From Acidobacteriota bacterium (GTDB lineage Bacteria; Acidobacteriota; Blastocatellia; UBA7656), in NCBI GenBank assembly GCA_016201275.1, contig JACQDB010000158.1, positions 1 to 63,890 on the forward strand: a stretch of 63,890 nucleotides of DNA, read 5' to 3'. Position 1 is the first letter of the stretch, and each line of letters starts with the position of its first letter. The notes beneath the pieces were generated by a model. The model ran no database searches. It was given only the letters and a program-made list of their open reading frames with translations, and was not told the DNA's origin. This document shows positions 1-63,890 of this stretch, in pieces. The position numbers and the translations under genes were made by a program.

Positions 1-24
1 CATTCTCTTACGAAGTTCGGTCAT
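1..24 (-). CDS. 5' end of a leftward gene cut by the window edge, possibly a tyrosine recombinase
   Basis: Only the first eight codons are inside the window, reading MTELRKRM. The start is well supported: a perfect AGGAGGT ribosome binding site lies at 31-37, six bases before the ATG at 24-22, with a GTG directly before the ATG as an alternative. The opening residues resemble those of tyrosine recombinases found with IS91-like elements, but eight residues cannot prove a family. The gene body lies to the left of the window. Confidence 0.5.
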
Positions 25-253
25 CACGATACCTCCTGTTTTGGGATTTTTGACACAGGAAATATAGACCCATTCGGTGGGAGAATGATCGAGTTTATTC
101 AAGGCTGGCAGTGTTCATCTGCGCGGAGCGCTTAGTACAACAAAGACATACACCGGAGCGTGGGCAGCAAGTCGCTCATCGTAATTTCAGTACCAATGCC
201 CACTCCAGATGAACGCGGCGTGAGATGCTTTGCCATAGAAAGGTCAAACCACT

Positions 254-937
254 ATGAATTTTGATGATGTGATGCAACAGCTTGAAGCCTCCGGCAGTGA
301 ACAGACGCGCAAGACTTATATGCGTCACGGCGTCACCGGCGCGATGTTTGGCGTCAGCTATACGACGCTCGGCGCGTTGAAGAAAAAAATCAAGATCAAC
401 CATGACCTCGCCGCGCAGCTTTGGGCGACCCATAATCACGACGCGCAGATTCTGGCGACTATGATTGCCGACCCGGAATTGATGAGCGCCGGTTTACTCG
501 AACAGTGGGCGAAACAGTTGACCAATTACGTCATCAGCGATGCCTTTGCGAAACTGGCGGCGCAGACTCCTGTGGCGCAGAAGAAGTTGGAAAGATGGAC
601 GGACTCGAAACAGGAATGGCTTGGCATGGCGGGCTGGTCAATGCTTGGGCAGGCGGTCGGCAATGCCGACTTGCCCGATGCTTATTTTGAACCGTATCTG
701 GCGATCATCGAACGCGACATTCACTCGCGCAAAAACCGCGTCAAACACGCAATGAACATGGCCTTGATAGCGATAGGTACGCGCAATGACAATTTACAAA
801 AAAAGGTTCTGGCAGTGGCCAAACGCATAGGCAAAGTGGAAGTAGATCACGGCAACACCAGTTGCAAAACGCCCGACGCGGCGGCCTATATTTTAAAGAC
901 TGTGGCGCATCGCAAAGCGCAAGCGCCGGGCAGATGA
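254..937 (+). CDS. DNA alkylation repair protein, AlkD-like
   Basis: This 227-residue protein resembles the AlkD/DNA alkylation repair family, all-helical HEAT-like proteins that remove alkylated purines from DNA. The visible features are the repeated helical pairs, the segment YMRHGVTGAMFGVSYTTLG near the N-terminus, and WSMLGQAVGN in the middle, which sits where family members carry a conserved helix. The C-terminal part with CKTPDAAAYI is typical of the shorter AlkD-like subgroup. I did not identify the catalytic Asp/Trp set with certainty, so glycosylase activity is inferred. It stands alone; a weak AAGGT site precedes the ATG. Confidence 0.75.
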   Translation: MNFDDVMQQLEASGSEQTRKTYMRHGVTGAMFGVSYTTLGALKKKIKINHDLAAQLWATHNHDAQILATMIADPELMSAGLLEQWAKQLTNYVISDAFAKLAAQTPVAQKKLERWTDSKQEWLGMAGWSMLGQAVGNADLPDAYFEPYLAIIERDIHSRKNRVKHAMNMALIAIGTRNDNLQKKVLAVAKRIGKVEVDHGNTSCKTPDAAAYILKTVAHRKAQAPGR

Positions 938-995
938 TTCTCCGCTCACCTCACGCGACAGGTTGTGATATACTCGCCGCACAGGAAAGGGAAAA

Positions 996-1562
996 ATGGC
1001 AGCACGCATTGAACAACTGATCACTGTTGATGAACTCGACTTGATGCCCGATGACGGCAATCGCTACGAGGTCATCGAAGGAGAGTTATTTATGTCACGC
1101 GCCCCCGATTTCATTCATCAGGCCATCATCATGACGATAGGCCACCTCATTAGCCTTTATCTTGATAAGAACCCCATAGGCATACTGGCAACCGGACCCG
1201 GCATTATTTTCAGCCGCTTCAACGGCGTCATCCCCGATCTGGTTTTTGTCACTCATGAAACGCGGCGTAAAATTTTATCCGGCGGCAAACTCAAAGCCGC
1301 GCCGGAACTGGTTGTCGAAATTATTTCGCCGGGCGCGGAAAATCGCCGCCGTGACCGCGTCGCCAAACGCAGCCTGTACGGCAAATATGGCGTCAAAGAA
1401 TATTGGATTGTTGATCCCAAAACGCGCTCCGTTGAAGTCTATCACCTCAAGGATAAACTTCTGGTTCTCGCGGCAAAACTCAAAGACCGGGACAAACTCA
1501 CCTCCTCTGTGCTGCCGGGCTTTTCCTGCAAAGTGAAAGACATCTTTGCCGATGTGGATTAA
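996..1562 (+). CDS. Uma2 family (DUF820) endonuclease-like protein
   Basis: The 188-residue product has the fold signature of the Uma2 family, PD-(D/E)XK-type putative nucleases that are abundant in cyanobacteria and Acidobacteriota. Key segments are RYEVIEGELF near residue 25, VIPDLVFV near 75, PELVVEIISPG near 104 and YGVKEYWIVDP near 130, which together carry the usual Asp, Glu and Lys of the active site. An AGGAAAGGG ribosome binding site lies just upstream of the ATG. Function in the cell is unknown for the family; many members sit near mobile or toxin-antitoxin genes. Confidence 0.85.
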   Translation: MAARIEQLITVDELDLMPDDGNRYEVIEGELFMSRAPDFIHQAIIMTIGHLISLYLDKNPIGILATGPGIIFSRFNGVIPDLVFVTHETRRKILSGGKLKAAPELVVEIISPGAENRRRDRVAKRSLYGKYGVKEYWIVDPKTRSVEVYHLKDKLLVLAAKLKDRDKLTSSVLPGFSCKVKDIFADVD

Positions 1563-1718
1563 TCCCGCGGCCTGCTTCCTTCTCGAAACTTCCTTTTAGC
1601 CAACCGCGCTCTTGATGTACCATAAAGGTTTTCTATCGCAGGAAATTTGCGAACCGACAAAATAACCAAGCGGCAAGATGGCACCTTGCGCGATCACCAA
1701 AAGATTGTTGAGGAAAAT

Positions 1719-3521
1719 ATGGCTGAAGAGATTTTTAATGACGACGACATTGCGCTGGGCGTAGAAGATTTTGATTCTGAAGAAGAGTACAAACTGCACT
1801 GCTTGAAGCATTCGACTTCGCACATTATGGCTGCCGCCGTGCAGCAGATGTTTCCCGCTGTCAAATTCGGCATCGGCCCACCCATCAAAAACGGTTTCTA
1901 TTACGATATGGATTTGCCGCGTCCACTCACCCCCGAAGACCTCGAAGAGATCGAACGCCGCATGAAACAAATCGTGAAAGACGGCTACGAGTTTCAACGT
2001 GAGAACTGGGAGAAAGAAAAAGCGCTGGAATTTTTCGGCGCGAAAGATCAGAGCTATAAACTTGAACTCATCAACGGCATTCCCGGCGAGTCGGTTTCGA
2101 CTTATAAAATCGGCGATTTCACTGATCTCTGTGCAGGGCCGCACGTTCGCCGCACCAGTCAATGCAAGCATTTCAAACTGACTTCGATTGCCGGGGCGTA
2201 CTGGCGCGGCAGCGAGAAAAATCCCATGTTGCAGCGCATCTACGGAACCGTGTGGCCTACGAAAGAACAACTCGAAGAGTATCTGCACAACATCGAAGAG
2301 GCGAAAAAACGCGACCATCGCAAGCTCGGCAAAGAGTTGGAATTGTTCATGCTGCACGAGTGGGCACCGGGCGCGACCTTCTGGCTGCCCAAAGGCACCC
2401 TCGTCTATAACACCTTGCAGGCCAAGATGCGCCGTTTACTGGTGAAGAACGGTTATCAGGAAGTCAAAGCGCCATTGCTTGCCAACGAGCAGTTGTTCAA
2501 AACTTCCGGTCACTGGCAGCACTACAAGGAAGATATGTTCGTGGTGCCGGATGAAGAGGCCAAGCAGGAAGAGAAAGAGAACGCCGAATTCGCTTTGAAG
2601 CCGATGAACTGCCCGGAAGCGATGTTGATCTTCGGCGCGAAAAAACGCAGCTACCGCGAATTGCCTTTGCGCTTGGCCGAACAAAGCGTACTGCATCGCA
2701 ACGAACGCGCAGGGGCGTTGTCGGGCTTGACTCGCGTGCGCCAGTTCGCGCAGGACGACGCCCATATATTCGTCACCGAAAATCAAATTGGCGATGAAGT
2801 GAATCGTTTGTTGAAGCTGGTCTCAAGGGTTTACAAGGCGTTCGATATGTCTTTCCGCTTTGTGCTTTCGACGCGCAACGAAGAGAAATTCATGGGCGAC
2901 GTGGCGGTGTGGAACAGCGCTGAAGCCATGCTGCGCGAAGTGCTGGAGCAGAACCATCTCGAATACAAAGTGGCGAACGGCGACGCCGCTTTTTACGGTC
3001 CCAAGATTGATCAAATGGTGCAGGATTCTTTGAAGCGTGAACATCAGTTGGGAACCATTCAACTCGATTTTCAACAGCCGTCGAATTTCAGTTTGACCTA
3101 CATGAACGAACACAACACGGAGTCGCGTCCGGTGGTGATTCATCGGGCGATTTACGGCTCGTTCGAGCGCTTCATAGCGATTCTGATTGAGCATTATGCG
3201 GGGGCGTTTCCGGTGTGGCTTGCGCCGGTGCAGGTCAAGGTGTTGTCCATTTCCGAAAAGACCAAAGAGTACGCAGAGAAAGTCTATCAGCGTTTGTTCG
3301 ATGAAGACCTGCGCGTTGAATTGGACATACGCGATGACAAAATCGGCGCGAAGATTCGTGACGCGCAGTTGGAAAAAATTCCCTATATGCTGGTCGTCGG
3401 CCCGAAAGAGGCCGAAAACAATGCCGTAGCCGTGCGCTCTCGAAGCAAAGGCGATGAAGGCGCAGTGGCGCTCGAAGAGTTCGTCGCTCGATTAAAGAGC
3501 GAAGCCGACTTCGAGTTTTAG
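1719..3521 (+). CDS. thrS: Threonyl-tRNA synthetase lacking the TGS domain
   Basis: The enzyme charges tRNA(Thr) with threonine in the cytoplasm. From the ATG at 1719 it has 600 residues. That ATG follows a good ribosome binding site (GAGGAAAAT) and is preferred to an upstream in-frame TTG at 1647. The editing domain is present, with HSTSH near residue 30 and CAGPH near 135. The class II catalytic core follows, with the zinc ligands visible as the Cys of MNCPEAM, the His of QDDAHIF and the His of VIHRAIYGSFER, and then the anticodon-binding domain. Compared with E. coli ThrS (642 residues) the N-terminal TGS domain is missing: the protein starts at the editing domain. Sua5 lies downstream. 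Confidence 0.95.
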   Translation: MAEEIFNDDDIALGVEDFDSEEEYKLHCLKHSTSHIMAAAVQQMFPAVKFGIGPPIKNGFYYDMDLPRPLTPEDLEEIERRMKQIVKDGYEFQRENWEKEKALEFFGAKDQSYKLELINGIPGESVSTYKIGDFTDLCAGPHVRRTSQCKHFKLTSIAGAYWRGSEKNPMLQRIYGTVWPTKEQLEEYLHNIEEAKKRDHRKLGKELELFMLHEWAPGATFWLPKGTLVYNTLQAKMRRLLVKNGYQEVKAPLLANEQLFKTSGHWQHYKEDMFVVPDEEAKQEEKENAEFALKPMNCPEAMLIFGAKKRSYRELPLRLAEQSVLHRNERAGALSGLTRVRQFAQDDAHIFVTENQIGDEVNRLLKLVSRVYKAFDMSFRFVLSTRNEEKFMGDVAVWNSAEAMLREVLEQNHLEYKVANGDAAFYGPKIDQMVQDSLKREHQLGTIQLDFQQPSNFSLTYMNEHNTESRPVVIHRAIYGSFERFIAILIEHYAGAFPVWLAPVQVKVLSISEKTKEYAEKVYQRLFDEDLRVELDIRDDKIGAKIRDAQLEKIPYMLVVGPKEAENNAVAVRSRSKGDEGAVALEEFVARLKSEADFEF

Positions 3522-3658
3522 ATCAATGTACGGTTGCTGGTACGAGCGACCACCGCAGGATCGCACGTACAGGGCATGGGAAAATCACTGACGTTTTGCA
3601 GGTTATTTCAGCCACAATCCTTAGCCGCCGCTGACCGGAGAAACCAAATCCATAGTTT

Positions 3659-3720
3659 TTGAGAGGCGGTCTTTGACGGTGCGCTTTGTGAAAGCAAGCG
3701 AGAATCTAAGGTCGCCTCTC
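3659..3720. repeat. Member of the GAGAGGCGGTC hairpin family, imperfect
   Basis: TTGAGAGGCGGTC at 3659-3671 is partly mirrored by GTCGCCTCTC at 3711-3720, leaving a long loop. The same motif recurs at 8614, 46880, 52811 and 52845. It lies between thrS and the Sua5 gene, a 210-base gap in which I saw nothing else. Confidence 0.6.
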
Positions 3721-3734
3721 CACTTTGATTCGTG

Positions 3735-4745
3735 ATGAAGACAACGCTGCTGCAAATCAACGCCGAGCAACCGCAGGCGGATTTCATCGCTCAAGCTGCC
3801 GCCATTATTCGGCGCGGCGGCTTGGTGGCTTTCCCTACGGAAACAGTTTATGGGCTGGGTGCGGACGCCATGAACGAAGCGGCGGTGCAGAAAATTTTTC
3901 AAGCCAAGGGCAGACCATCCGACAATCCGCTCATCGTTCATGTGAGTTCGCAGGCGATGCTCCATCGCGTAGCGAAAGAGATCAGCGCCAAGGCCGAAGC
4001 CTTGATGGAAAAATTCTGGCCGGGGCCTTTGACCCTGGTGTTGCAGAGAAGGGAAGCGGTCGCGCCGACGGTTTCCGCCGGACTCCACACCGTAGCGGTG
4101 CGAATGCCGCATCATAAAATCGCTCTGGCCTTGCTGGAACAAGCAGCTACGCCGATTGCTGCGCCTAGCGCCAACACGTCTAGCAGGCCGAGTCCAACTA
4201 CGGCGGCGCACGTACTGGAAGATTTGCACGGGCGCATAGAGATGATTCTGGATGGCGGGCCAACCAACATCGGCATCGAATCAACCGTGCTAGATGTGAC
4301 AGGAGATGTGCCGGTGATGCTGCGCCCGGGTTGGGTGACGCCAGAGCTGCTTGCTGAAATAGTCGGCGACGTGCAACAGGCGATGGCCATTGATGAATTG
4401 AAACGCTCGCCCGGCACGCGCTATCGTCACTACAGCCCACGCGCTCGCGTCGTCTTACTAGAAAACGCTGCGCCGGAATTGCTACAGCAGACCTGTGTTG
4501 AGTTATTGAAAAATGAACGAGTCGGATTAATCAGCAAAACCCCCGTCTTTATTGATGATTTTCGCTTCACGGCGATTCTGCTCGCAGACAGCGCCGCCGA
4601 CTATGCGCGGCGCATTTATAGCGCCATGCGCGAGTTGGATGAAAACCAAGCCGCAGTGATTGTCATCGAAGGCATCAACGCGACGGGCGTAGGCGCGGCG
4701 GTGATGGACCGTTTGCGCCGCGCTGCTTCGACGATTCATTCGTGA
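3735..4745 (+). CDS. L-threonylcarbamoyladenylate synthase, Sua5 type
   Basis: This enzyme makes threonylcarbamoyl-AMP from threonine, bicarbonate and ATP, the first step of t6A37 modification of tRNAs that read ANN codons. The YrdC domain fills roughly residues 15-200, with FPTETVYGLGADA, KGRPSDNPLIVHV, WPGPLTLVL and APSANTSSRPSPT visible. The linker SPGTRYRHYSPRA and the C-terminal Sua5 domain make it the long Sua5/YwlC form, about 336 residues, and not the short TsaC form. The start is ATG at 3735, directly after an in-frame GTG. It follows thrS, so two threonine-using translation enzymes are neighbours. Confidence 0.93.
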   Translation: MKTTLLQINAEQPQADFIAQAAAIIRRGGLVAFPTETVYGLGADAMNEAAVQKIFQAKGRPSDNPLIVHVSSQAMLHRVAKEISAKAEALMEKFWPGPLTLVLQRREAVAPTVSAGLHTVAVRMPHHKIALALLEQAATPIAAPSANTSSRPSPTTAAHVLEDLHGRIEMILDGGPTNIGIESTVLDVTGDVPVMLRPGWVTPELLAEIVGDVQQAMAIDELKRSPGTRYRHYSPRARVVLLENAAPELLQQTCVELLKNERVGLISKTPVFIDDFRFTAILLADSAADYARRIYSAMRELDENQAAVIVIEGINATGVGAAVMDRLRRAASTIHS

Positions 4746-4883
4746 GGGTTGGCTTACTATATTCTTTTATCACCGGACGCCGGTTGATGAAGGGCAGCTT
4801 GCGCGTGCCGGATATGCAGGTTTTTCGCTACGACCTGGCAGCATAAATCCGTGCGGTTGGTGAACGCTGTGACTGCTTGCCAA

Positions 4884-6593
4884 TCATCGGTCTGTTTCGA
4901 GTTGTGGTTTGTACAACACAAACGCTGGCTTGTCATTTGTCCATACGGGCTGCAACCAGATAGGCGCTTTCGCTGGGTCTTTCAAGGAGTCGAGTTCGGG
5001 ACGCGCCTGCACTTCGCGTATGCCGAAGGCAATGTAGTCAACCGGGTTGTCGCGCAACCACTCGCGCAATTCATCCAGCGATTTTACCTGCGGAAAAAAA
5101 ATCCATTCGCCGCGAGTCATAAACGCCAGATGCGGTTTGCGCGCCAATATGCGCGGATGACTGACGCCCTGACTTTGCAGATAATCACGCGCCGCTATGA
5201 TTTCGGTAGGATGGCTCGATAAAAATTTCGTCAACTCTTTGCGGGAAGCGGCGACGGAAAAAAATCCCAGTCCCACAAGCAAGCCAATCGGCAACAGTAT
5301 GAAAGCCTGGGGTTGGCAGCGGTTTTTTTCACGCAGCCATTCCAGCGGACGAAAGAGCGCATAACTGGCAAACCCGGCGTACAACACCATCACATAAAAA
5401 CCGTAGCGCGACTCCCAATGCGTCAGCGCCAGCAACAATAAAAAAACCGCTGCGGAAAGCAACACCAAAAGCAAAGCTTTGTGGCGTCGCCTCAACCAGG
5501 CGAACGCCACACCGAGAAGCGCCAGCCCGCCGATGCGATAATCAACCAGATTGGTGCTGAGGCTGGCTTTCACGGTGGCGAATAAATTCTTCGGATAATG
5601 CAAGACCAGGCGTTTCGGGTCGTAGCGCAGAACTTCGCCGAGCGAATGAAATTTTTCGCTCAAGCCGCGCGTGCCTTCCTGCAACATATTGCCTTGCGCC
5701 AGATCGGGATAAAATTCCGTGGCGATGTTCAAGTAGTTGGTGTTGTAGAAGGGCGAACCGGTGTGGCGATAGTTGGCGTACAACCACGGCAGCGCAAAAA
5801 GGCAGAAAACTCCAATAAAAACGGCACTTTTTTGCAGGCGTTCGCGCCAACTCAACTGGAAATGATTCAACAGCAGAAGACCCACAAGAAAAGTCACGAG
5901 CAGAAACAAACCGTTGTAGCGCGTCAAGTAAGCGAAGCTGGTCAGCATAGCGGTCAAGGCCACACGCCAGCGCGGGGCGATGGACTCGCGCAAAAAAATC
6001 ACCAACGCCGCCAGGCAGAGCAAAAGGAAAAAAATATCTGTCGTCGCAGTGATGGCGAAAGTTGCAAACTGCGGCGCGACCACTACCAACAACTCGGCGC
6101 TGATGGCTGTGGCATAACCAAACAATTGGTCAAACAGCAAAAACGTAAGCAGCGCAATCAGCGCCGCGCTCATTGCCGAAATCAATTTGCCTGACAAAAA
6201 AACATCGCCCGTCAGTTTGGTGACCACGGCAAGCGCGAAGGCATATCCCGGCCCACGATAAGTATCCTGGGGAAATTGGCCTTGCCCTAAGCTTTCAGAA
6301 TCAGGTGCGTAGTATTGATAAAAATCGGTTTCAACGGTGTAGGTTCCATACGGATGCAGGCGCGCCACGAAATGAAGGGCAATAAGCAAAAGAAAAGCGA
6401 TGAGCGCCGGCAGGAGCAAACGAGCTATCGGATGGCGGGTGGCGGATGGTGGATGGTGGATGGCGGGTGGCGGATGGTGGGTGGAATCATCCGAGTTGGG
6501 GCTACGGCTTTCCCAAAGAGTTGAGTTGGCCGGTTGTTCTCCTTGCTCTACACGTTGTCCCAGTAGTTCTGCGCCTCGCCCTTGATTGGTCAT
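4884..6593 (-). CDS. GT39/ArnT-like membrane glycosyltransferase
   Basis: This is a polytopic membrane protein of about 569 residues with roughly 10-12 hydrophobic segments and a soluble C-terminal tail. The first outer loop carries ETDFYQYYAPDSE, the acidic site typical of the dolichyl-phosphate-mannose/ArnT-type (GT-C) superfamily, followed by RGPGYAFALAVVTKL. Such enzymes move a sugar from a polyprenyl-phosphate carrier to lipid or protein outside the cytoplasmic membrane; donor and acceptor are unknown here. The start is uncertain: no clear ribosome binding site precedes 6593, and a GGATGGTGG-like minisatellite at 6432-6484 encodes a His/Pro-rich stretch before the first membrane segment, so the true start could be further in. 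Confidence 0.75.
   Translation of the reverse strand: MTNQGRGAELLGQRVEQGEQPANSTLWESRSPNSDDSTHHPPPAIHHPPSATRHPIARLLLPALIAFLLLIALHFVARLHPYGTYTVETDFYQYYAPDSESLGQGQFPQDTYRGPGYAFALAVVTKLTGDVFLSGKLISAMSAALIALLTFLLFDQLFGYATAISAELLVVVAPQFATFAITATTDIFFLLLCLAALVIFLRESIAPRWRVALTAMLTSFAYLTRYNGLFLLVTFLVGLLLLNHFQLSWRERLQKSAVFIGVFCLFALPWLYANYRHTGSPFYNTNYLNIATEFYPDLAQGNMLQEGTRGLSEKFHSLGEVLRYDPKRLVLHYPKNLFATVKASLSTNLVDYRIGGLALLGVAFAWLRRRHKALLLVLLSAAVFLLLLALTHWESRYGFYVMVLYAGFASYALFRPLEWLREKNRCQPQAFILLPIGLLVGLGFFSVAASRKELTKFLSSHPTEIIAARDYLQSQGVSHPRILARKPHLAFMTRGEWIFFPQVKSLDELREWLRDNPVDYIAFGIREVQARPELDSLKDPAKAPIWLQPVWTNDKPAFVLYKPQLETDR
6432..6484. repeat. GGATGGTGG-like minisatellite
   Basis: Short imperfect units of GGATGGTGGATGG and GCGGATGGTGG follow each other on the + strand. 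On the minus strand they would encode a His/Pro-rich linker in the N-terminus of the GT39-like protein. Such DNA is prone to slippage. Confidence 0.7.
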
Positions 6594-6665
6594 TGGTAAT
6601 TTACAATAGCAAACCGTGTGCAGACAAAATCCGCATTCTGCCATCCGCACTTCGCCATCTGCATT

Positions 6666-8342
6666 TTACAGATTGCCGCGCTTCATTTCACTCAAGAGAT
6701 ACTCAGAGGCGCGCCACGCCAGCGCCATGATCGTCACCGTAGGATTTTTATGCGAGCCGGAGGTGAAGGCCGCCGCATCGGTGACAAAGAGATTTTTCAC
6801 GTCCCAGGCTTGATTGAATTTGTTCAGCACCGAAGTCTTGCGGTCATCGCCCATGTGCGCCGTGCCCATCTCGTGAATCGAAGCGCCGGGAGTGTCAGGG
6901 CTTTTGGGCAAGGTGATGTCAACGCCTTTGGCGGCGGTGAAAATCTCTTCGTAGGTCTGACGTATGCGCTTGAACATACGGCGGTCGTTGTCATCAAGCG
7001 GGTGATGAATCTTCAACACCGGCACGCCCCATTTATCCACCGTCTCTTTATCGAGTTCGACGAATTTATTTGGGCTGGCCAGCATTTCGCCGTGCGCCGA
7101 AAGGCGCACCCGAGTGCCGTACCAACGCCGCACCTCGGTCTTGAAATCTTTGCCGAATCCCGCAAAGCCCTTGGGGTTTTTATCGGGGTTTTGCCCTAAA
7201 CGTGCCGATGGTTCGATGTGAAAACCGCGCACGAAATCGAATTCATTTTTCGGGCGGTCGTAGCCAAACCACGGAATGATGATGTGCGAACCGCCTATGC
7301 CATCGCCAGCATAGTTGGGTGAAAAACTCAAATCGGGAAGAAAGGCTTGCGCCCGTGCATCCAGATGTTCCATGAAGTTTTGCCCCAGCATACCGCTTGA
7401 ATTGGCGATGCCGTTGGGAAAGAGCGGCGAAGTTGAAAGCAGCATCAAGCGCGTCGTCTCTAGGGTGCCGCAGGCGACGACCACCGCACGCGCTCGTACT
7501 TCAGCGGTTTTGCCAGTGGTCTTATCCACATAGGTGACGCCGCTGGCCAAGCCTTTGGCATTGACGTTGACGGAGCGCGCCATAGCATTGGGGATGAGGG
7601 TGAAGGTGCGCGGATAGGTTTTCATCAGCGGCACGACGATGCGAAACGCCGAATTGAAAAACGAATGAGTTTCGCAACCGTTGTCGCAGGCGGCGCAGAA
7701 GTGACATTTTTTATAGCCGTGGTAATCTTTGGTGAGCATGGCGCGGCGCACCGGCAGCGCACGCATATTCAATTTGGCGCAGGCGCGTTTGATTAAATAG
7801 TCGGCGCATTTGAAGGCTACGGGCGGCAACAGATATTTGCTGTCCGGCAGGTCAGGGTGATTTTCCTGCGTGCCGCACACGCCCATAAAGAGTTCGGCCT
7901 TGTCGTAATAAGGCTGCACCTCTGCATACGTAATCGGCCAATCTTTGCCCATGCCATCATACGAGCGGGGTTTGAAATCCACGGCGTTGAAGCGATTGAT
8001 GAAGCGTCCCCAGAACATGGTACGACCACCGACGTTGCGGGCGCGGAACCATTCATAAGGCAAATCTTTGGGCGTCGTATAAGGTTCGTCGGGATTTTTA
8101 ATGAAGGAATATTTTTCGCGGAAGAGTGCAGTTTTGGCTTTCTGGCCGATGCCGCGATTTTCCATCTCGTAGGGAAAGGGATCGTGATAGGCGAAATCAT
8201 TCCATTGATCGCGCAGCGCGCCGGCTTCCAGCATGGCGACCTTCAATCCCGCTTCGACCAGAAGTTTTGCCGTGACGCCACCGGCAGCGCCCGAACCGAT
8301 GATTATCACATCGTAAATATTTTTTCCGCTTTGCGTAAACAT
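6666..8342 (-). CDS. GMC family FAD-dependent oxidoreductase
   Basis: The product has 558 residues from the ATG at 8342. It opens with the FAD-binding Rossmann motif [13 protein letters not shown] and has [10 protein letters not shown] near residue 115. A Cys-rich stretch [14 protein letters not shown] sits in the middle, and the C-terminal GMC block holds [31 protein letters not shown] and the active-site His/Asn pair. It is closest to the gluconate 2-dehydrogenase/choline dehydrogenase branch, oxidising a hydroxyl group of a sugar or alcohol; the substrate is unknown. No small (subunit 3-like) partner and no cytochrome partner is adjacent. The Cys-rich segment is like that of membrane-associated GMC enzymes but its role is not known to me. 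Confidence 0.9.
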
Positions 8343-8613
8343 TTGGAGAGACCCTTTCTTTTGATAGACAGTAATTCTCCAAGAGAAGGGAAGCACTTGG
8401 CAAGCGGCAACCGCAATAGATGAGAAGGAAAAAGACAAAACGGTAAAAGGCAAAAGGTGAAAGGAAAAAATTAGGCTCTTCCGTAACTCCCGTGAAAGGT
8501 ATCGAGATATTGTGTTATCTATCGAAACAGCATACAACATCTTGGGAGTCTTCACGGAAATTACGGGAGAGCCAAAAATTATGCAGCGTGCAAAACAGAA
8601 TCAGAACTGAGCC

Positions 8614-8667
8614 GTTGAGAGGCGGTCTTTGCCCGCTGGAGTTCGCCATCGGTGAGCGCTTCTCAAC
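8614..8667. repeat. GAGAGGCGGTC hairpin family, degenerate copy
   Basis: GTTGAGAGGCGGTC at 8614-8627 is matched by the imperfect arm GAGCGCTTCTCAAC ending at 8667. It is one of several elements in the 650-base gene-free stretch 8343-8996. Confidence 0.55.
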
Positions 8668-8793
8668 TTAGGAAAATTTGCCGTAACTTTGCGAGTAACG
8701 AGCCGTAACTACCCAGCTTGCTTTGCCCCGCAAGGGGGGTAGGAAATTAGCCAGTGCGGTAGGCACTGGAATCATGTTTGAGGGCAAACGCGG

Positions 8794-8855
8794 CGCGCTC
8801 TGAAAGGGTGCAGGAGAGGCGATACGGCAAGCCTCCTGCACCCTTTCAGGGCGCG
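8794..8855. repeat. 23-bp inverted repeat forming a strong hairpin
   Basis: The arms at 8794-8816 and 8833-8855 match at 22 of 23 positions, with CTGAAAGGGTGCAGGAG as the perfect core and a 16-base loop. No T-run follows on either strand, so it does not look like a standard terminator. Confidence 0.8.
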
Positions 8856-8876
8856 ACCGTCAAGCCGCCTGCGCCT

Positions 8877-8983
8877 TCCCGTGGCTTCACCACGGGCTAA
8901 TCTCCTGTGCGCCTCTGGCGCAAAAACGAATTCCCTTGGCGTTACCACGGGCTAATTTCCGGTGCGCCTACGGCGCAAAAACA
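8877..8983. repeat. Two imperfect tandem copies of a ~53-bp repeat
   Basis: Units at about 8877-8928 and 8931-8983 share ACCACGGGCTAAT, then TGTGCGCC or GGTGCGCC, and end in GGCGCAAAAAC. Each unit holds two small dyads. They lie just downstream of the DUF4388 gene. With the elements at 8614 and 8794 they account for most of the gene-free stretch 8343-8996. Confidence 0.75.
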
Positions 8984-8996
8984 CTGAAAGATGCGT

Positions 8997-10187
8997 TTAG
9001 TGGCTCGCCTGGTTGTTGTTCAACTTGTGTTCTAAGTCTATTTTGTCGAGTACCAGACTGGCTTGTGTGACCAGCGCGATCAAGCCGTCGAGGGCTTCCA
9101 TAGGCGCTAAGTCGGGATAGTTGTCGCCGTAGATCACCCAGGTCGCCTGATTGTTGCGATACAAAGGCATGGCGAAGGCGGTGATTTCAGTGCCGATGCC
9201 GCCAATGGTGCGGAACAAAGAGTCTCGCGCCGCGTCCTCCTGCACCGCCCCGATGAAGGGTTGGGCGTTCCACAACACGCCATCGAACAAGGTGCCATCG
9301 CCTATCGGTATGCGAATTTCGCGTACCGCTTGATCGGGAGTTTTGCTTTTATCCAGACTGAGGATGTCGAACTGGCCGACGCCGGATAATTCGCTCTCCT
9401 TAATGCTGAAGAGAATGCCGCGTGAAGCGACTTCGCTGGCATAGCGCATGATGAGGAGGATGATTTCGGTTTCGGAAGTGAAGGTACGCATCTCCGTCAG
9501 CATGGAAAGCAACAGCAAGGCGCGGTCGGTCGGCTGCAAGCGCTCTTTTTGAGCCAGCGGATCATTGAAGGGAATGACATTGTTGACCAGTTGCAAGTGC
9601 GGATGTTGCTGATAGGTCTTTTCATTAAACGCCAGGTCGAAATTAAAATCGTCGGCCCAGTGCTTGGCGCTGTCATCGGCGTAGATAATTTTTTCCGCTT
9701 CGTCGCGTTCGCTGACCGCAGTCAAGAGAATTTCGCCGACCTCCAAACCTTCCTCTATACGAATTTCATTGAGGCGGTCGGGCGTTTCGACGCGATTCAA
9801 TTCAATGCCAAAGCGCCCGTCTTTAATCGAGATGAGATTGCCGACCACGGTGGTCAGATGACGGCGCGCCGTGATATTGAGTTCTTCCGCATCTAACAGG
9901 CCGCTTTCGACAATCAAATTTTGCAGCGTCCAGATGCCTTCATCGCGCAGCCCGACGCTGCGTAATTCGGCGAGAACTTTGAAGCTGATTTTATTTTCGC
10001 GCACCAGACATTGGGCGAAACTTTCGCCGGGCAATAAAGAAGCGTAGGTGATTTTGCCGTCTTCGATGACGATTTGACCGTAACAGGTTTTGGTTTCCAG
10101 AAAGAGCATACCGGTCTTTCTGGTCAGCGACAGCATTTGCAGAATGTCGGTCAACGAGAAATCTTTCAAGTCGCCGGTCATCTCCAT
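8997..10187 (-). CDS. DUF4388 (PATAN) protein with a GAF-like C-terminal part
   Basis: From the ATG at 10187 the protein has 396 residues. The N-terminal DUF4388 domain is clear: GDLKDFSLTDILQMLSLTRKTG, then LFLETKTCYGQIVIEDGKITYA, up to about residue 150. DUF4388 proteins occur in signalling systems of Deltaproteobacteria and Acidobacteriota. The C-terminal half, from about residue 220, looks like a GAF-like sensor fold, but that is inference. The frame stays open to an ATG at 10265; I chose 10187 because family members begin a few residues before this motif, although no good ribosome binding site supports either. No kinase or regulator is adjacent. Confidence 0.75.
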   Translation of the reverse strand: MEMTGDLKDFSLTDILQMLSLTRKTGMLFLETKTCYGQIVIEDGKITYASLLPGESFAQCLVRENKISFKVLAELRSVGLRDEGIWTLQNLIVESGLLDAEELNITARRHLTTVVGNLISIKDGRFGIELNRVETPDRLNEIRIEEGLEVGEILLTAVSERDEAEKIIYADDSAKHWADDFNFDLAFNEKTYQQHPHLQLVNNVIPFNDPLAQKERLQPTDRALLLLSMLTEMRTFTSETEIILLIMRYASEVASRGILFSIKESELSGVGQFDILSLDKSKTPDQAVREIRIPIGDGTLFDGVLWNAQPFIGAVQEDAARDSLFRTIGGIGTEITAFAMPLYRNNQATWVIYGDNYPDLAPMEALDGLIALVTQASLVLDKIDLEHKLNNNQASH

Positions 10188-10607
10188 GTGCGAGGAATGA
10201 CTCAGCGAGGATTTGTCTCTCTGAACCGCAGCGTTGGAGAAATGGGTAGCGGTGGAACTAAACATAAAGCGTTGATGGGCTGTCCATGCCTTTCAAAAAT
10301 AGAGGTTGTAAGCCAGTGCTTCGTCATTATTTTGAATCGCTGAATGATTTGCAATAGTAATCTTTTGGCGAATGGAGTAGGAAAAACCCCGTTTGGGTAG
10401 GCGAAAAGCGCATCCGTAAGAAAAATCGCCGTCAGCGAGAAAGGGAGTTTTGGAAAGGGTTGAGAAAAGCGGAAGAGTGCCGCAGGATGCAGACTCTTTG
10501 GCGCTTCAACTTGGCGTTTATCAATCCGTCTGCCCGTAGTCGCAGGGCGACCACAACGGCTCATCTTTGCAAGAGGCACACCGTTGTGGTCATCCCAACT
10601 TGCCGCG
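10188..10607. other. Gene-poor gap
   Basis: I see no gene with a credible start and no repeat here between the DUF4388 gene and the zinc-ribbon gene. It should hold the promoter of the DUF4388 gene. Confidence 0.5.
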
Positions 10608-11327
10608 CTAATATCGCCTGAAAGAGCCGGTGAGCCACACCAGCGAATCTAAAATCAACATCAATCCTGCTATGGCAGAGGCAATGATATTCCACATCTT
10701 CGCCTTGTTCGATGATTCGACCGCGCCAGCATAATCGCCTGCCTGTAGCTTGTTATTGACTTGAGTGGAAAATACTATGGCGGGGATTCCCGGTGCGGCT
10801 CCAAGAATGCAGCAGAACAGCGCCCCCGCGATGGTTGAAATGATAGACCACACCATATAATTCGGCACATCACCGCCGCCGCCATACCCTGGGCCACCGC
10901 CGTAGCCGGGTTGTCCGCCGTAGCCCGGTTGCCCACCACCATAGCCGGGTTGCCCACCACCGTAGCCAGGTTGTCCGCCGCCGTACCCTGGCTGTCCGCC
11001 GCCACTACCATAAGGTGTGTTGCCATAGCTTTGACCGCCACCATAACCCGGTTGCTCGCCGCCGTAGCCCGGTTGTCCGCCGCCGTAAGGCGTGCCGCCA
11101 TAGCCTTGACCGGGAGGCCCCGGATAATTGGGCGCATCAGGTGGCGGGGTGCTGCTGCCGCCGACCATAGTGCCTTCCGGCGGCGTCGAAATCGTACCGC
11201 CTGAAGGTGGCGCGTCGCTTGGTGATTCAGCCGGTTGCGCCGCTTGTGGTTGCGGCAAAGGGCTGCTACAGCGCAAACAATTTGCTGCTCCCACTTCATT
11301 CTGTGTACCGCATCGAGGACAAAACAT
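10608..11327 (-). CDS. Zinc-ribbon membrane protein with Gly/Tyr-rich repeats
   Basis: The 239-residue protein starts with a zinc ribbon, CPRCG at residues 3-7 and CLRCS at 17-21. A Pro-rich part follows, then a low-complexity stretch (about residues 65-150) built of repeats such as GGQPGYGG. The C-terminal third has two hydrophobic segments around AGALFCCILGAAPGIPAIVF and IASAIAGLMLILDSLVW, separated by a loop with NNKLQAGDYAGAVESSNKAK, as in CD225/dispanin-like and DUF4190-like proteins. The start is firm: AAAGGAG lies six bases before the ATG. The role is unknown; the architecture suggests a membrane protein with a soluble cytoplasmic head. Confidence 0.8.
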   Translation of the reverse strand: MFCPRCGTQNEVGAANCLRCSSPLPQPQAAQPAESPSDAPPSGGTISTPPEGTMVGGSSTPPPDAPNYPGPPGQGYGGTPYGGGQPGYGGEQPGYGGGQSYGNTPYGSGGGQPGYGGGQPGYGGGQPGYGGGQPGYGGQPGYGGGPGYGGGGDVPNYMVWSIISTIAGALFCCILGAAPGIPAIVFSTQVNNKLQAGDYAGAVESSNKAKMWNIIASAIAGLMLILDSLVWLTGSFRRY

Positions 11328-11460
11328 ATTTTCTCCTTTTTATTGGACGAAGGGGAAAGAGGAAGTGGGGAGTCGGGGAGTCGGGAGTAAAGGAGTGGAG
11401 AACCACTTTTCCCCTTCTCCCTTTCTCCCTTTCTCCCTTTCTCTTTGCTCCCCCCTCCGA

Positions 11461-12321
11461 TTATGCTGCTCCGTATTTTTTAAACCACTCCTGTAATCTG
11501 CGCCAGCCGTCTTGTGCCGCGTCTTTGCGATAGCTGGGGCGATAGTCCGCATGAAAACCGTGTGGCGTATTCGGGTAAAGAATGATTTCGGATTTGCTGC
11601 CCGCATCCTTCAACGCCTTTCGCATTTTCTCTACGCTCTCAACCGTTATGCCGGTGTCTTTTTCACCGTATAGACCCAGCACCGGAACTTTCAAAGTGGC
11701 GGCAATGTCGAGCGGATGTTTGGGGGTCAAGGGGTTCGCTTGATTGCCGACCAGTCTGCCGTACCAGGCGACGCCAGCTTTGACCTTTGGGTTGTGAGCG
11801 CAATACATCCACACGATGCGTCCGCCCCAACAAAATCCCGTGATGCCTAATTTGTTGGTGTTGCCTGTAGTCTTTTTCGCGTAAGCAACCGTCGCATCCA
11901 GATCAGCCATCACCTGCGCGTCGGGAACTTTCTGCACGACTTTCATAATGTCGTTCATCTCCAGTTTGGCAACGTCGCCTTGGCGGGCAAACAACTCCGG
12001 GGCGATAGCCATATAGCCGAGTTTGGCAAAGCGTCGGCAGATGTCTTTGATATGTTCGTGAACGCCGAAAATTTCTTGTACCACCAAGACGACGGGAAAA
12101 GTTTTGCCCTTTGCCGGCATAGCGCGATAGCCGGGAATTTCGCCATCAGCAACAGGGATTTTCACTTCGCCAGCCCGCAACCCTTGGTCATCTGTGGTGA
12201 TGGTGGTCTGCGCGATAATCGGTTGCACGGCAAAGGCGAAGCCCGTCGCCAGAGTGCTGACCATGAAGGTTCTTCTGGATACTTCGGGCTTGAGCAGAAA
12301 GCTTTTTAACTCTTCGTGCAT
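11461..12321 (-). CDS. Dienelactone hydrolase family protein, exported by Tat
   Basis: This alpha/beta hydrolase has 286 residues. The N-terminus carries [17 protein letters not shown], a Tat-type twin-arginine signal, so export is likely. The catalytic triad of the family is visible: nucleophilic Cys in GFCWGG, Asp in LYGEKD and His in [25 protein letters not shown] near residue 85 is the conserved family block. It would hydrolyse lactones or esters; the natural substrate is not known. A second, cytoplasmic family member is at 30819-31511. Confidence 0.9.
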
Positions 12322-12395
12322 GAATATTTCTCCAGCAAAAATTTCCCGATAGTTTTACTCAAAAAAGTCCGGGAAGTCTAGGAAGTCCGAACTGC

Positions 12396-13835
12396 TTATC
12401 GTGACAACGCTTCGGGCAAATTGGCTATGGTATAAGCCAACACCGTCATCAGCGCTGCGTTTTCGGCCAACTCTTGCGGCTTCACTTTGTCGAGCGTGTC
12501 GCCCGGCGTGTGATGATAATGGAAATAGGTGCGGCTGTCCTGCATAGGCGCAAAGGTTGGTACGCCCAAGGCATCGAGCGGCGAAATATCTGCGCCCGGC
12601 GATTCGTCAACCCGCCGGACGATGCTTGCGCCCTGACTCCTCAACACCTGCGCTAACGGTTGCAACATCGTCAGCGTGTTGGCGCTGACGTGACCGGTGA
12701 AGCCTATGGGATGCCCCGCGCCTAAGTCGCTTTCAATGGCGGCGAGATGATTGGCAGTTTGCGCGGCGTAATCTTTTGCATAAGTTCTACCGCCCCTCAA
12801 GCCATTCTCTTCGTTCATCCAGGCGATGACGCGAATCGTGCGGCGCGGTTTCAAGCCGAGTTGTTTGATGGCGTTGACCACGGCCATCGCTACGACAACG
12901 CCCGCGCCGTCATCAATCGCGCCGGTTCCCAAATCCCACGAATCCAAATGCCCCGACACGATGATGATTTGTTCGGGATGCTCTGTGCCTTTCAAGTCGG
13001 CGATGACGTTATAGCTTTCGGCGTCGGGCAGAGTTTGCGGCGTCAGCGTCAAGTGCATCTGCACGTTGCCTTGCGCGCTTAAATAAGCCAGTAAATCAGC
13101 GTCTTCGGCGGTCACTGCCGCTGCCGGAATCTGCGGCGCATCCGGTGCATAATTGAGCGCGCCAGTGTGCGGCATACGCATTCCGCCAGTGCCTGCCGAG
13201 CGATTCAAAGCGGCGACCGCGCCCAAGCGTGCCGCCGCGCTTGCGCCACCGCCGCGATAAGCAACCGCCTGTCCGTAAGCGACTCCCGCTTCGCCTTGCG
13301 CTGCCAATCGCTCGTCGAATATGGCGTTGAACAAAACGATTTTGCCCTGCACCTTGTCGCGCCCCAGCGCCTTGAGTTGGGCGAAATTCTCTACAACGAT
13401 GACCTCTGCGGTGAGACCTTCGGCAGGCGTAGCGACGCTGCCGCCCAGCGCCGTCAACACAATCTTCTGCGTAGTCTTTGCGGCCTGTCCGGGAAACTGC
13501 ACCAGTTCGCCAGTCTCTATGCCGCGCACCCAATGCGGCACCATGACTTTTTCCAAAGTAACTTCGCAACCGGCTTTTCGCATCTCTGCGGCGACGTATT
13601 CAACGGCGGCTTGCGCTTGCAACGAACCGCTCAAGCGCGGCCCGATGTTGTTGGTCAGATGCGCCAGTTGTTGATACGCATAATCACTTGCCAGCGTGGC
13701 TTTCTGTAATTGCTTCAATTCGTCAAGCAGCGTGGGCGGGTACTCGTAAGGCTGCTGCTGGGCGAAGGCCGACAAGGTGAAGGTCGTGCACAAAATGATG
13801 GCGAGGCGTGACGTTAGGTGTTTAGAGATTTTCAT
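12396..13835 (-). CDS. Secreted M28 family zinc metallopeptidase, carboxypeptidase Q-like
   Basis: The protein has 479 residues and an N-terminal signal peptide ending near FTLSAFAQ. A protease-associated (PA) insert fills about residues 120-260. The M28 catalytic domain has zinc ligands in GHLDSWDLGTGAIDDGAG, the acidic pair in WMNEENG, an Asp in ESDLGAG and a His in YFHYHHTPGDT. The order and spacing are those of plasma glutamate carboxypeptidase (carboxypeptidase Q), an exopeptidase. It probably acts outside the cytoplasm on peptides taken from the environment. Confidence 0.92.
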   Translation of the reverse strand: MKISKHLTSRLAIILCTTFTLSAFAQQQPYEYPPTLLDELKQLQKATLASDYAYQQLAHLTNNIGPRLSGSLQAQAAVEYVAAEMRKAGCEVTLEKVMVPHWVRGIETGELVQFPGQAAKTTQKIVLTALGGSVATPAEGLTAEVIVVENFAQLKALGRDKVQGKIVLFNAIFDERLAAQGEAGVAYGQAVAYRGGGASAAARLGAVAALNRSAGTGGMRMPHTGALNYAPDAPQIPAAAVTAEDADLLAYLSAQGNVQMHLTLTPQTLPDAESYNVIADLKGTEHPEQIIIVSGHLDSWDLGTGAIDDGAGVVVAMAVVNAIKQLGLKPRRTIRVIAWMNEENGLRGGRTYAKDYAAQTANHLAAIESDLGAGHPIGFTGHVSANTLTMLQPLAQVLRSQGASIVRRVDESPGADISPLDALGVPTFAPMQDSRTYFHYHHTPGDTLDKVKPQELAENAALMTVLAYTIANLPEALSR

Positions 13836-14050
13836 GGTCGCTAATTATAAACTTGCGAAAGCGCGAGCGGTCAACGCTGCCATAAGGTTTTGCAAAATAA
13901 AAGCGCCGCCGGGAATTCTTCAGGAAGAGAGTTGACCGGCATCGGTTGATGTGATAAACCGCAAGGTAGATTTGAGAAAAACGTAGCACGCTTTGGTTTC
14001 ACCGCCACAACATCAACGGCACGATCATGCCGAGCATAGAGGGAATGGCT

Positions 14051-14779
14051 ATGATTATCAGCGAAGATTTAACCATCAGACCCGACGCGCCATCGTCGCA
14101 GGCGCAACCGATTTTTCCGACCACGCCGACGGAATTCGTCAACGCCTTGTCGCATTATTATCGCGGCGAACTGGCGCGCATGGTGAGTTGGCGCGACCGC
14201 CTCGACCGCACCACCAACTGGGCGATCACCGGCGTCGGCGCGATGTTGTCGGTGTCGTTGTCATCGCCTGAAACTCATCACGGCGTGCTGTTGTTTGCGA
14301 TGGTGTTAATCTTTTTGCTGTTGAGCATTGAATCGCGGCGCTATCGTTTCTTTCATGTCTATCGCAGCCGCGTGCGTTTGATCGAACGCAATTATTACGC
14401 ACGCATTTTTTCGCCGCGTGACCACCTAGACCCTACACACTGGATGAATCAATTGAGCGAAGATTTGCGTCTGCCACGATTTTCGATCACCCACAGTCAG
14501 GCGATGGCCAGACGACTGCGGCGCAATTACTCTTGGCTTTATTTGATACTGCTGCTGGCGTGGGTATTGAAGACCACGACGACGGTGCTGCAACCGAAAA
14601 GTTTTTCTGGTCAGTTCGTGCAATCGGCCAATGAATTGGGCGTCAACGCTTCGATAGGCTCGGTCCCCGGCATCGTCGTCATCGTCGCTATACTGGCGTT
14701 TTATAGCTACCTTGCCTACATCATGATTAAGCATAGGGAGTCGGGCGGCGAACTGGCTTACGGCGAAGTTCACGTTTGA
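14051..14779 (+). CDS. DUF2270 membrane protein
   Basis: This integral membrane protein of about 242 residues matches the DUF2270 family of unknown function. The visible family blocks are FVNALSHYYRGELARMVSWRDRLD, a first pair of membrane segments around WAITGVGAMLSVSLSS and VLLFAMVLIFLLLSIESRRYRF, then RLIERNYYARIF and a second pair of membrane segments near the C-terminus. I chose ATG 14051 because AGAGGG lies seven bases upstream; in-frame ATGs at 14027 and 14045 are alternatives. It is divergent from the M28 peptidase gene. Confidence 0.85.
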   Translation: MIISEDLTIRPDAPSSQAQPIFPTTPTEFVNALSHYYRGELARMVSWRDRLDRTTNWAITGVGAMLSVSLSSPETHHGVLLFAMVLIFLLLSIESRRYRFFHVYRSRVRLIERNYYARIFSPRDHLDPTHWMNQLSEDLRLPRFSITHSQAMARRLRRNYSWLYLILLLAWVLKTTTTVLQPKSFSGQFVQSANELGVNASIGSVPGIVVIVAILAFYSYLAYIMIKHRESGGELAYGEVHV

Positions 14780-14814
14780 TGATTGCGGATTGCAGAAGGT
14801 GCGAGCCGACCGCG

Positions 14815-15123
14815 TTATGCCGCAGGGATTGGCCCGCAAGCCACCAGTCTTTTTCTGCGCGGATCAACGGCAAGCGGCAAGCCTTCGAGGGTTCGGGCAC
14901 CGCGTAATAGCAAATCACCTTGTTCGGCAAACACCACTTCATCAACAGTAAAATTTTTATCGAGTCGAATGATGGCAAAGCCGACGCTTCGGGTAATTCG
15001 TTGACCCTTTGCCATGATAAATTCCAGGTCTTTTTTCTTCCGCTCAACGCCGATTTTTTCCAGCGTGGTCGCCGGTATCCAGGTATATTCGCTGCCGGTA
15101 TCAACCAACATTTTGGCAATCAC
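14815..15123 (-). CDS. Clan AA (retropepsin-like) aspartic protease, start codon probably damaged
   Basis: The reading frame holds the active-site motif LVDTGSEYTWIP and a C-terminal block LLLRGARTLEGLPLAVDP, as in small single-domain bacterial aspartic proteases of clan AA, which are thought to work as dimers. The first possible start in the annotated frame is GTG at 15123, but the frame is open back to 15183 and that extra part codes for GTFTLKCKIQNIADREKF, the N-terminal strand normally present in the family. The codon where the start is expected (15183-15181) is AGG, preceded by the in-frame stop TAG and a GGAGAG site. The gene may be a recent pseudogene or use GTG 15123. Confidence 0.7.
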   Translation of the reverse strand: MIAKMLVDTGSEYTWIPATTLEKIGVERKKKDLEFIMAKGQRITRSVGFAIIRLDKNFTVDEVVFAEQGDLLLRGARTLEGLPLAVDPRRKRLVACGPIPAA

Positions 15124-15353
15124 CGCAAATTTTTCCCGGTCGGCAATGTTTTGGATTTTGCATTTGAGGGTGAAGGTTCCCCTCTATCTCTCCATAAACC
15201 AGATGCCCGACGCGGTTCGGGCTTCCGGTTTTGTCTGATCTATGTTCAACGCTAGGAGATAAAGCGCACGGGTGTCAAACGGGAAGCGCAGCGCTTGCGC
15301 GACTGCCGCGTTCCCACTAATGTTATGAAGCAAAGGACGCGAATGAAAAAGCA

Positions 15354-17810
15354 ATGATAGGCCAGACCATACATCATTATAAGATTGGCGAACGACTAGG
15401 CGCAGGCGGTATGGGCGAAGTTTATCGCGCCGAAGATACACGGTTGGGCCGACAGGTCGCGCTGAAATTTCTGCCCGCCTCGTTTCAATACGACCCCGAC
15501 CGCCGCGAGCGCTTCTTTCAAGAAGCCCGCGCCGCGTCATCTTTGAGTTCGCCCAACATCACCGCCATCTTTGACATAGGCGAATACGAAGGCTCGGCTT
15601 ACATCGTCATGGAATATGTCGAAGGCGAATTGCTGTCGAAAAAAATCGCACGCGGCACAGTCGAACTTCACGACGCCATAGACATCTTGATGCAGATTGC
15701 CGATGCCCTCGATCATGCCCATTCGACGGGCATTATTCATCGCGATATCAAAAGCGCCAACATCATTATCACTGAACGCGGGTTGACCAAGATTCTCGAT
15801 TTCGGGCTGGTCAAATTCGACCTGAAAAACACCAACGACAATGCCTCGCCGACCCTTGAAGTGGATGAATCGCAGCCGACCATGATGTTGAATAATGAAA
15901 CCATCGCTGGGTTGGTGCTGGGGACGGTCGCTTATATGTCGCCCGAACAGGCGCTGGGGCGCGACGTAGATCAGCGCACCGATATTTTTTCGCTGGGCAT
16001 AGTGGCCTATGAAATGCTGACTACGCAAATGCCTTTCATCGGCAACAGCATCACCGAAATCATTGATGCCATACTGCATCAGGAACCGGCGGCGATCTCG
16101 CGCTTCAATTACAATGTGCCGCAGGAACTGGAACGCATCGTTCGCAAGGCGCTGGAAAAAGATGTCGCCTTTCGCTATCAATCGGCACGCGATGTGTATA
16201 TAGACCTGCACGCGCTCAGGCGTATCTTGGACGGCGACAATCGCACCACCGCTTTGAACAGCAGCACCAATGAATATGGTCGCACAGCAGCGCTCACCGA
16301 CAGCCTGCGTCAGACCGGCGAAATCGAAGCGCCGCCCAAGTTGGAAAATGCCGTAGCGATTATGAATTTTTCCAACATCACCAAAGAGCCTGCCGACGAT
16401 TGGATTGGTACGGGCATAGCCGAAACCGTCACCGCCGATTTGAAAAACGTCAAAGGCTTGCTGGTCATCGGACGCGAGCGCGTCTTTGGTACGCTCAAGA
16501 GTTTGAATGCCGGCAGCCTTCCCGATTTCGACGAAGAGTTCGCCATAGACGTTGGCAAACGTCTGGGCGCGACCTGGATTATCGGCGGCGGCTATCAACG
16601 CATAGGCGAGATGATTCGCATCACCTCGCGCTTTGTTGAAGTCGAAACCGGCAAGCTCATCAAAACCGTCAAGATTGACGGCCAGATTGCCGAAATCTTC
16701 GACCTTCAGGACAAGATCGTTTACGAATTAAGTCAGGGCTTGAACGTGCATCTCGACACTTCGGAGTTGACCGAAATCGAACGCGATGAAACCAAATCGG
16801 TCGAGGCGTATGAAAACTTTTCGCGTGGCATGGTCAACTTGCGAACCGGCAGCCGCGATACCCTCGACCGGGCGATCTATTATTTCGAGAAGGCCATCGA
16901 ATACGATCCGAATTATGCGCGGGCGTGGGCGGCGCTGGGCGCGGTTTATGATTTGAAAGGTAGCTTTTTGAGCATCCCTGAACTTTGTCAGAAGGCTATA
17001 GAACTAGAGAAAAAAGCCATTGAATTAAGCCCGAAACTGTCGCACGCGCATCAATGGCTGGGCGGCGCGTACAGCAGCCTGAGTCGGTTTGACGAAGCCA
17101 TAGAAGCCATCACCGAAGCCCTCCGACTGGAGCCGAACAATGCCGGAGCGCACGCTTCACTGGCGCGTGCTTATTGGATTGGCAAGGGCGAAATTGAGAA
17201 AGGCATAGAGGAGTTGCAACACGCCTTGACGCTCAATCCCGATCAAGGCTACGCCTATTTGCAGTTGGCATTTTTGCATACCATTCGCGGCGATTACCGA
17301 CGTGCGAAACTGGCGGCGCGGCAGGCCATAGAGTTGCAGGAGAGATACATCTCCGGCAAAGAAGGCTTGCAGGTGGTCGGCGCGCATTCACGTCTAGGAT
17401 ACGTTTTTTATCGCCAGGGCTTGTACGGCGAAGCGATCCATGAGTATGAAAAGGAACGCGAGTTTTTATCTTCGAGCGACCATGCCTTGCGCGAGCGGTC
17501 CTTGATTGAACTCGATCAAAAGACTGGCGCGGCCTATTTCCGCAAAGGCGATACCGCGAACGCCGAAAAGCATTTCAAACGCGCTCTGAAAAAATACGAC
17601 GAGCGCATGGTGAAAGGCACCGACGACGCATTTACCAAATACTACATCGCCTGTCTGTACGCCTTGCAGGGCGACGCCGAAAACGCCATCAAGTTGTTGC
17701 AGGAGACCTTCAAACACCTGCGTGCGTTAAACACCGTGCGCGCCAAAAGCGACCCCGATTTCGACAGCCTCCGCGACGACCCACGCTTCCTTGAATTACT
17801 GGGTGAATAG
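15354..17810 (+). CDS. Ser/Thr protein kinase with FlgO/TolB-like domain and TPR repeats
   Basis: The protein has 818 residues. The kinase domain (about 1-280) is complete: GAGGMGEVY glycine loop, ALKFL lysine, HRDIKSANI catalytic loop, DFG motif in LDFGLVKFD and GTVAYMSPEQ. It is active-looking and of the bacterial PknB type. From about 330 to 480 follows a domain of the kind seen in adenylate-cyclase-like and FlgO-type proteins, VAIMNFSNITKEPADDWIGTG and RLGATWIIGGGYQR. TPR units fill about 500 to the end. No membrane segment is visible, so it should be cytoplasmic, with the TPRs as a protein-binding platform. The next gene starts two bases after its stop. Confidence 0.93.
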   Translation: MIGQTIHHYKIGERLGAGGMGEVYRAEDTRLGRQVALKFLPASFQYDPDRRERFFQEARAASSLSSPNITAIFDIGEYEGSAYIVMEYVEGELLSKKIARGTVELHDAIDILMQIADALDHAHSTGIIHRDIKSANIIITERGLTKILDFGLVKFDLKNTNDNASPTLEVDESQPTMMLNNETIAGLVLGTVAYMSPEQALGRDVDQRTDIFSLGIVAYEMLTTQMPFIGNSITEIIDAILHQEPAAISRFNYNVPQELERIVRKALEKDVAFRYQSARDVYIDLHALRRILDGDNRTTALNSSTNEYGRTAALTDSLRQTGEIEAPPKLENAVAIMNFSNITKEPADDWIGTGIAETVTADLKNVKGLLVIGRERVFGTLKSLNAGSLPDFDEEFAIDVGKRLGATWIIGGGYQRIGEMIRITSRFVEVETGKLIKTVKIDGQIAEIFDLQDKIVYELSQGLNVHLDTSELTEIERDETKSVEAYENFSRGMVNLRTGSRDTLDRAIYYFEKAIEYDPNYARAWAALGAVYDLKGSFLSIPELCQKAIELEKKAIELSPKLSHAHQWLGGAYSSLSRFDEAIEAITEALRLEPNNAGAHASLARAYWIGKGEIEKGIEELQHALTLNPDQGYAYLQLAFLHTIRGDYRRAKLAARQAIELQERYISGKEGLQVVGAHSRLGYVFYRQGLYGEAIHEYEKEREFLSSSDHALRERSLIELDQKTGAAYFRKGDTANAEKHFKRALKKYDERMVKGTDDAFTKYYIACLYALQGDAENAIKLLQETFKHLRALNTVRAKSDPDFDSLRDDPRFLELLGE

Positions 17811-17812
17811 TT

Positions 17813-18766
17813 ATGGATTTACAATCTGATTTATTAAATACAAATTTCAATTCACCTCTGCCAATAGATTATCTGCTTGCCAAGCAGCGTGCAGAATTGA
17901 TTGAACCCGTTAGTAAAAACCGAAAAGTGTATTCTGATTCTAATGTCGCCTTACAATTATTTTTGCGAGGACATGGACGCGCAAAAGTTCAGGATTGGCA
18001 AGGCGCAGTCGAAGCCTATAAAGAACTGGTAAAGATAGTGCCAGTATCTACCAGCTATCATTTACTAGGCATAGCCTATTTAAATTCGGGGAAGCTTAGT
18101 AAAGCCGCTAATATTTTTGAAAAATCTGTAAAACTAAACCCTAAAGATGCTGATACTCAGGTGATACTAGGTACCATTTATATTCAGCTTGGTAAGCCGA
18201 CAAAAGCATTGAATCCACTTAGAGAAGCTCGACTATTAAATCCGCAGCTAGCGGAGGCATCATTTCTTTTGGGATATTTGCACAGTAAACTTCATCATTG
18301 GTCGCTGGCTATTGATGCTTATGAAGAAACCATTAAGCACGATAGAAAATTCATCCCTGCTTATTTGTATCTTGCAAAAATATACTTAGGATTAAGCCGT
18401 ACAAATAAAAAGGAATCGAAGAATTTCCTTAATAAAGCAATTAAAACCTGCCAAGAGTTGTTAGGTATTGAGACCCAGAATATTGGTGCGCTCAATGCTT
18501 TAGGCGAATTGTATCACGCGCTCGGGCGTTTGGAAGATGCTGAGAAAGTGCTTGAGAAGGCATTGAAACTAGACCCGAAAAATGCGGATGCTTTGAATCA
18601 ACTTCGTTTAGTAAAAGAAGATCAGTTGGAGCAGAGGCTTTTTGAACAAGGGTTTTTGAAAAAGATCAATAAGCCGATTACCGATTTCACGCCGTATAAA
18701 AATCGCAAGCTGATCAAACTCCACGGCCAATCGCTTTCTGAAACCGTGATTGAGGAGCGCCGCTGA
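17813..18766 (+). CDS. TPR protein with an antitoxin-like C-terminal tail
   Basis: The 317-residue protein starts two bases after the kinase stop and is probably co-transcribed. At least five TPR units are visible from about residue 60 to 265, such as TSYHLLGIAYLNSGKLSKAA and ALNALGELYHALGRLEDAEK. The last ~48 residues (from about 270, base 18620) are unlike TPRs: GFLKKINKPITDFTPYKNRK and SLSETVIEERR. That tail matches what I know of the C-terminus of small antitoxins paired with PIN toxins, and a PIN toxin gene follows at once. The gene is clearly more AT-rich than its neighbours, so it may be acquired. See the findings for the fusion idea. Confidence 0.85.
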   Translation: MDLQSDLLNTNFNSPLPIDYLLAKQRAELIEPVSKNRKVYSDSNVALQLFLRGHGRAKVQDWQGAVEAYKELVKIVPVSTSYHLLGIAYLNSGKLSKAANIFEKSVKLNPKDADTQVILGTIYIQLGKPTKALNPLREARLLNPQLAEASFLLGYLHSKLHHWSLAIDAYEETIKHDRKFIPAYLYLAKIYLGLSRTNKKESKNFLNKAIKTCQELLGIETQNIGALNALGELYHALGRLEDAEKVLEKALKLDPKNADALNQLRLVKEDQLEQRLFEQGFLKKINKPITDFTPYKNRKLIKLHGQSLSETVIEERR

Positions 18767-18767
18767 T

Positions 18768-19266
18768 TTGGCTCTGTACTTTTTTGACACCAGCGCATTG
18801 GTCAAACGCTATGCCCGGAAGCCGGTACGAGTTGGGTGCAATCTCTTACTGATCCGCAGGCACAACACAAGCTATACATTGCAGAAATCACTGGTGTTGA
18901 AGCGATAGCCGCCATCAAAAAACTGGAGCGAATGGGAACAAAGAGCGGTGGTATCTCTCAGCCCGATGCAGCGAATGCGATCAAAAAGTTTCGCCATGAT
19001 TTTGATCATCACTACAGAATACTCGAAGTTACTGGCACAATTATTTCAAGCGCGATGGAGTTGACAGAACACCGTAACTCAGAGCCTATGATGCGGTGCA
19101 ACTGGCCGTTGCTTTAGAATTAGACACTCAAATCAAAGCGATGGCATCAGGACTCACGGTGACAGCCGTCATCCCGACTTTAACCCTTGTCAGTGCCGAC
19201 GACGAATTGAATACGGCAGCGATGACTGAAGGTTTGATCGTCGAAAATCCGAGAACTCATCCGTAA
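18768..19266 (+). pseudogene. PIN-domain (VapC-type) toxin with two frameshifts
   Basis: Reading from TTG 18768, overlapped by the upstream stop region and preceded by GAGGAG, gives LALYFFDTSALVKRY, the first acidic site of a PIN RNase. One base is then missing near 18813-18816; in the next frame the protein continues PEAGTSWVQSLTDPQ and on through AANAIKKFRHDFDHHYRILE. A second base is missing near 19078; the next frame gives RAYDAVQLAVALEL and LVSADDELNTAA, the remaining conserved sites, ending at TAA 19264-19266. All catalytic blocks remain, so decay is recent or reflects sequence error. Its end overlaps the end of the opposing STAS gene by ten bases. Confidence 0.85.
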
Positions 19267-19613
19267 GGTTCATCTTCGCGCATATCAATTAATGCAATCG
19301 CGCTATTGGCTTCCAGCATTCCTACGCGATAGAGATTGTGGGCGAGCATCTGCGGCGCGCCCAGCAATGTTACTTTACCGGTGCGCTGCAATAATTCGCG
19401 CAGCGCGTTGATGGTCGTCGCTACCGCAAGGCCGTCTGCCACCTCAAAGCCGAACAAATCAAAAATCATTGCGGCATCGGATGCAGCTTGCAACGCTGCA
19501 AGAGCAACTTGAAACTCTGCGGCATGGTCTTGCGTCAATTCGCCTTCGATAACGATTACGCCGTCGCTTCGTCGGCTGATCTGCAAGGCGCTTTCCGGAA
19601 CCTCAAGAAGCAT
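19257..19613 (-). CDS. STAS domain protein
   Basis: The 118-residue product is a single STAS domain, the fold of anti-sigma factor antagonists and phospho-switch proteins. VIVIEGELTQDHAAEFQVAL forms the first strand-helix pair and MIFDLFGFEVADGLAVATTIN the conserved loop. The Ser that is phosphorylated in SpoIIAA-type members is not at the usual place in that loop (GFEVADGLA), so classic phospho-regulation is doubtful. No partner kinase is adjacent. Confidence 0.7.
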   Translation of the reverse strand: MLLEVPESALQISRRSDGVIVIEGELTQDHAAEFQVALAALQAASDAAMIFDLFGFEVADGLAVATTINALRELLQRTGKVTLLGAPQMLAHNLYRVGMLEANSAIALIDMREDEPYG

Positions 19614-19642
19614 AAATTTGATTGGCCTGTGACGGACTCGGT

Positions 19643-19675
19643 AAAAAAGTAGAGCAAGCGAAAATAGCTTGCTCT
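19643..19675 (-). terminator. Rho-independent terminator after the SH3 gene
   Basis: On the minus strand AGAGCAAGC and GCTTGCTCT (19675-19667 and 19659-19651) form a perfect 9-bp stem with a 7-base loop, followed after two bases and a G/T pair by a run of six T (19648-19643). It lies just beyond the end of the SH3-domain gene. Confidence 0.85.
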
Positions 19676-19710
19676 GACAGAACCCTTGTGGAAAGGCTAA
19701 CGCGCCAATC

Positions 19711-20688
19711 TTAACGATACACCTGCGCGAATTGATTAAGCATTTGCAGGGCTTTGGCTTTTTTGGCGCTCGTGGTTTTGTTGATCACCGTCTGCAATTC
19801 CGCTATGGATGGATTCGCCTCTTTGCGGTCGGTAGCATCAGGCTTTTCTATCGTTTTCAAAATGTCGGTCAAGCCTTCCAACATCTCGATGATGCTGTCC
19901 AGGGCTTCGTTGACGTGCGCGCCTTTCGGATAGAGTTTCAGATATTGGCCGTCGGTCATCGTCAATAAGCCCAGATGACAGGGGATGTAGCCTTCGCATT
20001 CGCCCGGTATATAATTTTTCGCACCTTCCCAAGCAATCTGATCGGCTATCGCCAGTGTCGCGTACTTCTTCTGCAAAGCCCAGAAGAGGTCGGATTGCAC
20101 CAGCCACATACCGCTAGGTTCGCTATAGACCATGCTTTTTTCATTGGCCTTGAGCCAAGCCTTGTACGGCGGCTGATCCTGTTTGTCGCCCGGAACCGTA
20201 GCCCCCGCCTGTTTCATCGCCAGAAGCCTTGCCAGTTCTATCCAGGCGAGCGCCGGTTTATCGGTGACTTCGAGCATCGCCAGACTCATAAAGCGCGCCA
20301 AGTCGGCGGAGTCCGAGAAATTGGCGTCCTTGATTTTCAGGCGTTCCGAAGCGATGCGCTTATAAATTTCGGCGCGATTGGCGGCTTCATAAGGCAAGGT
20401 GAAGGCTCCGAACACCCAGCCCTCTTTATCATTGGGCAACGCGACTTTGTACCAGAAATCTTCGGCGTTGCCGATTTTCTCTTTCGCCGCCGATTGCTCC
20501 AGTTGATTGACGACAGAGCCGATGGGCAGTTTGGTCACCTCTTCGGCGGTGGTGTTGGGCAAGGCGCGTGCGCGCACGTTTGAAGCGCTGGTGATTCTTG
20601 ATTGGTTTTGCGTAAATGCCGCCGCCGGTAATGCGGCGACGACCAGAAAGCCTAAGGCGAAGAGAGTTGATTTAATGGTGATTTTCAT
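19711..20688 (-). CDS. Secreted SH3-domain protein
   Basis: The protein has 325 residues. The signal peptide is MKITIKSTLFALGFLVVAA up to about residue 26. An SH3b domain follows, with NVRARALPNTTAEEVTKLPIG near 40 and WYKVALPNDKEGWVFGAF near 85. The remaining 220 residues are helical and of unknown family; they include a segment ECEGYIPCHLG whose two Cys could form a disulfide. SH3b domains commonly bind cell-wall peptides. It has its own terminator at 19643-19675. Confidence 0.75.
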   Translation of the reverse strand: MKITIKSTLFALGFLVVAALPAAAFTQNQSRITSASNVRARALPNTTAEEVTKLPIGSVVNQLEQSAAKEKIGNAEDFWYKVALPNDKEGWVFGAFTLPYEAANRAEIYKRIASERLKIKDANFSDSADLARFMSLAMLEVTDKPALAWIELARLLAMKQAGATVPGDKQDQPPYKAWLKANEKSMVYSEPSGMWLVQSDLFWALQKKYATLAIADQIAWEGAKNYIPGECEGYIPCHLGLLTMTDGQYLKLYPKGAHVNEALDSIIEMLEGLTDILKTIEKPDATDRKEANPSIAELQTVINKTTSAKKAKALQMLNQFAQVYR

Positions 20689-20765
20689 AAGCTCCGATTG
20701 ATGTTTTGATTTTTGTGATGGAATGATTCTGCATCATGTTGAGAAATATCCTGCCGAACGACGCG

Positions 20766-21131
20766 CTAAAAATCTTGCGCTTTGACATCGGTAAAGCTGC
20801 CGTCTTCGGCAACCTGATAATACCAGTATTTGCAAGCTGTGTCGTTCGCACCGTGCTGCAACCATTCGTGTGCTACTTCTTCGTCAGCGGCAAGCACGCG
20901 CTCGGCATACGAAAAGACGACGTAATACGAGCCGTCTTCATTGCCCATGCGCCAGTTGTTGCCGTACATATTTTCGAGCATGGCCTCGCGCTTCTCATCA
21001 AAAAGTTTGTCGCCGTTGACCCAGCTTTCCGGCACTCGATAATACATCACGCAGGTATAAGAGGCCGGTGACACAAACCCTGAAGGAAAGCCCAGCCCAT
21101 CTTTCAATTCCACGCGCACGGTTTTTGCCAT
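20766..21131 (-). CDS. Hypothetical protein
   Basis: I do not recognise this 121-residue protein. It has no signal peptide and no membrane segment. It is rich in aromatic residues and has an acidic C-terminus, and GNNWRMGNEDGSYYVVFSYA in the middle looks like a beta-rich core. ATG 21131 is chosen because AGAGGA lies eight bases upstream. It is a single gene between two leftward secreted-protein genes. Confidence 0.65.
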   Translation of the reverse strand: MAKTVRVELKDGLGFPSGFVSPASYTCVMYYRVPESWVNGDKLFDEKREAMLENMYGNNWRMGNEDGSYYVVFSYAERVLAADEEVAHEWLQHGANDTACKYWYYQVAEDGSFTDVKAQDF

Positions 21132-21270
21132 ATTGATTTTCCTCTTCAAATCTTGAGCCAGAATTGTAGTCGCGCCGTTATTCAGCCTCTTCCTGCGGCG
21201 GAATGAGGAAGACGCGAAGCAATTGCCGCTTCATCTACTCATTCCGCTTTTCACTTCTCACCAATCCGCG

Positions 21271-23289
21271 CTATTTCTTTTTGTACTTCTCGAACCAGCC
21301 GCGCAGGTACAAGATTTGATTCAAGCGATTCGACGGATGGCGCGGCGACGCATTGAACGGGTGATATTCGTCGGCTATGCGAACCATCACGGTGTCAATT
21401 TTGCGAAGTTTCAAAGCACGATAATATTGCTCGGTCTGCTCCATAGGCGTTCGCAAATCCAGTTCGCCGGTCATCAACATCGTCGGCGTGGTGACGTTGC
21501 CTACATAAGTAATCGGCGAACGCCGCAGATGTTCCGCAGGGTCTTCCCACGGCAGCTTCTTGAAATTGTAATACCACGAAGAGCCATCGGTCGTGCCTAC
21601 GAAGCTGTACCAATTAATCACCGGCTTCATCACTACCGCCGCCGCAAACCGTTTGGTATGCCCGACGATCCACGAAGTCAACACGCCGCCACCGCTGCCG
21701 CCACAAACGAAGAGATTGCGCTCGTCCACATAGCCTTTCTTGATCACTGCATCCACGCCGTTCATCAGGTCGTCGTAATCCTGCCCCGGATAATTATTGT
21801 TGATAGCGTTGCCGAACACTTTGCCATAACCGGTAGAGCCTCGCGGATTGGTGTACAGCACCACGTAGCCTTCCGCCGCATGATTTTGAAACTCGAAATT
21901 CATGCCTATGCCGTACATCGCGTGCGGCCCGCCGTGTATGTATAAAATCAACGGATATTTTTTCGCCGGGTCGAAATCGGGCGGCTTGACAATCCAGCCC
22001 TGCACCTTCATGCCGCCTACCGAGTCGTACCAGATTTCTTCCACATTGCCGAGTTTGCGGCCTTCCAGCAAATCGCCGTTCACGTCGGTCAATGGTTTCA
22101 GCGTCGCGTTTTTGACATTGAAGGCCACGACATCGCCGGTCTCTTTCGCGTTGGCAATCGTGCCAACGGCCAAGCCGTTTGCCGCCAGCGAAGTCAGGTT
22201 GATTTGATGCACGCCTGTGGTTACCTCAACGATTGCGCCGCCTTTTATGGAAATGAACTGCACGTTGTTCGAGCCTTTGTCTTCGGTGGTAAAATAGATG
22301 CCGCTGTTGTCGCTCGCCCACAGCAAATCCTGCGGCGTGCGGTCTAAATCTGACGTGAGTTCGCGTTTGTTCGCGCCGTCAATATTCATCAACGAAAGTT
22401 TCGCTATCGAATAAGTGTCATCGGAAAAATCATAGCCGGTGTAGGCAATCATTTTGCCATCGGGGGAAACCGCAGGGTTGGCGTCAGGCCCTTTGCGGTC
22501 GGTCAATTGTTTGATTTGCCCGGTCGCTACATTGAGCGCGTAGATGTCGGAGCCGGCGCGGTCATATTCGGAATCTTCGCGGCGTGCGGCGCTGAAAATC
22601 AAGGTCTGTGAATCGGGCGTCCATTCGGGCGCGCCGTGATTGAAATCGCCTTCGGTCAATTGGCGCGGCGTGCCGCCATCGCTGGGAACGATGAAGATGT
22701 GCGAATAACCTTCGGGGCGATAGCCTGCGCCATCGGCGCGATAATCCAGACGGTCTATGACGCGAGGCGGGTCTATCCATTTCGCCCCCGCCGGTCGTGG
22801 CGGCATAGCGACTTTGAATTTCTGTGGCGACGGCACGTTCATATTGAAAGCGATGCGCCGTCCATCGGGCGACCATTGAAAGCCGCTGATGCCGCGTTCG
22901 ACGCGAGTCAATTGCGTCTCTTCGCCGGTGTCCATCCACTTGACGAATAGTTGCGCGCCCTGTGGCTGGCCTGGCGCGATGTAGGCAAGGCGTTTGCCGT
23001 CGGCTGACCATTGCGGCGCGCTGCCTTTTACGAGGAAACGATTTTTGCTGCCGTCGGCATTCATTATCCAGACATCGGATTCGTATTTGTCATTGATCTT
23101 GTCGGCCCAGCGCCGCGTGTAAACGATTTGATTGCCGTCGGGTGAAATTTGCGGCGACGCGACAAACTCCCAATCCATCCACAGATCAACCGTCAGTCGG
23201 TCTTTGCCATTGGCCAACGCCATCGTCAACGGCGAGGCCGCCAACGCGACGATGAGGCAAAGCGCAAGGCAGATATTTTTCCTTTTCAT
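21271..23289 (-). CDS. Secreted S9 family peptidase (acylaminoacyl-peptidase-like)
   Basis: From ATG 23289, with GGGAGCC upstream, the protein has 672 residues and a signal peptide (ICLALCLIVALAASPLTMALA). A TolB/WD40-like propeller covers about residues 40-400, with repeats such as SPQISPDGNQIVYTRR and NPAVSPDGKMIAYTG. The C-terminal alpha/beta hydrolase has the catalytic Ser in CGGSGGG, the Asp in TGELDLRTP and the His in DEYHPF. Family members cleave short peptides. With the M28 enzyme it suggests a life on external peptides. Confidence 0.92.
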   Translation of the reverse strand: MKRKNICLALCLIVALAASPLTMALANGKDRLTVDLWMDWEFVASPQISPDGNQIVYTRRWADKINDKYESDVWIMNADGSKNRFLVKGSAPQWSADGKRLAYIAPGQPQGAQLFVKWMDTGEETQLTRVERGISGFQWSPDGRRIAFNMNVPSPQKFKVAMPPRPAGAKWIDPPRVIDRLDYRADGAGYRPEGYSHIFIVPSDGGTPRQLTEGDFNHGAPEWTPDSQTLIFSAARREDSEYDRAGSDIYALNVATGQIKQLTDRKGPDANPAVSPDGKMIAYTGYDFSDDTYSIAKLSLMNIDGANKRELTSDLDRTPQDLLWASDNSGIYFTTEDKGSNNVQFISIKGGAIVEVTTGVHQINLTSLAANGLAVGTIANAKETGDVVAFNVKNATLKPLTDVNGDLLEGRKLGNVEEIWYDSVGGMKVQGWIVKPPDFDPAKKYPLILYIHGGPHAMYGIGMNFEFQNHAAEGYVVLYTNPRGSTGYGKVFGNAINNNYPGQDYDDLMNGVDAVIKKGYVDERNLFVCGGSGGGVLTSWIVGHTKRFAAAVVMKPVINWYSFVGTTDGSSWYYNFKKLPWEDPAEHLRRSPITYVGNVTTPTMLMTGELDLRTPMEQTEQYYRALKLRKIDTVMVRIADEYHPFNASPRHPSNRLNQILYLRGWFEKYKKK

Positions 23290-23523
23290 AATTGAGGCTC
23301 CCGTAAAAAAAATCATTCCACTGAAGTGATGGCCGTGAAAAAGTCTTTGATATTGAGCGATTCTATGGTTATCGAACCGCAAGGGTCAAGCGGGCGCAAG
23401 GAAACGTGAGGCTTGTGTTGAACGAACGACTTGAACACTACGCAGTGGTTTCCTGTTGCGTAGCAACGCTTGAATTTAGGCAGGTTTTTCAAAGCCTGCA
23501 GGAAAAGTTTGCCAAAGGCGTTT

Positions 23524-23582
23524 CGTCGCGCAGCGACGACTGAATCAGGCGCAACATTCCATTCAGTCGTCGCTGCGCGACG
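23524..23582. repeat. Perfect 22-bp inverted repeat
   Basis: Arms at 23524-23545 and 23561-23582 are perfect complements (CGTCGCGCAGCGACGACTGA at the start) with a 15-base loop. No T-run follows. It sits in the gene-free stretch 23290-23769 between a leftward and a rightward gene, where I see no coding region; shorter dyads such as GCCGCTACGCGGC near 23638 lie beside it. Confidence 0.85.
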
Positions 23583-23769
23583 CGAGAAATCTTTTGTCAT
23601 CAACACAGCCCCTAAAGGAACTGCCTATATTCAATTGCCGCTACGCGGCAGAAAATCACAAGGCTCATTTTGAAATGTACGCATTGCTCAAGCGCGGCGA
23701 AGCACGGAAATTGCGATTGCCGTCGCCAATCAGTATGATTGAATAGTCTTTCGCAAGGAGGAATCCGTT

Positions 23770-24126
23770 ATGACGCAAGCGCCATTGGATCACGTTGCGG
23801 TGTTTTCGCGGGATTTGAACACCGACATTATTTTTTATCAGCAACTAGGCTATGAACTCGAAACTCTGTATCACGATTGGGCGATGCTGCGTGATGGCGA
23901 AGGTCGAGGCATCGCGCTGTTGTCACCCACAGGCAAACACCCGCAGCATTTCGGTATGCGAATCACCTCGCGGGATGATTTGGAACGCCTCGCCAGAGAA
24001 CATAACCGCGTCGTCGCGCCGCATCGTGACGGCACTTTTTCCACTTATCTGGAAGACCCCAGCGGCAATGAGATTGAATTGATTTATTACCCGGAGTCGG
24101 AAGAAGGGGAGCAGGGGAGAAAGTGA
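23770..24126 (+). CDS. VOC superfamily (glyoxalase-like) protein
   Basis: The 118-residue protein is a single vicinal-oxygen-chelate module pair: LDHVAVFSRDLNTDIIFYQQLG at the N-terminus and YLEDPSGNEIELIYYP at the C-terminus. The metal ligands of the fold are likely the His of DHVAV and the Glu of EIELI. The function, such as a lyase, dioxygenase or resistance protein, cannot be told. AAGGAGG lies just upstream of the ATG. It is the first gene of a tight rightward operon reaching to the MFS gene; its stop overlaps the next reading frame. Confidence 0.88.
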   Translation: MTQAPLDHVAVFSRDLNTDIIFYQQLGYELETLYHDWAMLRDGEGRGIALLSPTGKHPQHFGMRITSRDDLERLAREHNRVVAPHRDGTFSTYLEDPSGNEIELIYYPESEEGEQGRK

Positions 24127-24149
24127 GAAAGGGAGCAGGAGGCGAAGAG

Positions 24150-24380
24150 GTGAATCAAAAAGAACTGGATTTTACGGAAGACGAAATTCGAGTAGAAGTT
24201 TGGCGGCATAAAAACAGAAATGAGGGTGTTGTTTTGGATGACCCTGTTCGCCTTACTCATATTCCGACAGGGTTGATTGCTGTAGGCGAAGGGCGAGGCT
24301 CACAAATTCAAAACAAACAAATGGCGATGAGTCTGCTCAAAAAAATGTTGGCAGATTATCGAGAACAAAAGGAGAAATAA
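24150..24380 (+). CDS. RF-1-like domain protein lacking the GGQ motif
   Basis: The start is GTG 24150, with a perfect AGGAGG seven bases upstream; the frame is open further up but that part reads through the binding site. The 76-residue product has the segment DPVRLTHIPTGLIAVGEGRG followed by SQIQNKQMAMSLLKKML. That is the core of the class I release factor/ArfB peptidyl-hydrolase domain, where family members read VRLTHIPTGIVV... SQHKNKAKAM. In those factors GGQ stands about ten residues before VRLTH; here the same place reads KNRNEGVVLDD, without GGQ. Peptidyl-tRNA hydrolysis is therefore unlikely, while ribosome binding is possible. Confidence 0.75.
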   Translation: MNQKELDFTEDEIRVEVWRHKNRNEGVVLDDPVRLTHIPTGLIAVGEGRGSQIQNKQMAMSLLKKMLADYREQKEK

Positions 24381-24386
24381 AAAGCA

Positions 24387-24758
24387 ATGAAGCATTCGGA
24401 AGGATTTTTGAAACTTGTCAACGAGGCCAAGAGCCGCGTCAAAGAGACGACGCCGGAAGCGGTACGTCAAAAACAAGAGGCTGGCGAAGCCTTTCACTTC
24501 GTTGATGTGCGCGAAGACAAGGAGTGGCAGGCCGGTCATGCCGTAGGCGCGATTCATCTCGGCAAAGGCATTATTGAACGCGATGTGGAGGCCACGATTC
24601 CTGATCACGATGCCGAAATTATTTTATATTGCGGCGGCGGCTATCGCTCGGCGCTGGCGGCTGACGCGCTGCAACAGATGGGTTACACCAACGTCATTTC
24701 GATGGATGGCGGATGGACGCGATGGAAAAATCTCGACTATCCGACGACCAGTGATTGA
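24387..24758 (+). CDS. Rhodanese-like sulfurtransferase
   Basis: This is a 123-residue single-domain rhodanese. FHFVDVREDKEWQAGHAVGA is the first conserved block and LYCGGGYRSALAADAL holds the active-site loop with its persulfide-forming Cys. The final block is GYTNVISMDGGWTRWK. Such enzymes pass sulfane sulfur between thiols. It lies six bases after the release-factor-like gene and overlaps the next frame, so it is part of the five-gene operon; AGGAG precedes the ATG. Confidence 0.92.
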   Translation: MKHSEGFLKLVNEAKSRVKETTPEAVRQKQEAGEAFHFVDVREDKEWQAGHAVGAIHLGKGIIERDVEATIPDHDAEIILYCGGGYRSALAADALQQMGYTNVISMDGGWTRWKNLDYPTTSD

Positions 24759-24760
24759 AC

Positions 24761-24970
24761 ATGGGAATGAAACAGAAGTATCAGGACGAAGACGAAACTG
24801 ATGATGACGGGTACGCCGATGTGGAATGCCCGGAATGCGAAGCGAGCATCAATGTGCGTTTTCAAAAAGGGCGACAAACGCGCCGCTTGCGCTGTCCCGT
24901 GTGCGCTAAAACGGTTGTCGTGAAGGTGAATCGAGAGCCGTTTCCGCAAGAGCTTATACAAATACAATGA
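24761..24970 (+). CDS. Small acidic zinc-ribbon protein
   Basis: The 69-residue protein has an acidic N-terminus and one zinc ribbon, with VECPECEAS and LRCPVCAKT providing two CxxC knuckles. Its function is unknown; such ribbons often mediate protein or nucleic-acid binding. It begins two bases after the rhodanese stop, and its own stop overlaps the ATG of the MFS gene in an ATGA. ATG 24767 is an alternative start. Confidence 0.75.
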   Translation: MGMKQKYQDEDETDDDGYADVECPECEASINVRFQKGRQTRRLRCPVCAKTVVVKVNREPFPQELIQIQ

Positions 24971-26670
24971 AACTGAAAACCGGCCAATTGCACTCGCAAA
25001 GCGAAGAACAACCGAATGTCATTTTATCGTTGAACCGCCGCCGCGCCGTCACCGCAGGCATTATGCTCGGCTCATTTCTGGCGGCGCTGGAAACCACAGT
25101 GGTCGGCACGGCTATGCCTACAGTGATTGCTTCGTTGGGCGGTTTGAATGTTTATAGCTGGGTGTTTTCGGCGTATCTGTTGACCTCGACGGTGACGGTT
25201 CCGGTGTGGGGCCGGTTGTCGGATTTGCTGGGTCGCCGGTCGCTTTACACTGTCGCCATTATTATTTTCTTAATCGGTTCGGTGCTGTCCGGGGCCTCCA
25301 CCAACATCTGGTGGTTGATTGTGTTTCGCGCCGTGCAAGGCTTTGGTGCAGGCGGCATCGTGCCTTTGGGGATGACCATCAACGGCGACATCTACACCTT
25401 GCGGCAACGGGCGAAGGTGCAAGGATTATTCAGCATTATGTGGGGGCTGGCTTCGATTCTGGGGCCGCTCGCCGGAGGCTTCATCACCGAGCATTGGTCT
25501 TGGCGCTGGGTCTTTTTTATCAACATACCGTTCGGCATAGCGGCGGCGCTGGTGGTCGGTCTGGCGTTGAAAGAGCCTGCGAAGACGCGCAAGCCGGTGA
25601 TTGATTACGCGGGCGCGAGTTGGTTGTTCATCTCCATTACGTTGTTGTTGGTGGTGTTGGTGGAAACCAGCGATGTGCGTGCCTGGAAAAATCCTCTGAT
25701 GATTGCGGCGGCCATCAGTGTTTTTATTTTTGGCTATCTCTTCATACGCACCGAACAGCGCGCTGCTGAACCCATCATGCCGCTGTCCATTTTTCGCAAT
25801 CGCGTTGTGGCTTATGGTTCGCTGACCGGCTTTCTGGTCGGCACGGCGATGTTTGGCGCGTTGTCTTTCATACCGCTTTTCGTCCAGGGAACATTGGGCG
25901 GCACGGCTACGGAAGCAGGCGCGATACTGACGCCGCTGTTGATGGGCTGGGTAATTCTGGCGATTATCGGCGGACGCTTGATGTTACGCATAGGCTATCG
26001 CCCGACGATTATTATGGGCTTGGTATTCGTCTTCGTAAGCTTCCTGATTCTTTCGCGGGTTACTCAATTCACGCCGCGCTGGGTGTTGCTTGCCGATATA
26101 GGTTTGCTCGGTTCCGGCATGGGGTTGGTAATGTTGACGTTGGTCTTGGCGACGCAAAATTCTGTCAGCCGCGAACAGCTTGGCATGGCTACCTCGTTGA
26201 CGCAGTTTTCGCGTTCGATAGGCGGCGCGGTTGGCGTGGCGGTGATGGGAACGATGTTGACGATGGGCTTGGCTTCGCAGCAGGCAGAGATTCAACGCGC
26301 CAGCGGCTTGCCCGAAGAAGTGGTGGCAAAAATCGTGCATAATCCCAGCGATTTGATCGAACCGACATCCCGCGCCAAACTGCCGCCGGTGTTGCTGCAT
26401 TCGATGGAAAGCGCATTGGCGAAAGCGCTGCATAACGCTTTTATCGTCGGCGCGATTTTTGCGGCATTGGCGTTAGGCGTGGGCTTTCTGCTTCCGGCCA
26501 GCGCCGCCAACGTGGTCAGTGAAGATGCGCTTGATCGTAGCCTGCATCCGACCCGTGCGCAGAGCAGCCCCGCCGAGTGCGAAAAATTATTGATGGCGGA
26601 AATGACGACGATAGACGCGGAACACGAGCCGGAAATCCTCGACGACGGTGTTGCTGCAAGTTCCGATTAG
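24967..26670 (+). CDS. MFS drug:H+ antiporter, DHA2 (14-TM) type
   Basis: The 567-residue protein has about 14 membrane segments. The family motifs are visible: LAALETTVVGTAMPTV in TM1, WGRLSDLLGRRSLY in the loop between TM2 and TM3, and FRAVQGFGAGGIVPL in TM4. These match the EmrB/QacA branch of proton-driven multidrug exporters. It is the last gene of the VOC-rhodanese operon. This suggests that the operon handles a toxic compound, but the substrate is unknown. Confidence 0.92.
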   Translation: MKLKTGQLHSQSEEQPNVILSLNRRRAVTAGIMLGSFLAALETTVVGTAMPTVIASLGGLNVYSWVFSAYLLTSTVTVPVWGRLSDLLGRRSLYTVAIIIFLIGSVLSGASTNIWWLIVFRAVQGFGAGGIVPLGMTINGDIYTLRQRAKVQGLFSIMWGLASILGPLAGGFITEHWSWRWVFFINIPFGIAAALVVGLALKEPAKTRKPVIDYAGASWLFISITLLLVVLVETSDVRAWKNPLMIAAAISVFIFGYLFIRTEQRAAEPIMPLSIFRNRVVAYGSLTGFLVGTAMFGALSFIPLFVQGTLGGTATEAGAILTPLLMGWVILAIIGGRLMLRIGYRPTIIMGLVFVFVSFLILSRVTQFTPRWVLLADIGLLGSGMGLVMLTLVLATQNSVSREQLGMATSLTQFSRSIGGAVGVAVMGTMLTMGLASQQAEIQRASGLPEEVVAKIVHNPSDLIEPTSRAKLPPVLLHSMESALAKALHNAFIVGAIFAALALGVGFLLPASAANVVSEDALDRSLHPTRAQSSPAECEKLLMAEMTTIDAEHEPEILDDGVAASSD

Positions 26671-27047
26671 CTGCGTCAATACGATAGCGAAACCGGCGAA
26701 TGATTCACCCTACAGAGCGAGGTTCAACGAGTTGAAGACCGGGAAACTCCCTCTCAGCAAAGGCACGCCGTATATGCTGATGTCCACTTTGTGGTTTACG
26801 GTGAGGCAAGCCTGTAGTAAGAAACTGCGCCACATCCCTTTGCTGGGAATCGTTTTCTTTGGGTGCTTCATCTCGATGCTGCTCTACTTGATCGTGTAAA
26901 GGAACTTTTTTCCGCATCAACCCCGTAGCGATTTTCTTTCCGACGCTGGCAAATCTTCCCACAAGCGATTACTTGCACAAAGGCTTTCGCATCAAGTAGA
27001 GTTTGTTGGCCAACGGATGAAAGACTCCTGTCAATGGTCGAATCATT
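26671..27047. other. Gap of about 380 bases without a convincing gene
   Basis: A rightward frame (26648-26899) has a hydrophobic C-terminus, but it overlaps the MFS gene and has no ribosome binding site, so I do not call it. No repeat or terminator was found. Confidence 0.4.
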
Positions 27048-28541
27048 ATGCTGAAATCACTCAAATTCGCAATCGTTATTCTGGCTATCTCCCTGTTTGT
27101 CGGTTTGTCGTTGTCCCGCCAGACCGTTGCCCACACGGCTCAACAAGTGCATCGTTCTGAAATCATCGGCATGGGCGCTTCTATGAATGAACGGCTGGGC
27201 GCTGACGACCACCCGGCTTTCGTCGTTCATTTCACCGGCGAACTGCACGGCAGTCTGGAGACCTGTGGCTGAAAAGCCCCCGGTTTCGGGGGCTTGGCGC
27301 GGCGCGTCAATTACATCAAAGCATTCAAAGCAAAATTCGGCGGCGTTCCGACGCTGCTTGTGGATAGCGGCAATTTGTTCGCCGAACAACGCACCAAACA
27401 CGGCGACACACGGCTTGATGGCGTGATGAAAAACGAGAGCCTGTTAAAAGCCTATGACCAGTTTCGCGTAGATGTAGCGAATCTGGCAGCCAGCGATATG
27501 GATTATCTGGCTCCCTTGCTACAGTCATCAGCGTTCGCCAAACGCAGTGAAGCGCAGCCGATTTTCAAACGACTGGTGTCGGCTAACTTGGTTGCGGAAG
27601 CGCCCGATGCCGTGAAACTCCCGGCCTTTTTGCTTCGTGAAGTGCCGCTTGCTCATTCCGCAAAAGCGGTTCGTGTAGCCTTCGTCGGCATCGCCGACGC
27701 CAGCAGTCCGATGATGGCAACGGGCGTTAAAATTGCCGATCCCATCGAGACCGCGAAGCGAGTGTTGCCCGAAGCCCGTCGCAATGCCGATGTCGTCATT
27801 GTGCTGGCGCGGGTGCGAACCGATATGGCGGCGCGCCTTGCAAAAGAGGTTCCCGGCATCAATGTCATCATTGCAGGGAATGGCGAAATGTTTATGCCGT
27901 CTTTCAAGATCGGCGACACCTTGATTACCTTCACGCCGTTTGAATCGCGCTTTGTCGGCGAACTGCGGTTTTATCAAGCCGCGCCGGGCGGGTACACCTT
28001 TCGGGATCGCTTCATCTCTTTGGACGAAGGCGTAAGCGATGATCCGGGCGCTGTGCAGATGACCAAAGAGGCCAAAGAGGCCAAAGAGAATGCCTATAAA
28101 AACGCTCAGAAGCTGTTGACCGATTGGCTGGGCAACGCCAGCGTGTTGTCCGACTGGAAATCTATTGTGGCGCAGGCAAAACCTGGCGCGGCTCCCGAAT
28201 ACATCTCCAGCGGGGCGTGCGCGCAATGTCATACCGATCAATATGTCAAATGGGCAAACAGTCAGCACGCCCGCGCTTCCGATGTGCTTTCCGCTCATAA
28301 AGATGATTTTGAAGAAGGCTGTATGCAATGCCATGCGACCGGATCACGCCCCGGCGCATTGCCGAAACTGGCCACCGTGCAGTGCGAACAATGTCACGGT
28401 GCAGGCAGTCAACACGCTGCCAAACCGGCGCAAGGTTACGGCAAAATCAGCGATATGAAAGCGGCCTGCGCGAGTTGCCACACGCCGCAAACCAGCCCGA
28501 ACTTTGATTATCAAGCCGCCTGGTTGCGGATGAAACATTAG
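27048..28541 (+). CDS. Candidate selenoprotein: tetraheme cytochrome c with UshA-like N-terminal domain and in-frame UGA at codon 75
   Basis: Two reading frames in the same phase, 27048-27272 and from 27273 on, join if UGA 27270-27272 is read through, giving 497 residues. A signal peptide covers about 1-30. The next part resembles the N-terminus of 5'-nucleotidase/UshA-like proteins: HFTGELHGSLETCG, then the UGA, then KAPGFGGLARRVNYIKAF and LLVDSGNLFAEQ. The usual metal-binding residues are altered. Heme c motifs CxxCH are at residues 391, 425, 446 and 474, as in cytochrome c554-like proteins. Homologues as I know them have CGC where this has CG-UGA, so selenocysteine fits. Two separate genes or a nonsense mutation are alternatives. 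It should be periplasmic. Confidence 0.8.
27270..27296 (+). promoter_or_regulatory. Hairpin directly after the in-frame UGA, possible bacterial SECIS
   Basis: AAGCCCCC (27274-27281) and GGGGGCTT (27288-27295) form a perfect 8-bp stem closed by the loop GGTTTC, which carries the GGU-type loop bases seen in bacterial SECIS elements. Nine bases separate the UGA from the loop, fewer than in E. coli fdhF, so SelB binding needs testing. Confidence 0.5.
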
Positions 28542-28655
28542 CGTAGTTTGCGTTTATTGTACGGCGCAAAGGTTCAATAAACTTCCGTTTGTTGTGAATG
28601 CCAACAGCGCCAAACTGAAGTTTACCGCACCCTCAATGGCAAGCTGCTCTACGAG

Positions 28656-30065
28656 CTAGAAGTTTGCTTCGCGCTGATTCATCCACTTTGCATAAGCGAA
28701 AAGCAAACCGCCCACCACGCCCCAAACCAACACCAACTCGATGCTGGTCAAGCTATGCTCGGCGAGGCGTTGAGGAAAACTTGAACCTCGAATCGTCTGC
28801 ATATCTTGCGTCACCTGCACGAGGATTAGTCCGCCCATTGCCACCAACGATAAAGCCGCTGCCGCTCGCTGCAACCATACGGGCATGGTTATGGAGATTT
28901 GCTCGTACAGCTTCGCGTTTTTTCGCGGCAACAAAAGAAAAATCAAACTGTGCAAGGCGTACAGAATCACCAGCGCAAAGACCGCTATGTTGAGCGCCAA
29001 GCCGACCTGGCCGCTGATGAGTAGAATCACCGCCGCCGCCAGCGTGATGGTCAAGCCAACAATCGGCGTCCCTGTGCGTTCGTTGACCGCGCCCAGCCAG
29101 CGCGGAGCCAAGTTATCTTTGGCCAGAATAATCACCAGTCTAGACGGCACCAGCATCGTCGAATTCAGCGATGTGGTCAGCGCCATAATCGCGCCAAAGG
29201 TCACAAACAGCGCCGCTCCCGCAGGCAGATAAACCGCCGCTACTTCCGCCATCGGCGCGTTGCTCGACTGCAAGCGTGCGCCCGGCAACACGCCAAACGC
29301 CACCACTGACATCAGTATGAAAACGGCTGCTGCTGCGCCTATGCCTTTTAAAAAAACTTTGGGCAATCGGCGCGTGCTGTCTTTGACTTCACCGGCGGTC
29401 TGCGCCAAGGATTCAAAGCCCGCATAAGAAAAAAACAGCGGCACCAGACTCGCCGCAAACCCGCCGCCGCCGTGACTGATGAATGGTTGATAGTTCGCCG
29501 CGTGAATGGCAAACAAGCCCGGCACAATTAACACGATGAGCGCCAAGCCTAAAAGCGCGCACATCGTCACCTGCAAACGCCCGAACCAACGCACGCCTAT
29601 GCTGTGAATGAGGAAGAAAAACAGCAGCGAAATCAGTGCCAGAGGCAAACGAAAGGTCTCGGCGCGCAAGCGCCCTCCGGCAAATTCCAAAAGGTAATCG
29701 GCCAGCGCATTGGCCAGATACGCCTCCGCGCCGAGGTAGGAAATAATCTTGAGCCAAGCGCCGACGAAGGCCAAACTGTAGCCGTCAAGGGTGCGCGAAA
29801 TGTGAGTGTATTCGCCGCCGGGTTCGCGTCCGAGCGGCGTCGAAAGAAATGCCGCATACGGCACCGAGGTGGCCAGTATGACCGGCAACAACACGATGTA
29901 ACCGAGGATGACGCTGGGCCCAGTGAGCGACCAAGCGCGCGAAGTCACCGTGAAGATGCCTGCGCCGATTAATATTCCCAGCAACGCCGCGTAAGATTCG
30001 AGCGTGCCTAAATCGCGGCGCAGACGATTGACGATTGCGCCGTCGCCGCCCTCATGATTTTTCAT
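28656..30065 (-). CDS. APC family amino acid permease
   Basis: The 469-residue protein has about 12 membrane segments. LGILIGAGIFTVTSRAW near residue 35 is the TM1 helix break typical of the amino acid-polyamine-organocation superfamily, and YIVLLPVILATSVPYAAF, FFSYAGFESLAQTAGEVKD and ALTTSLNSTMLVPSRL are other family blocks. It would import an amino acid or amine by proton or sodium symport, or exchange it. Its ATG overlaps the stop of the NTF2-like gene upstream, so both are one unit. Confidence 0.9.
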   Translation of the reverse strand: MKNHEGGDGAIVNRLRRDLGTLESYAALLGILIGAGIFTVTSRAWSLTGPSVILGYIVLLPVILATSVPYAAFLSTPLGREPGGEYTHISRTLDGYSLAFVGAWLKIISYLGAEAYLANALADYLLEFAGGRLRAETFRLPLALISLLFFFLIHSIGVRWFGRLQVTMCALLGLALIVLIVPGLFAIHAANYQPFISHGGGGFAASLVPLFFSYAGFESLAQTAGEVKDSTRRLPKVFLKGIGAAAAVFILMSVVAFGVLPGARLQSSNAPMAEVAAVYLPAGAALFVTFGAIMALTTSLNSTMLVPSRLVIILAKDNLAPRWLGAVNERTGTPIVGLTITLAAAVILLISGQVGLALNIAVFALVILYALHSLIFLLLPRKNAKLYEQISITMPVWLQRAAAALSLVAMGGLILVQVTQDMQTIRGSSFPQRLAEHSLTSIELVLVWGVVGGLLFAYAKWMNQREANF

Positions 30066-30616
30066 CCGCGCTCCATCAACTGATTGGCGGGCAATTCAGG
30101 GTGCAAAACTTTTTCGGCGCTTTCGCCACCGGCAACCGGCAACCTCGCGGCATCCAGCAGACCGAGTTGCACCAGCACCGAAGCCTGATCCCAATAGATA
30201 TGCTCGTGCGCGAGTTTGCCATCGCGGAAATGCACAATGACGACCAGCGGCACTTTGACGTGCTTGCCGGTGGGCGCAACTCCCGGCAACATCCAATCCA
30301 TCTTGATGGTGTGAGTAAACTCGAAGACCATTTCATCCACCAGTCGGTCGGTTCCTATGGTGCGCGAAATCGGCGTCATAGCGGTATCGGGCGGCATCTG
30401 CGGGATGAAGCGCTCGGCGTAAAAATCGCGCAGTTGGTTGCGCCCTACGCCGCCGGTCAACACCGGAACGTGATTGACATAAGCCTCTTCGACCATCGTT
30501 GCCAAGGTGTCTTCGGTGTGGCGCGTAGCGAATTCATGTTTGACGTGTTCATCCCACAATGCGGAAAGTCGCTGCGCGTTTGCGGCATAATCATTGGGGT
30601 TTTCGGGCGTGTTCAT
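30062..30616 (-). CDS. NTF2/SnoaL-like protein
   Basis: The 184-residue protein has the cone-like SnoaL/NTF2 fold pattern: an N-terminal helix pair, then TMVEEAYVNHVPVLTGGVG, and a sheet with VFEFTHTIKMDWMLPG, LVVIVHFRDGKLAHEHIYWD and a C-terminal strand. Members act as cyclases, isomerases or hydrolases on small molecules. Similar proteins often sit next to dienelactone hydrolases, and one follows here at 30819. Its stop overlaps the permease start by four bases. Confidence 0.8.
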   Translation of the reverse strand: MNTPENPNDYAANAQRLSALWDEHVKHEFATRHTEDTLATMVEEAYVNHVPVLTGGVGRNQLRDFYAERFIPQMPPDTAMTPISRTIGTDRLVDEMVFEFTHTIKMDWMLPGVAPTGKHVKVPLVVIVHFRDGKLAHEHIYWDQASVLVQLGLLDAARLPVAGGESAEKVLHPELPANQLMERG

Positions 30617-30685
30617 TTTTGTAGGCTCCAGATAGAAGGATTTTGTGTAGCGCCGAACGAGAATCGTGTTTCATTCGGAAGTCAG

Positions 30686-30768
30686 ATTACCAGCGGATCA
30701 GACAGATGCGGCGGATAAGGACGGATAATCCGTTGTGATCTGCTGCATCCGTCGCATCCGCTGGTAAT
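30686..30768. repeat. Inverted repeat with 13-bp perfect outer arms
   Basis: ATTACCAGCGGAT at 30686-30698 pairs with ATCCGCTGGTAAT at 30756-30768. Inside lie further GCGGCGGAT- and GATGCGG-like complements. It sits between the NTF2-like gene and the dienelactone hydrolase gene. Confidence 0.8.
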
Positions 30769-30818
30769 GTACAGTTCTCCTCGAACCGATTCAGGGATAA
30801 CAAAAGCTTCTCAATGGT

Positions 30819-31511
30819 TTAAGAATCGAGATGCGTGGTAAAAAATTCCAGGCTGCGTTGATTGGCCAGCGCAGCAGCTTCGGCGTTGTAATGTTTGCCG
30901 CCGACGCGGGCAAAGGCGTGGTCTTGCCCTGCATAATCGTGAATCGTAATCAGTGGATTGTCATCAAGCGCCGCATGAATTTTTGCCTGCGCCTCTTGAG
31001 GGCAGAATTGATCTTCGCTGGCGATGTGCAGCATCAACGGCGTCGTCAAATTCGACGCTTCATCCAAAGCGTTTTCGATGCCGACGCCGTAATAACCGAC
31101 CGCACAATCGGGCTTGAAGCGCACGGCAATCAGGTACGCGAGTTTGCCGCCCAAACAATAGCCAGTGGCTCCGACTTTGCCGTTGCAGGCCGGGTGCTGG
31201 CGCAAATAATTCATCGCCGCCGCTGCGTCTTCTACGGCTTTGGCTTCGTCCAAGCCTTTGTACAATTCAAAAGCTCTTGCCCATTCGGCCTCGCTTTGGT
31301 CCGTCAATTGAATGCCCGGTTGCTGTCGCCAGAAGAGGTCTGGACAGATGACTGTGAAGCCTTGTTCGGCATAATCGTCGGCGATCTTTCGCATAACTTT
31401 GTTGACGCCGAAAATCTCTTGCAATAACACGATGCCTGCGCCTTTGCCGCTTGCTGGCACGGCTAAGTAAGCAGCGAATTCTTGTCCGTCCAAAGATGGT
31501 ATGGTTTCCAT
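30819..31511 (-). CDS. Dienelactone hydrolase family protein, cytoplasmic
   Basis: The 230-residue alpha/beta hydrolase has VLLQEIFGVNKVMRKIADD near residue 30, the nucleophile Cys in TGYCLGG, an Asp in ASEDQFCP and the His in GQDHAFAR. There is no signal peptide, unlike the paralogue at 11461. AAAGGAAG precedes the ATG. It may act with the NTF2-like protein and the acyl-CoA ligase on a ring-cleavage or lactone intermediate, which is inferred from position only. Confidence 0.92.
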   Translation of the reverse strand: METIPSLDGQEFAAYLAVPASGKGAGIVLLQEIFGVNKVMRKIADDYAEQGFTVICPDLFWRQQPGIQLTDQSEAEWARAFELYKGLDEAKAVEDAAAAMNYLRQHPACNGKVGATGYCLGGKLAYLIAVRFKPDCAVGYYGVGIENALDEASNLTTPLMLHIASEDQFCPQEAQAKIHAALDDNPLITIHDYAGQDHAFARVGGKHYNAEAAALANQRSLEFFTTHLDS

Positions 31512-31588
31512 GAGTCTTCCTTTCTATTGAATTCAAGTTCGTGGCAAAAAAATATTGATTGAGCGATGACCGAGCATAGCAGATAGCG

Positions 31589-33235
31589 TCAGTCATTCTT
31601 CAAGTGCATTTCGCGCAGTTTGTATTTTTGAATCTTGCCCGAAGCGGTCATCGGAAATTCACTGACGAAGCGAAGTTGGCGCGGGATTTTGAAACGCGCA
31701 ATGCGTCCGTCGCAAAACTCGCGCACCTCTTCGAGGGTCAACGCTGCATTGGGTTTCAAACGAATCGCCGCCGCGACCTCTTCGCCCAAGCGCTCATCCG
31801 GCACGCCGTACACATAAACGTCAGCGATTTTCGGATGTTGTTGCAAGAGGTCTTCGATCTCTTTGGGCGCGATGTTTTCACCGCCGCGAATAATCAAATC
31901 CTTGAGGCGTCCGGTGATGCGTAGGTATCCGGCCTCGTCCATCGTCGCCTGGTCGCCGGTGTGCAACCAGCCCTCCGCGTCTATCGCTGCGGCGGTGGCT
32001 TTCGCGTTGTTGTAATAGCCCTTCATGATGTTGTAGCCGCGCGCGCACAATTCGCCCGGTTGATTGATGGCGCATTCGTGGCCGGTGGTCGGGTCAACAA
32101 TTTTCACTTCGACATCGGGAAGCACGCGGCCTACGGTTTGAGTTCGCAATTCGATGCTGTCGTGGCGCGGCGTCATGGTGATGCCGGGCGAGGCTTCGGT
32201 TAAACCGTAAGCGATAGCCAGTTCGCGCAGGTTCATTTTCGCCATCACGTTTCGCATCAACGGCTCAGGGCAAAGCGACCCCGCCATCACACCGGTTCGC
32301 AAGGTGGATAAATCAAAACTGTGAGTTTCCAGTTGTTCCAATTCCGCAAGGAACATGGTCGGCACCCCGTAAAGCGCCGTGCAGTTTTCCTGCTCGATAT
32401 ATTGCAGCGTCTTCAACGGGTCGAATGATTCCAGCGGCACAAGCGTAGTCGCGTGGGTGTATGCGCCTAAAACGCCGATCACGCAACCGAAGCAATGGAA
32501 CAACGGCACGGTTAAACAGAGGCGGTCGGCGGGCGTGTAGCCGAGGACTTCGCCCATCCAGTAGCCGTTGTTCAAAATGTTGCGATGCGTCAACATCACG
32601 CCTTTGGGAAAGCCCGTCGTGCCGGAGGTGTATTGCATATTGATGACATCATCGAGAATTTGAATGACGCCAAGTCGGTCAAGCCTATCTTCGCTGACGT
32701 TCGCGGCGCGTTCCATCAAGGTGTCATAGGCCACCATGCCCGCAGGGGTCTTGTCGCCTATGAAAATGACGCGGCGCAGAAAAGGGAAGTGCGCCGCGTG
32801 CGGGTCTGCGGTTTTTGTCAGCCGCAATTTCGGGATGATGGCGTAAATCGTTTCCACATAGTCCACATCGCGAAAACCTCTGATGGTAATCAAGGTGCTG
32901 GCTTCCGATTGTTTCAATAGGTAGGCCAATTCGGTAGCGCGCAGACTGGTGTTGACGGTGACGAGGATCGCGCCGATTTTGGCGAGCGCGAATTGCAGCA
33001 CAATCCATTCCGGCACATTAGTCGCCCATAACGCCACGCGGTCGCCGCGCTCAATACCGAGGTCGAGCAAACCTCTGGCGATTTGTTTGGCGCGTTGTTC
33101 GAGTTCAAGAAAGTTGTAGCGCAGGTTGCGGTCAGGATAAACCAGCGCCTCGTGTTGAGGATAATCCCGTGCCAGCAAGGTGAGCAATTCGCCTATGGTG
33201 ACATCACAATATGCAATGGGTTTGTGCGCGCTCAT
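31589..33235 (-). CDS. AMP-binding acyl-CoA ligase
   Basis: The 548-residue protein is an adenylate-forming enzyme. The P-loop-like motif is [12 protein letters not shown], followed by [21 protein letters not shown] and the hinge [19 protein letters not shown], and the C-terminal catalytic Lys in [10 protein letters not shown]. The sequence is closest to medium/long-chain fatty-acyl-CoA synthetases. It activates a carboxylic acid to its CoA thioester; chain length is unknown. Confidence 0.93.
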
Positions 33236-33339
33236 GGCGCTAGTTTCGCATTATTTTCCGGCGATATGCAAAATCACTTTTCGTATTTCGGTAATAAAAA
33301 CGCTCGTGACTTAACCTTTGGCGTTGGCAAATCAATCCG

Positions 33340-33433
33340 CTTTGCGTTGCTTTGCGGCCTTGCGTCTTGGCGCGAAAAAGGATTTCTTGAGCAACTAAAC
33401 CAATTTCTTGCAAAGTCGCAAAGTTACGCAAAG
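33340..33433. repeat. 24-bp imperfect inverted repeat (CTTTGCG type)
   Basis: Arms 33340-33363 and 33410-33433 match at 20 of 24 positions and are built of CTTTGCG units. A similar element with TTGCGGCTTGGCGCG is at 61500-61576. It lies between the ligase gene and the NYN gene. Confidence 0.65.
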
Positions 33434-33483
33434 AATTTTCCGTGCATAACAAAGTTGATAACGAGCCAAGAACCCGCCGATCT

Positions 33484-33960
33484 TCATTCATCATCTTCGG
33501 GCGTTGCGCCGAAGTAGCGCAGCCACGAATTCACATCATCTATGACTGGCTTTTCGCCGTCTTCAAGGGTTGGTGCGGCTTGCATAGCGGCTTCGAGTTG
33601 TTGGCGGAATTCGCCCGAACGCATAGTCGTTGCGCCGAGGGCGCGCACGGCAAATGCTAGTTGTCGGTCGGATGTCACAACCGTAAAACCCCGCCGGTCT
33701 TTTGCCAATTCGACAACACGGATGATGCGCGAGTCGGCATCCGAACCTCTTTCGGCGTAGAGAATTTTAACGCCGCGAAACACCGCGCCTTCAGGGAATT
33801 CTTGATCCGGGCTGCCGTCAAAGACCACCGTCAGGCGCGTCTTTCTGGCTCGCGCAAAAATCGCCAGTTGGTCGAGCAAGTCTCTGCGCGCACGATTTTT
33901 ATCGCGATGCCAGCCGGGTTTCTGTCCCATCACATTGTTGCCGTCAACGATTAAAGCCAT
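33484..33960 (-). CDS. NYN domain (YacP-like) putative RNase
   Basis: The protein has 158 residues from ATG 33960. It opens with MALIVDGNNVMG, the first acidic site of the NYN/PIN-like nuclease fold. VVFDGSPDQ near 50, RGSDADSRIIRVVEL near 85 and FTVVTSDRQLAFAVRALGA near 105 give the other conserved acidic residues. YacP/Rae1 is a ribosome-linked endoribonuclease in Bacillus. An upstream open frame to 34086 lacks the family signature, so I did not use it. Confidence 0.88.
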   Translation of the reverse strand: MALIVDGNNVMGQKPGWHRDKNRARRDLLDQLAIFARARKTRLTVVFDGSPDQEFPEGAVFRGVKILYAERGSDADSRIIRVVELAKDRRGFTVVTSDRQLAFAVRALGATTMRSGEFRQQLEAAMQAAPTLEDGEKPVIDDVNSWLRYFGATPEDDE

Positions 33961-34151
33961 ACAGGAAATCGGTTGTGATTTTGTCTGCGGTGCGCCGGGT
34001 CTGTAAAGCGCTTTGCGGCAATTGCGTGCAACGAAATTTCGCCAGTGGAGACCAGCGCTGAGACCGGGAAAAGCCAAGGCGCTCAAAGCGACAAACCTTG
34101 AGCGCCGGTTGATGCAGGAAACGGTTTTCGGTTTCTTTAGCTGCCTGAAGA

Positions 34152-35204
34152 TTAATTGTTGTTCGGATGTTTGTGCGTGCCGCGACCGCCAACCGTGCCG
34201 CCTGTATCCACGCTGCCGCCGCCGGGGTTGCCGCCTTTGGTATAAGGGACGCCATCGGAAATCGTGCCTCTGCCGCCGCCCGTGTTACCGCCGCCGCCGC
34301 TGGTGTTGCCGCCGCCACTGGTATGACCGCCGCCGGGGTTGCCGCCCCAATAGCCACCGCCGTTACCGTTGCTGTAACCATACGGATTGTAGTACCAGTA
34401 AGGGTTGCAGGTGGAATAGCGAAAGCCATAAGGCGAAGAGAAGCCGTCCCAGCCGGGCAGAAAAGTGTAGGTTCTGGTAAACGGGTCGTAAACCCACGCG
34501 CTGGCAAACAGCCCTGCGGTCAGGGAATTCTTCATGCGACGATTCGATAATTGTTTGTTGGCCGCAATGAGCGTGCGCGCACGCGCCTTGCTCCAGTTAT
34601 CGAAATCGTCTTCCGCTTTTTTATCGAAGGCGACCAGGCTTTGCCTGCCATTGCTGACGACCAGTTTTTTGCCTTCTTTGACTTCGCTTCCGGCGACTGC
34701 GACTTTGCCTTTGCGAACCATCAATTCGCTTGTGCCATCGCGGTTGGCGTTAAAGCGATACAGCCCTTCGCGGGTCAAGGTGAAGTGCTGATGCGGCGTG
34801 TTGAATTGGATGGCTACATCAATCACCGAGGCTTCCAAAATCGCTGTGCCGACTACCAGATTAAGCTTTAATTTGAAGGGCGCTAAATTGGGAAAAGCGA
34901 ATTCGCTATTTTCGGCTAGGCGTAAATAGGTGCCGGGGTTGAGCAGGATTTCGACGCGGCCAGCGTTGCCGGTGTGTATGACATCGCCGGATTTCAAGTC
35001 CTCGCCTTCCAGCAAGGGCTGCGCTTCAGCGTTGCCGCGTTTTACGCTAACGTCGCCGTCAATGAGACTGACGACTCCCGATTTTGCCGATACGACATAA
35101 AGATTTTCATCGGCGACCGACTTATTTTTTTTGTCATCGGCTGAAACGGAAACAGCGGCAATGAACAGCACTGCCAATAGCCAACTGATTTTTAGAATTT
35201 TCAT
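34152..35204 (-). CDS. FecR domain protein with Gly-rich C-terminus
   Basis: The 350-residue protein has a signal peptide (ISWLLAVLFIAAVSVSA). A FecR domain spans about residues 35-175: GVVSLIDGDVSVKRG, GDVIHTGNAGRVEILLNPG and TYLRLAENSEFAF are typical. The C-terminal ~80 residues are Gly/Asn/Tyr-rich (GGGNTSGGGGNTGGG). No TonB receptor or ECF sigma factor is next to it, so it is not the classic iron signalling FecR but a free periplasmic or surface FecR-domain protein, as is frequent in Acidobacteriota. Confidence 0.88.
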   Translation of the reverse strand: MKILKISWLLAVLFIAAVSVSADDKKNKSVADENLYVVSAKSGVVSLIDGDVSVKRGNAEAQPLLEGEDLKSGDVIHTGNAGRVEILLNPGTYLRLAENSEFAFPNLAPFKLKLNLVVGTAILEASVIDVAIQFNTPHQHFTLTREGLYRFNANRDGTSELMVRKGKVAVAGSEVKEGKKLVVSNGRQSLVAFDKKAEDDFDNWSKARARTLIAANKQLSNRRMKNSLTAGLFASAWVYDPFTRTYTFLPGWDGFSSPYGFRYSTCNPYWYYNPYGYSNGNGGGYWGGNPGGGHTSGGGNTSGGGGNTGGGRGTISDGVPYTKGGNPGGGSVDTGGTVGGRGTHKHPNNN

Positions 35205-35361
35205 GTCCGACTCCTTCTGCGTGACTTCTGGTTATGGAAGCGTTACCGAATCGTTCCGGGAATGATCTGGTTTTCGTCCGCGTTACCTGAATTCTATTTG
35301 CTTCACCCTTGTTGTTCATTATACGGGATTGCCGTTCATCAGCAAGGAGAAATACACGCCT

Positions 35362-35475
35362 ATGCCCAACAGCAATTCCTATGAGGCGAGTAAGGCCCCT
35401 CGGCACAACACAGGGATTGTCAGAGTGCGACGAAGGGCGGCGGCGCAACCTTTCGGTAGCGCGAAAAAAGTATGA
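35362..35475 (+). CDS. Possible small basic protein, 37 residues
   Basis: A short frame, MPNSNSYEASKAPRHNTG and then an Arg-rich end, starts 12 bases after AAGGAG. Spacing is long and I know no homologue. It lies in the gap 35205-35623 upstream of the zinc-ribbon/Tudor gene; nothing else is visible there. Confidence 0.25.
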   Translation: MPNSNSYEASKAPRHNTGIVRVRRRAAAQPFGSAKKV

Positions 35476-35623
35476 GGCGACCGATGACCACAGAGGTTCA
35501 GCGTTGCCGCCCCTTCCTTATGCCTGTAACGAGCAACGCACGAGCCGGAATCGTTGAGCCACACAGATCAATGAAACTCCACTTTGGATGGCGATTCGGG
35601 CAGGCAGATGGTATATTTTCTCT

Positions 35624-36049
35624 ATGCTATACAGAAAGCATAGAGTGGGATTAGACATCAATGCTTATTGCGGAAAATGCAAAAGTGAACGTACACACAC
35701 AATCGCGGCGATGGATGGCGATATGGTTCGCAAGGTCACTTGCTCGATGTGCAACGGTACGCACAACTTTAAGGTGAAGGAACCTATGAAAAAAGAAGGC
35801 GCACGTCCGGTCGGTCGCCCGCCAAAATCGGGTGGCTCAAGAAAATCTAAAGAGGCCGCATATTCCATAGACCCCAGTCGTCCGGTGCGGCAATATAATC
35901 TGGACACCAATTTTGGGATTGGCGATGTCATCAATCATCCCAAGTTCGGCTTGGGGTCGGTCGAAGCTACTTATCTGCCCAATAAAGTGGAAGTGAGATT
36001 TCAGGAAGGCAAAAAGACCTTGATTCACAACATGAAAAATAATCGCTGA
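35624..36049 (+). CDS. Zinc-ribbon protein with AT-hook-like linker and PcrA/UvrD-type Tudor domain
   Basis: From ATG 35624 the product has 141 residues. Two CxxC pairs (C16/C19 and C40/C43) form a zinc ribbon. A basic linker contains VGRPPKSGG, an AT-hook-like motif. The C-terminal 45 residues, FGIGDVINHPKFGLGSVEAT and KVEVRFQEGKKTLIH, match the pattern of the small Tudor-like domain at the end of PcrA/UvrD helicases, which binds RNA polymerase. A GTG at 35645 is an alternative start. A dyad, CTATGC/GCATAG at 35622-35643, overlaps the start region. DNA or RNA polymerase binding is inferred. Confidence 0.7.
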   Translation: MLYRKHRVGLDINAYCGKCKSERTHTIAAMDGDMVRKVTCSMCNGTHNFKVKEPMKKEGARPVGRPPKSGGSRKSKEAAYSIDPSRPVRQYNLDTNFGIGDVINHPKFGLGSVEATYLPNKVEVRFQEGKKTLIHNMKNNR

Positions 36050-36072
36050 TTTGCGCGTTGTCTGCGGCAAAG

Positions 36073-36111
36073 AAAAAGCCATCACGAATTTCGCATTCGT
36101 GATGGCTTTTT
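36073..36111. terminator. Bidirectional Rho-independent terminator
   Basis: A perfect 17-bp stem (36073-36089 with 36095-36111) with a 5-base loop starts with AAAAAGCC and ends in GGCTTTTT, so each strand has a T-run. It separates the converging Tudor-protein gene and the ferredoxin/nuo genes. Confidence 0.95.
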
Positions 36112-36127
36112 CGCTTGCCGATAAACT

Positions 36128-36370
36128 TCAGCGCTCGAAAAAGGCGGCGTTCTTACGGGTGTAGGCGCGCCATTTTTCCGGCACTTCGTCGGCATAAAAA
36201 ATCGCCGATACCGGACAGGCAGGCTCGCACGCGCCGCAGTCCGTACACTGTGTCGGGTCTATATACATCTGCGCTTCACTCGCTCCGCCCTGTATGCAGT
36301 CAACTGGACAAACATCTACGCAAAATAACTCTTTTGCGCCGATGCAGGGTTCACAAATTACATAAGCCAA
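36128..36370 (-). CDS. 7Fe-type ferredoxin, second copy
   Basis: The 80-residue ferredoxin has a first cluster motif with [18 protein letters not shown] and a second, [12 protein letters not shown], as in bacterial [3Fe-4S][4Fe-4S] ferredoxins. I chose TTG 36370, which has GGAG eight bases upstream and makes the protein begin MAYVICEPC, exactly in line with the neighbouring paralogue; an upstream GTG at 36379 is possible. It is the last gene of the nuo locus and ends in front of a strong terminator. It is an electron carrier. Confidence 0.9.
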   Translation of the reverse strand: MAYVICEPCIGAKELFCVDVCPVDCIQGGASEAQMYIDPTQCTDCGACEPACPVSAIFYADEVPEKWRAYTRKNAAFFER

Positions 36371-36385
36371 AACTGCCACTCCGTT

Positions 36386-36643
36386 TTATTTAAAGTAATC
36401 GGCATTGATTTGAGTGAAGTGCCGCCACTGTTCGGGAAGATCATCTTCGGTGAAGATGGCTTGCACCGGACAGGCAGGCTCGCACGCGCCGCAATCTATG
36501 CACTCGTCCGGATTGATGTAAAGTAATTCCGCCGCTTCATAGGCCTCTTCATCTTTGCGCGGATGAATGCAATCCACCGGGCAGACATCCACACAAGCCG
36601 TGTCCTTCGTTCCGATACAAGGTTCTGCTATCACGTAAGTCAT
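36386..36643 (-). CDS. 7Fe-type ferredoxin, first copy
   Basis: The 85-residue ferredoxin starts [14 protein letters not shown] after a perfect [25 protein letters not shown] and [12 protein letters not shown] hold the cluster ligands. Compared with its paralogue it has a short insert ([13 protein letters not shown]) between the clusters. It lies downstream of nuoI and directly upstream of its paralogue, so the two arose by tandem duplication. Confidence 0.93.
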
Positions 36644-36922
36644 CTACTATCACGCCTCCTTAATTGAATGAGTAAACAGCTAGAAGAATTGCTACTGAAA
36701 TGCCGCAAGAAATTTCGCTGATTCTGGCTCAAGAGTCAAGGCCAGCGGTTTCAGTTTTCCAGTTTTTCCTGAACCGCTTGTGCGGCCTCCAGCGCCTGGC
36801 TACCAAACCGGCAAGGGCGCTGCGCCTGGGCGCTTGCCAGAGGCGGCAAAGCGCAGCGAATGAACTTCCGAATCGTCGCGCTCGGCGGTCGCCTCACGAT
36901 CTGCTTAATTCCCGGCAAGGCG

Positions 36923-37585
36923 CTATTGCTTCTCGTCGTCTTGGACTTTATAGGTGACGTTGGGAATCATCTCGACATCTTCTTTCAAGGTGATGCGTCC
37001 GGCCATTTTCTTCTGCACTTTTTCGGTCGGCACAAACATCACCTGGCTATCCACCAGAGTTTCATTGGGGCGATAACCCATACCGAACTCTTTCAACTCC
37101 GGGCGCTTCATCAGGCGCACCAAATCCCACATGGTTTCGCCACGCGAGAAGGCGGTGATTTCGGTTTCGCGGCTCATGATGATGGCCTCTTCCGGGCAGG
37201 CATCCACACAGAAGCCGCAGAACACGCAGCGCAGCATATCTATCTCGAAGCGCGCCGCCTGTTTTTCGATGTGCGGATCGGGATGCTCTTTCGGCTCGAT
37301 GTAGATGCAATCGGCAGGGCAGGCCGTAGCGCACATATAACAGGCGACGCAGCGTGGCGTACCGTCTTCACGCGCCGTCAAGATGTGCGCGCCACGATAG
37401 CGGTCGGAATACGAGCGCCGCTCTTCGGGATAATTGATAGTCGGCGACACTTGGCCGGTGAGGTTTTGCACCATGCGCGACATGGTTAATTTCATTCCCG
37501 ACAGCGGCGAGAAAATCTCTTTGACCAGAGAATTCTCTCGCTCGGCGATCTCCGATACGTTGATGGTCTTGGCGATTTTTTTCAT
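36923..37585 (-). CDS. nuoI: NADH-quinone oxidoreductase subunit I
   Basis: NuoI carries clusters N6a and N6b and passes electrons to NuoB in complex I. Both motifs are present: CVACYMCATACPADC near residue 85 and CVFCGFCVDACPEEAI near 125. The N-terminus has the conserved SGMKLTMSRMVQNLTG and NYPEERRSYSDRYRGAH blocks. At 220 residues it is slightly longer than the E. coli subunit (180) because of its C-terminal tail. A 280-base gap follows before the ferredoxins; I see no gene in it. Confidence 0.95.
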   Translation of the reverse strand: MKKIAKTINVSEIAERENSLVKEIFSPLSGMKLTMSRMVQNLTGQVSPTINYPEERRSYSDRYRGAHILTAREDGTPRCVACYMCATACPADCIYIEPKEHPDPHIEKQAARFEIDMLRCVFCGFCVDACPEEAIIMSRETEITAFSRGETMWDLVRLMKRPELKEFGMGYRPNETLVDSQVMFVPTEKVQKKMAGRITLKEDVEMIPNVTYKVQDDEKQ

Positions 37586-37591
37586 TTTACC

Positions 37592-37676
37592 TAGTCCCTG
37601 GTCCTTAGTCCTTAGTCCTTAGTCCAAGCTGAGGCAATTTTATCAATCTCAACTAAGGACTAAGGACCAGGGACTA
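37592..37676. repeat. Perfect 25-bp inverted repeat of TTAGTCC heptamers
   Basis: The arms 37592-37616 and 37652-37676 are perfect complements, built from CCTTAGTCCTTAGT units. It fills the nuoG-nuoI gap. A related element is at 50887-51001. Confidence 0.9.
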
Positions 37677-37684
37677 AGGACTGT

Positions 37685-39301
37685 TTATGCGGTTACCAAT
37701 GCACCGGGCAGCCGTGTCTGTTCAAGGGCGATGCCTTGATAAGCTGGAATCGTTTCGCTCATCCCGGCAAACACCTCTGCTGCCGACAGCCACAGGCGCT
37801 TTGACCCGGAAGTTTCCAGCAGCATAGCGAAGGCTTCCCACAACGGCAGGGCATCGCCTTTCGGACGGATGGCGCGCCCGATTTTCTGCACGCGCCCCTG
37901 ATAATTCGTATAAGTGCCTTCTTCTTCCGACCACGCGGTGACCGGCAACACCACATTCGCGTCTTTGAGCCAAGTGGTTTTGTGCGTCGTGAAGACCACG
38001 GAATATTGCAGGGCGTTGATTAACTCTGCGACTTTCGCTTCGATTTGTTCGTCGCCATCGCGGCGCACCAGCGGCTTGAACCAGATTATCACTCCGGCTT
38101 TCAAACGTCCGTCACGCGCTGCGGCCAGCGCCCCGTCCAAGCCGTTTAGGTCACGGCTCATCAAATCCAATTTTATTGCGCCCATCGAATTTGGTCGCTT
38201 GTCGGTGTGGCGCAAAATGTCATCCTCTTTTTCCGTCACCTTCTGATCTTCGTGATCCAGACGAAATTCAAGCTGGGCAGTGCCGATCTGTTCCTTGAGA
38301 TATTCTTTGAAGAGGAACAAGGCTTCGTTGGTGGCCGAGGCCGAAGCCAGGCCGAGGATGGCGTTAGCACCAAAGGCTTGGCGGCAGTCTTTCAAATTCA
38401 CATCAATGGCGCGCAAAGCGTCCGACCATTTCACCGGAGCCTGCATACCGTCTTCGCCTTTGACCATAGGGCGATGCAATCGTTCGCCGTTTTCCAGTTC
38501 GTGAAAACTCAAACGGCCTTCATCGCACAGCCAACTCTTGTTGACTTCAATATTGCGGCGCGGCAACAGGCGGAATAGATTGCCATCACGATGATCTACG
38601 CGCACATTGCATCCGGTAGAACAACCGCCGCACACCGAATCGGTGCTGTTCAAAAACCACACGCGGCATTTGAAACGGAAATCGCGGGAAGTCAAAGCGC
38701 CGACCGGACAAATATCCACGACGTTGCCGGAGTACGGATTATCCAGCGGACGGTCGTCAATCGTGCCGATGACGGTGTGATCGCCGCGCCCGAAAAATTG
38801 CATCTCGCCGGTTCCCGTGACGTGATCGAAAAAGCGTATGCAGCGCGAACACAACACGCAACGCTCTTGATCGAGTACGACCATCTCGCCCAGGTCAACG
38901 ACTTTGCGCTTATGGACTTTCATATCCATAGCGATTTCGCTGGTGTGCAGGCCATAGACCATGTAGTAATCCTGCAAGCGGCACTCGCCCGCCTGATCGC
39001 ACACCGGGCAATCCACCGGATGATTGATGAGCAGAAATTCCAGCACCCCGCGCACCGCCATCTTGACGCGCTCGTTGTTGGTCGTGACCTTCATTCCTTC
39101 GCCGCACACGGTGGTGCAGGAAGGCGTCAGTTTCGGCATCTTCTCGACTTCGACCAGACACATACGGCAGTTGCCATCAATCGGCAAATCCGGGTGATAG
39201 CAATAATGCGGGATGTCTAAGCCGTGTTCGAGGGCGGCTTGAATGACGGTCTGCCCGTCTTTGGCTTCAATCTCTAAATCGTCAATGGTTATCTTTGGCA
39301 T
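37685..39301 (-). CDS. nuoG: NADH-quinone oxidoreductase subunit G, short form
   Basis: The 538-residue subunit holds the N-terminal [2Fe-2S] site (CYHPDLPIDGNCRMC and a later Cys), the His-Cys site HPVDCPVCDQAGEC, the CVLCSRCIRF / DICPVGAL [4Fe-4S] site, and the N7 motif CGGCSTGC with a later Cys in KSWLCDEG. The molybdopterin-like C-terminal domain is much shorter than in E. coli (908 residues) or Thermus (783). It still has VVLPVTAWSEEEGTYTNYQG. It transfers electrons in the peripheral arm. Confidence 0.93.
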   Translation of the reverse strand: MPKITIDDLEIEAKDGQTVIQAALEHGLDIPHYCYHPDLPIDGNCRMCLVEVEKMPKLTPSCTTVCGEGMKVTTNNERVKMAVRGVLEFLLINHPVDCPVCDQAGECRLQDYYMVYGLHTSEIAMDMKVHKRKVVDLGEMVVLDQERCVLCSRCIRFFDHVTGTGEMQFFGRGDHTVIGTIDDRPLDNPYSGNVVDICPVGALTSRDFRFKCRVWFLNSTDSVCGGCSTGCNVRVDHRDGNLFRLLPRRNIEVNKSWLCDEGRLSFHELENGERLHRPMVKGEDGMQAPVKWSDALRAIDVNLKDCRQAFGANAILGLASASATNEALFLFKEYLKEQIGTAQLEFRLDHEDQKVTEKEDDILRHTDKRPNSMGAIKLDLMSRDLNGLDGALAAARDGRLKAGVIIWFKPLVRRDGDEQIEAKVAELINALQYSVVFTTHKTTWLKDANVVLPVTAWSEEEGTYTNYQGRVQKIGRAIRPKGDALPLWEAFAMLLETSGSKRLWLSAAEVFAGMSETIPAYQGIALEQTRLPGALVTA

Positions 39302-39426
39302 CGTCTATTTTCCAACTTCGTTGAACCACGAAGAACACGAAACGCACGAAGGAAGAGCTAGAAAAATCTTCGTGTTCTTTGTGTTCCCCGTGGTTTTAAT
39401 CATTACAGTATGCTTCAAACTCGCTG

Positions 39427-39666
39427 CTAACTTTTCTCATAAGCTTTCAGGAAATCATCCCGCGCTATTCTTGCCTGCGAACAAATCGTTCGCAGGGTTG
39501 AGCCCTTGAGGCGCGGATGATTGGGCATCGTCAACGGTGTTTTGCTGCCATCGGGATTTTCGCGCACCATAGAGATATGCTCGCGCTCACGTACGGTTTG
39601 AAAGCCAAGCGTATGCAAAGCCCGTACGACTCTTTCTTTGGGCGCATCAACCGGGAACTTAGCCAC
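39427..39666 (-). CDS. hicA: HicA-type mRNA interferase toxin
   Basis: The 79-residue protein has the double-stranded RNA-binding-like HicA fold: VVRALHTLGFQTVREREHIS with the catalytic His, then NHPRLKGSTLRTICSQARI. HicA cleaves mRNAs. It starts with GTG, sharing one base with the HicB stop. Antitoxin-first order is the reverse of the common hicA-hicB order. The pair lies between nuoF and nuoG. Confidence 0.88.
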   Translation of the reverse strand: MAKFPVDAPKERVVRALHTLGFQTVREREHISMVRENPDGSKTPLTMPNHPRLKGSTLRTICSQARIARDDFLKAYEKS

Positions 39667-39893
39667 TAGGCAGCTACTCCGACTTCCACGATAAACGCCT
39701 CCAGAGCGGGCGGTTCATCCGGTTCAAAGGCATCATCGCCAAAACTTTCAATATGAAATCGAATAGCGGACTTCACATCAGCCAGCGCCTCTTCCAAACT
39801 GTCGCCTTCTCCGACGACCACGCCTTTCAGTCCGAGCGGATAGGCAACGTACCCGTCTGAATGTTTTTCGATGATGATTTTCACTTGCTTCAT
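39666..39893 (-). CDS. hicB: HicB-type antitoxin
   Basis: The 75-residue protein begins KIIIEKHSDGYVAYPLGLKG and continues VVVGEGDSLEEALADVKSAI, the partial RNase H-like fold of HicB antitoxins. No DNA-binding domain follows, so it may not regulate its promoter by itself. It begins 12 bases after the stop of nuoF and thus probably is read from the nuo transcript. Confidence 0.88.
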   Translation of the reverse strand: MKQVKIIIEKHSDGYVAYPLGLKGVVVGEGDSLEEALADVKSAIRFHIESFGDDAFEPDEPPALEAFIVEVGVAA

Positions 39894-39904
39894 AATTCAC
39901 CTGC

Positions 39905-41158
39905 TTACTCCGTGCAGTACGCTTCAAACTCGCTGCGGAATTTGGTCAGGAAACTGCGAATCGGCATCACGTCGGCGTCGGCCAGCGGGCAGATGGTTTT
40001 GCCTTCCATCATATCGGCAATCTTCAACAATAAATTGATGTCCGATTTTTTGCCTTTACCGGCAAGCAGATTCCGCAGCACCTTTGCCGCCCAGCCCGTC
40101 CCCTCACGGCACGGCGTGCATTGTCCGCAGGATTCGTGAGCGTAAAAATCGGCAATCACCGAAAGCGTCTGCGCCATATTCGTGGTTTCGTCCAAAACAA
40201 TCATGCCGCCCGAACCGAGCATCGTACCGGCTTTCAACAACGATTCATAATCAAGCAACACGCCTACGCATTCGGCGGCGGTCAACACCGGAACCGACGA
40301 ACCGCCGGGAATCACCGCTTTCAACTTTTTGCCATCGCGTATGCCGCCGCATTCGTTGTTGATGAAATCCATCAACGGGTAGCCCAACTCGACTTCATAA
40401 ACGCCGGGCTTGTTGATGTGACCGGAGACCGAAAACAACTTCGTGCCTTTGCTTTTTTCGGTTCCCATCGCCGCGTGCGCCGCACCGCCGTTATTGATAA
40501 TCCAAGGCAGCGCCGTCAAGGTCTCGACATTGTTGACGACGGTGGGCGAAGCCAGAAAGCCGCTGACCGCAGGGAAAGGCGGCTTGATGCGCGGATAGCC
40601 GCGATAGCCTTCCAGCGATTCGATCAACGAAGTCTCTTCGCCGCAGATGTACGCGCCTTGTCCCATGTGAACGTGTATATCCAAAGCGAAATCTTTGCTC
40701 ATCACCGACGCGCCCAAAATGCCTGCGGCATAAGCTTCTTCGATAGCTTGGTTGACGACATTGGCAACGAATTCGTATTCGCCGCGAATGTAGATGTAGG
40801 AGAGATGGCACTGCAAGGCGAGGCAGGCGATCACCATGCCTTCGATGAGCAAGTGCGGATCGCGTTCCATCAACAGGCGGTCTTTGAAGGTGCCAGGTTC
40901 GCTTTCGTCAGCATTGCACAGCAGAAAAGTCGGCTTGCCGGTATTGCGCGGCACAAAGCTCCACTTCATGCCGGTCGGAAATCCCGCGCCGCCGCGCCCG
41001 CGCAAACCGCTGGTCTTGACCTCTTCGATAATCGCCAAAGGCTCCATCGTCAAAGCTTTTTCCAAAGCCTTGTAGCCGCCGCGTTCGCGGTACTTGTCCA
41101 GCGATTGCTGTCCGGGTTTGTCTATGTTGGTTAAATGTATTTTGGTCATTGTGGTCAT
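39905..41158 (-). CDS. nuoF: NADH-quinone oxidoreductase subunit F
   Basis: NuoF binds NADH and FMN and holds cluster N3. GLRGRGGAGFPTGMKW (about residue 50) is the NADH site, YIRGEYEF and GQGAYICGEETSLIESLEG form the FMN site, and SCGQCTPCREG with a later Cys in TICPLAD binds the [4Fe-4S] cluster. The length, 417 residues, is normal. It lacks an adjacent nuoE: four other genes lie between them. Confidence 0.96.
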   Translation of the reverse strand: MTTMTKIHLTNIDKPGQQSLDKYRERGGYKALEKALTMEPLAIIEEVKTSGLRGRGGAGFPTGMKWSFVPRNTGKPTFLLCNADESEPGTFKDRLLMERDPHLLIEGMVIACLALQCHLSYIYIRGEYEFVANVVNQAIEEAYAAGILGASVMSKDFALDIHVHMGQGAYICGEETSLIESLEGYRGYPRIKPPFPAVSGFLASPTVVNNVETLTALPWIINNGGAAHAAMGTEKSKGTKLFSVSGHINKPGVYEVELGYPLMDFINNECGGIRDGKKLKAVIPGGSSVPVLTAAECVGVLLDYESLLKAGTMLGSGGMIVLDETTNMAQTLSVIADFYAHESCGQCTPCREGTGWAAKVLRNLLAGKGKKSDINLLLKIADMMEGKTICPLADADVMPIRSFLTKFRSEFEAYCTE

Positions 41159-41191
41159 TCAATGCGGAGACTTGCTCCGTTGCTTTCAAAT

Positions 41192-41560
41192 TCACTGCTC
41201 GGCGGTTTTTATGTAGGCCGCGATAAACAACAAGCCGAGTAATACATCAATGGTTGCCAGTCCCAATAAAAGCGTAGAGATGCGTTTCTGCACGTACAAA
41301 ACGTGGGCAGCGATGCCAAAAGAGAATTTCGCCAGCGCCCCTAAGATCATCATCAAGCGGTATCGCAGAGGGTCTCGCGCTACTGCCAAAAACACCAATT
41401 GCCAGACCAACGCGACGCCTGTGAAGCCGTAATGAAATTCAGGGTGCGGCACGGCAAGCGGATAAGCCGTGCCGGTCTTGGCTTCCAGAAAATACTGCGG
41501 CGCAAGCACCAACAGGCCGTAAATTCCCGCGATGAGAAAAACGTACCTGGCAAATTTCAT
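41192..41560 (-). CDS. Small membrane protein of unknown function
   Basis: The 122-residue protein has four membrane segments: VFLIAGIYGLLVLAPQYFL, TGVALVWQLVFLAVA, LMMILGALAKFSFGIAAHVLY and LLLGLATIDVLLGLLFIAAYI. I do not recognise a family and it is not any Nuo membrane subunit. It lies between nuoF and the YgiT-type gene. Confidence 0.75.
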   Translation of the reverse strand: MKFARYVFLIAGIYGLLVLAPQYFLEAKTGTAYPLAVPHPEFHYGFTGVALVWQLVFLAVARDPLRYRLMMILGALAKFSFGIAAHVLYVQKRISTLLLGLATIDVLLGLLFIAAYIKTAEQ

Positions 41561-41601
41561 GATTGAGTTCTCATCTTCATTGCGATTTTGCTCGTCACTG
41601 C

Positions 41602-41850
41602 TCAGGCAAATGCTTCGACCAAAATATCGCGTTCGCCAAGCTCATTTTCATAACTGACTTCCCCGGCCAATCGTTGGTTTGCCAGTTGCTGGACTTCGCG
41701 TGCGATGTCTTCCTTCAGATATGGCTCGCCACAATTTGTGCATATCTGCGCCGGAATATCGGTGATGAGCAAAATCGCATTGCCACGTTCAATCGGCAAA
41801 AGGGTTGTGCCTTTCCGCATTTTTTCATTTTTACAGATCAAACATTTCAT
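41602..41850 (-). CDS. YgiT-type zinc-finger protein, MqsA-like antitoxin
   Basis: The 82-residue protein has CLICKNEKM and ICTNCGEPYL, the two CxxC pairs of a YgiT-type zinc finger, the N-terminal half of MqsA. The C-terminal DNA-binding HTH of full MqsA is absent; only a helical tail remains. Its start overlaps the end of the DUF4258 gene by four bases. It is the likely antitoxin of that gene. Confidence 0.82.
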   Translation of the reverse strand: MKCLICKNEKMRKGTTLLPIERGNAILLITDIPAQICTNCGEPYLKEDIAREVQQLANQRLAGEVSYENELGERDILVEAFA

Positions 41851-42125
41851 CTGATTTTCTTGCGCTCACGGAAACCTGTCTTCCAATGTTTCCTATCGGG
41901 TTCGTAAGCGGTGACGATTGTCGTTTCATCAGTTTTTTCATCATCCTCGCCAACAACGTGAATCGGTCTATGCTCACTCCATCCAAGCATGAGATAGCGA
42001 GGTGGGTCATCATCCCAATACTCCTCGATGACCTCTCCGTTTTCGAGCACTTGGCGAATTTTATCAACGCTGATGTTGCGCTCAATCATGCGCTTCAAAA
42101 CGTAAGGCGGAAAAATGAGTTTCAT
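41847..42125 (-). CDS. DUF4258 protein, probable toxin
   Basis: From ATG 42125 the protein has 92 residues. YVLKRMIERNISVDKIRQVL and GEVIEEYWDDDPPRYLMLGW fit DUF4258, with RPIHVVGEDDE and TTIVTAYEPDRKHW at the end. DUF4258 proteins are RelE-like in fold and commonly pair with YgiT-type antitoxins. It sits 25 bases after the stop of nuoE. Confidence 0.82.
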   Translation of the reverse strand: MKLIFPPYVLKRMIERNISVDKIRQVLENGEVIEEYWDDDPPRYLMLGWSEHRPIHVVGEDDEKTDETTIVTAYEPDRKHWKTGFRERKKIR

Positions 42126-42149
42126 CGCTGAGAGACCTACCTCCCTCAA

Positions 42150-42644
42150 TTATTTCGATTCATCTTCCTTCCGCAATTGCTCAATGATTTCGCTCATCTT
42201 TTCGGGCTTCAGGTTTTCAAAATATCTGTCGCCCACCTGCATGGCCGGGGCGGTGCCGCACGATCCCAAACACTCTGTGAAATTCCAACTGAACAAACCA
42301 TCAGGGGTGATCTCTTCGGCTTCGACGCCGAGCAACTCTTTGATTTTATCGACGCAAGGATAGGTTCCCATCAACCAGCAACTGACGGTGCGGCACACGT
42401 CCAGGTGATATTTGCCTACGGGTTTGCGATGCAGCATGGTGTAGAAACTCGCCACGCTCAACACATCCGCCGGTGGATAGTCCATCAATTGGCCTACGTA
42501 GTCGGCTACCTCGTCGGAAATCCAGCCGAACTCTCTTTGCGCCAGTGCCAGCACCGGAATCAACGCGGCGCGCTTTTCTGGGTAATGGCTGAGAATGGTA
42601 TCAAAGCGCCGCTTGGCTTCTTCGCTGAATTGAATTTCGCTCAT
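42150..42644 (-). CDS. nuoE: NADH-quinone oxidoreductase subunit E
   Basis: NuoE holds the [2Fe-2S] cluster N1a. From ATG 42644 it has 164 residues. The four ligands are in CRTVSC and CLGSCGTAP. The N-terminal helical part reads YPEKRAALIPVLALAQREFGW. The open frame to 42782 overlaps nuoD and has no family similarity, so I left it out. Confidence 0.95.
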   Translation of the reverse strand: MSEIQFSEEAKRRFDTILSHYPEKRAALIPVLALAQREFGWISDEVADYVGQLMDYPPADVLSVASFYTMLHRKPVGKYHLDVCRTVSCWLMGTYPCVDKIKELLGVEAEEITPDGLFSWNFTECLGSCGTAPAMQVGDRYFENLKPEKMSEIIEQLRKEDESK

Positions 42645-42726
42645 CGGTTTTACTCTCTGTTCGGAGCGCGAACATCTTGTCCGCCTGATTGTAAATGTCT
42701 GCGGACAACTTCGCGCTGCCGAAAAT

Positions 42727-45051
42727 TTATTTGTCCAACTCTCCGGCAATGATATTGATACTGCCCAATGCCGCCACTGCATCGGCCAACAGCGAGCCTT
42801 CGATCATACTCGGAAAAGCCGAAAAGATGGGGAAACACGGGCCTCTTGCGCCGACTCGCCAAGGGCGCATCGAACCGTCCGAGACGATATAAAATCCCAA
42901 CTCGCCGTTGGCTCCTTCGCTGTAGCCATAGACTTCGCCGGGCGGCGGCTGTATGCCGTGCATCACCAGTTTGAAATGGTTCATCAGGTCTTCGATATTG
43001 GTATAGACGCCTTTTTTCGGCGGCAGGGTGATGCGCCGGTCGTCAACCTGATACGGCCCTTCGGGCAGATTCTCCAGCGCTTGCTCGATGATTCGCAGAC
43101 TCTGGCGCATCTCTTCCATGCGTACCAAGTAGCGGTCGTACATATCGCCGCGATTGCCTACAGGCACTTCAAAATCGAAATCTTCATAACTCGAATACGG
43201 ATGATTCTGGCGTATATCGTATGGCACACCGGCGGCGCGCAGACACGGCCCCGTAAAGCCCCAGTCAATCGCCTCTTTGGCGCTCAATTCGGTGACGCCG
43301 ACCGCACGTTGTTTGAACAGACGGCTGTGGGTGTTGAGCTTGTGCAGATCGTCTATGTATTTCGGAATGCGCTGCAACACTTCGCGGCAGCGCGGGATGA
43401 AATCTTTGGGCAGGTCTGCCGCAAGCCCACCAACGCGCACATAGCTGACCATCATACGCACGCCTGCGGTCATCTCCAGCAAATCATAAATCTCTTCACG
43501 CGGTTCAAACGAATACCAGAAATTGGTGATCGCTCCGAGGTCAACCAGGTTAGTGCCTATGCAGACCATATGATCCATGATGCGCGACAATTCGCCGAGG
43601 ATGACGCGTATGTACTCGACGCGCTTGGGAACTTCTATGCCTAATAATTTTTCGACAGCGCAGGCATAGCCGACGTTGTTGAGAAACGACGACAGATAAT
43701 TCAAACGGTCGGTGTAGGGAATCACCTGATTCCATTGATGCGTTTCAGCCATCTTCTCGAAGCAGCGGTGCAGGTAACCGATCTCCACATCGCTGTTGAT
43801 AATTTTTTCGCCGTCCAGTCGGCAGACGATGCGTAACGTGCCATGCGTTGCCGAATGCGATGGGCCGACATTGATAATCGTCGGCTGACCGTCCAAACGG
43901 TCGTGCTTTTCCTCGTCGCTCCACTCGGTTTGATATTCAATAGGCAGTTTGTAATCTCTCGATAAAGGCGTGCGCGCTCCGGCTTCGTGGTCTTTGCGTA
44001 GCGGGTGACCGACGAACTCTTCGTGACAGAAGATGCGGCGCAAATCCGGGTGATTGCGGAAACGCATACCGAACATATCGAAGGTTTCGCGCTCGTGCCA
44101 GTTGGCGGTTTTCCACACCGGCGTCACCGAATCAATTTCCGGACTGGCTTCCGGCAAAGGCACTTTCAAACGCACGCGATGGCCGTGGTCTATCGAGTAC
44201 AAGTGATAGACAGCGTGAAAGCGTTCGTCTTTGGTTTTGTCTGGATAGCCTTGATAATCAACCCCTGTGATCGAACTGAGCAGATCGAATTTCGTCGTCG
44301 GGTCGTCTTTCAAGGTACGACACACCTCCACGATTTTGTCGGGTCGCAAGGTGATCGCCAGGTCGCCGCGAAAATCATCAACGTCAAGAATCTGGTCTTT
44401 GTATTTACCTGCGAGGGCGGCGACGATAGGGTTTTGCGGCGCTGCGGGTTCGCGCATAATCTGCACCAGCCGCATGGCTTCTTTGGCCTGTTGGTCGGCC
44501 AACAACAGAGTTTTGGGCGACGAGACGGTGATCTCTTTCAACATCTTCTCGCGCAATTCGATGCGAGCTTTATGGTCAACGCCGAATTCTTTCTCTTTCT
44601 GCACGATGTTCTGAACCATGATGATGGCTTGCAACAAGGCTTCGGGTGATGGCGGACAGCCGGGGATATAAACATCAACGGGGATGATTTCGTCTATGCC
44701 CTGCATGACGTGATAAGCGCGATAGAAGCCGCCCGATGTGGCGCACGCACCCATCGAAATCACCCATTTCGGATCGGGCATCTGCTCGTAAATTTTCTTC
44801 AGCACCGGCCCCATCTTGTCGGTAATGGTTCCCATCACCATCAACAAATCGGCCTGTCGCGGAGAAAAGCGCACGACTTCCGCGCCGAAGCGGGCTACGT
44901 CGTAATGCGAAGAGACAACCGACATATATTCGATGGCGCAACAGGCAGTGCCAAACGGCATGGGGAAGAGTGAATATTTGCGCGCCCAGTTTGCCACTGT
45001 GCTAACGGTTGTTGTAATAAAACTGTCGCTGATATTGGTTTCGGTAGCCAT
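42727..45051 (-). CDS. Fused NADH-quinone oxidoreductase subunits B, C and D
   Basis: A single 774-residue frame encodes three subunits. The NuoB part (about 15-195) has all four N2 ligands: C37, C38, C103 and C132. The NuoC part (about 205-385) has [19 protein letters not shown], and the signature [20 protein letters not shown]. The NuoD part (395-774) has [39 protein letters not shown] and the C-terminal DPVMGEVDR-like end. The start at 45051 has GAGAGG nine bases upstream. The joined subunits form the quinone module. NuoCD fusions are well known; a BCD fusion is rarer. Confidence 0.95.
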
Positions 45052-45430
45052 TCGGTAATCCTCTCGTCGTTCAAACCCGTTGGCGCGTGCCAAGACATTC
45101 ACGGCGCGTACTGGACTTCGCCGTTCTGCTCGATTCCTCTAAAGAGATTATCGCTCGATTCGGGTAGCGTCAAATTTCGGTGAAGGCGAAGCAACGTCTT
45201 GGCAAGCGGTGTTGGCAAATTTGATTTGTCTATGGTCAGCCCCTCAGAATGTCCATTATTGTGTAATCCTCAATCTACCGTTTGACTATCCCGATTGTCA
45301 ATTTCACCCGTCATTTTCTCTTGGCTCGGCACTGGGAAAATCCCGGTATGCGCCAACGGCTGACGCTCTTGGGATTGAGAGTCAGCCGTTGGTGTGATCG
45401 TTGCTAAAGGGCGGGAAGATAGCGAACCGC
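45052..45430. other. Upstream region of the nuo locus
   Basis: This gap of about 380 bases has no credible gene. It must hold the main promoter for nuoBCD; I cannot fix its position. A hairpin is annotated at 45353. Confidence 0.5.
45353..45392. repeat. 12-bp perfect inverted repeat
   Basis: CCAACGGCTGAC (45353-45364) pairs with GTCAGCCGTTGG (45381-45392), with CTC/GAG pairs further in. It follows the stop of the membrane protein gene at 45431 and could end its transcript, but there is no T-run. Confidence 0.75.
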
Positions 45431-46303
45431 TCAACGGAAGGTTTCGGCAACGTAGGCTTTGCGCGATTTGGTGGTGCGTGAGAAAACTTCGCTTTGATAG
45501 AGCGCCGCCAATAACCAGCAGCAGGCAAAAATCCACAGCAGATATTGCTCGGTGAACGAGGCGACAGATTTCGACCAACTCGACAACAACGCCACGGTTA
45601 AAAAAGAACCATCGCGGGCGACTCCGGCTATGACCACCATGCTCCAGACTTTGGCGACTTGGCCGCCGCCCATCTGCAAAGCATAGCGCCGCACTACGAC
45701 GCAGAAGGAAGCAATAAACGCGCCTACGGTTACGGCTACCAGACGAAAGGTCGCTATGTAGCCGTCATGTCCACTGAGCGTTGACAGCAGCAGGTTGGCG
45801 CGAAAACTGTAAGTGATTACCGGCAAGGTGCAGAGCGCGGCGATGTAAAAATAATCTATCGCCAGCAATTTGAAAGGCAATCCCGTACTCTTGTACGAAC
45901 GAATCGTGAGGATGAGCGCCACGGTAAATAGCACATCGCTCACCGTGTACAAATAGCGCAACACCACGACGAAAAAGAACAGCAGGTTGGAAGCGCCTTC
46001 CTGATATTCCGGCACCAAATGCGTGGTCAAGGTAAAGAGGCGACCTTCGGCCAGCAGGCGCACACACATCGTCGCCAGAATCAGCGTCCAGATGGAATAG
46101 CCCGAATCGCCGGGCGAAAAAGCTTTCCGCACCTGGAAGATGCGTCCCAGCGCGACCAATTCGATCAGCACCGTGACCGCGAAAAAAGATAAGGTGACCG
46201 AAGTAGCTTGTTCTCCACCGGCCTGGTTAAGCACGATGAAAAAGAGCAGCGGAACCAGCACCAGCGAGACGAGAAAAACTTTCAAGCATGATTTAGCAGT
46301 CAT
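45431..46303 (-). CDS. Seven-TM membrane protein of unknown function
   Basis: From ATG 46303 it has about 290 residues and seven hydrophobic segments, such as VFLVSLVLVPLLFFIVLN and FFAVTVLIELVALGRIF. The family is unknown to me. Its ATG overlaps the upstream gene stop by four bases, so the two are coupled. Confidence 0.7.
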   Translation of the reverse strand: MTAKSCLKVFLVSLVLVPLLFFIVLNQAGGEQATSVTLSFFAVTVLIELVALGRIFQVRKAFSPGDSGYSIWTLILATMCVRLLAEGRLFTLTTHLVPEYQEGASNLLFFFVVVLRYLYTVSDVLFTVALILTIRSYKSTGLPFKLLAIDYFYIAALCTLPVITYSFRANLLLSTLSGHDGYIATFRLVAVTVGAFIASFCVVVRRYALQMGGGQVAKVWSMVVIAGVARDGSFLTVALLSSWSKSVASFTEQYLLWIFACCWLLAALYQSEVFSRTTKSRKAYVAETFR

Positions 46304-46542
46304 TTGGTATAAACTCCTTGAGCGAGATTGGCGATTTCCTGTGAGGCGCGTTCCGCGCCGCTTGAGCCTAACCACACCGCCATCATCGGGCGCATGGCTG
46401 AGGCTAACTCCGGCAGATTTTTCGGCGTGATCTCCTCGAACGAAAGATGCATTTTGATGCAGTAATGGCGGAGCAGATTCTTGGCTGTAGCTTCGCCAAG
46501 AACCGGCGCAAGATACTCTAAAATTTTTTCATGAATGGTCAT
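46300..46542 (-). CDS. Small helical protein
   Basis: The 80-residue protein starts MTIHEKILEYLAPVLGEATA and is predicted all-helical. LTPEDLP-like segment ITPKNLPELASAMRPMM and GSSGAERASQEI are like a small helical domain found in signalling proteins of Acidobacteriota and Chloroflexota, as far as I recall. It is coupled to the seven-TM gene. Confidence 0.6.
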   Translation of the reverse strand: MTIHEKILEYLAPVLGEATAKNLLRHYCIKMHLSFEEITPKNLPELASAMRPMMAVWLGSSGAERASQEIANLAQGVYTK

Positions 46543-46845
46543 CAAAAACTCCGTAGATGACCCAAAGCCCATCGTGAAACGTGCCTTCTGTGTGTCATCA
46601 AGTATTAGGTTGTGGGTTTTTCGTAGATGATTCTCGACAGGGTTCGTTCACAAGGGCATTGAGTCAAAAGTTATTTTTCAAGTCCTCATAATTTATACGA
46701 GGGTGATTGTTCAGATTTCGAGGCCATTATAAATTTACCTTCGCCGCAGTCAATAGTTTTGTCGAAAAGCGATAAGCCGGAGGTCGTCACCTCTTGGTCA
46801 CGGTCAGAGGTAAAATAAGGGAAAGGCGAAAGTGAAAGTAACTAA

Positions 46846-46931
46846 AGCGAATTTCATTTGTCCGTGACCACGACACCTGGTTGAGAGGCGGTCTGTGACC
46901 GCCGCACGGCGGTCGCAGACCGCCTCTCAAC
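46846..46931. repeat. Dispersed repeat ending in a 24-bp GAGAGGCGGTC hairpin
   Basis: The arms 46880-46903 and 46908-46931 match at 23 of 24 positions. The 5' part, 46846-46889, also occurs at 63770-63813 with 41 of 44 matches. No gene is visible in the wider gap 46543-47181; it ends in a run of eight G near 47165. Confidence 0.85.
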
Positions 46932-47181
46932 ATATTGCACACCTCTGCAAGCCGCTATAAAGCGTGTCGCATCAATGGCTGCTCTGCCCAGATATTGTGT
47001 GCGATGGTTTGACTATCTACAACATATGGGTGGTTGCGGGAATTTTGCGACACGCGCTAGTTACAAGCGAAGAGGCGAAAGTAAAAGCGCGTCTTGGCGA
47101 GGTGGCGACAGCCGCACGCACCCCGCAAGGCTTTGGCTCAGGGACTGATGGCAGCATTCGGCTTGGGGGGGGGCGCACGGC

Positions 47182-48516
47182 TCAACTTCGCTTAGGTGGT
47201 TTGTAGTATTGGCGTCCGCGCAATTCTTCCGGCAAGCATTCCATCGCTTCGGCGCGGCCTTCTGCATAATCGTGAGCGTACTGATAATTTTTGCCGTACC
47301 CCAAACCCTTCATCAAACCGGTCGGCGCATTTCGCAATTGCATAGGCACGGGGTATTGCTCCAAGCTGCGGACATCGGCCAACGCTTCATTGATGGCCGT
47401 CAACACGGCGTTCGATTTCGGCGCGGTCGCCAGATAAATCGTCGCTTGCGCCAACGTCAAACGCGCTTCGGGCAAGCCGACGAGATGCACCGCCTGCATG
47501 GCCGCGACGGCATGAATCAAGGCTTGGGGGTCGGCCATGCCGATGTCTTCCGAAGCGTGTATGACGATGCGGCGAGCAATAAACATAGGGTCTTCGCCGC
47601 CTTCAATCATGCGCGCCAGCCAGTAAATCGCCGCATCAGGATCGGAATTGCGTATGGATTTGATGAACGCCGAGATGATATTGAAATGCTCTTCACCGGC
47701 TTTGTCATAACGTAGAGCGGCGCGCTGCAAGGCTTCGCGCAAGGTCGCAGCGCTGATGACCCGTGCGCCGGTGTCATCGGCTGCGGCAATCGAAACCGCT
47801 AGTTCCAAAGTGTTCCAGGCGACTCGCGCATCGCCCGAAGCGTAAATCGCTATGGCTTGCAAAAGCTCGCCGCTGACCTGTACAGGAAAATCGAAACCGC
47901 GCTCCGCATCAACCAAAGCGCCTTTCATCATGGTGACCAGATCATCGGCGGTGAGCGCTTCGAGAACAAAAACTTTCGAGCGCGACAGCAAGGCCGAGTT
48001 CACTTCAAAGGAAGGATTTTCCGTGGTCGCACCGATTAAAATAATCGTGCCGCTTTCGACATAAGGCAGAAAGGCGTCCTGCTGCGCTTTGTTGAAGCGA
48101 TGAATTTCATCTACGAACAGCACGGTGCGACGATTGGCTTTGCGGCGATAAGCATCGGCTTGCGTCATCACTTCGCGGACTTCTTTGATGCCCGAAGTCA
48201 CGCCGGAAAACGGTATGAAGCGCGCCGCTGTGGTGGCGGCGATAATGCGTGCCAAAGTGGTTTTGCCGGAGCCGGGCGGGCCCCAGAGAATTAATGATTG
48301 CAGGTGGTCTTCTTCAATCATGCGGCGCAAGGCGCGACCCGCGCCGACAATTTTTTGCTGCCCGATAAATTCATCGAGCGACCGCGGACGCATACGTTCG
48401 GCCAATGGCTGCAAGCGAAAATCGGCAGCGCTCGCCGTTTCGTCAAGCGCTGCGTCCCTCAAGTCGTCGAACAGATTGCCCGCCTGTTCGAGTTGGTCTC
48501 TGTTTTGTCGCGCCAT
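47182..48516 (-). CDS. rarA: Replication-associated recombination protein A
   Basis: RarA (MgsA) is an AAA+ ATPase that acts at stalled replication forks, related to clamp loaders. From ATG 48516, with AAAGGA upstream, it has 444 residues. Walker A is GPPGSGKTT, Walker B and sensor region [16 protein letters not shown], sensor 1 [14 protein letters not shown]. The C-terminal MgsA domain has [28 protein letters not shown]-type blocks and [15 protein letters not shown]. It is divergent from the lipoprotein gene. Confidence 0.95.
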
Positions 48517-48680
48517 AATTGTCCTTTGATGGACATGGTATGGGCGAGCGCCACAGAAGGCAAACGCGCCGCAACAAAAGTCCATTCGTTGACAATCTCG
48601 CGTAGGGTTTGTTAGTTTTTGGGTTTGTTTAATACCATGATTTCGTAGCAGCGCGTTAAGAAGACCACTCGGAGTAAGCA

Positions 48681-49700
48681 TTGAATAAATTTCGTTCTCT
48701 GGCATTTCTGTTTCTGGCACTCGCACTGGTAAATGCAGCCTGTATCAAACACCTTACCGTACCCGAGCAACTGGCAGTGAAACCGCCTGTGTCAATGGAA
48801 GAACTGGTGCGCCGCATCAATTCGTTTCAAGAGATCAAGACCTTCGGTTCGCAAGGCTCGATAGTCGTTCGCAATTACTTCACCGGCGAAAAGGACAAAG
48901 CCGATCAATTGCCCGGCGCAAATTTTGTCATCCGCTTGATGCGCCCGGAGAATATACGCCTACAGGTTAAAGCTCCAGTGATTGGCAATCAGGTTGCCGA
49001 TATGGTCAGCGATGGCAAGATGTTTCGCTTGGCGATTTATTACCCGGACGATAAGCGCCAATTTATTTACGGCAGCAATCTGGAAGACTTGCATCGCATG
49101 GAGCGCAGCGATTTGAAAGACCCTACGCTGATCAAAGCGGGCGGCTTGTTGAATATGCGTCCGCAACATATCACCGATGCTTTTCTGATTAAACCGATTG
49201 ACGGCAATTTGGAGGTCTTTCGCGAAGAGGTGTTGCAGGAAGAGGCCGACACCCGCCCCAACAAAAAAGGCAAGCGTGTCAATAAAAGTTATTACGTGCT
49301 GTATGTGATCGAACGCGACCAGACCGGCGACCAAAATGGCCTGACCCATTTGCGGCGCAAATTCTGGTTTGATCGCAATCAAGCAGGCACGCCGCTGGTG
49401 CGCCAGCAAACCTTTGAGAGTAACGGCAGACTTGCCAGCGACATCGCTTATGGGCAATGGTTCACGGTTCCCAATTCCACTCGTTCATTCCCGGAAACCA
49501 TTACCATTGACCGACACAACGACGGCTATCGCATCGAGTTGAGCAACGAAAAAGAGAACTCGGAAATTAATCTCGAATTGAACGATACCACTTTTCGATT
49601 AGAGAACACGGAAAAATTGCCGGAGAAAAATCTCGACGACGCACGCAAGTCCGCACCCGCAACCAGTGCGGAAAAAAAGAAGCCTGAAAAGAAGAGATGA
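48681..49700 (+). CDS. Putative lipoprotein, LolA/DUF4292-like
   Basis: The protein has 339 residues and starts with TTG at 48681, with GGAG six bases upstream. The N-terminus [18 protein letters not shown] looks like a lipoprotein signal with Cys near residue 21; the Asn at -3 is not ideal. The body reads as a LolB/LolA-like beta-sheet: [25 protein letters not shown] and [13 protein letters not shown]. The end is Lys-rich. The next gene begins at the stop. With the permease and ATPase it may form a lipoprotein or lipid transfer system. Confidence 0.78.
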
Positions 49701-49701
49701 T

Positions 49702-50883
49702 ATGGATAATCTGATTGTCGAAAATATCAAACAGCGCCCCTTACGCACCGCCATCAGCGTGGTTGGCGTGGCGCTCGGCGTCATACTGATTGTTTTGATG
49801 GTGGGATTGGCACGCGGCATGGTGCGCGACAGCGCCGAACGCCAAGGCAATGTGGATGCGGAAATCCGCTTTCTGCCTACCGAAATCAGCAGCGCCGCCG
49901 CCGCCAATCCGTTGATGATGCCTGCACGTTTCGCCGAGGTGATTATGAACGGGGTGCAGCCGACCGCCGAAGACCCAGACCTTCAAGCCAAGCCGCCGAT
50001 TGCCGGAGTCAGCGCCACAACCCCGGTTGGCGAATTCATACAGAATTCCGAATCCGGCATCGGCTTTGAATATGTGGACGGCATTGATTTTCCAAGCTTC
50101 AGCAAAACCACGCGCATCACTATGGTTGCCGGTCGTCCGCTCACCGATGGCAAAGCCCCCGACAGCGCATACGAAGTCATCGTTGACCGTTACTATTTTG
50201 ACAACAACAAAGATGTCAACCGACAGCCGCTGCAACTGGGCAGCAAGATAAAAACTTTAGGCCATGAATTTTCGGTGGTCGGAGTTTACGAGCCGTCCAT
50301 GCTGGCGCGCATCAAGATGCCGCTGCACACCATGCAGCAATTGTTAGGCGGCGCGGAAAATTGCACCTTCATCATGATTCGCACCACCCAACCCGCCCTG
50401 GCCAAGTCGGTGAAAGAAGCGCTGGAGTCAAACTATCCGGGCTATCATGCTTATTTGACCAGCGAAATTCCGGCGCTGTTTTCGCAAGGCATACGCCCGC
50501 TGGAAATTTTTCTCGATGTGGTCATCTGGCTGGCTGTGGTCATCAGCACGCTGGTAATTTTGCTGGCGATGTACACCACCATCATCGAACGCACACGCGA
50601 AATCGGCATCCTGAAAAGCCTCGGCGCGTCGAAAACTTTTGTGGTGATGACCATTGAAAAAGAGGCGGCCTTAATCAGCGCGCTTGGCGTGTTGTTCGGC
50701 TTCGTAGTATCGGTGGTGGGCAAATACGCGCTCGAAGCCAGCACGCGCTTGAAGATAGACATTGAACCGCGCTGGGTGTTGATTGCGACCGTGGTCGGCA
50801 TCGGTTGTGGTTTACTCGGCGCGCTCTATCCGGCACTGCGCGCTGCCAACCTCGATGTTGTCGAAGCCATCAGTTATGAATAG
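49702..50883 (+). CDS. ABC transporter permease, MacB/FtsX type
   Basis: From ATG 49702 the permease has 393 residues. It has one N-terminal membrane segment (TAISVVGVALGVILIVLMVGLARG), a periplasmic MacB-PCD domain of about 230 residues, then three C-terminal segments with ERTREIGILKSLGASKTFV and CGLLGALYPALRAANLDVVEAI. The topology is that of MacB, LolC/E and FtsX, which do mechanotransmission and not classic transport. It starts one base after the lipoprotein stop. Confidence 0.92.
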   Translation: MDNLIVENIKQRPLRTAISVVGVALGVILIVLMVGLARGMVRDSAERQGNVDAEIRFLPTEISSAAAANPLMMPARFAEVIMNGVQPTAEDPDLQAKPPIAGVSATTPVGEFIQNSESGIGFEYVDGIDFPSFSKTTRITMVAGRPLTDGKAPDSAYEVIVDRYYFDNNKDVNRQPLQLGSKIKTLGHEFSVVGVYEPSMLARIKMPLHTMQQLLGGAENCTFIMIRTTQPALAKSVKEALESNYPGYHAYLTSEIPALFSQGIRPLEIFLDVVIWLAVVISTLVILLAMYTTIIERTREIGILKSLGASKTFVVMTIEKEAALISALGVLFGFVVSVVGKYALEASTRLKIDIEPRWVLIATVVGIGCGLLGALYPALRAANLDVVEAISYE

Positions 50884-50886
50884 TCA

Positions 50887-51001
50887 TTAGTCCCTAGCCC
50901 TTAGTCCTTAGTCCTTAGTTTCTTGCTGGTCGTTGATAATCGGGCGGCAGAAAAATTGAAGGATACGGGCTGAGGACTAAGGACTAGGGATTAGGGACTA
51001 A
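50887..51001. repeat. Inverted repeat of TTAGTCC heptamers in the permease-ATPase gap
   Basis: Arms 50887-50914 and 50974-51001 match at 25 of 28 positions. The right arm ends three bases before the ATPase ATG and supplies its only purine-rich ribosome binding candidate, so the hairpin could affect translation. It is related to the element at 37592-37676. Confidence 0.88.
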
Positions 51002-51004
51002 ATT

Positions 51005-51682
51005 ATGAAACCAGTTCTTGAAACCAGAGATTTGCAGATGATTTATCACGTTGGCAAAGTGGATGTACCGGCTTTGCGTGGCGTCAACATCAGCGTAGGG
51101 GCAGGCGAGTATGTCGCCATCATGGGGCCTTCGGGATGCGGCAAATCAACCTTGCTCCATGTGATCGGCGGGATGTTGCAACCGACCACGGGGCGCGTCG
51201 AAATTGATGGCGAAGATTTGACGACGATGACGGACGCGCAGCGCACCGACTTGCGGCGGCGCAAAATTGGCTTTGTGTTTCAACGCTTCAACTTGTTCCC
51301 GACCTTGTCGGCGGAAGGCAACTTGAAACTTGCCGAGCGAATCTATTCTAACTCGAAAAACGGTGGTGACGCCGCTCGTCGCCACGAAGTTTTGAAACTC
51401 TTGAAACTCGAAAATAAGATGAAGCACAAGCCTTTGGAACTGTCGGGCGGCGAACAACAGCGCGTCGCCATTGCGCGAGCCATCGTCAATCGTCCGGCGA
51501 TTTTGCTGGCCGACGAACCGACGGGAAATCTGGATAGCGAAAATTCCACCATCGTGCTTGAGATGTTGCGCGGCTTGAATAAAGAGTTCGGTCAGACCAT
51601 AGTGATGATTACACACAACCCGGAGGCCGCCGCGCTGGCTGACCGCATCATTGAAATGCGCGATGGCCTGGTGGTCTCGTAA
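51005..51682 (+). CDS. ABC transporter ATP-binding protein, LolD/MacB type
   Basis: The 225-residue ATPase has Walker [11 protein letters not shown]-loop [13 protein letters not shown], signature [15 protein letters not shown], Walker [14 protein letters not shown] and the H-loop [11 protein letters not shown]. The sequence belongs to the MacB/LolD/FtsE group and fits the permease just upstream as its partner. Confidence 0.95.
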
Positions 51683-51730
51683 CCTGCAACCCTGCGTACC
51701 AACTACGCGAGGAAAGCGAGGAACACAGCG

Positions 51731-52060
51731 ATGGGCAACATCTGGTACGGTTTCAAGAAATTTCTCTTTTGGGCGTATGAGCGCGGCAGTTGGCAATACG
51801 ATGTGCTGTGCGCGGTGATTCTGGCCTTTATTTTCTTCGGTCCGAATCAGGTGTTTCATAGCGCCGATGGCAATCAAGCCGCGCCGGTTTTCGTCACCGT
51901 CAAAGAGGTCGGCATCATTGAAGAAGGCGCGTATGACCAGACCTTGAGCGATTTTATTTCGCGCAAATACAATCGCAAGGTGCGCGCCAGAAACATTGAG
52001 CCGTTGAAAGACGGAGAAGGGCATTTGAAGGGTTATCTGGTCAACGAGATTAAACAATAA
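51731..52060 (+). CDS. Small membrane-anchored protein
   Basis: The 109-residue protein has one membrane segment, VLCAVILAFIFFGPNQVF, near residue 27, and a soluble outer domain with VTVKEVGIIEEGAYDQTLSD and IEPLKDGEGHLKGYLV. I know no family. It lies between the ATPase and the LolA-like gene and probably works with them. Confidence 0.75.
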   Translation: MGNIWYGFKKFLFWAYERGSWQYDVLCAVILAFIFFGPNQVFHSADGNQAAPVFVTVKEVGIIEEGAYDQTLSDFISRKYNRKVRARNIEPLKDGEGHLKGYLVNEIKQ

Positions 52061-52106
52061 TCGTGACGAGGCGTTGAGATAGCGAAACGATTCAAGGACA
52101 GAAAGG

Positions 52107-52784
52107 ATGTTCAGAATGAAAAGAAATTATTTGATATTGATGATGATGACAGCGTTGGTCGTCGTCTCACTGTTGGCCATTCCCAAGACCCAGGCGAATG
52201 GTGATACCGATCAGATTTTGAAGAATATGCAAAGCGCGGCGCGGAATATCAAGACGCTGTCGGCCAATCTGTCGCAAGACAAGAAATTATCTATCGGCGG
52301 ACACGAACGCTATAATGGCACGGTCATCATTCAACGCGGCACGCAAGGAAGCGAAAAAGCGATTGTCCATTATACCAACGGCCAGCACGTCTCTGTGGTT
52401 GGCAACCTCATCACGCTGTACAACGAGCGCACCAAACAGGCGATTATCACCACTCGGCAGAAACAGGCGAACGACAAACCGGAGTTTAATTTCATCGCCA
52501 CGCCGTTTCGCTCGACCGCTGAATTGAAACAGCAATTCGACATCAATCACGTCGGCGATGAAGACGGCATGGCGAAGTTGGAATTAACCCCGAAAAATCC
52601 ACGCTTGCAAAAATCTACGATCTGGGTGGATAGAGGAAACTGGCTGCCCACACGCTTCAAGGTGATGGAAAAGACCGGCGATGTTTCGGTGTTTACCTTG
52701 AGCAATCTGCAACCTAATGTCTCTGTCAATGCCAGTACCTTTAAAATCAACTGGCCTTCGGATACCGCTATTATCAAGAAGTAA
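52107..52784 (+). CDS. LolA-like outer-membrane lipoprotein carrier protein
   Basis: The 225-residue protein has a signal peptide (LILMMMTALVVVSLLAIP). The mature part has the LolA half-barrel pattern: ILKNMQSAARNIKTLSANLS, GTVIIQRGTQGSEKAIVHY, VSVVGNLITLYNERTKQAII and LELTPKNPRLQKSTIWVDRG. LolA carries lipoproteins across the periplasm. Together with the permease and ATPase this suggests a Lol-like pathway; the main Lol genes may lie elsewhere. Confidence 0.85.
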   Translation: MFRMKRNYLILMMMTALVVVSLLAIPKTQANGDTDQILKNMQSAARNIKTLSANLSQDKKLSIGGHERYNGTVIIQRGTQGSEKAIVHYTNGQHVSVVGNLITLYNERTKQAIITTRQKQANDKPEFNFIATPFRSTAELKQQFDINHVGDEDGMAKLELTPKNPRLQKSTIWVDRGNWLPTRFKVMEKTGDVSVFTLSNLQPNVSVNASTFKINWPSDTAIIKK

Positions 52785-52810
52785 AATCAAAGGCAAAATA
52801 AACTGCGTTG

Positions 52811-52875
52811 GTTGAGAGGCGGTCTGTGACCGCCAACTGCATAGGTTGAGAGGCGGTCACGGACCGCCTCTCAAC
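52811..52875. repeat. Two GAGAGGCGGTC hairpin units
   Basis: A half unit, 52811-52834, is followed by a perfect 14-bp palindrome, arms 52845-52858 and 52862-52875 with loop ACG. It opens the 790-base gene-free stretch 52785-53576. Confidence 0.9.
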
Positions 52876-52970
52876 GGCGCGCTTCTTAATTGGTTTGCAA
52901 GTTGTTATCTCGACTTTGTACATTTTGCAGAGGCAAAAAAGCCTGTCAGCAGAGGCAAAAAAGCCTTGCC

Positions 52971-53501
52971 AATCCCCCCAACGGCAGTTGGGGGATAGTT
53001 AAAATCTAGCCTACGAAACGCCGCGCAACCTCAACGAATCCCCCCAACGGCAGTTGGGGGATAGTTAAAGTCCAACCTTGCCCGATGCTCAAGGCTGGAC
53101 TTTAAGCATCCCCCAACTGCCGTTGGCGGGATTGCAAAAAAACTTTGCTGGCTTGCTCTGTAGATTGGACTTTAAGTATCCCCCAACTGCCGTTGGCGGG
53201 ATTGCAAAAAAGCTTAGAGCGGTTTGCATATGTGTGTACTGAACATCCTATCGTTGAGCAGCGGTCTTCGACCGTGCGCCGGTCAGAGACCGCCGCTCAA
53301 CGGGTTTGAGGTTTCCGTAATCTCAAACAAAAACCGCTCTATATGCGCGGCCCCCCAAGATTCGGGGGGATGAAACTTGGCGAACCGCATGAATGTTCCT
53401 CTCGTCGCGGCGCTCATACCGAATCTTGGTGTGCCTCCTCTATAGTGGCTTGCGGTGTAGGCTGGACTTTAACCATCCCCCGCTTGCCATCGGCGGGATT
53501 A
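52971..53501. repeat. Cluster of five ~40-bp palindromic repeats in both orientations
   Basis: Direct copies at 52971-53011 and 53037-53077 carry CCCCCAACGGCAGTTGGGGG. Inverted copies are at about 53093-53135, 53163-53205 and 53460-53501. The second and third copies are arms of a 44-bp inverted repeat (53037-53080 and 53090-53133, 40 matches, 9-base loop). The spacing is irregular, so it is not a CRISPR array. A doubled AGAGGCAAAAAAGCCT lies just before at about 52930 and 52951. Confidence 0.88.
53215..53341. mobile_element. MITE-like element, copy A
   Basis: The 127-bp element begins TAGAGCGGTTT and ends AAACCGCTCTA, perfect 11-bp terminal inverted repeats. Inside, TGTGTACTGAACA, a GTTGAGCAGCGGTC hairpin and GGTTTCCGTAATCTCAAAC-like DNA are shared with copy B at 63562-63708. 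No coding capacity is present, so a transposase elsewhere would be needed. Confidence 0.82.
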
Positions 53502-53523
53502 ATCGGAGGTAAAGCTCAAAGCC

Positions 53524-53556
53524 AAAGGGCAGCCACCAACGGCTGCCCTTTTTCTT
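53524..53556 (+). terminator. Hairpin with T-run
   Basis: AAAGGGCAGCC (53524-53534) and GGCTGCCCTTT (53541-53551) form a perfect 11-bp stem followed by TTCTTTT on the + strand. It lies just past the end of the leftward CsgG-like gene and could act on either strand. Confidence 0.75.
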
Positions 53557-53576
53557 TTGATTATTGGTCGAAAATT

Positions 53577-54527
53577 TTACTTCACCTGTTTGGCGGCGTA
53601 ATTGACTTTGATGCGACTGAGATTGGGCGTCGGGTCTTGTCGTTCATTTTCATCGAAGGTCGCAATCACCGAAGCCCAGGACAATTTCGGTTCGACCGCT
53701 TCAATGCGTATGCGTGCGTGTTTGATGGTGACGTAAGAGAGCACTTCTCCGGCGGCATTCTTAATCGGGTCATCCTGCGTATAGACTTCGAACTCTTGCC
53801 CGATCTGCACTTGATCGCTGCCTAAATCAAGCGCTACACGATTGCCGCGCACGGCTACGATCAGCCCTTCGGTGGTTGCGGATAAACCCATCTCCGAAGC
53901 GAACTTCACGGCGATGGCTTCCATAGCCTTGCGATAGCCTTCTTTCAATACGTCGGAATCATTGCGCGATTTGGTCATCAAGTCTTTGCTGATTTTTTCT
54001 TCATAGGACTTCGATAACTTAATCACGCCGGTTTCGGCGTCAATCATTTGTATCTGCACTTTGGTTTTTACGTCCGAAGAGATGTCGCCGGGATTAACAC
54101 TGCCGCGACTGATGCCGCCCAACAGTCCACCCACTCTACTCGGCACTTTGGTCTTGGATGCCGTCACATCTAGAGCATTGCCGATGATGATATAACGCGC
54201 CGACAGCAGCTTGCCGACTTTGGTAGCTTGCTTCGGGTCAACCAGATCGGAGTTGTTAAAGCCCTGCTCTTGCAACAGCGTGTCGCGTTGCGAAGCGGTA
54301 ATCAATTCGTAGCGTCCGCCCTGCGTCAAAGCGTCTTCAAGCGTGGCGGTGGTGGTGTTTGAAGTCCACACGGTGTCGTTCGAGCCAGTGCCGAAAACCA
54401 CTATGCGAGGCTTGCCGCCAGTCTTTGGTGTCTGCCCGCTCTGACGTTGTGCATAAATCGCCAAGGCTGAACCCAGCACGACCAATGTTGCACATGAAAT
54501 CAAAGTTTTTCTGAGTATCGGTTTCAT
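53577..54527 (-). CDS. CsgG-like secreted protein
   Basis: The 316-residue protein has a signal peptide (TLISCATLVVLGSALAIYAQ). A CsgG-type domain spans about residues 40-220: RIVVFGTGSND, YELITASQRDTLLQEQGF, KLLSARYIIIGNALDV and VQIQMIDAETGVIKLSKSY. CsgG forms the curli export pore, but many single CsgG-domain proteins are not linked to curli and no other curli gene is here. The C-terminal part looks like a beta-barrel OB-like domain (GLIVAVRGNRVALDLGSDQ). Confidence 0.85.
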   Translation of the reverse strand: MKPILRKTLISCATLVVLGSALAIYAQRQSGQTPKTGGKPRIVVFGTGSNDTVWTSNTTTATLEDALTQGGRYELITASQRDTLLQEQGFNNSDLVDPKQATKVGKLLSARYIIIGNALDVTASKTKVPSRVGGLLGGISRGSVNPGDISSDVKTKVQIQMIDAETGVIKLSKSYEEKISKDLMTKSRNDSDVLKEGYRKAMEAIAVKFASEMGLSATTEGLIVAVRGNRVALDLGSDQVQIGQEFEVYTQDDPIKNAAGEVLSYVTIKHARIRIEAVEPKLSWASVIATFDENERQDPTPNLSRIKVNYAAKQVK

Positions 54528-54662
54528 ATAGTCTCCCTAAAGTGGTGAGGTCTAGTCCGCTAGTAAATCGGAAATGTTATCGTCCAGTTTCTGAATATAG
54601 GCAAGGCGCTTTGCCGTGTCAATGCCGCGCTATATAATCTGTCATCGAGGAGAATCGCAACC

Positions 54663-55034
54663 ATGATCGGAGAAACCATGAGGCACTTGCCGAGCGCTGC
54701 ACCGTTAAGCACACGCGAGGTTTATTTGGAAATGAAAAAGCGCCTGGATCAGGGCGAAAAGGCGGTGATGGCGCTGGTCGTCAAAACCAAAGGCTCGACG
54801 CCGCAACGCGAGGGCGCACGCATCGTCGTCTTTGAAGACGGCTCGTTTATCGGCACGGTCGGCGGCGGTTGCGTCGAGGCCGACATTTATGCTGAAGCCA
54901 AAGAAGTGATGCGAACCGGCAAGGCGGACATCTTTCATTTCAGTCTAGCCGGTGATGTGGCCGCCGAAGAAGGCATGGTGTGCGGCGGTCAGATGGAAGT
55001 CTTTATCGAACGCTGGTCGTATGACGATGATTGA
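54663..55034 (+). CDS. XdhC/CoxI N-terminal domain protein
   Basis: The 123-residue protein is the XdhC_CoxI domain only: ALVVKTKGSTPQREGARIVV and GTVGGGCVEADIYAEAKEVM, then EEGMVCGGQMEVFIE. XdhC helps insert sulfurated molybdenum cofactor into xanthine-dehydrogenase-type enzymes. The C-terminal Rossmann domain of full XdhC is missing; the frame ends normally, so it is a natural short form. No molybdoenzyme gene is nearby. GAGGAG lies upstream. Confidence 0.9.
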   Translation: MIGETMRHLPSAAPLSTREVYLEMKKRLDQGEKAVMALVVKTKGSTPQREGARIVVFEDGSFIGTVGGGCVEADIYAEAKEVMRTGKADIFHFSLAGDVAAEEGMVCGGQMEVFIERWSYDDD

Positions 55035-55128
55035 GGCCAGCCAACCTTGGCGCGCTGCATTTTCCCAGCTCAAGGCGTGCCCTTTACCGGGAACGCTTGA
55101 GGGCAAGTCCGTGTGTAGGCGCGCCGGT

Positions 55129-55956
55129 TTACCATCGCAAGGTTGGCGGAAAAAACTCGGCGATTAAGTCTTGATAAAACGGTTTCAACTGCGCGACCTG
55201 GGGGCGCTCGGCGCTTTTGGAATAGAGATCGTAAGGGTTGAAAGCGCGCACCCAGTCGAACATTTTGCGGTCGTGGTCATTCATCAGATCATCGTACTCG
55301 CGCTGTTGATGCATGACGTAGCACGAGTGATAACGAATCATGTAGAGGCTTTCTGCGGGTAGATAATCCTTCACTACCTGGTAGAGATATTCATCGTGAC
55401 CCCAAGAAAAATGCACTTGATCGAGGCCGCATCCGTGGGCATAGATGCCATATTTCGACTGCAAAGCGGGGTTCTGTTTATCGGGATTGGCGGCGAATAA
55501 TTCGGGATAAACAATTTTGTTCGAGTAGGCGCAGCCGACTGGAAAGGTGTCGCCGACAACCGCCCATTGCGGCTCGCCAAACAACCACAACACCTTGCCC
55601 AAATCATGAATCAAGCCGGTCAGGATGAACCAGCGTGGATGACCGTCTTGGCGTATGGCTTCGGCGGTTTGCAGATTATGTTCGATTTGCGGCAACTCAA
55701 TATCGGGGTCGCTATCATCCACCAGCGCATTGAGCAATTCGATGGCTTCCCATATTCCCATCTCGCGTTGCGCTTTGGCGAGGTACTGCTTTTTCTTGTC
55801 CCGCACGAACGCCAAGGTTTGATGGGCGTGGTTCAGAGCGTAAAGCTCTTTGACGCTGTGGCGCGCTGGCGTGTGAAAATTGCGAAACTGTTCAGCGGCT
55901 TTCGGTGCAGACAGCGCGCTCGGTTCTGACGGCATCACGGCCTGAGACATAAGCAT
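55129..55956 (-). CDS. Inositol oxygenase (MIOX) family protein
   Basis: The 275-residue protein matches myo-inositol oxygenase, a di-iron HD-fold enzyme turning myo-inositol and O2 into D-glucuronate. Metal-ligand blocks are visible in order: [47 protein letters not shown], and RYHSCY plus the Asp of [12 protein letters not shown]. The GDTFPVGC segment is also conserved. Length is near that of the human enzyme (285). MIOX is best known from eukaryotes and is scattered in bacteria. Confidence 0.95.
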
Positions 55957-56193
55957 CCTCCTTTTGGATAACTGCGCTCGAATAGATTTTCACTACGCTT
56001 TTCGCTCGACGAATTTGCCGATGGCCGAATTATAGTGCATCTTCAAGGCTAGACGGAAGGGAGGCAGCGCCGCAAGAGACGCAGCGCCGCTCACGATTCA
56101 ATCAGCGCAATAATCGGTGGTCATCCTCTGCACCTTGCAGCAAGAAGATGAGCGCATCTGTAGCCCTGGGATTTGCTTCACGTTTTTGCCGCG
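55957..56193. other. Short gap without a gene
   Basis: Between the MIOX start and the deaminase stop I see no gene; it should hold the MIOX promoter. Confidence 0.5.
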
Positions 56194-56652
56194 TTACTCT
56201 TCGCCGATGTCTTCGTGCCAGATTTCAGGATGAGCGGTGATGTAGTCGCCAAGCATCTTGATGCACTCTGATGAATTCAACTCGACAATCCGCACGCCGT
56301 GGTCGCGTAACCAGTCCAGGCCACCGGCGAAATTCAAGGACTCGCCGACCACCACGGTGCCGATTTGGAATTGGCGAACCAGGCCGCTGCAATACCAGCA
56401 GGGCGCAAGCGTCGTCACCATGATTTTGTCGGCGTAACGGCGCTGTCTTCCGGCTTTGCGAAAGGCATCAGTTTCGGCGTGCATGGACGGGTCGCTCTCT
56501 TGCACGCGGCGGTTATGACCGCGCCCCAGCAACTTGCCCGTCGCCTCAAACAGCGCCGCGCCAATCGGTATGCCGCCTTCGGCTAACCCTTGCCGCGCTT
56601 CTGCTATGGCTATCGCCAACCACGATTCGTAAGTTGATTTGTCTGTCATCAT
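56194..56652 (-). CDS. Nucleoside/cytosine deaminase, yeast Fcy1-like
   Basis: The 152-residue protein is a zinc deaminase with the HAE motif in PSMHAETDAFRKAG and PCWYCSGLVRQF. The pattern LAIAIAEARQGLAEGGIPIGAAL and the C-terminal ILGDYITAHPEIWHEDIGEE-like tail resemble yeast cytosine deaminase more than the E. coli enzyme. It would convert cytosine to uracil, or a related base. A hypothetical gene lies 15 bases upstream, so both are probably one operon. Confidence 0.9.
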   Translation of the reverse strand: MMTDKSTYESWLAIAIAEARQGLAEGGIPIGAALFEATGKLLGRGHNRRVQESDPSMHAETDAFRKAGRQRRYADKIMVTTLAPCWYCSGLVRQFQIGTVVVGESLNFAGGLDWLRDHGVRIVELNSSECIKMLGDYITAHPEIWHEDIGEE

Positions 56653-56667
56653 GATTTGTACCTTTGG

Positions 56668-57297
56668 TTATTCTAGGCAATAGCGGAACAGCGTATTGGC
56701 GCAAGAGATCGGTGCGTTGCCAACGGGGCTTAACACGATCACTTCATCAATGCGACCTTCGCCGTAAACATCTATGCCGGCCTTTTCTGCCTGATTTAAA
56801 GTCACTATATCGGCGCTCTCCATAGCATCCCAATCCTTGCGATACAAAGTCAGGCGATAGGCATCGGGCGGGACGATGACCAAGGCTCCCGGATCGGTGG
56901 GGTGGTCGCCGTTGTCGCCCATCGGCAAGGTGTTGTACGAATGAATCCACAACTTCCCAGAAGGCGAAGTCAGATAGCCCGATTCCGGCGCGAACCACTT
57001 GCCGGTCGAGAGTTCTGCAGCGGTTAAGGGTTCGCCCACGACGATCTCTATATCAATGCCGCCATCCCCATGCAGACCATACACCAGCAGGTCTCCCGCT
57101 TCCAATAGCGATGTGGTTGTCGGGTCGTTGAGCGCGGCGCGATTGCTGTACCAAATGATGCGCGGGTTGGCTTGGCGTATGCGCGCTTCATGGGCGTCGT
57201 CGTAAAGCAGCACGGTCAACCCGTCGTTGTAGATATGCACAGCCGTCGCGCCTTCACGAATCGGCCCGGTCACGATTTGAAACTTGGTCGCGCTCAT
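56668..57297 (-). CDS. Hypothetical protein
   Basis: I do not know the family of this 209-residue cytoplasmic protein. It is mostly beta/alpha, with GATAVHIYNDGLTVLLYDDA, an acidic GLHGDGGIDIEIVVGEP and a C-terminal CANTLFRYCLE with two Cys. It is the first gene of the pair with the deaminase. Confidence 0.75.
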   Translation of the reverse strand: MSATKFQIVTGPIREGATAVHIYNDGLTVLLYDDAHEARIRQANPRIIWYSNRAALNDPTTTSLLEAGDLLVYGLHGDGGIDIEIVVGEPLTAAELSTGKWFAPESGYLTSPSGKLWIHSYNTLPMGDNGDHPTDPGALVIVPPDAYRLTLYRKDWDAMESADIVTLNQAEKAGIDVYGEGRIDEVIVLSPVGNAPISCANTLFRYCLE

Positions 57298-57450
57298 GAG
57301 GTGACTCCTTTTGCCTGTGTGGTCAACGAAAAATCAAAGCGTCGAACCGGCTTTGATTTTTACTCGAAAACCACCAACGCGAGCCACGCTGTCCGCTTCG
57401 GTGGTCTTCGGTAATCTTTTTTTCGCGCCGTAAGCTTGCCTGCGCCTGTT

Positions 57451-57494
57451 AAAAAAAGTTTGTCAAAAAGCCCGAAAAATCAGGGGTTTTTGAC
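57451..57494 (-). terminator. Rho-independent terminator after the BACON gene
   Basis: On the minus strand GTCAAAAACCC and GGGCTTTTTGAC (57494-57462) form a stem, followed by a run of seven T (57457-57451). It lies just past the stop of the BACON gene. Confidence 0.75.
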
Positions 57495-57522
57495 GGTTTT
57501 CAAAAAACTTGGGCCTGCCTAC

Positions 57523-60500
57523 TTAGCGCGATTGCTTGACGGTGACGCTCTTACCGGCAATCGTCAAGCTGGTTTGTCGAGTTGCACCCGTAGGATTTGC
57601 GGCAACCCGAATGGTCACGCTGCCATTGCCGCTGCCGGTTGCCCCTGCAGTAAGCGTCACCCAACTGACCGGGCTGCTGGCTGTCCAATCGCACCCGGCG
57701 GCGGTGAAGACGTTGATGGTGGCGTTGCCGCCGACGCCGGTGAACGAAATGAACGTGGTGCTGACGCTGTAAGAACAGGTTGGGCTACCGGCGGCCTGAT
57801 TAATTGTGAAGGTTTGTCCGGCGACGGTGATCGTAGCGCTGCGCGGGCTGGTGACGGTATTGGCAGCAACCAGGTAACCAACCGTGCCAGTGCCGGAGCC
57901 GCTTGCGCCGGAGGTTACGGTTAGCCACGCGGCATTGCTGACGGCGTTCCAGGCGCAACCGATTTGCGTAGCGACGGTGAAGTTGCCGCTGCCGCCGCTG
58001 CTGCTGATGGTCGCATTGGTGGGAAACAGCGTATAGGTGCAACCGCCGCCGCTTGAGCCGTCCTGGGTGACGGTGAAAGTTTGCCCGGCGATGGTGATGG
58101 TGCCCGAACGCGCCCCGCCACTGTTGGCCGCAACGGTAAAGCCTGTGCTGCCGCTGCCGCTGCCTGCTGCGCCGGAGTTGATGGTGATGAAGGCGGCATT
58201 GCTGATGGCTGTCCAATTGCAAACGGCTGTGGTGGTGACATTGATTGAGCCACTGCCACCAGCGATGGCGAAGTTTTGACTGCCCGGCGCAATCGCGTAG
58301 CTACAAGTGGGAATGCTGCCTGCTTGATTGACGGTGAAGACCCGTCCGCCTATGGCGATGTAGCCGCTGCGCGAGGCGGTGTCAGGATTGGCGGCAACCG
58401 TGTAGTTGACTTTTCTGCCTGCGGCCACCGGCGAAATCCATGCATCAGTAGTCGTCGCCGTATAGGTGGTGCAGCCGATTGGCAGCGTCACGGCTACGGC
58501 TCCCAAACCGCCGCTTGACGGATACGAAGCCGAAGTTGGCGACAACCCGGTGACGCAAGTGGAACCAAGTTGGGTGACCGTGAAGGTCTGTCCGGCGATA
58601 GTAAGTGTGCCGTTGCGATTGGTGCTGCGGTTGTTTTGCGACACTGTGAAGTTCACTGCGCCGTTGCCGCTGCCCGTTGCGCCTGCATTGATGGCAATCC
58701 AGGTATCATTGCTGGCGGCAGTCCAGTTGCAACCGGTCGGTGCGCTCACCGCAACGCTGCTTGCGCCACCGGGATAGCCAAACAGTTGACTGGTCGCCGA
58801 GAGCGTGAAGGCGCAAGCCGTATTTGATTGGTTGACAGTGAAGGTTTGACCAGCGATGGTCATCGTGCCGGTGCGTGGACTGCCCGTCACATTGGCGGCC
58901 ACCGAAAAATTCACCGTGCCAGTGCCGCTGCCGCTGCTGCCTGAAGTGACGCTGATCCAGGCATCATTGCTTGCGGCGCTCCAAGGGCAAGCGGCAGTAG
59001 TGTTGACGGCAACGCTGCCATTGCCGCCGGTCGCTGTGAAGGTTTGATTGCTTGGCGCTATGGCATAAGAACAGGACGAACCGCCGGAGACGGTCAAAAT
59101 GCCTGTGCCGGTTTGGCTCTGTCCATCGGGATTGATGATGGTGAGATTTTTAGCGCCGCTGGTGGCGCTGGCGGTGGAGAGGTTCAACACCACGGTGGTC
59201 GGATTTTGATAGGTGACGCTGTTGACGATGACGCCGCCGCTGACCGTTGCGCCGAGGCGACAAGCGAAGCCTGCGCCGGGATCGAAGAAACCCGCTCCGG
59301 CGATCTGTGAGCCGCTGACCGTGACGTTGACCGAGGCCAGTCCGGCGGCAAGCGTTGACGGATTGACGCTGACCGGCGTGGCAGGCGGCGGCGCAAGCAA
59401 TTTCACGACGCGCACTCCGTAAGAATTACTGGAGTCACAAAATTCCTGTATCGTCCACATGGTCATGTCATCGCAAGGGTCGAGACTGGTGTAGGAATAA
59501 TCGCCCCAGCGCCGCGCCCCGCGCACCCCGGAATCGCTCGGCGGATTATAAGAACTGCTGGCGGCGGTGAGCGCGACGGGCGCTTGTAAAGTGCCTAACG
59601 GGTCGCTTGCCAAACGTCCGGCGGTTGCGGCGTTGGCGAATTCATTAGTCCCGGCGATGCTGCATCCCAAAGCCAAGTGGCCTTGCCCGGAAACCATCAC
59701 CGAAGGAATCCAGTAGTTGCGGTCGTCAACCGTGTTGGTGGTGGTGCTGGCAAACAGGGTTCCCGATTGCACCAAGGTCGGCGTTGCCGTATTCACGTTG
59801 GCGATTTCATACCAGCGTGCGCCGTTGCGTGTGCGTGTACCGGCAGCGGAACCGAAATTGTCCACGCCGATGTTATGCGCTGTCCACAATCTGCCGTTGC
59901 GAAGATGCGCGGCAAACAAGCGGTCATCCAAACCGTCGAGTTGTCCGTTGAAGCTGCCGGTGTTGCCCAGATGACGCACCGACATAGGTGATGCCGTGGC
60001 GGGAACAGTGAGAAAGATATTCGCAGACAGCGAAGGCGTGCCGCCGGGGTCTGCAACTCTGCGAAGCACCAGAGTGCCGAAGGAAAAATTATCTGTGCCG
60101 ATGAAGTAGCCTACGGTTGCAGCAGCGTCGTAATTGTCCACGCCTTGCGGCGTGAACAGCCCTGCGCCGCCGGGCGAGCCGGTCAAATTGCGAAACGCCG
60201 TGACCACAATCGGCCCCGCGCCTAACACCGAACTCTTACGGATCACGAAAGCCGCTGTGCCGTTATAAGCCAAAGACGAGCCGCAGAATTGATTGACGCC
60301 GACGTACAATGCGTTGGCGTCTATGCCCAGAGTTGGATAATCGGCAAGGCAGGTCGAGTCACCGGCAGGCGGCGCTTGCTCCTGTTGAAAGAAGAAGAAA
60401 GACCAGACCGTGCTGGCGGCAATGGTGGCGGTGTCGCTGACCGCCAGCAAGATGCGATTCGGCCTTGTCACATTGATCATCAACACAAACCAGCGATTCG

Positions 60501-61179
60501 ATAAACGGTCAAAGCGTATGCGCGGGTCGCTGCTTCCCGAAGCATTGCGGACGCTGCTGAAAAAAGTATTGGTCGAAGCGTTCAACACGCCATCGGCGAC
60601 GCCTGTCGCTTTGTTGAAGGTGACGATGCGACCATTGACGGCGACGATGAATTGCGTAGTTCCGACCGCGCCCATCGAATCAGGAGGAAAAGCATTGGTC
60701 GGGTTGAGACCGCTCAAGGTTGCGCCGGTAAAACTGGTGCTGGGAGTTTGCGGGATAAGCGACTCGGATTTTCGGGCGCTCTGGTCTGTTGCCGGGAATT
60801 GCGCCGCTTTCGACGACGCGGGATTCTGGTGCAGATGGCTGCGATCCGGTTGTGTGACTTCGGCTTCGGTTTCGCGTTCCTCCAGTTCTGCGCGTTCGGC
60901 CACGGTGCGTTGCATAATTTCGGAGACGCTTTCCTGAACGCCGAATTCGCCAGCCCACGGAATACCGGTTATCGCGCCGCGCCCATCCACCTGCTGCATA
61001 GGTGCTTGCGTCGCCGCTGGCGCAGCAACCTTAGCAGGCGCAGCCGGGGCATGGGTTTTTTTATTGACGATGTTTTGCGCGAAGAGATTGGCCGTCTCCG
61101 TGAACGCCAAGACAATGATGAGCAAAGCGACTACCGATTTGCCAAAGGCCGTGAACCAGCGGTGATGAGTACGGTACAT
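57523..61179 (-). CDS. Large secreted protein with six BACON domains
   Basis: The protein has 1218 residues. A signal peptide (SVVALLIIVLAFTETANLFA) is followed by an N-terminal spacer and a ~450-residue beta-propeller-like domain with PPDSMGAVGTTQFIVAVNGR and SDPRIRFDRLSNRWFVLMI. An IPT/TIG-like domain follows near residue 640. From about 740 to the end lie six BACON repeats, each with a Cys start (such as CSYAIAP), NDAWISVTSG-like and AGQTFTVNQ. BACON domains are often found on surface or glycan-binding proteins; the last repeats may anchor or space the head. Confidence 0.9.
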   Translation of the reverse strand: MYRTHHRWFTAFGKSVVALLIIVLAFTETANLFAQNIVNKKTHAPAAPAKVAAPAATQAPMQQVDGRGAITGIPWAGEFGVQESVSEIMQRTVAERAELEERETEAEVTQPDRSHLHQNPASSKAAQFPATDQSARKSESLIPQTPSTSFTGATLSGLNPTNAFPPDSMGAVGTTQFIVAVNGRIVTFNKATGVADGVLNASTNTFFSSVRNASGSSDPRIRFDRLSNRWFVLMINVTRPNRILLAVSDTATIAASTVWSFFFFQQEQAPPAGDSTCLADYPTLGIDANALYVGVNQFCGSSLAYNGTAAFVIRKSSVLGAGPIVVTAFRNLTGSPGGAGLFTPQGVDNYDAAATVGYFIGTDNFSFGTLVLRRVADPGGTPSLSANIFLTVPATASPMSVRHLGNTGSFNGQLDGLDDRLFAAHLRNGRLWTAHNIGVDNFGSAAGTRTRNGARWYEIANVNTATPTLVQSGTLFASTTTNTVDDRNYWIPSVMVSGQGHLALGCSIAGTNEFANAATAGRLASDPLGTLQAPVALTAASSSYNPPSDSGVRGARRWGDYSYTSLDPCDDMTMWTIQEFCDSSNSYGVRVVKLLAPPPATPVSVNPSTLAAGLASVNVTVSGSQIAGAGFFDPGAGFACRLGATVSGGVIVNSVTYQNPTTVVLNLSTASATSGAKNLTIINPDGQSQTGTGILTVSGGSSCSYAIAPSNQTFTATGGNGSVAVNTTAACPWSAASNDAWISVTSGSSGSGTGTVNFSVAANVTGSPRTGTMTIAGQTFTVNQSNTACAFTLSATSQLFGYPGGASSVAVSAPTGCNWTAASNDTWIAINAGATGSGNGAVNFTVSQNNRSTNRNGTLTIAGQTFTVTQLGSTCVTGLSPTSASYPSSGGLGAVAVTLPIGCTTYTATTTDAWISPVAAGRKVNYTVAANPDTASRSGYIAIGGRVFTVNQAGSIPTCSYAIAPGSQNFAIAGGSGSINVTTTAVCNWTAISNAAFITINSGAAGSGSGSTGFTVAANSGGARSGTITIAGQTFTVTQDGSSGGGCTYTLFPTNATISSSGGSGNFTVATQIGCAWNAVSNAAWLTVTSGASGSGTGTVGYLVAANTVTSPRSATITVAGQTFTINQAAGSPTCSYSVSTTFISFTGVGGNATINVFTAAGCDWTASSPVSWVTLTAGATGSGNGSVTIRVAANPTGATRQTSLTIAGKSVTVKQSR

Positions 61180-61406
61180 CTAGTCCTCCAGAATAAAATT
61201 TAGACGGAAATTTTTAAGCACGAGGTTGAACCAACTGAATGGAGAAGCGGATTGTTGATCCGGTTAAAAATGGTTGAACATGGTGTGGGGCAGCGCTCTT
61301 GTTGTAGCTGGTGAATATGGATACTATCTAGGCGCTTTTTCTTTGTCAATTTTGGAAAAGCAAATTGCTGCGCTTGAGCCAGCCAGCCAACTTTGAGGCT
61401 GACCCT

Positions 61407-61467
61407 TTACGGATAAAAAAAGCATTGCAACGGATAAGAAAAAAGTTAATACGGATAAGAAAAAGCC
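61407..61467. repeat. Three copies of ACGGATAAGAAAAA
   Basis: ACGGATAAAAAAAG, ACGGATAAGAAAAA and ACGGATAAGAAAAA occur at about 61411, 61435 and 61451. They lie in the 480-base gap between the BACON gene and rfaE2, which has no gene that I can support. Confidence 0.6.
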
Positions 61468-61499
61468 TGGCTACGAATCGGAGAAGTGTTTCTCTCTTA

Positions 61500-61576
61500 G
61501 CGAATCTTTGCGGCTTGGCGCGAGATGTAGTCTATGCAGTAGCCAGCCGCTTGCGCGCCAAGTCGCAAAAATTCGC
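61500..61576. repeat. 23-bp inverted repeat
   Basis: Arms 61500-61522 and 61554-61576 match at 21 of 23 positions, with CTTGGCGCG at the inner end. The element is related to the one at 33340-33433. Confidence 0.75.
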
Positions 61577-61660
61577 CAGGTATTCGTCATTTTTTTTGAG
61601 TACATGAATTTTCATGGCGACCCAGGAAGTGAGCGGCAAACTTATCGAAGAAAAATTTTT

Positions 61661-62143
61661 ATGGGACAACTTCTTGATAGACCAACTTTGCTCGAAGAGC
61701 GCCAGCGTCTAGGCCGCGAAGGTCGCCGCGTCGTCTTTACCAACGGCTGTTTCGATCTCCTGCATCCCGGTCATGTGCGCTATCTGGCGCAAGCCCGCGC
61801 TCTGGGTGATGCGCTCATCGTGGCGTTGAATAGCGATGCTTCGGTGCATCAATTGAAAGGCGCGGCGCGCCCGATTCTTAAAGAACAGGAACGCGCCGAA
61901 GTGATGGCGGCGCTCGCCTGTGTGGATTACGTGACGATATTTGACGAAGAAACGCCGCGCCAATTGATTGCCGCTTTGTTGCCGGATGTTCTGGTCAAGG
62001 GTGGCGACTGGTCGCTTGAAACCATAGTCGGGCGTGAAGAGGTTGAAGCGGCGGGCGGCATCGTCGTATCGCTTTCGTATATTGAAGGCGTGTCCACCAC
62101 GGAAATCATCGAAAGAATTTTGGCCACTCAACGCTCAACCTGA
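61661..62143 (+). CDS. rfaE2: D-glycero-beta-D-manno-heptose 1-phosphate adenylyltransferase
   Basis: From ATG 61661 the enzyme has 160 residues. It has the nucleotidyltransferase motif [19 protein letters not shown] and [15 protein letters not shown], and the end [13 protein letters not shown] (the usual SSTxII type). It adds AMP to heptose-1-phosphate to make ADP-heptose for lipopolysaccharide. It is the separate RfaE2 form, without the kinase domain of HldE. LPS heptose synthesis supports a Gram-negative host. Confidence 0.94.
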
Positions 62144-62145
62144 TT

Positions 62146-62748
62146 TCACACAGCGGCGTAGCGTTCCGGCGAGACAATCAAAAACATGGTGCCGTGAATC
62201 GTAAACAGCGATTCGTCCACGCTGCCCGGCAAGGCGCAATGATAATCGCCCGCGCCCAGCACTTCGCCGTTGATGTGATAATCGCCTTCCAACACCAAAC
62301 ACTCTTCTGCGCCTAGGTGCCGATGTTTTGGCAGGCTGGCTCCGGGCAGCAATTTGTACAGCGTCGTCACCGTGCCTTTGGCATCATCTTTGAACAGACG
62401 TTTGATGAAGACGCCTTCCCATTTTTCGTTCCACTCGCCTTCGTTGGCGCGAATGGTCAACGATTCGCCGAGCGATTGGTGAACGGGTTTAGCGGGTTGT
62501 GGAGATGCCGACTCGCCAGTGATTTCCGCCCAGAGGCGGTCGCGCAACCGCGCAGGCGGTTCGACGCGGGGTGCAGCAAAGGCCAGTTTTTCGGCCAATA
62601 ATTGAAAGCTTTGTACTTCGACTTTGCACGTTGGGCAGCCTTCGGCGAGATGTTGTTGAAACGCTTCGGCTTCCTCTTGAGGCAACACGCCAAAAGCAAA
62701 TAAGGCCGCCTGCAAAGTTGCCTCTTCTTCCGATGTATGATGGCTCAT
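62146..62748 (-). CDS. ChrR-type cupin anti-sigma factor
   Basis: The 200-residue protein has an N-terminal anti-sigma domain with HLAEGCPTCKVEV, a zinc-binding region (HxxxCxxC type), up to about residue 90, and a C-terminal cupin with PKHRHLGAEECLVLEGDY and HCALPGS. In Rhodobacter ChrR this pair of domains senses singlet oxygen. Its start overlaps the sigma stop by four bases. It should hold the sigma factor until a stress signal frees it. Confidence 0.92.
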   Translation of the reverse strand: MSHHTSEEEATLQAALFAFGVLPQEEAEAFQQHLAEGCPTCKVEVQSFQLLAEKLAFAAPRVEPPARLRDRLWAEITGESASPQPAKPVHQSLGESLTIRANEGEWNEKWEGVFIKRLFKDDAKGTVTTLYKLLPGASLPKHRHLGAEECLVLEGDYHINGEVLGAGDYHCALPGSVDESLFTIHGTMFLIVSPERYAAV

Positions 62749-63377
62749 AGTTGCTCCTGTAGCATGGGATTGAGGAATTCGCGCAACTTCATCATAGCTA
62801 ATCTGAGCAGCTTTATCACGGTGTCCGGCGACAGGTTCAAGCGTATAGCAATTTCGTGAGGACTCAGGCCGCTGTAGTAAGACAGTTCAACCACCTGACG
62901 TTGAATAACCGGAAGTGCCGCGAGCGCCGTGCGCGCCAGATGCTGTTGTTGAGCGAGGAAAGCAGTCGCCTCAACTTCACTCGCCGCAACCGAGCGCAAC
63001 GGCTCTTGCAGAAAAGGGGAAGCCTGGCGTGGTTCAACGGATGCCGAGCGTCGGCAATCGAGCGCTCGTGTGCGAGCCAGCGCCAGTATCCAAGCCAGCG
63101 GCGTAGTTTGTTTCGCATCGTACAGCGCCGCCTGTCGCCACACCTGTTTGAAGACTTCTAGCAACACCTCTTCGGCGCGTGCGCGGTCGCCGGTGATTCG
63201 CAGGATGAGACCGAAAACCACGGGGCTGATCTGTTGATATAAAGCATCGAGAGCCGCCGCTTCGCCTTGAGCAATTTGTGCAAGCAGGGTGAGATAAAAT
63301 TGTTGCTGGTCGCAAGCCAGCGCCTTCGGTAAGAGAACAGGATTTTGATTTTCCAGATTGTGGCGGATTTGGCTCAT
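62745..63377 (-). CDS. ECF-type RNA polymerase sigma factor
   Basis: The 210-residue protein has region 2 (ISPVVFGLILRITGDRARAEEVLLEVFKQVW with TPLAWILALARTRALD) and region 4 (ALPVIQRQVVELSYYSGLSPHEIAIRLNL followed by VIKLLRLAMMKLREFL). It is co-transcribed with the ChrR-like gene, which follows with an ATGA overlap. It probably controls a photo-oxidative or redox stress regulon. Its own promoter should lie in 63378-63560. Confidence 0.93.
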   Translation of the reverse strand: MSQIRHNLENQNPVLLPKALACDQQQFYLTLLAQIAQGEAAALDALYQQISPVVFGLILRITGDRARAEEVLLEVFKQVWRQAALYDAKQTTPLAWILALARTRALDCRRSASVEPRQASPFLQEPLRSVAASEVEATAFLAQQQHLARTALAALPVIQRQVVELSYYSGLSPHEIAIRLNLSPDTVIKLLRLAMMKLREFLNPMLQEQL

Positions 63378-63561
63378 TCACCCGCCCTACGCCGAAAGAT
63401 TTTTTTCGGATTCACCAGTAGAAAAAAAATATTCATGAAAATGCTTGCCTCGCGTAAAAAGAGAAGGCGGAAACGACGAGGCTCCTTGATTAAGAGTCGT
63501 GCGCGAGTTTAATCTTGCCGCCACACTTGGGGTGCAATGAAAAGTGAGACTCGGTTGCGGC

Positions 63562-63708
63562 TAGAGCGGTTTTCATAGGTGTGTACTGAACACCTTATCG
63601 TTGAGCAGCAGTCTTCGACCGTGCGAAGGTCTTCGACCGCGCGAAGGTCTTCGACCGCCGCTCAACGGGTTTGATATTTCAGTAATCTCAAACCAAAACT
63701 GCTCTAGT
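63562..63708. mobile_element. MITE-like element, copy B
   Basis: The 147-bp copy starts CTAGAGCGGTTTT and ends AAAACTGCTCTAG, 13-bp terminal inverted repeats with one mismatch. It shares TGTGTACTGAACA and CTCAACGGGTTTGA with copy A at 53215-53341. It is longer because of a short tandem repeat with GCGAAGGTCTTCGACCG inside. Confidence 0.82.
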
Positions 63709-63890
63709 GGTTTGACCAGCCGTTTTCGTCGGTGCGCGTTCGCCGCCCTGCAAGGGCGCAATGCACTATAGCGGATTTCATTTGTCCGCGACCACGACCC
63801 CTGGTTGAGAGGCTTACTTTTACCCATATCTTGTGCGCTTGTGATTAACAATTGATCCGTTAGTCCGCGAAGCGGGCGATAGCATATAGC
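63709..63890. repeat. Right edge: second copy of the repeat at 46846
   Basis: Positions 63770-63813 match 46846-46889 at 41 of 44 positions, up to GGTTGAGAGGC; here the hairpin arm then stops. The rest of the edge has no supported gene. Confidence 0.75.

Follow-up and report, generated by a model that had tools for sequence, protein, structure and literature searches.

Gene Organization and the In-Frame UGA Codon

The window analyzed in this work is a 63,890-nucleotide stretch of DNA from an Acidobacteriota genome (contig JACQDB010000158.1 of assembly GCA_016201275.1). It carries on the plus strand a gene for a predicted exported heme protein, the reading frame of which is interrupted once, by a UGA codon. 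The gene and the two codons central to its interpretation are located as follows.

27048..28541, plus strand: whole predicted selenoprotein gene, 497 residues with Sec75 (start ATG at 27048, stop TAG at 28539–28541)
27264..27266, plus strand: Cys73 codon TGT, partner in the C-G-U motif (Cys in 118/118 aligned motif-bearing rows)
27270..27272, plus strand: UGA codon predicted to be read as selenocysteine 75 (Sec/Cys exchange in relatives; Sec machinery in the genome)

As stated in the first-pass annotation of the window, frames 27048–27272 and 27273–28541 are in the same phase and are split only by the UGA at codon 75. This codon, found in the context T-C-G-UGA-K, is the only in-frame UGA of 27048–28541. 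Standard annotation divides the gene into a 74-residue piece and an ORF starting at TTG 27294. Orthologues could be aligned along residues 1–497 or 3–497 of the window protein. For four of them, identity reached 17–22 of 34 residues before the UGA and between 181/415 and 199/421 after it, and third codon positions were the most divergent ones on both sides, which is the pattern of a coding gene. Since identity and the third-position excess continue across the UGA in these four orthologues, and since the corresponding codon is UGA in other genomes as well, the rest having Cys there, the presence of this codon goes beyond chance.

Exchange of Selenocysteine and Cysteine Among Relatives

All 8 genomes of the same order showed a match, as did 56 of the 297 sampled genomes of the phylum at E 1e-20 or better. 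The scan of named genomes gave at least 304 relatives; 80 were kept and 77 were readable N-terminally, 11 of these with UGA. Homologues of the Cys form came, for example, from the culturable Haloferula luteola and Sorangium cellulosum. A first scan of genome contigs with the single window protein as the query returned no confirmed relative. Before the counts were made, we dropped L040 (no match), L041 (same stretch as L038), L150 (unreadable spacing) and L136, L154, and L155 (without the N-terminal domain), while the motif-free L039, L042, and L043 were set aside as controls.

The motif-bearing rows (n = 125, including the window and the duplicate pair L025/L091) comprised 42 with UGA and 83 with TGC or TGT at the codon 75 site; L025, the copy in G006, is at zero distance from L091 of Blastocatellia bacterium nzgw74. 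By this kinship, the host is probably an Acidobacteriota of class Blastocatellia. This agrees with the earlier proposal of a selenoprotein with Sec75 where relatives have Cys: comparison of homologues at residue 75 revealed Sec/Cys exchange, and not relatives with a normal stop. On a quick tree of 124 rows, from which L165 was left out, at least 13 changes of the Sec/Cys state were needed, a minimum valid for that tree alone (LG+G4, SH-aLRT support only, 36 of 121 inner branches below 80). The window protein belongs to a clade of seven rows (SH-aLRT 100), six with UGA and one (L022) with Cys.

Could the UGA be a true stop, leaving a pseudogene or two pieces, with translation of the second beginning anew at TTG 27294? 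Standard annotation reads the locus in this manner, and UGA is a usual stop in the host genome; the triplet at 4743–4745, cited in the first-pass annotation as a normal stop in the window, is indeed TGA. However, 41 other rows of the 125 (one of them a duplicate) have UGA at this codon too, the frame is otherwise intact with selective constraint on both sides of the UGA, and the Sec machinery of the host is complete (see below). Moreover, a restart at TTG 27294 would fall inside the hairpin 27294–27310 described below and would cut off the C-G-U motif. A true stop can be given next to no weight. An assembly or sequencing error for TGC, TGT, or TGG is hardly conceivable: the genome is a draft of 162 contigs (6.84 Mb), but the same UGA occurs independently in 6 of the 7 members of the window clade and in L029, a paralogue from the same genome.

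Three related frames of more than 900 residues (L104, L109, and L121), found in Gemmatimonadota and in a bin labelled Latescibacterota, contain the UshA-like and heme parts and an extra portion. L104 and L109 are nearly identical despite different phylum labels, so one of the bins may be mislabelled.

Sec-Decoding Machinery of the Host Genome

The host genome encodes a tRNA-Sec (66 bits, above the cut-off; reported by ARAGORN as tRNA-SeC with anticodon tca), together with selA (539.6 bits), selB (364 bits), and selD (356.5 bits), each above its own cut-off. All four components that the first-pass annotation had named for a genome search are thus present, and this gene content indicates that the organism decodes UGA as Sec. 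The host selD (G000 C76, L088) has an in-frame UGA of its own, in the context SCAGUAAK, and is itself a selenoprotein gene; the UGA is followed by a SECIS-like 7-bp hairpin with a 3-nt loop GTT starting 33 nt past it. FdhA was also checked, and the host genome gave no match above the cut-off, the best one (574 bits) having no inner stop. The Sec genes seen in this genome are therefore those of UshA-like proteins and of SelD.

Among the 297 sampled Acidobacteriota genomes, selB was above the cut-off in 194, Cys-only carriers included. In each of the 20 genomes of this sample that carry a UGA form, selB was matched at E 1e-50 or better, with 3.1e-55 in G291 (75% complete) as the weakest value, a level at which other translation factors may match as well. 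The presence of selB was considered as a discriminator of Sec and Cys forms and rejected as uninformative, because Cys-only genomes also carry selB.

Taken together, these comparisons of sequence and gene content make it nearly certain that UGA 27270–27272 codes for selenocysteine in a predicted exported heme protein. The status of the gene as a predicted selenoprotein gene is confirmed up to the limit of computation.

Two Hairpins Downstream of the UGA

The region following the UGA can form two hairpins.

27274..27295, plus strand: hairpin of the first-pass annotation, stable (−15 to −17 kcal/mol), not the SECIS (no covariation over 31 UGA rows)
27294..27310, plus strand: predicted SECIS hairpin, 7-bp stem with apical loop GGC at 27301–27303, 28 nt after the UGA (pairing, covariation)

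The upstream structure was described earlier as a perfect 8-bp stem with loop GGTTTC, one base past the UGA, and is present as such: bases 2–9 after the UGA pair with bases 16–23 (27274–27281 with 27288–27295), and one further G-C pair is possible. Folding of the 61 nt from the UGA on was more favourable than that of any of 200 dinucleotide shuffles (z −3.64), but this stretch includes the second hairpin too. The reading of the upstream hairpin as a divergent SECIS did not stand up to comparison. Over 31 UGA rows, 44.0% of the cells of this hairpin pair, which is below the shuffle mean (415 of 500 shuffles were as high) and no better than slid versions. Its core also occurs in the Cys relatives L049 and L056. 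The loop begins 9–10 nt after the UGA, inside the ribosome footprint, vs. the published bSECIS spacing of 16–37 nt, and the hairpin drops out of the fold when the first 9–15 nt are made unavailable, as they would be in a ribosome. The possibility that Sec75 is right but that the hairpin 27274–27295, alone or with the second one, serves as the SECIS draws on its perfect pairing and high stability in the window and on a six-pair core found in 8 of 13 UGA rows of family f1, although the window itself does not have all six pairs in that register. Given the missing covariation, the core shared with Cys rows, and the position of the loop, we regard it as highly improbable.

For bacterial SECIS elements, the legend of Fig. 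2 in PMC13188914 gives a spacing of 16–37 nt, a loop of 3–9 nt, and a G in the first two loop positions; the stem of that model is 4–16 bp long with a free energy at or below −7.5 kcal/mol. The hairpin 27294–27310 has this geometry, with a spacer of 28 nt, the 3-nt loop GGC, and a stem of 7 bp. Its energy is −6.9 kcal/mol for the 17 nt alone vs. −7.5 in the model, and −8.4 kcal/mol for the 57-nt window fold with flanking pairs and the first 12–15 nt blocked. Blocking the first 9–15 nt leaves a stem 22–28/32–37 or 38 in the window fold. The much stabler upstream hairpin overlaps this one by two bases.

The hairpin 27294–27310 shows covariation. Over 31 distinct UGA rows (30 from Acidobacteriota and one from Myxococcales), 217 of 217 cells were paired, and slid versions gave 24.4–43.3%. 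Two-sided changes were found in 4 of the 7 pairs, a less remarkable count that 18 of 500 shuffles reached, and in 26 cells vs. 8.4 in shuffles; the covariation score was 0.490 vs. 0.227, with 0 of 500 shuffles as high. Alignment A3 excluded L091, a duplicate of L025, and L032, whose register is shifted. All 7 pairs in the register of the window were present in 32 of 42 UGA rows and in 0 of 62 Cys rows. The 10 UGA rows lacking the hairpin in this register are L032, shifted by one codon, and nine from other phyla. When searched by the position of GG, 3 of the 83 Cys rows (L034, L035, and L036) keep the hairpin, with the register shifted by 3.

The bases of the hairpin also code for LARRVN, and synonymous recodings reach the 7 pairs of the window in 7.0% of trials. 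UGA rows had a mean of 5.93 pairs observed vs. 4.57 expected, and Cys rows 3.58 vs. 3.40; taken singly, only 9 of the 42 UGA rows fell below 5%. This shows that the protein sequence itself favours pairing and that one row alone, the window included, proves little.

With the covariation and with spacer, loop, and stem fitting the published model, the SECIS appears to be an ordinary one, located one hairpin further on than supposed, and not divergent. From the aligned sequences we consider it very likely that the hairpin 27294–27310 is the working SECIS. SelB and tRNA-Sec would then read UGA 27270–27272 as Sec under the direction of this hairpin, which would lie beyond the stretch of mRNA covered by a ribosome that has the UGA in its decoding site. 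The analysis thereby corrects the SECIS position and supplies a covarying model. A search of 26900–28700 against Rfam gave nothing above the gathering scores.

The nine UGA rows outside Acidobacteriota without a hairpin at nt 22–38 are L098, L103, L119, L122, L127, L129, L148, L149, and L167. For these, a fixed register at nt 13–29 gave a mixed result, with 6/6 pairs in 2 rows and 5 pairs in another. When the first 9 nt were made unavailable, the folds had a loop near nt 18–24 in 7 of the 9, the exceptions being L098 and L122; this is our own post hoc reading of the folds. Several of the UGA forms from other phyla show a hairpin about ten bases nearer to the UGA, with a loop similar to GGTCT. 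This points to independent Sec gains or to a shift of the SECIS.

Three individual cases were observed among the relatives. L029 (G000 C96:20066–21430), outside the window, is a second Sec form in the same genome and has the same hairpin. L022 (G005), the sole Cys orthologue of the window clade, carries TGT, and its hairpin has decayed to 5/7 pairs with the loop AAC; it represents a natural control. L032–L036 form a heme-less subgroup with C-D/N-C, in which L032 (G007) has C-D-U by UGA; the perfect hairpins of the CDC/CNC forms L034, L035, and L036 are perhaps relics of a lost Sec.

Domain Organization and Loss of Metal Ligands

The protein is predicted to consist of a signal peptide-like segment, an UshA-like domain, and a C-terminal tetraheme domain.

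27048..27131, plus strand: hydrophobic signal peptide-like segment, residues 1–28 (sequence; helix 2–27 in the predicted model)
27207..28103, plus strand: UshA/5′-nucleotidase/SoxB-like domain, approximately residues 54–352 (profile matches to 5′-nucleotidases; model vs. 3gve_A)
28197..28538, plus strand: tetraheme cytochrome c554-type domain, approximately residues 384–497 (PF13435; profile match to PDB 1bvb)
28218..28232, plus strand: heme motif 1, CAQCH, residues 391–395 (sequence)
28266..28268, plus strand: His407 (103/118 rows, 15 gaps)
28320..28334, plus strand: heme motif 2, CMQCH, residues 425–429 (sequence)
28383..28397, plus strand: heme motif 3, CEQCH, residues 446–450 (sequence)
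28413..28415, plus strand: His456 (102/118 rows, 13 gaps)
28467..28481, plus strand: heme motif 4, CASCH, residues 474–478 (sequence)
28536..28538, plus strand: His497, the last residue, conserved (94/118 rows, 21 gaps)

The N-terminal signal peptide and the four CxxCH sites at the C-terminal end, both claimed in the first-pass annotation, were recovered at these positions, the former as a hydrophobic, signal-peptide-like N-terminus. Both features are in keeping with an exported protein of the electron-transfer type, as had been suggested. The heme domain matched PF13435 with 38.6 bits, passing the Pfam gathering score of 20.8. Judging from their conservation, His497, His407, and His456 are possible distal heme ligands.

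The predicted structure had a pLDDT of 87.2 and a pTM of 0.85. Its top match by Foldseek was SoxB (2wdc, E 2.1e-18). Alignment of the model by VIA-align gave Z 28.6 with 2z1a (2.5 Å over 271 residues) and Z 28.4 with 2wdc (2.8 Å over 277), while model residues 54–352 aligned to 3gve_A with Z 25.9. We then examined the ligand set of the dinuclear metallophosphatases, which we take to be D41, H43, D84, N116, H117, H217, H252, and H254 (E. coli UshA numbering). The window protein keeps 1 of these 8 residues, H43, and the first ligand motif is half kept, as E-L-H. The motif-bearing relatives, 118 rows in a table made without L104, L109, L121, L113, L156, L161, L150, and L165, keep between 0 and 4, with N116 present in 1 row and H254 in 4. 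The motif-free controls, all from the same order (two stretches of the same genome and one of G001), keep 8, 7, and 8 of 8. Cys/Sec75, like Cys73, is present in 118/118 rows, which is partly by selection, as motif-free matches were set apart as controls. In the alignment, the C-G-U loop directly follows the old D-x-H metal motif. On the evidence of alignment and predicted model, the protein has a 5′-nucleotidase/SoxB fold in which the two-metal site is lost.

Relation to Known Families

An UshA-like family with a CxU motif (COG0737), comprising 76 selenoproteins and 92 Cys homologues, is described in the accessible text of PLoS Genet 2008 e1000095 on the marine selenoproteome. It is listed in tables of the reviews PMC9312934 and PMC13188914, both of which also contain a second UshA-like family, NF049981. 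The UshA-like (seleno)protein family is thus already catalogued, heme part included, and is not new.

The closest curated model, NF041198 (UshA_like_PCGU), shares with the window protein the C-G-U/C motif, the Sec/Cys exchange, and the UshA-like plus tetraheme layout. It spans the heme part, profile positions 349–519 matching window residues 317–489. All 34 members of our first alignment matched NF041198 at E 1e-3 or better. The window protein scored 217.2 bits and the orthologue L017 209.4, both under the cut-off of 275; the cut-off was missed also by L091 (269.3), L055 (262.8), and L058 (267.4), and was passed by the own-genome paralogue L029 (279.7) and L047 (277.8). Four members from other phyla scored 334.7 to 657.2 bits. 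The SECIS position in the window differs from that of Desulfobacterota-type members. With 217.2 bits vs. 275, the window clade does not belong to NF041198 by the NCBI threshold; by its sequence, it is a diverged sister clade that remains inside a known kind. Because the clade does not reach the score required by the curated model, annotation errors in genes of this sort are possible in Acidobacteriota; here, a scan of raw sequence caught a selenoprotein gene that ordinary annotation cuts in two.

Other systems resemble parts of the protein. NF049981 (family 2) is similar at the N-terminus, over window residues 60–161, but the window reached 33.8 bits vs. a cut-off of 140 and has CxU, while NF049981 has CxxU and its model of 262 positions is without a heme part. 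Like the window protein, ExtKL of Geobacter (NF040886) is a multiheme c-type cytochrome with Sec; the likeness is limited to the heme part (11.7 bits vs. a cut-off of 250), and the accessible text of PMC5877670 reports no UshA-like part. The thiosulfohydrolase SoxB and the 5′-nucleotidases UshA, CD73, and YfkN have the fold of residues ~54–352 in common with the window protein, which in contrast to them is without metal ligands, has gained the Sec/Cys pair, and has a heme domain where the nucleotidases carry their C-terminal domain. Cytochrome c554 (1bvb) corresponds by profile to the C-terminal heme domain, which in the window is fused to a pseudo-phosphatase domain.

Possible Function of the Cys-Gly-Sec Site

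The explanation of the locus that we consider best overall, and very probable, is that of a selenoprotein with Sec75 and the SECIS at 27294–27310, in which a 5′-nucleotidase/SoxB-like domain that has lost its metals is joined to a tetraheme domain. As to the mechanism taken by itself, a redox-active CxU site with a heme relay is the reading toward which the sequence data lead us to lean slightly. The exported protein would connect the metal-less 5′-nucleotidase/SoxB-like domain to the cytochrome c554-type tetraheme domain, with the C-G-U loop placed where the phosphatase D-x-H motif and the following loop used to be. Cys73 and Sec75 would form a selenol/selenenylsulfide pair, reducing or oxidising a small periplasmic substrate, and the four hemes would pass electrons on. 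The loss of metal ligands, the retention of Cys73 and Cys/Sec75, and the fused hemes suggest that a redox centre has taken the position of the metal centre. As the fold is related to that of SoxB, a compound of sulfur or selenium is a reasonable first guess for the substrate. Counting against the redox reading, none of the 15 heme-less relatives has an ORF with two or more CxxCH within its locus (~1.5 kb on each side), so that hemes are not always at hand. The gene neighbours described below give no hint either.

Alternatively, the protein may still be a metal-dependent hydrolase (nucleotidase or thiosulfohydrolase) in which C-G-U newly serves to bind metal or substrate, the cytochrome being a mere partner. 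The fold match to 5′-nucleotidases and SoxB is compatible with such activity, and so are the half-kept E-L-H motif of the window and the relatives with up to 4 of the 8 ligands. Yet none of the 118 rows retains more than 4, N116 and H254 are almost absent, and the window retains H43 only; we find a hydrolase unlikely. It would be less likely still that the Cys/Sec pair binds or detoxifies a soft metal or metalloid (Hg, As, Te, or Se oxyanions) with electrons from the hemes. Soft ligands, Cys73 and Cys/Sec75, are invariant in the motif-bearing rows, and the multiheme selenoprotein ExtKL is proposed to act in selenite reduction (accessible text of PMC5877670), but ExtKL resembles the window protein in the heme part alone and no metal or metalloid resistance gene is found among the identified neighbours.

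Returning to the redox-active Cys73/Sec75 pair, the accessible text of PLoS Genet 2008 e1000095 sets the UshA-like proteins apart from redox families, counting them among the small number of major families that lack a redox motif based on Cys. Based on the loss of metal ligands, the kept Cys73–Sec75 pair, and the fused hemes, we argue that UshA-like selenoproteins may be redox proteins after all, and the question is now testable. Our literature searches, run mostly without subscription papers, found no functional test of an UshA-like selenoprotein and no account of the metal-ligand loss. More broadly, we put forward, at not quite even chances, that in a phosphatase fold the two-metal centre was replaced by a redox centre of Cys-Gly-Sec and a tetraheme domain was connected to it, which would have produced a widespread and unrecognised group of exported seleno-oxidoreductases. 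Sec would have been gained or lost repeatedly, with the SECIS loop 29–31 nt past the UGA in Acidobacteriota and roughly ten bases closer to it in other phyla, in line with separate Sec gains or a moved SECIS.

Gene neighbours of the window gene and of its paralogue gave no functional hint, and a search of a plasmid collection gave no match. An AMP-binding gene is common to 6 of the 7 window-clade regions, lying in the window on the strand opposite to the window gene; this looks like plain synteny. The other shared neighbours encode an alpha/beta hydrolase, a YacP-like protein, and a FecR protein, and DciA, ABC, LolA, and Maf are found near the paralogue. Elsewhere in the window, at 36923–39301 on the minus strand, frames resemble NuoI and NuoG of complex I by their sequence and weak Fdh-alpha matches, and appear ordinary.
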